Source of the DNA: a virus
IMG/VR virus record: IMGVR_UViG_3300030117_002909
Location: 3,710 to 35,111 of that record
DNA length: 31,402 bases
Direction: 5' to 3' (one strand)
A program made the translations under genes and the position numbers. The notes under the pieces are model-generated. The model had not been told where the DNA came from. It did no database searches and saw nothing but the letters and a program-made list of their open reading frames with translations. Shown here in pieces: positions 1 through 31,402 of the stretch. Position 1 is the first letter of the stretch, and every line of letters starts with the position of its first letter.

Positions 1-1
1 T

Positions 2-133
2 ATTGGTTCAGGAGGGTTAAGTATCCAACACATGGATTTCTTGCCTGAAATGATACGTTTAGGCGTTGGTTTGATAACTATAGTATACTTTGTGTATAAA
101 ATTATGTTAATTAAAAAACAACTAAAGGAGTAA
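2..133 (+). CDS. C-terminal part of a small membrane protein (5' truncated)
   Basis: An open frame enters from the left edge and stops with TAA just before the phosphoesterase gene. The visible 43 residues contain a hydrophobic segment (GVGLITIVYFVYKIML) followed by a short basic tail ending KKQLKE. This is the layout of a single-pass membrane protein with a short cytoplasmic tail. Its last codons (AAAGGAG) supply the ribosome site of the next gene, so the two are coupled. Short one-segment proteins like this in late phage clusters are often holin- or spanin-related, but nothing here proves that role. The start lies outside the window. Confidence 0.6.
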   Translation: MGSGGLSIQHMDFLPEMIRLGVGLITIVYFVYKIMLIKKQLKE

Positions 134-136
134 TGT

Positions 137-916
137 ATGAAAAAAGTGGATGCTGGAGTAGTTAAAAGAGTAATAGTAACGCCAGACAAACACTTTCCCT
201 TACATGACCAAAAGGCAATAAACTGCCTTAAGAGAACAATAGAGATAGTAAAACCTGATGCGTACGTAGATATAGGTGATGTTGGAGAATGGCACGCTTT
301 TAGTGCATGGAGATTTAAAAGAAGAAAAGCTCCACCACTAGAGTATTTAATAGATGATTTTGATAAAGATGTAAAAGATGTTAATGCAGGAATGGATCAA
401 ATTGATGAGTCTTTGGATAAAGCAAACTGTAAAGAAAAGTATATTACTGAGGGTAATCATGATAATTGGCTTAATTTTGCAGTTGAAAAATATCCCTATA
501 TTCCTCAGTATAAATTTCCTAACGCTGTTAAGCTTGATGAACGGGGCTATAAATACTACCCGATGGGCAAAAAGCTTCGTATGGGAAAACTTTACTTTTA
601 TCATGGTCATCAATATGGTGGTCAATACCATACTGCTAACCATCTTAGAAAACTTGGGTGTAATGTAATGTATGGACATTGGCATGATTTACAACAAATG
701 TCTGCTACTCATATGGACGGACCTAAGTCTGCTTGGAGTATTGGATGTTTAAAAGATATGAGAGAAGAAGCAAATTCTTGGCTTGGTGGAAGACCAATTA
801 ACTGGGCACATGCATTTGCAATAGTTGATTTTTATGCAAGAGGATTATTTACAGTGCATATAATACAAATAATAAATGGGAAAACCTCTTTGTGGGGAGA
901 ATTGATAGAAGGGTAA
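137..916 (+). CDS. Calcineurin-like metallophosphoesterase
   Basis: A 259-aa protein with the metal-binding motifs of the calcineurin-like phosphoesterase superfamily in order: D17-K-H19, GD(48)VGE, GNHD (106-109), HGH (156-158) and GHWH (180-183). These residues normally hold a two-metal centre that hydrolyses phosphomonoesters or phosphodiesters. Length matches stand-alone phage members. The ATG follows AAAGGAG at suitable spacing, and the next gene starts 4 nt after the stop. There is no signal peptide, so it should act in the cytoplasm of the infected cell. The substrate (nucleotide, nucleic acid, phosphoprotein or a host signalling nucleotide) cannot be read from the sequence. Its place among virion genes, not replication genes, is a little unusual. 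Confidence 0.88.
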   Translation: MKKVDAGVVKRVIVTPDKHFPLHDQKAINCLKRTIEIVKPDAYVDIGDVGEWHAFSAWRFKRRKAPPLEYLIDDFDKDVKDVNAGMDQIDESLDKANCKEKYITEGNHDNWLNFAVEKYPYIPQYKFPNAVKLDERGYKYYPMGKKLRMGKLYFYHGHQYGGQYHTANHLRKLGCNVMYGHWHDLQQMSATHMDGPKSAWSIGCLKDMREEANSWLGGRPINWAHAFAIVDFYARGLFTVHIIQIINGKTSLWGELIEG

Positions 917-920
917 TATT

Positions 921-1379
921 ATGGCAGATGAAAAATATGTATCTAAGCTTAGAGATGATAGAATAAAAGAGCATAATATAGATGGCTATACGCCTCTTAA
1001 GTATGGATATAATAATAAAGTATACAAATCTAAAACTTTGCCTAAAGCTCCTGATTATACACCTGATACATATGATTATGATTTTGCAGAAGATGCTATT
1101 GCTGTAAAGAATTTAGTTTTTTTTCAACAAGATAGGCAGGCAAGCAATGCAGCTGGACATACTGCTTTTCCTACAATGGGTTATGATGAATTAAAGCAAT
1201 ATGTTATTCCTATTCAAGAGCATTTAGTAAAGATAGGATATTTAGAAGAAGGTGATGTTGATGGTTTTATGGGCCCTAGAACAGAAGGCGCTATAAAAAG
1301 GTACGAATATAATAAACCTACTGCCCTTGAAGAAGTATGGCATAGTATGAAAAATATGGATTTTAATTTTTTTGAGTAA
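921..1379 (+). CDS. Peptidoglycan-binding-domain protein
   Basis: A 152-aa protein whose C-terminal part (about residues 93-131) fits the PG_binding_1 fold: IQEHLVKIGYLEEGDVDG followed by GPRTEGAIKRYE, i.e. Q..L...GY...VDG..G..T..AI..Y. Such modules bind the cell-wall polymer, usually in lysins or tail-associated proteins. The N-terminal 90 residues are Asp/Tyr-rich and I do not recognise them. No catalytic domain is visible, so it may anchor something to the wall or be a degenerate lysin component. Its stop overlaps the next start (TAATG), indicating coupling. Confidence 0.72.
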   Translation: MADEKYVSKLRDDRIKEHNIDGYTPLKYGYNNKVYKSKTLPKAPDYTPDTYDYDFAEDAIAVKNLVFFQQDRQASNAAGHTAFPTMGYDELKQYVIPIQEHLVKIGYLEEGDVDGFMGPRTEGAIKRYEYNKPTALEEVWHSMKNMDFNFFE

Positions 1380-1810
1380 TGGAAAATAATAATAATCGAA
1401 AAGTATTTAATATGATGTTAAATGAAACTGCTGATAAGGAAATGTTTCGAAAAAATAAAGAATTTTATGAAGAAAATCCTATAGATTCTTTAAAATTAAC
1501 ACCTACTGAATGGAAAACTGAGCATGGGAGAAGAGTTTATTTAGATCAACATGGGTCTTATCATTCTGAAATTACAGAAACTAAAGGTGTAGATGTTGAT
1601 GGAAAAGAAGTTTATTTTAATTTCCCTAGAATTTTTGGTGGAAATATCATCCCTGTTGATTCGGCAATTAAAATAATAGTAGCTAATAAGGGTGTTGATC
1701 CTGAAACTGGAAAAAAATTAATAGGTTATAATAGTATAGACGAAGCTGTTGAAGGAGCTAAAAATAGAATGAGAAAGTTAAATAACCCTGAATTACCATG
1801 GATGAAATAA
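1379..1810 (+). CDS. Phage protein of unknown function with a GGNIIPVDSAI-type domain
   Basis: A 143-aa soluble protein. Its central and C-terminal part has the sequence style of a small module found in phage virion and large multidomain proteins: 'G.YHSEITET', then 'FPRIFGGNIIPVDSAI', then 'DPETGKKL.GYNSIDEAVEGAKNRM'. The family association is from memory of this pattern and no biochemical role is known to me. No membrane segment or catalytic motif is visible. It starts inside the stop of the upstream gene (TAATG) and ends exactly where the next ATG begins. Confidence 0.65.
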   Translation: MENNNNRKVFNMMLNETADKEMFRKNKEFYEENPIDSLKLTPTEWKTEHGRRVYLDQHGSYHSEITETKGVDVDGKEVYFNFPRIFGGNIIPVDSAIKIIVANKGVDPETGKKLIGYNSIDEAVEGAKNRMRKLNNPELPWMK

Positions 1811-2119
1811 ATGGACATACTTACAATATTGGAACAATTTGGAATACCAGTGGCGGTAGCGATGGCGTTCGGATTTTTTATCTGGAAACAAAACAGGTTC
1901 ATCCAATCTACTCTTATGACAGAACTAGACCAAGACTTCAAGAGGTTGGAAGGTATTATTATTAAATTAATAGACCAACAAAAATTAGTACAAATGGAAC
2001 AAAAGAAGTTAAACGGAATATTTAAAGCGCAAGTAGAAATCATTGCTAGATTAAGCGGAAATGGTCTTAAAGACAAATTTTTAAGAATGATGGAAAAAGG
2101 TGGTATGAACGATGAATGA
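1811..2119 (+). CDS. Small single-pass membrane protein with coiled-coil tail
   Basis: A 102-aa protein. Residues about 11-25 (GIPVAVAMAFGFFIW) form one hydrophobic segment close to the N-terminus, followed by a positive residue and a charged helical region (about 28-95) with heptad-like Leu/Ile spacing. This is a membrane-anchored coiled coil facing the cytoplasm. The layout recalls small phage holin- or spanin-like proteins and YvrJ-type membrane proteins, but no diagnostic motif is present. The ATG directly follows the preceding stop codon and has only a weak ribosome site (GGATGA), so translation probably depends on the upstream gene. Its end overlaps the next small ORF by 8 nt. Confidence 0.65.
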   Translation: MDILTILEQFGIPVAVAMAFGFFIWKQNRFIQSTLMTELDQDFKRLEGIIIKLIDQQKLVQMEQKKLNGIFKAQVEIIARLSGNGLKDKFLRMMEKGGMNDE

Positions 2120-2252
2120 AACTAAAAAGGTAAAAATAGAAACTCCTATAGGATCTATTGAATCAGATAGTGGAAATCATTTTGTTGATATTGCTAGCGT
2201 AATGTTAATTATTATGTGTGTAGTTATGTTTAAGAAAGTTATGAAATTATGA
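2112..2252 (+). CDS. 46-aa membrane peptide
   Basis: A 46-codon ORF starting ATGAATGAA inside the end of the preceding gene and ending in an ATGA overlap with the next. The first 28 residues are polar and charged. Residues about 29-40 (SVMLIIMCVVMF) form a short transmembrane segment followed by KKVMKL. The overlaps on both sides and the continuous tiling of this region support it as a real gene. Function is unknown. A tail-anchored peptide near lysis-type genes could be a holin-like or accessory lysis product, but that is only inference. Confidence 0.55.
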   Translation: MNETKKVKIETPIGSIESDSGNHFVDIASVMLIIMCVVMFKKVMKL

Positions 2253-2428
2253 TATTAACTAAAATGGTTATAAATACTGTTGCAGGTAAATTAGCAAAAC
2301 ATTTTAAATTAGATAAAATAATGACGTACGTATTTGAAGATAATGAATTAGATAAAAAGACAAAAAACTTAGAAGATAGAATTATAATTTTAGAAAGCTT
2401 AATAGCAAAGGAGAGAAAAAATGGCTAG
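2249..2428 (+). CDS. 59-aa helical protein, unknown function
   Basis: Starts at an ATGA overlap with the stop of the 46-aa ORF and runs into the start of the following gene. The N-terminus (TKMVINTVAGKLAKHF) is amphipathic, and the rest (LEDRIIILESLIAKERK) is a likely short coiled coil. Its last codons encode the AAAGGAG ribosome site of the next gene, whose ATG lies inside it, typical of a real, coupled phage gene. I recognise no family with a known function. Confidence 0.55.
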   Translation: MILTKMVINTVAGKLAKHFKLDKIMTYVFEDNELDKKTKNLEDRIIILESLIAKERKNG

Positions 2429-2909
2429 ACAAGATGCTTGGGGTGGAACTTCTGGAGCCGATTTAACAGTTACAGTTACAGAAAGCATTACATTAAATGA
2501 AAGAGATTATGGTGGCTTTAATGAGTTTACTATAACTGGCATAAAAAATATTGCAAGAAGAATAGAAACAATTACAACTACTGAAGCAACACTTCTTACA
2601 ATTGATACATCAATTGCAGGAGGGACATGGATTGCTGCTAATATTGCTTATATTCGATTTACAAATTTAGACGATACTAATTTTGTTATTTTAACTTTTG
2701 CAAATGCACATAATGATGAGTTTGCTGTAAAATTAGATGCAGGTAAAACTTTTATGTTACAAGCAGATAATTCTGGCGGTATGGTTGCTGTGATTGATGC
2801 AAAAGATTTAGGAGGATTGGTAATGGGATTAAATAATTTAAAATCAATAACAGCAGATGCTGATACAGCTAGTGTTGATGTAGAAATGTATGTAGCATCT
2901 ACAGCTTAA
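2421..2909 (+). CDS. Probable beta-structured virion protein (head or fibre accessory)
   Basis: A 162-aa protein rich in Thr, Ala, Ile and Asp, with alternating hydrophobic pattern (DLTVTVTESITL, IAYIRFTNLDDTNFVILTFA, EFAVKLDAGKTFML). This is typical of a compact beta-sandwich. There is no cysteine, signal peptide or catalytic motif. Such proteins in this position of phage late operons are often head-decoration or tail-fibre accessory proteins; the pattern FTNLDDTNFVILTF...EFAVKLDAG resembles small phage beta-barrel subunits. The start follows AAAGGAGAGAAAAA. The assignment as structural is from composition and context only. Confidence 0.6.
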   Translation: MARQDAWGGTSGADLTVTVTESITLNERDYGGFNEFTITGIKNIARRIETITTTEATLLTIDTSIAGGTWIAANIAYIRFTNLDDTNFVILTFANAHNDEFAVKLDAGKTFMLQADNSGGMVAVIDAKDLGGLVMGLNNLKSITADADTASVDVEMYVASTA

Positions 2910-2919
2910 GGAGGGCAAA

Positions 2920-2985
2920 ATGGCTTACGGTAAACCAAAAAAGAAACCAACTAAAACAAAACCAACTAAAAAGAGGAGATATTAA
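2920..2985 (+). CDS. 21-aa lysine-rich peptide
   Basis: A tiny ORF preceded by AAGGAGGGC and encoding MAYGKPKKKPTKTKPTKKRR plus Y. It shares a TAATG junction with the next gene and contains that gene's ribosome site (AGAGGAG). Nearly half the residues are Lys/Arg, with a KPTK repeat. A strong ribosome site and exact coupling argue that it is translated. It may bind nucleic acid or acidic proteins in the virion, or serve mainly to couple translation. Too short for homology-based calls. Confidence 0.5.
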   Translation: MAYGKPKKKPTKTKPTKKRRY

Positions 2986-3170
2986 TGTCTGGATTTGGTA
3001 AAATAGTCGCTGGATATATATTCAACGATGAAATGAAAAAGAAAATGATACAAAAGATGAATGACAATGTTGACATTCCAATTATTTCTGAAAAAACAGA
3101 AGAAAAAATTCTTACTGCTATTTGGGAATCTATGGAAGAAGTTGTTAAAGAAGCTTTAATAGAGGACTAG
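2985..3170 (+). CDS. 61-aa helical protein, unknown function
   Basis: A 61-aa ORF starting at a TAATG overlap, with AGAGGAG upstream. The N-terminus is mildly hydrophobic (GFGKIVAGYIF), followed by a Lys/Met-rich helix and an acidic amphipathic helix (KTEEKILTAIWESMEEVVKEAL). It resembles in build the 59-aa protein encoded at 2249-2428, possibly an old duplication, but the similarity is weak. It is the last gene before the only real gap in the left arm. Function unknown. Confidence 0.6.
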   Translation: MSGFGKIVAGYIFNDEMKKKMIQKMNDNVDIPIISEKTEEKILTAIWESMEEVVKEALIED

Positions 3171-3178
3171 TATAAACT

Positions 3179-3227
3179 GGAGCACTAATTCTGGTGCGGA
3201 TATGATGGTGCGGATGTGCTCCTTTTT
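3179..3227 (+). terminator. Stem-loop with U-tract between late gene blocks
   Basis: GGAGCAC (3179-3185) pairs perfectly with GTGCTCC (3216-3222), followed at once by TTTTT. The 30-nt loop holds a direct repeat GGTGCGGAT (two copies), which offers alternative pairing of GCAC with the inner GTGC. The U-tract suggests an intrinsic, possibly leaky terminator. However, the next start codon lies only 19 nt beyond the stem, and stems at the same distance occur before four - strand genes, so a 5'-leader role is also possible. Confidence 0.6.
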
Positions 3228-3241
3228 ATACAAAATTAATT

Positions 3242-5962
3242 ATGCCTAAAAAAAGTATAACATTTAATGGATTTGGTGGTGGAATAAATGAATATTCTGA
3301 TCCTGTTGATTTAAAAAACGATGGTACAGGAGCAGAAGAAGTTCCATACAATGATGAATGGATGCTTGACGCTCCTGGTAAATTAACTACTATTAAACCT
3401 CATTTTAAAGAATACACTGACTATACACATGGTTATACAAAGTATGAAAATAATGGATCTAATGGAGAATTGTTTGTTTCTGCTAAAAACGATCAACATA
3501 TTCTTGTAAAAGACAGCAACCTATACAGATTTCAAGGTATTTTTGCTTTAGGAGAGTATATTAACTGGTCTAATAATTCTAATTTTCAAATAGATGTGCC
3601 TGCTAATGGGTCTTTAGGTTCTACAGGTCAAGTTGCTAATGGACATAATATACAAATGACCGCTAGTAGAAATCAAGATTATGTTATATTTCAAGGAGCT
3701 AATGCATCACAAAGTAATGGAACTGGAATGGTATTTGGTAGAGCAACAGATGATGATTCTACAACTGTTAGTAAAGCTCCAAATGATTTGTTTAGATATT
3801 TTGGTGATGATGGAGATGATGATGTGAATGAAGGTACTACTCATTGGATGGATGGTGGTTATGTGCTTAATACAACTTTAAATCATAAAGATGCAGGAGA
3901 CTGGATTTGTTATACAGGTAGCAGTGTTTTAGATTTATCAGGTTCTGGTAGTGCAAATACTGACTTTTCATCTGCTACAGAATTTGTTTTTCATAGCAAT
4001 AACACACATCAACAAACTAGCGCTATAAATTTTAGGACTGGAACTGCTGAAATAGATTCAGATGGTGACCTAGAAACTGGAGGTTATCATCCATTAAGTG
4101 GAATAAGTATAAATGGTATGGGGTGCGCTATAGAAGTTAAAGTTCCAACATCTTTATCTGCTGTTGATTGTATATTTGTTGGAGCAGATAGCGATGATGG
4201 AGATAGTGAATTTGATTTTAATGGTGACGATAAAGGTAAAGTTTGGAAGTTTACAGGAACTATGTTAGATGAAGCTGGTGCTGGAGATGGATTTGTAAGA
4301 TTAACTTTAGGTGCAGACCAAAATTCTTATCAAGGAAGTTTATTTAATGTCTTAGAAGTAAAGCAAGTTTGGGTAATGTTAGCTTTTGCTAATAATATGA
4401 CTGCAGATGGAAATTCTCAATGGGGAGGTACAGCAAGTTATACTCATATAGACGACTCTCAAATGAGAATAAGAGAAGTATCTTTTTATAAAGATAGTCT
4501 TGTAGATAATTGGGGAGAAGATAGTTATAATATTTATCAGACTAGAGTAGAAAAAGATATAGAATCTTTAACAAAAGTTTATAGTTCTAAATATTCTGCT
4601 ACACCTAATCCTGTTTTACTTACAGTTCACCAGTCAACCACATCAGGTTATAAAGGTAAATTATATTATGAGGCACTAGATAGTGATAATAATGTTGTTG
4701 GAGACAAGTTTTTAATGTGTGAAACAGACGCTACTGATGGTATTAGAAAAGTTGGCGAAGATGATTATGTTGCATGGTCTTCAAATAAAGCTTCTATATT
4801 GTTAGAAGGTCCACCAGTATTTTCTACATATACTTTAGAATCAGGCTATCCTGAAGGCACAGAAGAAATAAATGCAAGATGGAAACATTCAGCTGTTAAT
4901 GGAAGGCAAGTTTATATTGGGAATGTACAACAACCTATAGATGCAACTAAAAAAATTACAGAATGGGACAATGGGACGATATTAAAAGGAGTTATAGGTA
5001 AACCTGGTGGGTTTTCTGATAAAGTTTTTATAGATCTAGAATTAGGTGAAGGTTCTATAACTTGTATGAGAAGTGTTGGAGATAGGCTTTTTGTTTTTAC
5101 TAAAAATAAGTTAGTTATAATAAACGTAGCGCAAGATAATGAATTTTTAGAAGATACAGCAGAAGGAATGGGCGTTAAACATCCAGGACAAGTTATTGAA
5201 ATTGAAGGTAGTGTATTTATAGTAAATGGAAGAGGATTAACTGTATTTACTGGGCAGAAATTTCAAAATCTATCTCAAAGAATAGGTAGTAAATTTAATG
5301 CAAATAGTTCTAGATTAACATATGATCCTCAAAGAAAAAATCTTTTTATATGGAGACACAGTAGTGAAATGTATGCTTATAATTTAAATTTAAATACGTT
5401 TGTTTACAGAGTTACTAACTTTAATGATAGCACAGCAGGTTCAGGTGTTCCTACAACAAATACTTTAATGTTGCAAAGAAGAAATATAACTAATGGGAAT
5501 GCTCCTAGTATGGCTGGTTTTTATTATAGCAATTTTAATTCTTCTCAACAAAGGTATGGATATTTAAGGTATTCAGGATATAAAGTTATAGATGAAATTG
5601 ATGATGGTAATAGTGATTATAGTGCAACACCAAGAACAATCAATAGTCCAGTTATAGATTTTGGTAATCCTTCAAGAAGAAAGAAAATTTATAAAGCTTA
5701 TGTTAATTTAGCAGAAACTCAAAGCGGTGGTACAATGCAAATAAAAATGTCGTATTCCACAGATAGAGGATCAAGTTGGACTGATGGTTATCCAGAAGAA
5801 ACTGGAGGAGGTTCAGCATACTTATCTTTAGGTTTAAATACTATACCTGTAAGTGTTACATGCAAAACATTTCAGTTTAGATTTTATGCTAATAGTAGTA
5901 CACACGCATATTATGAAATTGGAGATATAAGTATAACATATAGGGATAAACCATTACGATGA
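3242..5962 (+). CDS. Tail nozzle / stabilisation-like virion protein
   Basis: A 906-aa protein beginning with the phrase SITFNGFGGGINEYSDP, typical of large phage 'stabilisation' or tail-tube-nozzle proteins (P22 gp10-like hub proteins) that sit under the portal. The middle is beta-rich with many Gly/Asp/Asn. The region about 600-720 has blade-like repeats (SITCMRSVGDRLFVFTKNKL, QVIEIEGSVFIVNGRGLTVF, NLFIWRHSSEMYAYNLNLN) suggesting a beta-propeller, and the C-terminus looks like a beta-sandwich. No signal peptide or protease motif is visible. The ATG has no Shine-Dalgarno sequence; the leader is A/U-rich downstream of a stem-loop. Its position before the ejection proteins fits a tail component. 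The exact homologue needs structural comparison. Confidence 0.65.
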   Translation: MPKKSITFNGFGGGINEYSDPVDLKNDGTGAEEVPYNDEWMLDAPGKLTTIKPHFKEYTDYTHGYTKYENNGSNGELFVSAKNDQHILVKDSNLYRFQGIFALGEYINWSNNSNFQIDVPANGSLGSTGQVANGHNIQMTASRNQDYVIFQGANASQSNGTGMVFGRATDDDSTTVSKAPNDLFRYFGDDGDDDVNEGTTHWMDGGYVLNTTLNHKDAGDWICYTGSSVLDLSGSGSANTDFSSATEFVFHSNNTHQQTSAINFRTGTAEIDSDGDLETGGYHPLSGISINGMGCAIEVKVPTSLSAVDCIFVGADSDDGDSEFDFNGDDKGKVWKFTGTMLDEAGAGDGFVRLTLGADQNSYQGSLFNVLEVKQVWVMLAFANNMTADGNSQWGGTASYTHIDDSQMRIREVSFYKDSLVDNWGEDSYNIYQTRVEKDIESLTKVYSSKYSATPNPVLLTVHQSTTSGYKGKLYYEALDSDNNVVGDKFLMCETDATDGIRKVGEDDYVAWSSNKASILLEGPPVFSTYTLESGYPEGTEEINARWKHSAVNGRQVYIGNVQQPIDATKKITEWDNGTILKGVIGKPGGFSDKVFIDLELGEGSITCMRSVGDRLFVFTKNKLVIINVAQDNEFLEDTAEGMGVKHPGQVIEIEGSVFIVNGRGLTVFTGQKFQNLSQRIGSKFNANSSRLTYDPQRKNLFIWRHSSEMYAYNLNLNTFVYRVTNFNDSTAGSGVPTTNTLMLQRRNITNGNAPSMAGFYYSNFNSSQQRYGYLRYSGYKVIDEIDDGNSDYSATPRTINSPVIDFGNPSRRKKIYKAYVNLAETQSGGTMQIKMSYSTDRGSSWTDGYPEETGGGSAYLSLGLNTIPVSVTCKTFQFRFYANSSTHAYYEIGDISITYRDKPLR

Positions 5963-6150
5963 GAACTAGAGCTGAAAGAAGAATGTTACATACAGCAGAA
6001 AAAAGGAAATCTAATAGTGTTGCTTCTAGTAGGCAAAATAGTAGCTATAATAGAAATATAAGAGGTAAAAATTATATAGTTACTAAACAAAATGGACAAG
6101 AATATTATCAAGAATTAAAAACTAGAAAACAAATAGAAAAGGAAAGTTAG
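5959..6150 (+). CDS. 63-aa basic protein
   Basis: An ATGA overlap joins it to the end of the nozzle-like gene. The product is very rich in Arg, Lys, Ser, Asn and Gln (RTRAERRMLHTAEKRKSNS at the start), with no hydrophobic core or cysteines. It looks intrinsically disordered and could bind DNA or acidic virion proteins. The next gene follows after 7 nt. I recognise no family; the coupled position argues it is translated with the virion genes. Confidence 0.6.
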   Translation: MRTRAERRMLHTAEKRKSNSVASSRQNSSYNRNIRGKNYIVTKQNGQEYYQELKTRKQIEKES

Positions 6151-6157
6151 GTAGGTT

Positions 6158-7615
6158 ATGGCTAAGAAGGCACCTTCATTAAGCGCAATACGTTATGCTA
6201 ATGCAGCAGAAGCTAAAGTTTTGGAAAACATTCAAAAAGAAAGGCAACAGTTTATATCAGATTTAGCAGATACTACTGCTTTAGCTGTTGTTTCGTTAGA
6301 TACTTATAAAGATGATTTAAAAGATCAAAGAATGGCAAAAGAAATAGCTTTTGATTATGGTTTTAATTACAATCCATTTAAAAAGGATTTTACAAAAATA
6401 ATTGATGGTACTCCTGTAAGAATTAATCTAGATGATATGAAAAGTTATAGCAAAATAGCAACTGAGACAGATCAAACTTTTGAGACTATTTTTAAAAAGC
6501 CAAGTATTGTAAAATTACACTCATTAACTTCTGCTGATGTTGATGATACACTTTCAGATTATATAGATTATAAAGGCAGTTATTTAAAAAGTGGTAAAAG
6601 AGAAATAAAAGAAAGAACTGCTTATGGAAGAACAATCACATCATTAATGCCAGAAGGTTTTGATTTAGCAGAATTTGAAGGTTCTTTAGATGCATCTCCT
6701 GTCATTTCTTCATCTGATGACTTGTTGAAATCAATAAATACCCTATATGATAAAGAATATGGCAATATAGATGAATACTATAGTGAGGTAAAAGATGGTA
6801 AAATTGATGCAAGCATGCTAAATAGTATTGCGTCTTTTGGTAAACATGGAGATAAATATATAACAATGGTTGGTGGTGAGCTTGCTCATGTTAATAAAAA
6901 AGAAATGTATTTGAAACAAATGTATGGTGATAAAGCAGATGAAATGATTATGGCTTCTGGTGCTGGAACTATAAATGAAACAACTAATTTAATACAATAC
7001 TATACTCCACCTCAATCAACCATGGGAGAACAAGGTGGTGGTGGTTATGGTGGTACTGGCTCGGAAGAAGGAGGTGGCTGGATGGAACTTCTACTTGCTG
7101 GAACGACAGTTGGAACTATTTTAGGTGTAGGTAAAATGGTATATGGTGCTATTGAAGGTCATCAAGCTGACTCTAGACGTGTAGGTCAAATAAATAATGA
7201 GTTAGCAGAATTAGCTACTACTCTTAAAAATACTCAAAGTGAAAAAGTTGATGCAACCCAAAATGTAATAACAAGTGCAGGAATACAAGCTGATGCTGTA
7301 ACTAGTGGTGCTGGAGATGCTTTAAATCGTCTTGATAGCACTTACACAACTTCTGTTAAATCTAGCAAAGGGTTAAAAACAGGGGGTCAAGAATTATTAT
7401 TAGAAGAAAGTAAAGGTCAAGTACAGGATCAAGTTGTTGCAGCATTAGATAATATTGAAACAAAAACAGGTATGCAAGTTGAAGATGTTGCAGGTAAATA
7501 TGATCAACAGATTGCGGATATAGAAAGATATGAGCAACAACTTAAAAATGAAAAAGAACAATTAGAAGGTAAAACAACTTATAAAATAGGAAAAGAAGTA
7601 TCAAGTTGGTTTTAG
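6158..7615 (+). CDS. Probable internal virion (ejection) protein, 485 aa
   Basis: A mostly alpha-helical protein. The N-terminal 290 residues are charged, followed by a Gly-rich linker (GEQGGGGYGGTGSEEGGG, about 289-306) and one hydrophobic segment (WMELLLAGTTVGTILGVGKM). A long Ala/Gln/Glu-rich coiled coil runs to the C-terminus (residues about 340-475). A membrane-insertable segment plus coiled coil, ahead of increasingly large proteins, is the pattern of podovirus internal virion proteins that form the trans-envelope channel (T7 gp14-gp15-gp16 analogy). No direct sequence relation to T7 is evident. The role is inferred from architecture and order. Confidence 0.55.
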   Translation: MAKKAPSLSAIRYANAAEAKVLENIQKERQQFISDLADTTALAVVSLDTYKDDLKDQRMAKEIAFDYGFNYNPFKKDFTKIIDGTPVRINLDDMKSYSKIATETDQTFETIFKKPSIVKLHSLTSADVDDTLSDYIDYKGSYLKSGKREIKERTAYGRTITSLMPEGFDLAEFEGSLDASPVISSSDDLLKSINTLYDKEYGNIDEYYSEVKDGKIDASMLNSIASFGKHGDKYITMVGGELAHVNKKEMYLKQMYGDKADEMIMASGAGTINETTNLIQYYTPPQSTMGEQGGGGYGGTGSEEGGGWMELLLAGTTVGTILGVGKMVYGAIEGHQADSRRVGQINNELAELATTLKNTQSEKVDATQNVITSAGIQADAVTSGAGDALNRLDSTYTTSVKSSKGLKTGGQELLLEESKGQVQDQVVAALDNIETKTGMQVEDVAGKYDQQIADIERYEQQLKNEKEQLEGKTTYKIGKEVSSWF

Positions 7616-7630
7616 ATATTTGGAGGAATT

Positions 7631-9034
7631 ATGTCGGTAGCAAAAATAGTATTACAGCATTTAGATAGTAAAGAAAGAGCTAAAGAAAGAAGAGAAGATA
7701 GACTTTTTGATTTAGTTAAGCTAGCGGAAGCTAGAGAATATCAAGAAAAATTAAATGAAGATAATAGAGAGATAAAAAGAAAAGAGCAATATTTAAATAG
7801 CCTTGAAAGAGAATACTTAAACTTAGTTGGAGAAAGAAGAGTTCAAGAAAAAGAATTGCAAGAGGCTAATGTAAACTTATCTTTAGTAAGCGACTTATAT
7901 GAAACTAAAGGCCCTGAAGAAATTATAAAAAATATAACTGAAATTGATTTTGATAATTACGAAGATTTATCTGAATATTATACAAATAATATTAAAAATA
8001 TTAATACAGAATTAGATATTATGAAAGATGTTTTGTCTGATGAGGTTGCAAAAGTTAATAACATTGTAAAAGGAGGTGCTTTAGCAACATATACTGGAGG
8101 AATTGCATTAGGTGGTGATAGAGAAGGTTTAGATGTAGGTGATTTTGGTATAGATGCTTATAATGCTATTTATGGAGAACAAATAGATACATCAACTATG
8201 ACTGAAAATGAGATAAAAGCTTTAGAGATTGAAGGTGAAATTATATCAGATTTATTTGATAAAGCACATTCAGATATGCAAAAAAGTTATGATGATGCTA
8301 TAGATCTACAAATAAAACGTGAAGGTGATATTTCTAAACAAGAATATTACACCGCTATGTCAGAAGCTAAAGTTAAAGAAGATGATACTTTAAAAGCGGG
8401 TCAATATGAATTGGATTTAAAAGGATTTATTAGAAATTCAACTATAAATCTAGATTATGATCAGTATCAAGCTTTAGGAACTTTAAATCAAGATCAAATA
8501 GATGAACAGGATAGTGTTAACGAAACATCAGTTGCAGATAAAATGGGGCAACTTGAAACAGAAATAGGAATAGCATTTATAAAATCTCAAGGATTAGAAG
8601 ATGATCTTTTACAACTTACAGGTAATCCTCCTGAGCAAATAAAAATGATAGAGAAATATTTTGATTTTTACCAAGATATGATTTATAAATCAAGCGCTCA
8701 AACTGAAGTTCGTTTAGGGACTACTGTTAAAAGTAATTTTGAAGACTATTATCTTTATGCTAGTGATGCTTATAGAAACTATTTAGATGAGCAAGACCCT
8801 AATAAAAGAGAGCAACTAGAAAAAGTTATAAGAAATATCTATGGTGTTCCTAAAATGATGACCCTAGAAGGCTTTTTTGAACAGCTAGATATACGTTATG
8901 GTCATATAGATGAAACCTATTCTAAATTTAATGCTAATCAAAATCTTGCTGTTGTAAAAGATAAAGTTTTGCAAGATAAAAAAAATGTGTATAATCAAAA
9001 CGTAATTGATATACTTCAGAAAGGTAATAAATAA
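7631..9034 (+). CDS. Coiled-coil virion protein, 467 aa
   Basis: Starts after TTTGGAGGAATT. The first 80 residues are an almost uninterrupted charged helix (KERAKERREDRLFDLVKLAE...), and the rest is Glu/Asp/Lys-rich with heptad-like spacing. No cysteine cluster, membrane segment or enzyme motif is seen. It lies in a row of proteins (485, 467, 431, 3075 and 1015 aa) that look like one ejection complex, and its stop overlaps the next start (TAATG). A structural channel or scaffolding role inside the capsid is likely but not shown. Confidence 0.55.
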   Translation: MSVAKIVLQHLDSKERAKERREDRLFDLVKLAEAREYQEKLNEDNREIKRKEQYLNSLEREYLNLVGERRVQEKELQEANVNLSLVSDLYETKGPEEIIKNITEIDFDNYEDLSEYYTNNIKNINTELDIMKDVLSDEVAKVNNIVKGGALATYTGGIALGGDREGLDVGDFGIDAYNAIYGEQIDTSTMTENEIKALEIEGEIISDLFDKAHSDMQKSYDDAIDLQIKREGDISKQEYYTAMSEAKVKEDDTLKAGQYELDLKGFIRNSTINLDYDQYQALGTLNQDQIDEQDSVNETSVADKMGQLETEIGIAFIKSQGLEDDLLQLTGNPPEQIKMIEKYFDFYQDMIYKSSAQTEVRLGTTVKSNFEDYYLYASDAYRNYLDEQDPNKREQLEKVIRNIYGVPKMMTLEGFFEQLDIRYGHIDETYSKFNANQNLAVVKDKVLQDKKNVYNQNVIDILQKGNK

Positions 9035-10329
9035 TGTCAAAAGCAGCAGATGTATTACAAATTTATACAGATTATGTGACAGATTCAGGGACACCTTTTG
9101 ATGAAACTGGTATTAATCTAGCTAAAAATTGGATAAATGAAACAACAAAAGGTATGAAAGCTGAAGATGTATACAAATTTTTATACGACAATAAAAGACC
9201 AATGTTTCCAGGGCAGGATTATACTATTTCAGAGTTTATGGATAATCTAGATGCAGAAGGAAGTTATAGAAAAGAATTTTTAGCTGATAAAATTGTTGAT
9301 ACTTATGGCAGCTCTAAAACTCCAGGAAGAAGTCTTAGTAAAACAAAGTCTGATAATTTACTTAAAAGAGATGTAGATGAGTTTATAGGAAATTTAGAAA
9401 GAGATGAAAAATTAATGAGTACTGCTCCTAAAGCTGTTAGCGCTGCTTTAGATGATATTATATACGAAACAGCAGTTATGGATGAAGGTGAACGTGCATC
9501 GTTAGGTGTAGGTGGTACTGGAGGTACTGATATTATAAGCGCAGGTGGTATTCCTACTGTAGAAACAGAGTACGGGAAAACTAGTTACACTGGTATTCCT
9601 GATACCCCAGAAAGTGATATTCCTTCTATTGTAAGAGGTTTTAGAACAGGTCCTAGAGTTACAGAAGAGAATCCTGAATTATACGATTTTAATGAAGACG
9701 GGTCTGTAGATATATTAGATATTATGCAAATTAAAGATGATAAAGGTAAATTAAGCCCTAATAGATTAAATGAAAACTATACTGTTCATAAACATTACGA
9801 AGATAAAAAGGCAGACATAGAAAATAGATTAGAAGGTAAGTCTGTTGAAATTGATGATCAAGCAAAGTTATGGGATGAACAAACTGGATGGGGTATGATG
9901 AATTTATTTAAGTCAGGTGAGCCTTTAAAACAATTTGGTTATCGCCTTTCTAGCCTTATGCATACTCCACTAAATATACTTGATGCTTTTACTGATGAGA
10001 GTTTTTATTATAATGCAAGTAATTATGAATATAATCCAGAACTTAATGAATGGGGTGATAAAAAACATCAAAGGCTTGTTAATGATTACTATAAAATTAA
10101 AGCTGAAGGTGAACGTTTAGATGATGAATATGAGCATGTAAATAGCGTGTATAACCAAGATGTTAAAAGAGATATTAGGACTGAAACTTTAAAGAAAACA
10201 ATTTATGGCGATGAAGATAATCTTACAGCTATAGGGTTTATGAGTAGCGTAAAAGATGAAGATGGTAATAACCTGTATAATACTGATGATGTATATGAAA
10301 TTTTGAACACAGAAACAAGGGTAAAATAA
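9034..10329 (+). CDS. Virion protein with a dockerin/EF-hand-like calcium loop, 431 aa
   Basis: An acidic helical protein. Residues 218-229 read DFNEDGSVDILD, a textbook calcium-binding loop of dockerin/EF-hand type (acidic residues at 1, 5, 9 and 12, Gly at 6). It is flanked by LYD and IMQI, so it may be a single half-dockerin. Upstream is a Gly/Thr-rich stretch (GVGGTGGTDIISAGG) like a linker. The gene is coupled on both sides (TAATG at its start, next ATG directly after its stop). It probably belongs to the ejection complex, with the calcium loop stabilising assembly or protein contacts. Function beyond that is unknown. Confidence 0.55.
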   Translation: MSKAADVLQIYTDYVTDSGTPFDETGINLAKNWINETTKGMKAEDVYKFLYDNKRPMFPGQDYTISEFMDNLDAEGSYRKEFLADKIVDTYGSSKTPGRSLSKTKSDNLLKRDVDEFIGNLERDEKLMSTAPKAVSAALDDIIYETAVMDEGERASLGVGGTGGTDIISAGGIPTVETEYGKTSYTGIPDTPESDIPSIVRGFRTGPRVTEENPELYDFNEDGSVDILDIMQIKDDKGKLSPNRLNENYTVHKHYEDKKADIENRLEGKSVEIDDQAKLWDEQTGWGMMNLFKSGEPLKQFGYRLSSLMHTPLNILDAFTDESFYYNASNYEYNPELNEWGDKKHQRLVNDYYKIKAEGERLDDEYEHVNSVYNQDVKRDIRTETLKKTIYGDEDNLTAIGFMSSVKDEDGNNLYNTDDVYEILNTETRVK

Positions 10330-13300
10330 ATGGCAATAAATAAAGATATACTAAATAGAAATCTAGATAGATTATATGGTGATAGTAGAAAAGTTCAAGA
10401 AGATCAAAGAGATCTTGCAGGTACTACAGGTAGTGCTGTTTGGGACTTTTTAGGACAAGCTGCTTGGGGTGCTACGTCAGCTGCAACCTTTGATACTATT
10501 GATGCGTATGATACATATTTAGAAGCTACAGATCCAGGAGCAGAAACTTGGGAAGAATCTATTGCTGGTGCAGCCGCTGGAGATTGGGATCAATTGTCAG
10601 GAGCTGGTAAAGCAGGGTATATTGTAGGTCAAGGTTTAGGTATGATACCAGGATTTGTTTTTGGTGGTGGTTTGGTTAAAGCAGGTGTTGCAGGAGCTAG
10701 TGGAGTTGCTAAAAAAGGTATGTCTTCAGCAGTTGGTAAATATGCTATTAAAAAGGGTGGTAAAGAATTTTCTGAGTTCGCAGGTAAAGAAGGGTTTGAA
10801 GCAGGACTTAAAAAAGCAGGAGTTAAATTAGATGATAAATTAAGTAGACAATTAGTTGAAGAATCTTATTCATCTTATGAAATGGTTGCTAAAACATTTG
10901 CTGCAAATAGAGGTGTGCAAAGAGAGATTATAGAAGAGTCTATATCTAATAAGATAAAAGGCTCTTTATCAAGAGAGCTGGGATTAGGTGATGATATTAC
11001 AGCTCCTATGGCAAAAGAATTATTAGAAATAGTTACAAGAAACAATGTTCAGGATGCTGAAAAATTATTGTTAATATATGGTAGTAGGATTGCTGAAAGT
11101 GGACTTATGCAGAAAGCTACTCTTGGTTTAGCAGGAGAAAAAACAGGATTATTCTTAGGTGCAATGGCTTATGATGGTGCTATTGGTTCTGTTCTTGGTG
11201 CTGCTAGAGGTATTGCTAGTAATGTTATGGCTGATAGATATGATGTAGAAAGAAATGAGCTAACAGGTCAATTTGAGTATAATGAAATGGGAAGTAACTT
11301 AGATTTCTGGAGCGCAAAAGCAGGTGGTAATATATTAAAAAGTATGTTAGAAGAAGGATTTTATTTTGCTCCACTCGGTATTACTAAATATTTTGGTAGA
11401 GGCGGTACAACTGCGTCACATTTACCTAGAGCTGCTAATATGCTAAAACAATCTTTTGTTGCAGGATTTACTCGTATAGGTACTGCAGGTAACGGTATGA
11501 CTAAAAAAGCTGTTAGAAGACAATTAGCAGCTATAGATGTGTTATCGGAAGGTAACATTGCTCATCAAACAGGGCTTACTAAAAATACTATAGAAAAGTG
11601 GGCAAGTAAAGGACCTAGATGGTATATGGAAAAAGGTGCTGATGAAGGTCAAATGAAAGAAATGTTAAAAGATATAAGGTCAACATATTTAGCTAAAGCA
11701 CCAATTGAATGGTCTAAAGAGTTTGGTGCAGATATGATTGCATCTTTACCTAGAATGGCTGTTGGTGTAGTTGCTATGAACATGCCTGGTTTTATAATGA
11801 ACAGTGCTAAGTATGGATTTAGCAAAGAACAAGCAATGTCTGCATTGGGTGAAACAGCTCCAGAAATAGCAGCAAATGTATTTATGGGTATGTATTTTAG
11901 TAGAAAACCACATAGTTTTCATAAAGCAACAAACAGTAAAGCGTTCAATAAATTCTTTAATACAGGTAGTACAAAGGAATATATGACTCCTTCGAATATG
12001 GTTTTAGGTTTAGGTAATTATAACTATTTAGGATTTAAAAGTCATCAATTAAGAAAAACAATAGGTGGATTAAATACTTTTGGTAAAGATGGCCTGGAAA
12101 TGGCTAAGGTACTTCAAAAGTTTGGTGAAAAAAATGGGTATAATATAGGTAGTGCTTCTGGTAGAGCAATGAAAAGAACTTTAGATAATACACCAGAGTT
12201 TGATACTATTGGAAAAGAAATACAAAATATAAAGGATATAAATGATAAGTCAGGTGGGCAAGGAACTGATTTAGATACAGCATTTAATGCAAAAATTGCT
12301 GATATGGTTTCTAATAAAGAGATAACTACAGATGAAGCATTTTTATTACAAGAAAAACTACATGTAGCTAAACAAATTTTAAACTTGTATGCACTTAATC
12401 AAACAGATGGTTTGAATGTTAGTTTTACTAAAGACCAAGCACTTAAATTTGTAGGTGATTTAAATAATATTGAGTTCGGTGGTGAAGTTCTAAATAGGCA
12501 AAACTTAAATGTAGCTTTAGATCATTGGCTAGACAAAAGAATGATTGAAGCTGCTGAACAACCTATACAAATTCATAGAAGTTTCTTAGAAGGTGTAATG
12601 GAAATTTTAAATATGAAAGAAAGTAATTTTCAATGGAATAGAGAAACTGGTGAAATAATTATGCCTAATATTAAATTAGAAGGTAATGCAAAAGGTTTGT
12701 CTACACTAGCACACATTTTAAAAACAGGCGAATCTAGTAATTGGTTAAAATTAGGTGAAGAAACAACAAAGACTCTTGATTCTGAACAAAATAAAAAATT
12801 AGATGATTTAATAAAAGTGCATGAAGAAAAAATGATGGAGTTAACATATGGTGAAAATTGGAAAGCAGAAACTGCTAATTATGTGGATGAAAACATATTA
12901 ACTAGTGATGCATGGGTTTTACCTTATTATCATTTGTTACAACAAAAACAATTTGTAAACGCATATGAAATAATAACAAGAGGTAAAGATCATACTTTAG
13001 ACCCTACAAAAGCAAGAGTTTTTGATGAAATGTTAGATAAGTATATATTATTTAAAAATCTTCCTGAAATTGATGAAAAATTACTAGAAAATGCAGACTT
13101 AGCAGATGATATAGAGATTGTTAAAAATTTACATAGTGTAGCTAAAATGTTAAGACCTAGTTCAGTTTTGTCTAATAAAGGTCAAACAATAAAAGGTCCA
13201 GAATTAACTGCTCTTGCAAACCAAGCTAGAGAATTAACAGGTAGTCTATTTGGTGATGCATCAGCATTAGCAGAATTTAAAGATTATGCAATAAAAAAAT

Positions 13301-16300
13301 CTATGCAAAAATTAGGTGTAGATGATATTGCTACAGGTATAGATACTAAAGTTGCTATAGTTGAAATGCAAAATAATCCATTAATTAATTTAGGTGATAA
13401 AAGTGGTGAAATTAAGCTTCCTGATTTAAAGACAATAACTTCAAAATTAGATAATTTAAAAAATGATGGTAAAATTTCTGATGAAGATTATACTAAAATA
13501 AGTGATTTTTATTCTAAACTTATTGATGATGTTGAAAAATCTAATACTCCAATAAAATTTGATAGATTAGTAGAAAAAAATGATGGTGACTTTATTGCAA
13601 GTATACAACAAGCTATTGGTCAAGGCGAGTTAGCTATGACTCAGTATTTAAAATCAGATCTTCAAGCTGCTTTAAATAAGCTAGATTCAAATGAAAGGTC
13701 ATTAAAAAATAATATAGAAGCATTTAGAATTGGTCTTACTCAAATGGATCCTGAACAAAGCAAAAAAGCAGAAGAAGAATTAGTTACTTTTTTATCAGAA
13801 GTTTCTGGTGGTATAAGTAATTTAAATACAACAATAAGGCAAGCAATAGAAGAAGGTGATGTGTATACTTTGAGAGCATTACAAAATGTTAAAGGTAATT
13901 TAGATTCTTTTATAAACGCTCTAGACTCTAAAGGTTATGATAAAAATAGTTTAGACAGTTATAATCAAATGTTAGTTGATTTACATAGAGATATACAAAT
14001 TAACAGACAAAAGATAGCATTAAAGGATGATGAAGTCTTTAGAGAGGTACTAAAAAGAATAAATGCACGTACTGATATTCCTAATAAAGATTTTGTAGAT
14101 AAAATCGTAAAAATTAGTGTAACTGCATTTAAAGCTAAATACAGATTTACAGATAAAGACTTTGATTATATTTTTGATTTAGATAGAAAAGGTAAAATAG
14201 AAACTAATGAATTAAACGAATATGCCAATAGTGTATTTGATCCTCTAATTAACGACCCAAATATAAGTGCTGCTCAAAGGGCTGATTTAATAAAGTCTAA
14301 AAACGATTTAATTGCTCAAGGTGATTCTACCTTTGATGTTAGTACGCCATCAGGTAGAGATAACTATAATCAAATTATATTAAAACCTATTAAAGTTAAG
14401 ATGAAAGCTGAGATAGATTTATTAAAAAATGATCCTGATAATACAATGTCTATACCAGATGCAAATGAAATTGAGTTTGATTTTCATACAATAACATCTA
14501 ACTATTTTTCTAAAACAGATATAAAAACGCTGCAAATAGACCTAAAAAGTAATAAACTATACTTAGATAATAAAGTGCAAGGCTTTTCAAAAGATAGAGG
14601 ATTTACAGGTATTTTAAATGAATTAGATTTAGGACAAAATAGTATATATATTGCTAATAGTTCTGGAATTGATGTAAATGGAAATGTTATTAGGAATGTT
14701 TCAGGAAATAGTCTAGATGGTATAAGTAGAAGCTTACAAAGTGGTGAATTTGAAATAGTTGATATTAAAGATAAAGCTAACTTTTTAAGAGGTAACAAAC
14801 CAAGTAATCTAGCTAATTTACCTGCAAATGTTAGAGCTAATACACAAAAAGCTTCATACACATTAATGAATTTAAATGAAGGAACATCTTTAATAGTAAG
14901 AACTGATAGTCAGTCTGATTTATATTTAAGGCTAAAAACAACGTTTAGAGATAAAGCGCCTGGTGATACGGGCGGTGATATGAATCTTCTTTTTAAGGCT
15001 ATTCTAGGCGATTCTAATGGCAATTTAACAAAAGATTCTCATAGACAGTTATTAAAAAGGATGCAAGAACCTAAAACACCTCAAGATATTATATCAGGAA
15101 TAGAACTTATTAGAGTAATGAAAAATAATCCTGGTGCTTTAGATGATGTTTTAGCTCCTGATGGAACTGTAGATCTTAAAAAGCTAAAGAATTATGCTAA
15201 AAGAGATAAAATGAATGAGCCTAAAAATGGTTTTATACCTACACAAGACAATTTAGATAAGGTAAGAACTATATATGAAAATGCTGAATCAGGTTTATAT
15301 CAAAAGGTATGGACAGAAGTAGAAGAGTTTTACAATCCTGGAAGAAAATTAAAGATATTATCCATTGATGATGAAGGTAAAATTGTTGATGCTGACGGTA
15401 ATCCTGTAAGAAATGGCGCTGATACTGCAGATATGGTTAATATATTTGATTCTATTACAAAAGCTAAAGTACAGATAGAAAAAATGGTTACAGATAACCT
15501 TTTAGACAGAAAAGAGGCTGATAGAGAACTAGCTGCTTTAGCAAAAGTATCTAAGTCTATTGTTGACGGTGAAGCTTTTATGTCTAAAAAAGCATATTTA
15601 GCAATGCTTAGTATGCAAGGCATACATGAAGATATGGTTATTACAAATAGTAAAGGTGAAGTTGTTGGGTTTAAATCTGGTGGTATTAAACCTACACTTA
15701 CACATGCTGGTGTAGATATTGCAACTGGTAGAATAGATGAGTTTTTCTTAAAGACAGCATTTAAATATGATCCAGAAATAGGAGCTATGTTAGATAAGTT
15801 AGGGTTAGATGTCTTAACCTTTGGTTCTGCAGCTAAAATAAATGGTAAAAGAGAAGGTTTTCAACAACCTATGAAAAATAGAAATGTAAGAACTAAAGGT
15901 ATAGATTTAGAAAATGCTGGTGATATTGCATTAACTAAAGGCAAATGGATTGATTTTATAACTAATGATAAAAACCTATTTAGTAATGATAGTAGAAATG
16001 ACAATATATTAACTGATAACATAGCAGAAGTGCCTATGAGTGCTTTAAGTTTAAGAACTGTGTCTAAAGAAAAAAGACCTATGGTTGGACAGAATGCAGG
16101 AGTTCACATGGATTATAGAAATGGTATCAGTGATTGGATAGGACTACCAGACAAGTTGTCTAATTTTAATGCAATAGATGATTTATTACATGGTAGTATT
16201 GACCAATCTTCATCTTTAGCAAGAAAAGTTATGGGACATGCAATAGAGTCTGGTGATCCAGCAGCTATAAATAGCCCAATGTCTTCTGTTTTAGAAAACA

Positions 16301-19300
16301 ATGGTATTATAGCAGAACCTTTTTTAAGAAAAGAGCTTGAAAGAAACTTAATAGGATACGCATTAAATAATGGATCTATTGCGGGTGGTAAGGTAGATGA
16401 TGGGTCGTTTGATGTTATGAGTGCAGATTTTGGTAATTTAAAAATAAGTGTAAGAGGTGAAGTTGGCGACTTTCAAACTGTAAGATATTTTGGTGAATTT
16501 ATGCCTTCTTATTATGCTGCTACATCAACAAAATGGAAAGTAGCGTCTAAAAATGAAGGTGGAATACAGAATGTAATAATACAAAAAGTAGATTATGAAA
16601 TTCCTGGTGCAGGAAAAGTAAAAGCTATTAACAATCAAGGAAAGATTGTTAATGTAACCGAAAAAAGAACAGCGGATGGATTTTTAGTGGAAATAGATCA
16701 AAGGAAAATTTTACAAATAGAAGGTATGGGTATTCTTTCTGATGGTACATTAATAGATATACATACAAGTAGAGTTATTAAAAAATCTACAGTTGGAAAT
16801 AAAGAAGCTTATGAAAAAGCTGTAGCAAATGAAGCGTCTATATATAAATTTAAACTTAATCCAAAAGATAAATCTGCAGCAATTGTTGATGGAGTTTCAA
16901 ACTTAAACGAAGTAGGCCATGTTATTAAAAAATGGTCTGAATCTGGAAATGAATCTGTTGATGCTGCTGTAGGTATGTTAAATGTTAGACAACCTCGTAA
17001 TATGATAGGTGATGTAGTTATAAGTAGAATGGCTTATAATGCAGATGTAGATGGCTTTCATACAGATCAAATGTCTGGTAATGTGAGTAAAATGAATCAT
17101 GCAGATGCTATAAAGCCACAAGATGCTGATTTTGACTTTGATAAATCTTTTAATTATGTTGCTGCTCCTGGCTTGTTTTGGCAGCAAGCGAACTTAAATG
17201 CTGGAGCAATATCTAGAACAGAAACAACTTATAGAGATGTTATAAAAACTATGTTTGATCATACTAATAATGAGTCTGAAGTTTCTCAAAAAATAATCAA
17301 ATTATTCGAAAATTCTAATCGTGTGTATTCTCAAAGACAATTAGAACAAGAAGTAAAAATGGCTATGGGTCAATTTGTTAAAATGCACCAAACAGCAACC
17401 TACTTAGTAAATATGTTTAAACAAGATTCAGGAAGTTTAGTAAAATGGCAAGAAGGAAGTACTCAATATGCTGTTAGGCTAGTAGATAGAGTAAAACAAA
17501 TAAATACTGTTGATAATATAAATGATATGGCTATTAAATTTATTGATATGTATGATAAGTTACCAAGTCAAGCAGAAGCAGATATAAATGGAATTATTGG
17601 AAATCAAAATAGAATATGGTATGGTAAAGAAGGTATTGGAAAAGAGCCTAACAAAGGTGAAGATGGATTATTTGAATTAGGTGTAATTGATAAGAATGAT
17701 AATTTTATTGTATCAAGTAGAAGAAATTTATCTTCAGCTGATCTTGCTGGCGCTAAAGATGCTATAAATAATAGAATTATAAGGCCTTTAAATAAGTATT
17801 TAAAATTAAATCAAGGTATGGAAGCTGATGAATCTGGTATTACTAGAAAAGCATCATTACAAACATATCATGAGGCTTGGATAGGTTTAGTTTCTAGCGC
17901 ATTTAATGTTAATAATAAATTTGGTATAGATCAAAAATATGATATATCAGGGGCATTAAACTTAGCGCAAGAATATATGGCTAATTCTAGAAATCCTTTT
18001 GATTTAGCTATGAGAAACTTGTCTAAACAATATGTTACTAAAAAGAAAAGACTAAATAGTATTGATTTAAATAGTGGGCAAGTTAGTACTTTAGAACAAA
18101 TTACAAACTTTTTAGATTATGGAGGTGCTTCTGGAAATACTCTTGAAGGTTTGAAGTCTTTGGCAATTAAAAACTTTGTTGATGCAGAAGGTCACGTCAT
18201 AGCATTAAAAGAATTAAATAGAAAAAGAGCTTATATTGATACTCAAATAGAAGAAACTCAAAGATTTGTAAAACCAGGAGAGCCAAGTACTAAATTAGAA
18301 CGATTAAATAAATCAAAAATTGCTTTAGATGAATTAATAGCACACTCTGAAGCAGCTGTTTCCGTTGTTTATGAGCCAGATACACAGTTATATCCTCCTA
18401 GAGAAATATTTCCTAATAGAAAAAAAGGTTATGATACGGACAAAAATAAATATACTAACAATACTAAAAAACCTATTGTTGTTAGAGATAAAACAGGTTT
18501 AAAAATTAAAGAAGTTATTATGCCTGGTCAATCTAACTCTAAGTTTATATCTCCAGATGATAAAATGTTACAAGGAGCAAGAAAGTATTTGTCTGCTGAT
18601 AGTAGAGAACAAGAAGGTCTAAGAATATTAGAAGATGCTTTTGCTGGATCACCAGTTATTAGAACTAAAGAATCAGGTGTGTGGGAAGAAAGAAGACTTC
18701 ACCCATCTGAAAGAGAGCTGGTAACAAAATATTATAAACGATTATCCGCAGAAGCTATTAAACAAACTGAAAACATGCCTAAACAAACTAAACCTGAGCA
18801 AGAACAATTAAGGCTAACAAGAGAATCTATTATACTTGATGGTCTTTTTACTGGTGTTGCTGAAACAGATTTAGGTTTTAGAAAAGCTCTTATACTTAGA
18901 ATGCTTGCTCCAAAAACTGCAGACGATACTTTTACACAAATTCATGTAGGTAATGGAAGATATAAATATGATACGGTATTAAGAGAAAACCATTTAGCAA
19001 GAGATGCTATGAGTATTCTTTCTAAAATAGCAAGCGGTCAAATAGCTGGAGATAAGGATTTTGCAGTTACAATGCTGAAAGATATTGAAAATATGAAATT
19101 AATATCTTATGCAAAACAAGGTGCTCCTGAAATAGAGGCGCAAATATATAAATCTAGATTATACACAGAAGATACAAGTGTGCCTAATAACCCATTAATA
19201 AAAAGAATGAATATTGGGGAAGGGGTTATTGCAAGATTGCAAAGTGAAGACAAGAGTTTGAGAAATGCTGCTTTAAATCTTGTAGAATATGCAGATGGTA

Positions 19301-19557
19301 GTAGAGGTATGATTGATCCTGTTACTTTATATAAAACAGAAAGAGCTCTAAGACTGTCAGGTCTAGATGTTTCTGAAGTGTGGGGTAGAGCTGAGTATTT
19401 AACTAATGAAGATGGTACTCTTAAAAAGACTGGTACTACTATGTTAAGAATATCAGAAGTAGATAGAATGCGTAGAAAAGATTTAGGTGAATTTAATGGT
19501 AAAGAAGACGCAGGTATGGATAAATTAAAAAGATTAATGAAATGTTATAAAAATTAA
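10330..19557 (+). CDS. Giant 3075-aa virion protein, probable crAss-type virion RNA polymerase
   Basis: The N-terminus (about 95-130 and 270-300) has Gly/Ala-rich hydrophobic stretches (e.g. GYIVGQGLGMIPGFVFGGGL) suited to membrane insertion. Long helical regions follow, with an EF-hand-like loop at 1283-1294 (DLDRKGKIETNE). Residues about 1820-2300 carry the motif series of double-psi beta-barrel RNA polymerases of the crAss-like phage type: FGSAAK (K1836), VGQNAG (G1920-Q1921), RQP (2220-2222), then DADFDFDKSF with the acidic triad D2267, D2269 and D2271. In the crAss-like phage phi14:2 gp66 family the metal-binding motif is DFDID. The C-terminal 750 residues are helical and unrecognised. 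It would be packed in the capsid and ejected to transcribe early genes. The polymerase call rests on motif order, not on alignment. Confidence 0.6.
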   Translation: MAINKDILNRNLDRLYGDSRKVQEDQRDLAGTTGSAVWDFLGQAAWGATSAATFDTIDAYDTYLEATDPGAETWEESIAGAAAGDWDQLSGAGKAGYIVGQGLGMIPGFVFGGGLVKAGVAGASGVAKKGMSSAVGKYAIKKGGKEFSEFAGKEGFEAGLKKAGVKLDDKLSRQLVEESYSSYEMVAKTFAANRGVQREIIEESISNKIKGSLSRELGLGDDITAPMAKELLEIVTRNNVQDAEKLLLIYGSRIAESGLMQKATLGLAGEKTGLFLGAMAYDGAIGSVLGAARGIASNVMADRYDVERNELTGQFEYNEMGSNLDFWSAKAGGNILKSMLEEGFYFAPLGITKYFGRGGTTASHLPRAANMLKQSFVAGFTRIGTAGNGMTKKAVRRQLAAIDVLSEGNIAHQTGLTKNTIEKWASKGPRWYMEKGADEGQMKEMLKDIRSTYLAKAPIEWSKEFGADMIASLPRMAVGVVAMNMPGFIMNSAKYGFSKEQAMSALGETAPEIAANVFMGMYFSRKPHSFHKATNSKAFNKFFNTGSTKEYMTPSNMVLGLGNYNYLGFKSHQLRKTIGGLNTFGKDGLEMAKVLQKFGEKNGYNIGSASGRAMKRTLDNTPEFDTIGKEIQNIKDINDKSGGQGTDLDTAFNAKIADMVSNKEITTDEAFLLQEKLHVAKQILNLYALNQTDGLNVSFTKDQALKFVGDLNNIEFGGEVLNRQNLNVALDHWLDKRMIEAAEQPIQIHRSFLEGVMEILNMKESNFQWNRETGEIIMPNIKLEGNAKGLSTLAHILKTGESSNWLKLGEETTKTLDSEQNKKLDDLIKVHEEKMMELTYGENWKAETANYVDENILTSDAWVLPYYHLLQQKQFVNAYEIITRGKDHTLDPTKARVFDEMLDKYILFKNLPEIDEKLLENADLADDIEIVKNLHSVAKMLRPSSVLSNKGQTIKGPELTALANQARELTGSLFGDASALAEFKDYAIKKSMQKLGVDDIATGIDTKVAIVEMQNNPLINLGDKSGEIKLPDLKTITSKLDNLKNDGKISDEDYTKISDFYSKLIDDVEKSNTPIKFDRLVEKNDGDFIASIQQAIGQGELAMTQYLKSDLQAALNKLDSNERSLKNNIEAFRIGLTQMDPEQSKKAEEELVTFLSEVSGGISNLNTTIRQAIEEGDVYTLRALQNVKGNLDSFINALDSKGYDKNSLDSYNQMLVDLHRDIQINRQKIALKDDEVFREVLKRINARTDIPNKDFVDKIVKISVTAFKAKYRFTDKDFDYIFDLDRKGKIETNELNEYANSVFDPLINDPNISAAQRADLIKSKNDLIAQGDSTFDVSTPSGRDNYNQIILKPIKVKMKAEIDLLKNDPDNTMSIPDANEIEFDFHTITSNYFSKTDIKTLQIDLKSNKLYLDNKVQGFSKDRGFTGILNELDLGQNSIYIANSSGIDVNGNVIRNVSGNSLDGISRSLQSGEFEIVDIKDKANFLRGNKPSNLANLPANVRANTQKASYTLMNLNEGTSLIVRTDSQSDLYLRLKTTFRDKAPGDTGGDMNLLFKAILGDSNGNLTKDSHRQLLKRMQEPKTPQDIISGIELIRVMKNNPGALDDVLAPDGTVDLKKLKNYAKRDKMNEPKNGFIPTQDNLDKVRTIYENAESGLYQKVWTEVEEFYNPGRKLKILSIDDEGKIVDADGNPVRNGADTADMVNIFDSITKAKVQIEKMVTDNLLDRKEADRELAALAKVSKSIVDGEAFMSKKAYLAMLSMQGIHEDMVITNSKGEVVGFKSGGIKPTLTHAGVDIATGRIDEFFLKTAFKYDPEIGAMLDKLGLDVLTFGSAAKINGKREGFQQPMKNRNVRTKGIDLENAGDIALTKGKWIDFITNDKNLFSNDSRNDNILTDNIAEVPMSALSLRTVSKEKRPMVGQNAGVHMDYRNGISDWIGLPDKLSNFNAIDDLLHGSIDQSSSLARKVMGHAIESGDPAAINSPMSSVLENNGIIAEPFLRKELERNLIGYALNNGSIAGGKVDDGSFDVMSADFGNLKISVRGEVGDFQTVRYFGEFMPSYYAATSTKWKVASKNEGGIQNVIIQKVDYEIPGAGKVKAINNQGKIVNVTEKRTADGFLVEIDQRKILQIEGMGILSDGTLIDIHTSRVIKKSTVGNKEAYEKAVANEASIYKFKLNPKDKSAAIVDGVSNLNEVGHVIKKWSESGNESVDAAVGMLNVRQPRNMIGDVVISRMAYNADVDGFHTDQMSGNVSKMNHADAIKPQDADFDFDKSFNYVAAPGLFWQQANLNAGAISRTETTYRDVIKTMFDHTNNESEVSQKIIKLFENSNRVYSQRQLEQEVKMAMGQFVKMHQTATYLVNMFKQDSGSLVKWQEGSTQYAVRLVDRVKQINTVDNINDMAIKFIDMYDKLPSQAEADINGIIGNQNRIWYGKEGIGKEPNKGEDGLFELGVIDKNDNFIVSSRRNLSSADLAGAKDAINNRIIRPLNKYLKLNQGMEADESGITRKASLQTYHEAWIGLVSSAFNVNNKFGIDQKYDISGALNLAQEYMANSRNPFDLAMRNLSKQYVTKKKRLNSIDLNSGQVSTLEQITNFLDYGGASGNTLEGLKSLAIKNFVDAEGHVIALKELNRKRAYIDTQIEETQRFVKPGEPSTKLERLNKSKIALDELIAHSEAAVSVVYEPDTQLYPPREIFPNRKKGYDTDKNKYTNNTKKPIVVRDKTGLKIKEVIMPGQSNSKFISPDDKMLQGARKYLSADSREQEGLRILEDAFAGSPVIRTKESGVWEERRLHPSERELVTKYYKRLSAEAIKQTENMPKQTKPEQEQLRLTRESIILDGLFTGVAETDLGFRKALILRMLAPKTADDTFTQIHVGNGRYKYDTVLRENHLARDAMSILSKIASGQIAGDKDFAVTMLKDIENMKLISYAKQGAPEIEAQIYKSRLYTEDTSVPNNPLIKRMNIGEGVIARLQSEDKSLRNAALNLVEYADGSRGMIDPVTLYKTERALRLSGLDVSEVWGRAEYLTNEDGTLKKTGTTMLRISEVDRMRRKDLGEFNGKEDAGMDKLKRLMKCYKN

Positions 19558-19566
19558 GGAGACTGA

Positions 19567-22500
19567 ATGTCAGGTGATGCACATTGTTTGTTAAATCAAA
19601 AACAGTTTGATAGAACTACTAAAGAAACTCTAGGTCCAAAAGAAAAGCTAGACATACATAATAAAATGATAAAATTGTATGAGCATTTTGAAAAAGGCAT
19701 TGGATTTGAGAATATAAAAAAATCAGGTAGAAATAATTACGAAACATTTGAAAAAATATTTCAAAAATCTACACAAAGACTAGAGCTAGACCCTTCTCAG
19801 TTTCCTATAGATTATAAAATGTTTAGAAAATTTGAAGCAGGCTTGCAACATTTTAATGATAGAGTTGCTAAAAAAAGAGGTTGGTTTGCAAAGAACTTTT
19901 TTATAAGTAAAGCTGCACTTAGGGGTATTCCAGAATTAGCTTCATTTGAGCAAGAATTAAGCGCAGAAACATCATTTTTTAGGTCTTATACAAATTCTAC
20001 AGGAAATAAAGTTAATGATATTCTTTCGTTACTTAATGAGTTTAATGCAGATATGGGTAGAGACAATTTATTATCAGTCGCTACTGGAGCATTATCTAAG
20101 TCTAAACTAAAAAAAGTAGGTAAAATAGAACAAGAATATTCTGAAATATTTAAACAATTAGCATTATCTGAACCTGGATCTGCTAATAATAAAGCTCTCC
20201 AAATTAGAATGGACAATAATAGAAAACTTTTTAGGAAGTATTTAGAAACTGATGCTGGTGAATCTTTAAAAATATTTAACAAAGTGTTAGAAGGTGCAGA
20301 TCCTGAAAGTTTTGATGGTTTATCAAATCCTCAAAAAAAGAGATTAAACAAAATACAAAAGACTTACAGTTCAATACGTAAAGAAACTGCTACATCACTT
20401 ATAAGAGGCTTACAAAGAATAAGAAAAATGGCTAAAGATAAGGATTTAAAGTATGGAGATAGTTTAATAGATAGATTATCAGGACTTGTTAAGGCTATAG
20501 AATTTCAACAACATTCAGATACAAGTGGTAAGCTTTTTGAACATAAAATGCTTGCAGATTCTGGCACATTTATAGAGTTAGGATTTAAACTAGATGGTAA
20601 GTATTTAAATGATAAAGGAGAAGTTGCGTTTACGCCTCATTATAAATCTCAGTATTCTTTAGAACTATTAAAAACTATAAGAAAAGTAGAAGATGTAATT
20701 AATGAAGGTAAGATGGATATTGAAGATGTTGTAATGAAAGAGGTTAATGATTGGGATTCAATTGTAAATGTAGCAAAAACACGTAATCCAATTGTTAATG
20801 ATTTATATAGTATAGACCCTTATTTCTTTTTAAGAAAATATACATCTGATGTAGGGTTATTTAATTATAAAACACATATAAAATCAACATTTACTAAAGC
20901 AGTTAGAACTTTAACTGAAGAACATTTAAAAGTTGCTGAAAGATTTGGTGATAAAAATATAGTAGATTCAAGTAAAGATATGCTTGTTTTATTAAACGAT
21001 ATTAGAAACGATATATCATATATGGACCCTACAAAAGATCAAACTATAGACAATCTTTCTAGAATCTTAACTGGTTTTACTTATTTTAGATTAATGGGTG
21101 GAAATGTAAGGTCTGCAGCAAGAAACGCAACTCAAAGATTTTACGAATTTGTTGAATTTGGCATAGCTGGAAGTAGACAATCTAAAAGATTCTATACGAC
21201 ACATGGAGACCAAAAGAAAAATAATGAAAGAGTTATAAGACAATCTAATAAGTTTGGTTTACAATGGGGTGCTGATGTAAGTTTTTTAGATAAACTTTTA
21301 GGTAGGCATAAAACTTTAAACTTATCTGAACAATCTAGAGGTGCTTTAGAAGATGCCCAATTAATGGAAAAAGACCTATTTATAGATAAAAATGGTGAAC
21401 TTACTATAAAGTCTAGTGATGCATACAGTCTTGAAAGTATGACTGCAACTGGAGCTCAAGCAGTAAGTGGTATGGCTCAAAAATTTGGAGCTTTACATAG
21501 AATGGTAGAAGATTGGAATAGAGGAGGTACATTTAAAAAGGCTTTTGCTTTAGCACATGAAAACTTAAGTGGATTAAATAAAGATTTTTTAGCAAGAAAA
21601 ATATTAACTAAAAGTCAACAAGAAACAATTATGAATGCTAAAGGTGAAAATCATGTTATAGGGTATAAAGACCTTCATTTCTTTTATAAAGATAAAACTG
21701 CTAAAAAAATTGAAGATTATGTTGAAAATACTGCTGGACAAGTGGCTTATAACGCTACACAAGATTTACATTTTGAATATGCTAAATGGAATAAAGCTCA
21801 AGCATTAAGAGCTAAAGCTGGGGGTAATACTGCATTAAACTTTATTAAAACAGGTTTAGGACAGTTTTCACACTATAGATTTGAAATGGCTAGAAAAATG
21901 TGGAACTGGGGTGGGGATGCTATTACTGATTTAAAAGCATCTAGAAGTTATGGAGACTTAAGATCAGAACCTGCTCTAAAAGCTATAAGATTCGGTATGT
22001 TACAAGCAATGATTGTAGGAACAACAATAGCTACAAGAACAAACTTTATAAAATTAATGCCTAATGATGTGCAAGAATCTGCAGATGCTTTTTGGACATG
22101 GATGACAGCAAAAAGAGAAACACTTGCTGATGGTGAAGTTTCTAAAGAAACACAAGACAAGTTAAATAGAAAAACTTATGGTCAAGGTGGTGTGTATTTC
22201 TTAGGACCAAACGTAGATATGATGTTATCTATTACTGAATTATTTTTGCATGGGGTTGGCTTGCAAGAAATTGCTAAACAAAGTAATCCTGTTATAAATC
22301 AGATGTTTAACAGATCTACAGAACAAGTATTTCAAAAAACTAAAAATAAAGAAGCTTTAGAAACATACCAAGATTGGCAATGGTTTAATTCGCAACTTGC
22401 TAGAACTATAGCTTATACTGGTCCTGTTTTTTCAAAAAGTGGTCTTTCAGATGCAGCTCTATTAGAACTTGGTCTTTTCCCTAGTAAAGAACAAAGAGAA

Positions 22501-22614
22501 GCATCTAGAAGATTGTATGGAATAAAGAAGAAAAGTAGAAAGAAACTATTTAAAAAATCTCAAACTACTACTGAGAAAATGCAAGTATTAAGAGCACTAG
22601 AGGGCTTAAGGTAG
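19567..22614 (+). CDS. Large 1015-aa virion/ejection protein paired with the giant
   Basis: Starts after TAAGGAGACTGA, 9 nt beyond the giant gene, and is the last gene of the late operon. It is mostly helical and basic. A region near 505-530 (FTYFRLMGGNVRSAARNATQ) resembles the N-x-R/x-SAxxN pattern seen near the C-terminus of very large phage polyvalent or ejected proteins. Around 795-835 there are amphipathic to hydrophobic helices (GMLQAMIVGTTIATRT), and the C-terminus is strongly basic (KKKSRKKLFKKSQ). It could be a separated C-terminal part of a longer ancestral ejected polyprotein that also held the polymerase. No catalytic motif is visible. Confidence 0.5.
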   Translation: MSGDAHCLLNQKQFDRTTKETLGPKEKLDIHNKMIKLYEHFEKGIGFENIKKSGRNNYETFEKIFQKSTQRLELDPSQFPIDYKMFRKFEAGLQHFNDRVAKKRGWFAKNFFISKAALRGIPELASFEQELSAETSFFRSYTNSTGNKVNDILSLLNEFNADMGRDNLLSVATGALSKSKLKKVGKIEQEYSEIFKQLALSEPGSANNKALQIRMDNNRKLFRKYLETDAGESLKIFNKVLEGADPESFDGLSNPQKKRLNKIQKTYSSIRKETATSLIRGLQRIRKMAKDKDLKYGDSLIDRLSGLVKAIEFQQHSDTSGKLFEHKMLADSGTFIELGFKLDGKYLNDKGEVAFTPHYKSQYSLELLKTIRKVEDVINEGKMDIEDVVMKEVNDWDSIVNVAKTRNPIVNDLYSIDPYFFLRKYTSDVGLFNYKTHIKSTFTKAVRTLTEEHLKVAERFGDKNIVDSSKDMLVLLNDIRNDISYMDPTKDQTIDNLSRILTGFTYFRLMGGNVRSAARNATQRFYEFVEFGIAGSRQSKRFYTTHGDQKKNNERVIRQSNKFGLQWGADVSFLDKLLGRHKTLNLSEQSRGALEDAQLMEKDLFIDKNGELTIKSSDAYSLESMTATGAQAVSGMAQKFGALHRMVEDWNRGGTFKKAFALAHENLSGLNKDFLARKILTKSQQETIMNAKGENHVIGYKDLHFFYKDKTAKKIEDYVENTAGQVAYNATQDLHFEYAKWNKAQALRAKAGGNTALNFIKTGLGQFSHYRFEMARKMWNWGGDAITDLKASRSYGDLRSEPALKAIRFGMLQAMIVGTTIATRTNFIKLMPNDVQESADAFWTWMTAKRETLADGEVSKETQDKLNRKTYGQGGVYFLGPNVDMMLSITELFLHGVGLQEIAKQSNPVINQMFNRSTEQVFQKTKNKEALETYQDWQWFNSQLARTIAYTGPVFSKSGLSDAALLELGLFPSKEQREASRRLYGIKKKSRKKLFKKSQTTTEKMQVLRALEGLR

Positions 22615-22624
22615 ACTCAAGCCC
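22602..22624. terminator. Hairpin at the convergent operon junction
   Basis: GGGCTT (22602-22607) pairs with AAGCCC (22619-22624) around an 11-nt loop that contains the stop codon of the 1015-aa gene. It sits between the ends of the convergent arms (the + arm ends at 22614 and the - arm at 22637), where a bidirectional terminator is expected. There is no U-tract on either side, so it would be weak or factor-dependent. Confidence 0.35.
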
Positions 22625-22636
22625 ATAGTGTGTCCA

Positions 22637-22759
22637 TTATTTAAGGTTTAAGTACTTCATTAATTTGTCTAATTTCCACTCTATAGAAGAAATCCGTTTA
22701 TACAACGAAGTATTATCTTGCCCCTTTCTTTTTTTTGGAGTCATTAACCGTACTCTCAT
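22637..22759 (-). CDS. 40-aa basic small protein
   Basis: A short ORF whose ATG overlaps the stop of the resolvase gene (TAATG) and is preceded by AGAAGGAGATTTA, an excellent ribosome site. The product begins MRVRLMTPKKRKGQDNTSLY and ends in an amphipathic helix (SSIEWKLDKLMKYLNL). It is highly basic at the N-terminus and is the last gene of the right arm. Function unknown; coupling with the nuclease suggests a small DNA-associated partner. Confidence 0.55.
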   Translation of the reverse strand: MRVRLMTPKKRKGQDNTSLYKRISSIEWKLDKLMKYLNLK

Positions 22760-23112
22760 TAAATCTCCTTCTGTTTTTCATCTATTAATTCTATAAAGTG
22801 TTCAAACTCTATAGCTACGTACGTTTTTGTTCTATTTCTTTTAAATACAAGTACAGGGTGTCTATTATCACAGTTAGATTCTGCTTGCTCTAAAGACTTC
22901 CACAAGTTTAATCTTTCTTGATTTTTGCATTCAAAACTATATCTAATAGCTCTTTTAGCTGCTGGGGATAATACAATATCCTCACCACTCATTCCCATAA
23001 CTTGGGATTCAATATCATTCGTCTCAAGAGTCTCCGAAAACACAGAGCGAAGGCGATCCCTCACCATGTTCTGCAGTTTCCTTCCCTTGTTTTTTGCGGA
23101 ACGCGCTTTCAT
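22759..23112 (-). CDS. PDDEXK-type phage resolvase/endonuclease
   Basis: A 117-aa protein starting MKARSAKNKGRKLQN, the usual basic opening of small phage Holliday-junction-resolvase-like nucleases. The catalytic pattern is SGEDIVLS (D45) then SFECKNQ (E61-x-K63), i.e. D...ExK of the PD-(D/E)xK fold. It continues with a conserved-looking LWKSLEQAE helix and VLVFKRNR strand. It would cut branched DNA during recombination or before packaging. The ATG is preceded by GGGAGGGG. That start lies inside the end of the upstream ORF (89-nt overlap), but the conserved N-terminus argues for it. Length is normal for the family. Confidence 0.75.
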   Translation of the reverse strand: MKARSAKNKGRKLQNMVRDRLRSVFSETLETNDIESQVMGMSGEDIVLSPAAKRAIRYSFECKNQERLNLWKSLEQAESNCDNRHPVLVFKRNRTKTYVAIEFEHFIELIDEKQKEI

Positions 23113-23332
23113 AAGTCCCCTCCCTTATTTTTTTAAGTGCTTGTTGTTTTTGGTCATATTCACTCATACCATCTAAATGAGTATTATTACCTCTATCATG
23201 AGTTTCATACTCTTCTTTAGTAATATATTCACCATTATCCATCAAATCATAAAACTCATCTGGATGTAGATCTTTATATGTCTCTATCATAGCATTAATC
23301 TGAATCTTTAGTTTCAGAAGTTCTTTTATCAT
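23024..23332 (-). CDS. 102-aa charged protein, unknown function
   Basis: Starts after GGAGAAGTATT. The N-terminus is a Leu/Ile-rich helix (MIKELLKLKIQINAMIETYK), and the middle is acidic and hydrophilic (DEFYDLMDNGEYITKEEYET). The last 30 residues overlap the start of the resolvase gene in another frame and look less constrained (ending SPSLCVFGDS), so selection there is probably on the nuclease. No known motif. The start overlaps the end of the 51-aa zinc-type ORF by 38 nt. Confidence 0.5.
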   Translation of the reverse strand: MIKELLKLKIQINAMIETYKDLHPDEFYDLMDNGEYITKEEYETHDRGNNTHLDGMSEYDQKQQALKKIREGTYESAFRKKQGKETAEHGEGSPSLCVFGDS

Positions 23333-23450
23333 AATACTTCTCCATAATTAAAAGTGCGCATTCCCTGCATACGTAATTATATGCATTTGGAGAAAGCCTA
23401 TACACAGGGACGCACTTAGTTTTACATTTTTTACAGTTAGTTAATTTCAC
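23295..23450 (-). CDS. 51-aa zinc-ribbon-like protein (GTG start)
   Basis: A frame beginning GTG at 23450, inside the last codons of the upstream gene, encodes TNCKKCKTKCVPVYRLSP then YVCRECALLIMEKYY. The four cysteines form CxxC at 6/9 (plus C13) and CxxC at 28/31, a zinc-ribbon layout. The frame fills an otherwise empty stretch between two genes. The ribosome site is poor (TTGGTGGTC), so translation would rely on coupling. Zinc ribbons of this size in phages often bind nucleic acid or host transcription proteins; the function here is not known. Confidence 0.55.
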   Translation of the reverse strand: MKLTNCKKCKTKCVPVYRLSPNAYNYVCRECALLIMEKYYDKRTSETKDSD

Positions 23451-23697
23451 GACCACCAAATGTATTTACTATCATATCATATAGTGGGTGTTGCTGTTCC
23501 TCAACAACAACTTCGGTACCATATTCTGACATAGCGTTTGATGATTCATCTATCCAAATACACTTACCACAATTCCATGGATCTTTTTTGCAATTCTTTT
23601 TATGCTCTTTAGCTATATCTGAATCACAAAACCATTGAGATTTTGGCTTAGGTATTTCTTCTTTACTTTTTATTATTTTTATTTTCCCTTTTTTCAT
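23437..23697 (-). CDS. 86-aa cysteine-containing protein, possible zinc binder
   Basis: I start at ATG 23697, which has AGAGGTG upstream at good spacing; a GTG two codons earlier (23703) overlaps that site and is less likely. The N-terminus is strongly basic (KKGKIKIIKSKEE). The middle has four Cys in WFCDSDIAKEHKKNCKK and WNCGKCIW, able to hold a zinc ion. The C-terminus is acidic, ending FGGREIN. It overlaps the upstream 72-aa gene by 35 nt. Small DNA- or protein-binding role possible; family not recognised. Confidence 0.55.
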   Translation of the reverse strand: MKKGKIKIIKSKEEIPKPKSQWFCDSDIAKEHKKNCKKDPWNCGKCIWIDESSNAMSEYGTEVVVEEQQHPLYDMIVNTFGGREIN

Positions 23698-23881
23698 CTT
23701 CACCTCTCTTAGAGTCTTTTTCTAACCAAGCTTTAAACTTATCTTTAGGGTCACTAAAATCTATAAATTTGCCTAATATAAAGTCTAATTTTCTAAAAGC
23801 TTCAGTTAATTGTTGTTGTTGCATAATGATACCTGTAACGGCTTCTTTTAATTCCATAGCTGTAGGTTTTTTTCTACTCAT
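23663..23881 (-). CDS. 72-aa charged helical protein
   Basis: Joined to the upstream gene by an ATGA overlap. The first half contains a Gln run (IIMQQQQLTEAF) in a likely amphipathic helix, and the C-terminus is very charged (DSKRGEDEKRENKNNKK). No cysteines or catalytic residues. Together with the adjacent 79-aa protein it forms a pair of small coiled-coil proteins that could assemble, as many early phage regulators do. Function unknown. Confidence 0.55.
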   Translation of the reverse strand: MSRKKPTAMELKEAVTGIIMQQQQLTEAFRKLDFILGKFIDFSDPKDKFKAWLEKDSKRGEDEKRENKNNKK

Positions 23882-24117
23882 TTTAAACCCATCCTGTCTG
23901 CCATTCTATTGACCATTTTTACAAACTCATCATTAATTTCACTTTGCCCTTTATGTAAGTCTGAACCTAATTGTGCAGCTTCAGTTATTTTGCTTACCTG
24001 TTCTTGAAGATTATCCATTCTGTTATGAATGTTTTTAATACTTTCATTTACAGTATCTATTAAATCCAATACCATATCCATTGGATCTTGTTTAACTTCT
24101 TCTTTTTTCTTAGCCAT
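23878..24117 (-). CDS. 79-aa coiled-coil protein
   Basis: Starts after CAAGGAGGCTGTA, 18 nt beyond a stable intergenic stem. Residues about 14-55 show heptad-like hydrophobic spacing (MVLDLIDTVNESIKNIHNRM, LQEQVSKITEAA), predicting a parallel coiled coil, and the N-terminus is Lys/Glu-rich. It opens a block of five or six small overlapping genes ending in the resolvase. Function unknown; dimeric regulator or scaffold is possible. Confidence 0.6.
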   Translation of the reverse strand: MAKKKEEVKQDPMDMVLDLIDTVNESIKNIHNRMDNLQEQVSKITEAAQLGSDLHKGQSEINDEFVKMVNRMADRMGLK

Positions 24118-24135
24118 TACAGCCTCCTTGTTTAA

Positions 24136-24199
24136 TTAAGGTGCGATGACACTTGGTAGTCTACCTTTGCGAAGTCCTCGACTACACACCGCACCTTAA
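24136..24199 (-). promoter_or_regulatory. Closed-stem leader element C (before the 79-aa gene)
   Basis: On the - strand TTAAGGTGCG pairs perfectly over 10 bp with CGCACCTTAA, and inside it GTAGTC pairs with GACTAC (6 bp) around a loop that can itself form ACTT/AAGGT. The stem begins a few bases after the stop of the winged-helix gene and ends 18 nt before the next ATG. No U-tract follows, so it is not a classic terminator. Confidence 0.6.
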
Positions 24200-24202
24200 A
24201 TG

Positions 24203-24487
24203 TTACGATAACTTCCAAGTATGTACTTGTTTTCCGTACTTACCTAGTTTAGTTACATTAGTTTTAGTTAATTTACCAGCATTAGTTAAGTCTGTAATAG
24301 CCCTTCTAATACTTGTTATAGGCCAATTAACCTCTTGATCATGTGCAAAATCTTCAATATCAAATGGTGTAAGACCTTCATTAGGATATGCTTCAAATAT
24401 AGCTAGAATCATATTCTCTTGGTTTGTTGCAGTATTTCTACTACTTTGCAGAGTTTCCCCTGTTTCATCATTAGTATTATAGTACAT
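24203..24487 (-). CDS. Winged-helix DNA-binding protein, 94 aa
   Basis: The N-terminal 22 residues are polar. Residues about 24-93 match a winged helix-turn-helix: helix (ENMILAIFEAYP), helix (PFDIEDFAHD), recognition helix (ITSIRRAITDLTNAGKL) and wing strands (KTNVTKL...GKQVHTWKL). Such proteins bind duplex DNA as transcription factors or replication-initiation accessories. The gene follows the primase-helicase by 7 nt with AGGAG upstream of the ATG. It may regulate early genes or help load the helicase; the target is unknown. Confidence 0.7.
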   Translation of the reverse strand: MYYNTNDETGETLQSSRNTATNQENMILAIFEAYPNEGLTPFDIEDFAHDQEVNWPITSIRRAITDLTNAGKLTKTNVTKLGKYGKQVHTWKLS

Positions 24488-24494
24488 AGTTCTC

Positions 24495-26264
24495 CTAGTT
24501 TGTTTTTTCTATTCTAACATTATTAACAGCTAATCTTGCTTGTAAGTGTTCTTTTTCCCTATTTTTATCACATTTAATGTCTAATATCTCCACTAAACCT
24601 GTTTCTTTATTCTTAAATGGGTTAATTGAAATCACTTTATTAGCATTATAAGCTATTCTAAATGAACCTCTAGATGAAGATATATCCATACCTTCTTTGA
24701 AAGCTGACTTACTTACCTCACTAACAGCGAAGACGATCACATTTTGTCTTACTGCAAGTTCCATAATAGCTTGAGATGCTTCTTCAACTTTCATATTGTT
24801 ATCCTTTTGTTTGCTCTTAAATAGGCCCAAATGGTCAACAATTACTATTTCTGGCTTAATGGGTAGGCTAGTTATTCTTTGTTCTAATTCTTGCGCATAT
24901 GGCGCTGAATAATCAACAGTTAACCATTCAAAACGTTTATCCATACCATTTTTCATTTGCTTATAGTGTTCAGATAATTGTTTTTCGTCCCATCCCATTT
25001 CAATTTGTACAAATCTAGACCATATTTGTCTTGGTGACATCTCCATTTCAACAAAATATGTTTGTTTCTTGAAGTAATTAGCCCAGTTTTGTAGTAACAT
25101 AGTCTTCATACTAGCTGGTGGAGCCTGAATTATAACAGTTTCACCTGGATATACAGGAAAATCTTGATCATAAGGCTCACCTAAGTTAATAGGTTTTAAG
25201 TCTTGAGCATAGAAATTAATTAATTCGTTTTCCATACTACTAGAATCCATCATATTCTCTGCCTTAGCACCTCTATGTAGTGTGCATCTAGAGTTACAAT
25301 AGAACTTAATAACTGGATCATCAGCGCCATATCTATAACCTTGACCATCATGACCAGTATAACAACCTTCTATTATACCTTCCATTTCTTCTGCTTTAAA
25401 CTCACTCTGAGCAGCGTTACTAACTTTTACACGCCAATCTTCCATAATAAGTCTTACAATGTTCTCTGGAAAGTTCCATCTTAGGTATGATGCTAGTCTA
25501 AGAGCAACCATATGACGTTTACCATGTGGAGCACCTTCCATCATCTTCTGTATACAGTTAGTATTAACAGGATCTCTGGTTGTTGCTACCTTTATAGGTA
25601 ATTGTTCTTTAGGTTTTTCTTTATCTAATACATCAAACACAGGAGCAGCCATTTCTATATCTTCATACTCTATATCTCTAGGTTTAGCCGCTAGTTTTAA
25701 TAACTCTTCTTTAAATACATCATCTTCTTGATTAAGTATATCTATACTATCCTCTATACATACTTTGTATAGTCCAGATTTAGTATTTTTAGTGTTATTA
25801 ACACGTATAATTCTACTTTTATCAGTAACAGAAGGGTCAGCATATTCAAATATACCTGCTTTTGTTAACTGATCTTTTACTTCTATGTGCAAATTAGCAC
25901 TTGGTTTCCAATCAAATGCTGATGAATGTATACCAACATGAAATCCAGTACCACTAAAATACGTTCTATAATATAGGTTTAAGTCATCTAGTACAATCAT
26001 TAAACCAGTTAACTTATCTCTCGCATCTCTTATGCTACTACCATCCACATCTAATATAAATTCATCAGGCATATATATTAAACCGTCAAATCCTGATAAA
26101 GATTTGTTCTTAGCGTAAAACTCTACAACATACTCGTCATAGTTATATAAAGACATAAACGTATCACTATCTGTACCCATCCATTCAGAAATTTTGTCTA
26201 TTCCCTGAAAATTATGTCTATTACTAACTCCTAATGCAAATTCTTTAAACATTTCAATCTTCAT
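24495..26264 (-). CDS. AEP-type primase fused to SF4 (DnaB/RepA-like) helicase
   Basis: A 589-aa replication enzyme. The N-terminal primase has the archaeo-eukaryotic primase signs: FILDVDG (D72/D74), SGTGFH (104-109) and a basic RIIRV (151-155). A linker with PriCT-like sequence and C301, C323 and C327 follows (about 234-330). The C-terminal RecA-like helicase has a P-loop at APPASMKT (381-388), Walker B IVIVDHLG (473-480) and later FAVSEV and SSSRGSFRI strands. It would unwind DNA and make primers at the fork. The P-loop lacks both usual glycines. ATG 26264 is chosen because GGAGG lies just before it; a GTG six codons upstream would place that site inside the gene. Confidence 0.82.
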   Translation of the reverse strand: MKIEMFKEFALGVSNRHNFQGIDKISEWMGTDSDTFMSLYNYDEYVVEFYAKNKSLSGFDGLIYMPDEFILDVDGSSIRDARDKLTGLMIVLDDLNLYYRTYFSGTGFHVGIHSSAFDWKPSANLHIEVKDQLTKAGIFEYADPSVTDKSRIIRVNNTKNTKSGLYKVCIEDSIDILNQEDDVFKEELLKLAAKPRDIEYEDIEMAAPVFDVLDKEKPKEQLPIKVATTRDPVNTNCIQKMMEGAPHGKRHMVALRLASYLRWNFPENIVRLIMEDWRVKVSNAAQSEFKAEEMEGIIEGCYTGHDGQGYRYGADDPVIKFYCNSRCTLHRGAKAENMMDSSSMENELINFYAQDLKPINLGEPYDQDFPVYPGETVIIQAPPASMKTMLLQNWANYFKKQTYFVEMEMSPRQIWSRFVQIEMGWDEKQLSEHYKQMKNGMDKRFEWLTVDYSAPYAQELEQRITSLPIKPEIVIVDHLGLFKSKQKDNNMKVEEASQAIMELAVRQNVIVFAVSEVSKSAFKEGMDISSSRGSFRIAYNANKVISINPFKNKETGLVEILDIKCDKNREKEHLQARLAVNNVRIEKTN

Positions 26265-26355
26265 GTATATCCTCCAATCCACTCTTAACTAGTAATATTA
26301 ATGTTCCTATAGCTAAGATAAATATTGATAGGAATATAAGTATTATCTCTATCAC
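26254..26355 (-). CDS. 33-aa membrane peptide (GTG start)
   Basis: A GTG with a strong site (CGGAGGAACAAAA) overlaps the stop of the upstream gene. The frame encodes VIEIILIFLSIFILAIGTLI followed by LLVKSGLEDIHED. Residues 3-23 are one uninterrupted transmembrane segment, and the acidic tail would face the cytoplasm. It ends inside the first codons of the primase-helicase gene (11-nt overlap). The good ribosome site and perfect tiling argue that it is real. A tiny membrane peptide in an early operon could be an exclusion or membrane-anchoring factor; that is inference. Confidence 0.6.
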   Translation of the reverse strand: MIEIILIFLSIFILAIGTLILLVKSGLEDIHED

Positions 26356-26531
26356 TTTTGTTCCTCCGATTTCTTTAATTTATTTTGTTCTCTAAGCATC
26401 TTTTGATACTCATATCTTGCTCTTTTTCCAAGCATTCTAGGGGTATAGTGCGTATAGTCTCTTTCTTTAGGATTTTGCCCTAAACCTATATCTGTTCTAT
26501 TCATAAAATGCATAAATTCTGTTGCTCTCAT
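26352..26531 (-). CDS. 59-aa basic protein, unknown function
   Basis: An ORF starting ATGAGAGCAAC after TATAGGAGAAAGT, 16 nt past a stable intergenic stem. The product contains DYTHYTPRMLGKRARYEYQK and a Lys/Glu-rich tail (KKSEEQK). It has no cysteines and no hydrophobic segment. It opens the block that contains the membrane peptide, the primase-helicase and the winged-helix protein. I recognise no family. Confidence 0.6.
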   Translation of the reverse strand: MRATEFMHFMNRTDIGLGQNPKERDYTHYTPRMLGKRARYEYQKMLREQNKLKKSEEQK

Positions 26532-26547
26532 ACTTTCTCCTATATTA

Positions 26548-26618
26548 TATAGAGAGCCTCACATATTCCTATTGCACGCTTACCATGACTTATCAGGACC
26601 AGTTGTTGGCTCTCTATA
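26548..26618 (-). promoter_or_regulatory. Closed-stem leader element B (before the 59-aa gene)
   Basis: TATAGAGAGCC and GGCTCTCTATA form a perfect 11-bp stem around a 49-nt internal region. That region can form smaller helices (TCCT with AGGA; CATG with CGTG). The stem ends 16 nt before the ATG. Just upstream on the - strand lies GTTAAATTATAGAGAG, close to a sequence in the same place at element A. Confidence 0.6.
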
Positions 26619-26638
26619 ATTTAACGAGTACCTATCGC

Positions 26639-27181
26639 CTAAAAGGGTATCTCGTCATCACTCTCGGAGGAATCAGAAGTATCAACGACACTTTCTAATT
26701 TCTTTTCTATTTTAGGTTGAACATACTCTTTAAAGTATTTTTCTGCTCTATCTTTCCAGAATTGAACATCATCAGCATTAAAGCTTTCAACAACGTTCTC
26801 AAATTCAGTTGGAGCACACTGATTTAATACTCTTGAGTATTTACCATCTTTGTGTATATATATATTAATAGATTTACCTATAAGAGCTTCAGGGCTATCA
26901 TCTAATTTGATAACTTTAGTATTGTTTGCACCTTCTAAAGCGCTAGTAATACCAGCATTAGCATATCTAAATAGATTACCAATAGCAAATTCTTCACCAC
27001 TAGCATTCTTCTTTTCATATACTCTCATATTTAATGAGTCAGGAAGTTCATCGAAATAAACATCTATATATTTAGTACCATTATAATCACCATATTCAGC
27101 TTTACTTATAAGCTTGGTATGCCATCCAGTTGAGAAACTAGATCCACCACCTGTTTTTACTGTCAACGTTCTTGTTGCCAT
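26639..27181 (-). CDS. Single-stranded DNA-binding protein (SSB-like)
   Basis: A 180-aa protein. The N-terminal ~125 residues have a beta-rich, OB-fold-like pattern (RTLTVKTGGGSSFSTGWHTK, YIDVYFDELPDSLNMRVYE). A helical linker follows, then an acidic C-terminal tail ending SDDEIPF. That tail is nearly identical to the DDDIPF tip by which bacterial SSB recruits replication partners. It would coat ssDNA during phage replication and Erf-mediated annealing. The gene follows erf by 11 nt with AAGGAG upstream. The OB-fold itself is inferred; the tail and neighbours are the firm evidence. Confidence 0.75.
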   Translation of the reverse strand: MATRTLTVKTGGGSSFSTGWHTKLISKAEYGDYNGTKYIDVYFDELPDSLNMRVYEKKNASGEEFAIGNLFRYANAGITSALEGANNTKVIKLDDSPEALIGKSINIYIHKDGKYSRVLNQCAPTEFENVVESFNADDVQFWKDRAEKYFKEYVQPKIEKKLESVVDTSDSSESDDEIPF

Positions 27182-27192
27182 GTATTCTCCTT

Positions 27193-27699
27193 TTATTTAC
27201 GAATTGAATTAGCATCGTCATCATACTGAGCGATACCTACTATTGCAGATAAACCGTATCTACGACCGTATGTTATTGCAGCACCTACACCTTGTGCATC
27301 TACTTTAGATAAAGGTAGTTTAACCTTTGATCTAAGCCATTGACCTGACGAATGCATAAGTGTAGTAGTTACACATACTGCTCCAGGCACTATTTCATTA
27401 CCTTGACTAACAGATAAACCATGTTTACTTAAATATGGAAACGATGATTTAATTACTGCATGTAAGTCTGCATAACTAGATTTAAAGAATGGATTTGTGC
27501 TTTCTTTCTTAGCACCTTCTAATTCAGACTGTACTTTAGCTAATGCTTCTGCTAATTTGTCTATTTCAGGTGATTTCCATTCATCTCTATTTCTATCTTC
27601 ATAATTGTCGATAGCTTTTTGTTTTTCTTCTTCTTTTTGTTTTGCTTCTAGTACAGTTTTAGCTATACCAGTTTGTTTTGAAACATCGATATTACTCAT
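27193..27699 (-). CDS. erf: Erf-family single-strand annealing recombinase
   Basis: I start at ATG 27699 (MSNIDVSKQTG), which has AGGAGGACAT in front; the longer reading from 27753 would run through a structured leader and lacks a site. The 168-aa product has the Erf superfamily core: LAEALAKVQSELEGAKKEST, NPFFKSSYADLHAVIKSSFP, SQGNEIVPGAVCVTTTLMHSSGQW and VGAAITYGRRYGLSAIVGI, ending DDDAN. These proteins form rings that anneal complementary single strands, aiding circularisation and recombination. It is adjacent to the SSB-like protein, its natural partner. Confidence 0.88.
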   Translation of the reverse strand: MSNIDVSKQTGIAKTVLEAKQKEEEKQKAIDNYEDRNRDEWKSPEIDKLAEALAKVQSELEGAKKESTNPFFKSSYADLHAVIKSSFPYLSKHGLSVSQGNEIVPGAVCVTTTLMHSSGQWLRSKVKLPLSKVDAQGVGAAITYGRRYGLSAIVGIAQYDDDANSIRK

Positions 27700-27720
27700 A
27701 TGTCCTCCTATTGGTGAGAA

Positions 27721-27778
27721 AGGGTGGAGATGGGAATATAAAGGAAGATACATGCGAATGTACTATCAAAACCACCCT
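27721..27778 (-). promoter_or_regulatory. Closed-stem leader element D (before erf)
   Basis: AGGGTGG pairs with CCACCCT (7 bp), and inside it TACAT-TCGC-ATGTA makes a 5-bp tetraloop hairpin. The stem ends 21 nt before the erf ATG chosen here. The 131-nt gap between the E1-like gene and erf holds only this element and the hairpin at 27792-27831. Confidence 0.55.
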
Positions 27779-27791
27779 GACTCTGTGCTAT

Positions 27792-27831
27792 AGTTATAAA
27801 CCGAAACCTTCGATATGAAGGGTCTATAACT
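27792..27831 (-). promoter_or_regulatory. Two-part hairpin at the end of the E1-like gene
   Basis: AGTTATA (27792-27798) pairs with TATAACT (27825-27831), and inside it CCTTC-GATAT-GAAGG forms a 5-bp hairpin. It begins within the stop codon of the E1-like gene, so it may end or protect that transcript. No U-tract follows on the - strand. TATAACTATAG, which resembles the core of single-subunit phage polymerase promoters, overlaps its 3' arm. Confidence 0.45.
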
Positions 27832-28484
27832 TACGAAGTTAAATACTTTTTATCAAGTATTAATGTGCTAAAATTGAATGTAACTTCCTTAAAATAAGGC
27901 TGTTTCATTACAATGTTCTTTGCAGCATTTGCAATAAAGCTGCCACTCATATTACTACAATAAGATGTAGCTTTACGAGTACATGGTTCTGGATCTGAAT
28001 CATCATCTGAATACCAATTCTTGTCATATTTTGACATTGTTATATTACTATATATGTATTGTTGATAATGTTCAGCTCCCATTCTACCATCTATTACTAT
28101 ATTAGGTTTATAAGGGCATTGTACTAATGATTTAACTATATCTCTTCTAGCTTTCATACTATCTAAGCCTAGAATTAATATACCGTCTTTAGTACCAGCA
28201 TAACTTTGAAATTTGTCAATATGTCCTTCAACCTTAATCATTACATTAACTCTTTTCATATGATTTATTAAAGCGCCTACCTTTGGCAGCCCTACATCTT
28301 GTTCGTTGTATTGGCTTACACCTATATTAGGTATTTCAACTTTATCAAAATCATATAAATGAAAGTTATCTGCACCAAGTCTCACTAATTGCATGGCCAC
28401 GGAGCTACCTATAGCCCCGCAACCTACAATATGAAACTCTACATCTTTTAAGTCTGCTATATCTTGACTTCTAGTGTTGATCAT
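27831..28484 (-). CDS. ThiF/E1-like adenylating enzyme
   Basis: A 217-aa Rossmann protein of the E1/ThiF/MoeB superfamily, which adenylates the C-terminal glycine of ubiquitin-like proteins. Seen: nucleotide loop GCGAIG (21-26), strand end YDFDKVE (D45, D47), PNIG (N53), GLPK (K68), LGLDSMKARR (D108) and C168-x7-C176 near a small helix (SGSFIANAAKNIV), a candidate thiolation region. The usual RQ/R finger after N53 reads VSQY, and there is no four-Cys zinc site as in MoeB. It is shorter than ThiF/MoeB (about 250 aa). Its ATG overlaps the stop of the JAMM peptidase gene (ATGA), so the two are made together. Acts in the cytoplasm; its partner modifier is not certain. Confidence 0.82.
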   Translation of the reverse strand: MINTRSQDIADLKDVEFHIVGCGAIGSSVAMQLVRLGADNFHLYDFDKVEIPNIGVSQYNEQDVGLPKVGALINHMKRVNVMIKVEGHIDKFQSYAGTKDGILILGLDSMKARRDIVKSLVQCPYKPNIVIDGRMGAEHYQQYIYSNITMSKYDKNWYSDDDSDPEPCTRKATSYCSNMSGSFIANAAKNIVMKQPYFKEVTFNFSTLILDKKYLTS

Positions 28485-29446
28485 ATTCCATATCCTCCAT
28501 AAGATTGATTATAAGATGCACAATCTATTAAACTTTCTGCTAAATCATGGTATTTATCATCAGCTGTTAACAGTTCATATGGTTCAGAATCCATCTCAAT
28601 AAACTCTGTTAACTCACGTTTGTTTAATGTTTCTATTTGGATACCATATGGCTCTAATAGCTTATTTGTATGAGTTACAGCAGATTTAAACTTATGCATA
28701 TTCCAAGAACCTGTATTGAATTGTCTGATAAATTCTGTTATTTTACCAGTTGCATACTCCCACTTAGCTTCAAAGTTAGCTTGATCTTGTTGCGTAATAG
28801 TTTGTTCTAAATTATCATCAATCCAACTATAATTAGCCCAATTATAATTACTTCTAAAACCATTTTGGCCAATTGTTAATTGTTTTGGTGATTGTAGTAC
28901 AGAGCCACCAGACTTATAAGAACTTACATAACTACGTTTCCTACATTTAGCCTTAACCTCTGTAACTATATCAAGAGGTATTTCTACATCAGGTGTATCA
29001 TCAATAATATTTATCTCAACATCTTGATGTATTACTACAGGTTTCCATACTGATATTCTGCATTTATATTCCTCTTTAAGATTTACTACAAGAGCAAAAC
29101 TTAAATCAGATTCTCCTTCACCATACTCATCTATACTAGATAAATCAGTACCACTCCAGAATGCATCCATTGTATGATGACTATGCCACCAACAAAATCT
29201 AAAGTTATCATCTTTATATTTAATAGCAGCTTTAGTATAATATTCAGCTAATTGTTCTTTATCAAGATCACATGTTGTTCCACCTATTTCTTGTGTTACT
29301 ATTTGTGGGTCTTGTATTAACCAATCACCATCTTTATCTTGCGTTACTACAGACATACCACCTATTTCAGCTTTTTCTAGATGATATGCGGCTTTGGAAT
29401 AATTTATTATCTTATCCCAACATTCTTTATGTATAAATACTTTCAT
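28481..29446 (-). CDS. JAB/MPN (JAMM) metallopeptidase
   Basis: A 321-aa protein. The N-terminal domain (about 1-145) has a perfect JAMM zinc motif: E27 (AEIGGM), then H88-S-H90 and S98-x2-D101 in WWHSHHTMDAFWSGTD, i.e. E...HSHx7SxxD. JAMM enzymes cut isopeptide or peptide bonds after the C-terminal glycine of ubiquitin-like proteins, either processing precursors or removing them from targets. The C-terminal ~170 residues are an unrecognised extension, ending QSYGGYGI. There is no RadC-type HhH or NlpC/P60 domain, so it is neither a DNA-repair RadC nor a lambda K-type tail protein. TAATG coupling upstream and ATGA coupling to the E1-like gene place it in one cassette. Confidence 0.87.
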   Translation of the reverse strand: MKVFIHKECWDKIINYSKAAYHLEKAEIGGMSVVTQDKDGDWLIQDPQIVTQEIGGTTCDLDKEQLAEYYTKAAIKYKDDNFRFCWWHSHHTMDAFWSGTDLSSIDEYGEGESDLSFALVVNLKEEYKCRISVWKPVVIHQDVEINIIDDTPDVEIPLDIVTEVKAKCRKRSYVSSYKSGGSVLQSPKQLTIGQNGFRSNYNWANYSWIDDNLEQTITQQDQANFEAKWEYATGKITEFIRQFNTGSWNMHKFKSAVTHTNKLLEPYGIQIETLNKRELTEFIEMDSEPYELLTADDKYHDLAESLIDCASYNQSYGGYGI

Positions 29447-29589
29447 TATTTACCCTCCTCGAGCTTTTTTACTTTTTTTTGTAATGTTTTATGTTCTTTT
29501 TTAAGTGTTTCATGATCATTACGCAATGATTTAAACTTAAATTGTAAGTCCTTAATTTCACTACTAAAATATGAAGTTCTAGCGTCCAT
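29446..29589 (-). CDS. 47-aa coiled-coil protein in the JAMM/E1 cassette
   Basis: A short ORF coupled on both sides by TAATG. It encodes MDARTSYFSS followed by a charged helix (EIKDLQFKFKSLRNDHETLK and a Lys-rich remainder) ending KKLEEGK, with Leu/Phe/Val every 3-4 residues: a dimeric coiled coil. Its last codons form the GAGGAGGG ribosome site of the JAMM gene. It may be an adaptor or a specificity factor of the cassette, but nothing beyond the coiled coil is visible. Confidence 0.6.
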   Translation of the reverse strand: MDARTSYFSSEIKDLQFKFKSLRNDHETLKKEHKTLQKKVKKLEEGK

Positions 29590-29840
29590 TATTTCTCCAT
29601 TTCTTCTGGTAAAGGCTCTTCTGGAGCATCAACTATTTTATCCCAAGGGATATGTGTTTCATGTCTTGATACATAATTATCATCAAATACAGTATCAGGA
29701 ACATGTTCTACTACTTCAAATGTCATACCGTCAGGAGTTTTATAGACCTCCAGATCAAGTCTAACATTATTTATTTTAATAGTTCTACAAGACAATCTCT
29801 TGTAATGTGCTTTCATACTATTTTCTGTTACAAAACTCAT
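29589..29840 (-). CDS. 83-aa protein of the E2/JAMM/E1 cassette, function unknown
   Basis: Lies between the E2-like gene and the coiled-coil gene with TAATG junctions on both sides; the Glu-rich end of the E2-like gene supplies its GAGGAGG site. Residues about 18-50 look beta-rich (CRTIKINNVRLDLEVYK, then DGMTFEVVEHV). A helical/turn region and a PEEPLPEEMEK tail follow. Size and position would suit a ubiquitin-like modifier, but the end lacks a glycine pair and a beta-grasp fold cannot be shown by eye. It could instead be an adaptor. Confidence 0.6.
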   Translation of the reverse strand: MSFVTENSMKAHYKRLSCRTIKINNVRLDLEVYKTPDGMTFEVVEHVPDTVFDDNYVSRHETHIPWDKIVDAPEEPLPEEMEK

Positions 29841-31252
29841 TATTCCTCCTCATTTAATTGTTCATTAACATGTTGTCTAAGTTCTTCAAGATCTGCTTCA
29901 TCCATTTCATCATTTATTCTAGCTTCATCTTCAGGATTCCATTGTTCACGATCACCTTGTATTGGTTGAAAATCTACTACAGGTGTAGTTGAAGTTGGTT
30001 GCCCATCATCATTTACACTATGTATTACAGTTGGAGCAGCATTATTTACACCACCCATTCTAGTAGCCCATTGAAGTGTCATTTGTTCAGCTTCTTCTGG
30101 CGATACTGGTTTAGGATATGCTTGTTTATACTTAATACAAGTAGCTCTAAAAGTACAAGAATGAATATCACAATAATCTTCATAACCAGAAGGATCATAC
30201 ATACAATCTTCCGACCTATTTGTACCAAATACACTTCTATATCTTTCAGATAACTTTGCTGGTTCACCATGATACATAGTCTTTATATTATGATGTGGAC
30301 CTGTCGAATTAGTATATGTTGTAGCCCAATTAGTAAGTTGTAATACAAATGAAGACATATTAAATGAACGTAAGGCTGAGTTTATATTGTTAACATCATC
30401 ACCAAAACATACACTATTTCCAAATACTCCATCTCTATCATTCCAACTTCTACCTCCAGAAATGTAAGGGAAATATAAATGTCCTCTTTCATCCCATTGA
30501 TGCACTTTACCAAACACATTAGTATCAAACATAGGATTATTAAATTCTCTATTTCTAGTCATAGTTTGAACAGGATAAGATATTACATTTAATTCTATAT
30601 CTAAACTACAGTCTATATTTTCTATATGTTCAGCAGATTGTGTACTATTTCTTCCTTCAGTTAGATATATTTTCATAACTTCTGGTGATAACATGAATGT
30701 ATTTACTAACATATATCTTTTACTACTTCTAGAAGTTGGATGTACATATAACTGATGACCTATATCACTTATGAATATATCTAATCCATCTACTAGTTTT
30801 TGAGCTGTTTCTACATGTTCAGAAATATAATTAGTATATAATGCTTTTCTTTCAACAAGAATGCTTGGATCATCTAACCATACTTCACCACCATCTCTTA
30901 ATTGATATAACATCATATCCATATTTCTTAAATCATTTTGAACTCTACCCCAGTCATGTCGTCTAAAGTAGTCTTCTCTAGATAGAAAGTTATACATACC
31001 ACTTGGTTTTCTTTCAAACCCTAACTGTCTATTCATAAGTTCAGCTACTCTTTGATATGTACCACGTTTCCATTTAAATGTCTTAGTTATTTCTAAGTTA
31101 GCTCTCCATCTTGTATTAAATCTATTTAAATGTTCTAATACTTCACCTTGAGGACCGAAATATATATGGTCGCCAAGATCTTCTACTTCTATCTCTTCTA
31201 TACATTGTTCTATAGTACCATCTACTATACAATCGTATTCTCTATAATTCAT
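29840..31252 (-). CDS. E2/UBC-like protein with Cys-rich C-terminal module
   Basis: A 470-aa protein that opens the cassette, with CTTGGAGG before the ATG. Residues about 215-325 follow the order of the E2/RWD (UBC) fold: strands DIELNVISYPVQT, an aromatic/Pro turn HLYFPYISGG, then NSVCFGD with C282 in the place of the E2 active cysteine, and helices INSALRSFNMSSFVLQLTNWA followed by TGPHH. Prokaryotic E2-like families show a similar P-h-h...G.xC.G pattern. A Cys cluster (C350, C361, C366, C372) follows and may bind zinc. The C-terminus is acidic and disordered. The N-terminal 200 residues are unrecognised. The E2 call rests on this pattern plus adjacency to E1-like and JAMM genes. Confidence 0.5.
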   Translation of the reverse strand: MNYREYDCIVDGTIEQCIEEIEVEDLGDHIYFGPQGEVLEHLNRFNTRWRANLEITKTFKWKRGTYQRVAELMNRQLGFERKPSGMYNFLSREDYFRRHDWGRVQNDLRNMDMMLYQLRDGGEVWLDDPSILVERKALYTNYISEHVETAQKLVDGLDIFISDIGHQLYVHPTSRSSKRYMLVNTFMLSPEVMKIYLTEGRNSTQSAEHIENIDCSLDIELNVISYPVQTMTRNREFNNPMFDTNVFGKVHQWDERGHLYFPYISGGRSWNDRDGVFGNSVCFGDDVNNINSALRSFNMSSFVLQLTNWATTYTNSTGPHHNIKTMYHGEPAKLSERYRSVFGTNRSEDCMYDPSGYEDYCDIHSCTFRATCIKYKQAYPKPVSPEEAEQMTLQWATRMGGVNNAAPTVIHSVNDDGQPTSTTPVVDFQPIQGDREQWNPEDEARINDEMDEADLEELRQHVNEQLNEEE

Positions 31253-31270
31253 AAATCCTCCAAGATTTAA

Positions 31271-31344
31271 TAAAGAGAGACATTAGGTATATGAAGTGTA
31301 TAATATGCCCAAAATGCACTTTGAGGACCCAACATCTCTCTTTA
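31271..31344 (-). promoter_or_regulatory. Closed-stem leader element A (before the E2-like gene)
   Basis: TAAAGAGAGA pairs perfectly with TCTCTCTTTA. The pairing continues inward, TGTTGGGT with ACCTAATG, through G-U wobbles, giving about 18 bp as RNA. The loop contains AAGTG/CACTT. The stem ends 18 nt before the ATG. Immediately upstream is GTTAACCTTAAAGAGAG, similar to the sequence at element B. Confidence 0.65.
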
Positions 31345-31364
31345 AGGTTAACAAAAGTCAATAA

Positions 31365-31402
31365 TTACTGATCACCGCCAGATTTATTATTATTAACTGC
31401 TG
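31365..31402 (-). CDS. C-terminal fragment of an upstream gene ending KSGGDQ (partial)
   Basis: The - strand enters from the right edge with a frame reading AVNNNKSGGDQ and TAA at 31367-31365. Only 11 residues are visible, so the call is weak. Another frame (QQLIIINLAVISNY, stop at 31360) is also open. I prefer the first because it is polar and ends near the leader element, as phage genes here do. The glycine pair two residues from the end is notable beside a JAMM/E1 cassette. The rest of the gene lies outside. Confidence 0.35.
   Translation of the reverse strand, partial: AVNNNKSGGDQ

Follow-up and report, generated by a model that had tools for sequence, protein, structure and literature searches.

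Organization of the gene block

A gene block located in front of the replication genes of a phage most probably encodes a complete ubiquitin-like protein (Ubl) conjugation cassette in the order Ubl-E2-JAMM-E1 (rough probability 0.8). Bacterial Ubl conjugation, as in Bil and CBASS, is a known anti-phage weapon, and here a phage apparently possesses every component of such a pathway. The DNA analyzed (the window) consists of 31,402 nt of the virus record IMGVR_UViG_3300030117_002909 (positions 3,710 to 35,111), and the contig ends at position 31402 of the window. The features are the following:

31365..31402, minus strand: 3' end of the Ubl gene (AVNNNKSGGDQ-stop); the translation is the C-terminus of the 72-aa Ubl of relatives
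31271..31344, minus strand: inverted repeat in the Ubl-E2 spacer, arms AAAGAGAGA / TCTCTCTTT (repeat pair I1)
29840..31252, minus strand: E2-like protein, 470 aa, candidate catalytic Cys282 at 30407-30409 (motif FPYISG...NSVCFGD)
30137..30205, minus strand: Cys cluster of the E2-like protein (C350, C361, C366, C372; non-redundant alignment)
29589..29840, minus strand: p83, 83 aa, accessory cargo of sporadic presence in a variable slot
29446..29589, minus strand: p47, 47-aa coiled coil, sporadic accessory cargo in the variable slot (coiled-coil-type family matches)
28481..29446, minus strand: JAMM metallopeptidase, 321 aa, with E27 and H88-S-H90-x7-S98-x2-D101 at 29144-29185 (residue conservation, PADLOC, PDB profile)
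27831..28484, minus strand: E1/ThiF-like adenylating enzyme, 217 aa, nucleotide-binding loop at 28404-28424 and Cys168 at 27981-27983 (Pfam ThiF, 4.3e-19)
27193..27753, minus strand: Erf-like ssDNA annealing protein (context; PHROG 2324, E = 6.7e-39)
26639..27181, minus strand: single-strand DNA binding protein (context; weak, PHROG 378, E = 0.014; syntenic in relatives)
24495..26282, minus strand: DnaB-type primase-helicase (context; PHROG 19, E = 8.7e-25)

The five consecutive, coupled ORFs of the sequence-only reading were all found on the minus strand where it had placed them, with the junctions it had claimed, three of the TAATG type (1 shared base) and one of the ATGA type (4-base overlap). 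Its definition of the block held in part: p83 and p47 do not belong to the core, and the Ubl gene was overlooked because the window contains just the last 11 codons of this gene. The true cassette is Ubl-E2-JAMM-E1, which is also the gene order published for Bil operons.

The ubiquitin-like modifier

In every relative whose sequence extends that far, a Ubl gene is located directly upstream of E2. The final bases of the window code for the C-terminus of this protein, AVNNNKSGGDQ*, and the remainder of the gene falls beyond position 31402, where the contig stops. KxGG closes the Ubl domain in 71/71 distinct modifiers and is followed by 0-60 unrelated residues, ten of the 71 terminating exactly at GG; the sequences thus carry the Gly-Gly of a ubiquitin-like modifier, and its exposure after processing is predicted. 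Pro-ubiquitins likewise carry residues after the terminal GG. The model predicted for the 72-aa Ubl of one relative (L001) presents the β-β-α-β-β β-grasp fold expected of such a modifier (pLDDT 84), and its best PDB match is the Caldiarchaeum ubiquitin 6fj7 (E = 6.7e-4, probability 1.00). Independently of this fold search, Pfam ThiS matched the Ubl with an E-value of 9e-4, just under the family cut-off. At the same loci, the amino acid identity is about 93% for Ubl while E2 drifted to about 50%, and the dN/dS of Ubl is about 0.10. This stronger conservation would be expected because the modifier must fit E1, E2 and the protease.

Other candidates for the modifier were rejected: p83 and p47 both occur only sporadically, and p83 does not end in a conserved GG. 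The conserved ATRMGG of the E2 tail, present at a single site in each phage contig searched, belongs to a segment predicted to be helical and is absent from the divergent L026 copy.

The E1, JAMM and E2-like proteins

In the alignment of non-redundant sequences, residues G21, G23, D45, D47, N53, K68, D108 and C168 of the E1-like protein are each conserved in 83/83. The Rossmann GxGxxG, the DxD, the K, the D and a catalytic-type Cys are therefore all present and, together with the Pfam ThiF match, they bear out the E1/ThiF identity proposed earlier. PDB matches were UBA5, MccB, UBA1 and Cap2, and the protein is devoid of the canonical Arg after N53.

In the JAMM protein, H88, S89 and H90 are found in 90/90, S98 and D101 in 91/91 and E27 in 87/88 non-redundant sequences. 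The E-x(n)-HxH-x7-S-x2-D motif is thus near-invariant among 91 sequences, and the matches of PADLOC CBASS-JAB (3.8e-8) and, by profile, of the PDB Caldiarchaeum Rpn11-like JAMM (3.9e-4) are in agreement with the JAMM identity already assigned. The earlier distinction from the lambda K/I tail-assembly JAB was also correct, the context being replication and an NlpC domain not being found; in the lambda type (TAPK/TAPI), the JAB occurs with NlpC beside tail genes.

The 470-aa protein had been read as E2-like with C282 in NSVCFGD. This residue is present and conserved in 70/70 non-redundant relatives, and P262 in 69/70. A [HFY]P[YFHL][ILVM] motif precedes the Cys in 69/70, with H in 37, and the window clade has Phe at the position where His is usual; the strict HP motif was found in 0/428 other ORFs. 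By its sequence, this putative E2 thus combines the conserved Cys with the upstream HP[N/H]-type motif. The fold part of the proposal was left unconfirmed by structure prediction (AlphaFold, pLDDT 67.5) and fold search, since Foldseek gave no significant match to any fold in the PDB and retrieved from BFVD unnamed viral homologues only. Profile searches retrieved no UBC match from either the PDB or Pfam, and Pfam, NCBIfam and PHROGs gave zero matches with the 470-aa protein. The secondary-structure order of the model, helix-strands-Cys-helix-helix, is compatible with UBC and, together with the motif and the gene order, makes a UBC fold plausible. The Cys cluster, with C350 in 68/69, C366 in 67/69 and C372 in 68/69 non-redundant sequences, is a probable metal site.

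Linkage and distribution of the cassette

The order E2-JAMM-E1-erf-ssb-dnaB is shared by 26 IMG/VR contigs with JAMM relatives, and wider scans found 305 relatives of JAMM and 405 of E1, so that the block is far beyond chance. The sequence-only reading depended on the neighbours being conserved together, and they are: E1 directly follows JAMM in 95/96 testable loci, and profiles detected E2 in 62/67 loci and Ubl in 39/44. Among the five Ubl profile misses, inspection by eye reveals a KTGG protein in L124 and L129; the other three, one crAss-like phage and two archaea-binned contigs, each have their own Ubl type. The placement before the erf/ssb(/dnaB) genes recurs as well, erf, ssb or dnaB lying ≤4 kb downstream in 72/74 distinct loci.

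Cousin cassettes were found in crAss001, a cultured human-gut phage, in other Steigviridae and in Flavobacterium phages. Hundreds of related viruses, crAss001 included, appear to carry a complete Ubl tagging kit beside DNA-replication genes. A search of bacterial and archaeal genomes gave three weak matches (L198, L199 and L200). L200 appears to be a crAss-like contig that was binned wrongly and L199 an Asgard cellular contig; the origin of L198 is uncertain. In L199, the order is a 108-aa protein ending in VGG*, a HPFMVEAGAICMGS protein, JAMM and E1. A Pfam terminase search, carried out for placing the phages, gave nothing over the cut-off.

Comparison with known systems

In Bil, the order is BilA (Ubl), BilB (E2), BilC (DUB) and BilD (E1), and the JAMM matures the Ubl (PMC11354881). 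The phage cassette has the same four parts in the identical order; it differs by a Ubl that in the window clade is a single domain and not a tandem, by an E1 (217 aa) made of one adenylation domain instead of the inactive plus active pair of BilD, and by its location in replication modules. No Bil match was present for the window proteins among the PADLOC matches listed, the sole Bil match being a weak one of the crAss001 E1 with BilD (2.5e-5). The E1 and JAMM resemble in sequence those of CBASS Cap2/Cap3. However, Cap2 is an E1-E2 fusion which conjugates the CD-NTase C-terminus, whereas the phage has a dedicated Ubl and separate E1 and E2; no CD-NTase was found among the scanned neighbours, and the CD-NTase plus fused E1-E2 that define CBASS are thus absent there.

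In Caldiarchaeum, JAMM cuts pro-ubiquitin to GG ahead of E1 activation (PMC5654768). Candidatus Caldiarchaeum subterraneum provides the best fold match for Ubl, the best PDB sequence match for JAMM and a tailed pro-Ubl, and the Asgard contig L199 has the gene order of the phage cassette. Unlike in the archaeal systems, no RING E3 gene was seen beside the phage cassette, the phage E1 and E2 belong to other sequence families, and the Caldiarchaeum JAMM is divergently transcribed (PMC5654768). Operon types 6a-6e (Iyer et al. 2006) bring together Ubl, E1, JAB and E2-like genes; type 6d shares with the phage a stand-alone small Ubl with a C-terminal glycine, and the only phage case described there is the tail-assembly TAPI/TAPK pair (PMC1779556). 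The PRTRC_ThiF match to E1 (3.2e-8) reached 33.2 bits against a cut-off of 144.75 and PRTRC_A matches were insignificant; the ParB and actin-like genes of PRTRC were not seen with the phage cassette.

A further parallel is found in crAss001 (gp79-gp76), other Steigviridae and Flavobacterium Fpv phages, where a KSGA/KSGG β-grasp-like gene, an HSH..C.G protein, JAMM and ThiF lie near a primase/helicase. In these phages, however, KSGA/KSGG is internal, the Ubl having a long C-terminal extension, and the E2-like protein has no detectable sequence similarity to that of the window clade. Neither Ubl nor E2 gave significance with its crAss counterparts in hhalign. The best hhalign alignments of E2 with L199 and crAss land on the active-site motif. 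The crAss-type genes are annotated merely as 'metalloprotease' and 'thiamine biosynthesis protein', the main text of the crAss001 and crAss-like genome papers mentions neither ubiquitin nor ThiF, and no phage Ubl cascade was described in the literature searched.

Proposed mechanism and role

We infer the catalysis, the transfer order and the substrates as follows. The JAMM would trim Ubl after Gly-Gly, Asp-Gln being removed in the window phage. With ATP, E1 would adenylate the C-terminal glycine of Ubl and then hold Ubl as a thioester, with Cys168 as the probable acceptor. From there Ubl would pass to Cys282 of the E2-like protein, which would attach it to protein amines, and JAMM could also strip it off again.

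The best reading of such a cascade is reversible Ubl conjugation during phage replication rather than DUB-only counter-defence. Because the cassette sits in the replication/recombination module in all phage lineages seen, we tentatively propose, as the likeliest role, a modification of phage or host proteins during DNA replication/recombination that is reversible and does not lead to degradation. Equally tentatively, a SUMO-like reversible tagging might be an ancient part of the replication/recombination core of several tailed-phage lineages (environmental phages, Crassvirales, Flavobacterium phages), with own or host replication proteins being tagged and not defence being fought.

A Bil-like weapon that tags structural proteins, either those of rival phages for superinfection exclusion or those of the host, is an unlikely competitor: the order equals that of BilABCD, the crAss001 E1 weakly resembles BilD, JAMM and E1 match CBASS parts and variable cargo genes adjoin the core. 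However, Ubl, E2 and JAMM have no sequence membership in Bil, and the linkage, recurring across lineages, is to replication/recombination genes and not to a defence or cargo island. Counter-defence, with host CBASS/Bil conjugation being stripped or poisoned by the phage enzymes, is rather improbable. The JAMM does resemble CBASS JAB proteins and deconjugation benefits phages, but a DUB alone would suffice, whereas the highly conserved GG Ubl, E1 and E2 are kept in nearly every locus. For this reason, mere reversal of a host Ubl defence, as suggested earlier, is not the preferred reading, the whole cascade being retained.

Sulfur supply to a small molecule by a ThiS/MoaD-like protein, ThiF and JAMM, like in other ThiS-ThiF-JAMM clusters, has the least chance. 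It would account for the ThiS match of Ubl and for ThiF as the best match of E1, and sulfur carriers too can bear a post-GG tail removed by JAMM. It is opposed by the near-constant partnership with a dedicated Cys-protein of E2-type signature, by ubiquitin as best fold match and by the ten neighbours scanned, among which no sulfurtransferase, cysteine synthase or thiazole enzyme was found. Scarcely more probable is that the 470-aa protein is another adaptor or a substrate, with E1 transferring Ubl directly. The lack of a significant Foldseek match in the PDB and its dN/dS, the highest in the block, are consistent with this, but the invariant Cys282, the motif in 69/70 and the order of the model argue for an E2, as do the equivalent genes of the L198/L199 cassettes, with a clear HPHVSHGDVCVGN / HPFMVEAGAICMGS.

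A phage-owned pathway raises the questions of whether phages tag proteins at all, what those proteins would be and why the genes lie beside those for replication. As crAss001 is a cultured gut phage with the same kind of cassette, the idea is testable now, and it would extend the prokaryotic record of the origins of ubiquitin by new and highly divergent families of Ubl and E2.

Variable slot and Ubl-E2 spacer

The slot between E2 and JAMM differs in content among phages, being occupied by p83, by p47 or by a radical-SAM protein, or else empty. p83 was present in 8 compared sequences (median amino acid identity 96%, pS 0.17) and absent from many others, and p47 gave coiled-coil-type family matches only. 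Both, formerly counted as cassette members, are thus sporadic cargo among relatives. Upstream of the E2 ribosome-binding site, the Ubl-E2 spacer contains the inverted repeat at 31271..31344, for which RNAalifold on the MAFFT alignment gives only -2.09 kcal/mol; in relatives, different arm sequences pair at the same spacer position, as judged by eye.

Gene order and conservation of the cassette

The right edge of the window (bases 3710-35111 of the 35,111-base IMG/VR virus record) is the contig end. When the ORFs were re-derived on the minus strand, the five-gene coordinates, motifs and overlapping junctions of the sequence-only reading proved correct: in transcription order, genes for the 470-aa E2-like, 83-aa (p83), 47-aa (p47), 321-aa JAMM and 217-aa ThiF/E1 proteins overlap by 1 or 4 bases and are followed by erf, then ssb, then a DnaB-type primase-helicase gene. 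An IMG/VR scan with the window JAMM protein returned 26 loci. The order E2, JAMM, E1 then erf, ssb, dnaB was found wherever their sequence extends far enough, with one exception among the loci long enough, the divergent L026, in which no erf match was seen.

Linkage was counted on 104 distinct JAMM proteins, the denominators being testable cases. E1 was located downstream of JAMM in 95/96 cases, E2 upstream in 62/67 and a profile-matched Ubl upstream in 39/44, in agreement with the expectation that the neighbouring genes are kept together in related phages. Among the five loci without a profile Ubl match, L124 and L129 carry divergent KTGG proteins, and Ubl candidates of other types are present in L028 (a crAss-like phage locus), L198 and L199 (cassettes on contigs binned as archaea). 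In 72/74 cases, erf, ssb or dnaB is found at most 4 kb downstream of E1.

The gap between E2 and JAMM (window 29589-29840; L003 2708-3577; others) is a cargo slot, occupied in relatives by p83, p47 or a spore-photoproduct-lyase-like radical SAM protein, or empty. The radical SAM gene often precedes p83, which shows a median amino acid identity of 96% and low synonymous divergence.

The ubiquitin-like protein

All close relatives with enough sequence encode, immediately upstream of E2, a 72-aa protein ending EGDIVAAVNNNKSGGDQ. At the window end, positions 31400-31365 code for AVNNNKSGGDQ and a stop, in the position and frame expected for this gene; the window phage therefore has a Ubl gene, interrupted where the contig stops. 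The 72-aa protein, used as query, returned 27 loci, with E2 next wherever the fetched sequence should include it. As judged from its sequence and predicted fold, this protein is a ubiquitin-like modifier. It matches Pfam ThiS at 9e-4, and the predicted structure of the homologue from L001 (contig IMGVR_UViG_3300030107_004732) is beta-beta-alpha-beta-beta (pLDDT 84), with Caldiarchaeum subterraneum ubiquitin as best PDB match and MTH1743, NEDD8, SUMO and MoaD-type proteins next in ranking.

In 71/71 distinct relatives, gathered by iterated profiles and two of them by eye, K-x-G-G closes the Ubl domain and is followed by a stop or by 1 to 60 residues unrelated in sequence. This fixed GG with a free tail looks like a modifier whose GG a protease must expose. 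In Caldiarchaeum, a JAMM protein must expose the ubiquitin GG before E1 can act (PMC5654768); that protease provides the best PDB sequence matches of the phage JAMM family.

At the same loci, identity and dN/dS were 93% and about 0.10 for Ubl, 85% and 0.12 for the JAMM domain, and 50% and 0.69 for E2. Since pS is lower in Ubl than in the neighbouring genes, recombination may account for part of the Ubl uniformity.

JAMM, E1 and E2-like proteins

In non-redundant alignments, the metal and catalytic residues of JAMM (91 sequences) and the nucleotide-site residues and Cys168 of E1 (83 sequences) are near-invariant, and Cys282 of the 470-aa protein is present in 70/70. The motif [HFY]P[YFHL][ILVM] precedes Cys282 in 69/70 E2-like proteins, many of which display HPYVS...GNVCMG, near the E2 signature; among 428 other long ORFs from the same loci, none had the strict HP form. 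In the model of the E2-like protein, a long helix is followed by several strands, then the Cys loop and finally two helices, the succession expected of an E2. The proposed E2 identity agrees with motif and element order, but the structure prediction (confidence 67.5) gave no PDB match with Foldseek, and for these two reasons we only infer an E2 fold. C-terminal of the Cys282 region, a cluster of C350, C361, C366 and C372 is conserved. Downstream of a conserved ATRMGG, the C-terminal tail (window 30046-29840, residues about 403-470) is a mosaic of short modules, NTSTGNIHGGE, PIQGDREQ, WPDESPQGDEM and NEEE, which recur in shuffled arrangements from one relative to another.

Cousin cassettes

Cousin cassettes adjoin primase/helicase genes in Steigviridae (crAss001 gp79-gp76, Kolpuevirus, Kehishuvirus, cr111, others) and in the Fpv phages of Flavobacterium psychrophilum. 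They encode a protein whose beta-grasp-like N-terminal domain is followed by KSGA or KSGG, then by a long extension; an HSH...C.G protein; JAMM; and ThiF. Their E1 and JAMM align clearly with those of the window; their Ubl and E2 resemble the window's in position and motif only. The Asgard contig L199, with metabolic neighbours, carries Ubl(VGG*)-E2-JAMM-E1 in the window order. In L198, two Ubl units each ending DGG are followed by HPHVSHGDVCVGN, JAMM and E1; on this contig, labelled archaeal MAG, 5729-6187 is a tandem Ubl precursor with both units ending KIDGG. In Flavobacterium phage Fpv1 (L031 5370-7662), the JAMM gene appears to be interrupted directly ahead of LIHSHN; the inserted DNA bears an endonuclease gene in the opposite orientation and is probably a homing intron located at the codons of the active site.

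Possible role

In the literature searched, a partial coverage with the primary Bil papers outside it, phage Ubl and JAB are described only for lambda/T1-type tail assembly (PMC1779556), and no earlier report of a phage Ubl-E2-JAMM-E1 cassette was found. BilABCD has the same arrangement, Ubl-E2-DUB-E1 (PMC11354881). The phage cassette probably works like the Bil class of systems, although it is not a member by sequence and its E1 is a single domain.

The suggestion that the phage reverses a host Ubl-based defence, in the form of a DUB acting alone, is argued against by the presence of the full cascade. A sulfur-carrier function is likewise disfavoured, because an E2-like partner is present and no sulfur enzymes were found among the ten neighbours scanned. 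A role at the DNA replication stage is favoured, as the cassette sits in a replication context; a function directed against other phages is a credible alternative.

RNA elements near the cassette

An RNA-like spacer element, TAGGGCTGTAGTGACAGGCGAG-[variable]-CTAACGAGGGTCAATCAGCCCTA, was detected in 12 loci of relatives, once in each. In some of these it occupies the Ubl-E2 spacer; in others it precedes a different gene. GGAGG comes right after it where downstream sequence was inspected. Rfam reported no match at its positions in four loci (E up to 1). The hairpin of the window Ubl-E2 spacer (31253-31364) differs from this element. Three relatives have GOLLD RNAs upstream of the Ubl cassette, at a distance of a few kb.

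RNA elements in relatives of the window phage
L001 8384-8450, RNA-like spacer element
L007 7649-7710, RNA-like spacer element
L012 2113-2172, RNA-like spacer element
L015 7157-7240, RNA-like spacer element
L012 1344-1743, GOLLD RNA (Rfam RF02032)
L015 6382-6802, GOLLD RNA (Rfam RF02032), slightly below gathering score
L019 1467-1882, GOLLD RNA (Rfam RF02032)

Unusual tRNA-like genes occur near GOLLD: ARAGORN calls a 'tRNA-Stop (tta)' at L019 1050-1144, and the tmRNA model matches short stretches of some 81 nt at L012 967-1047 and L015 5980-6061.
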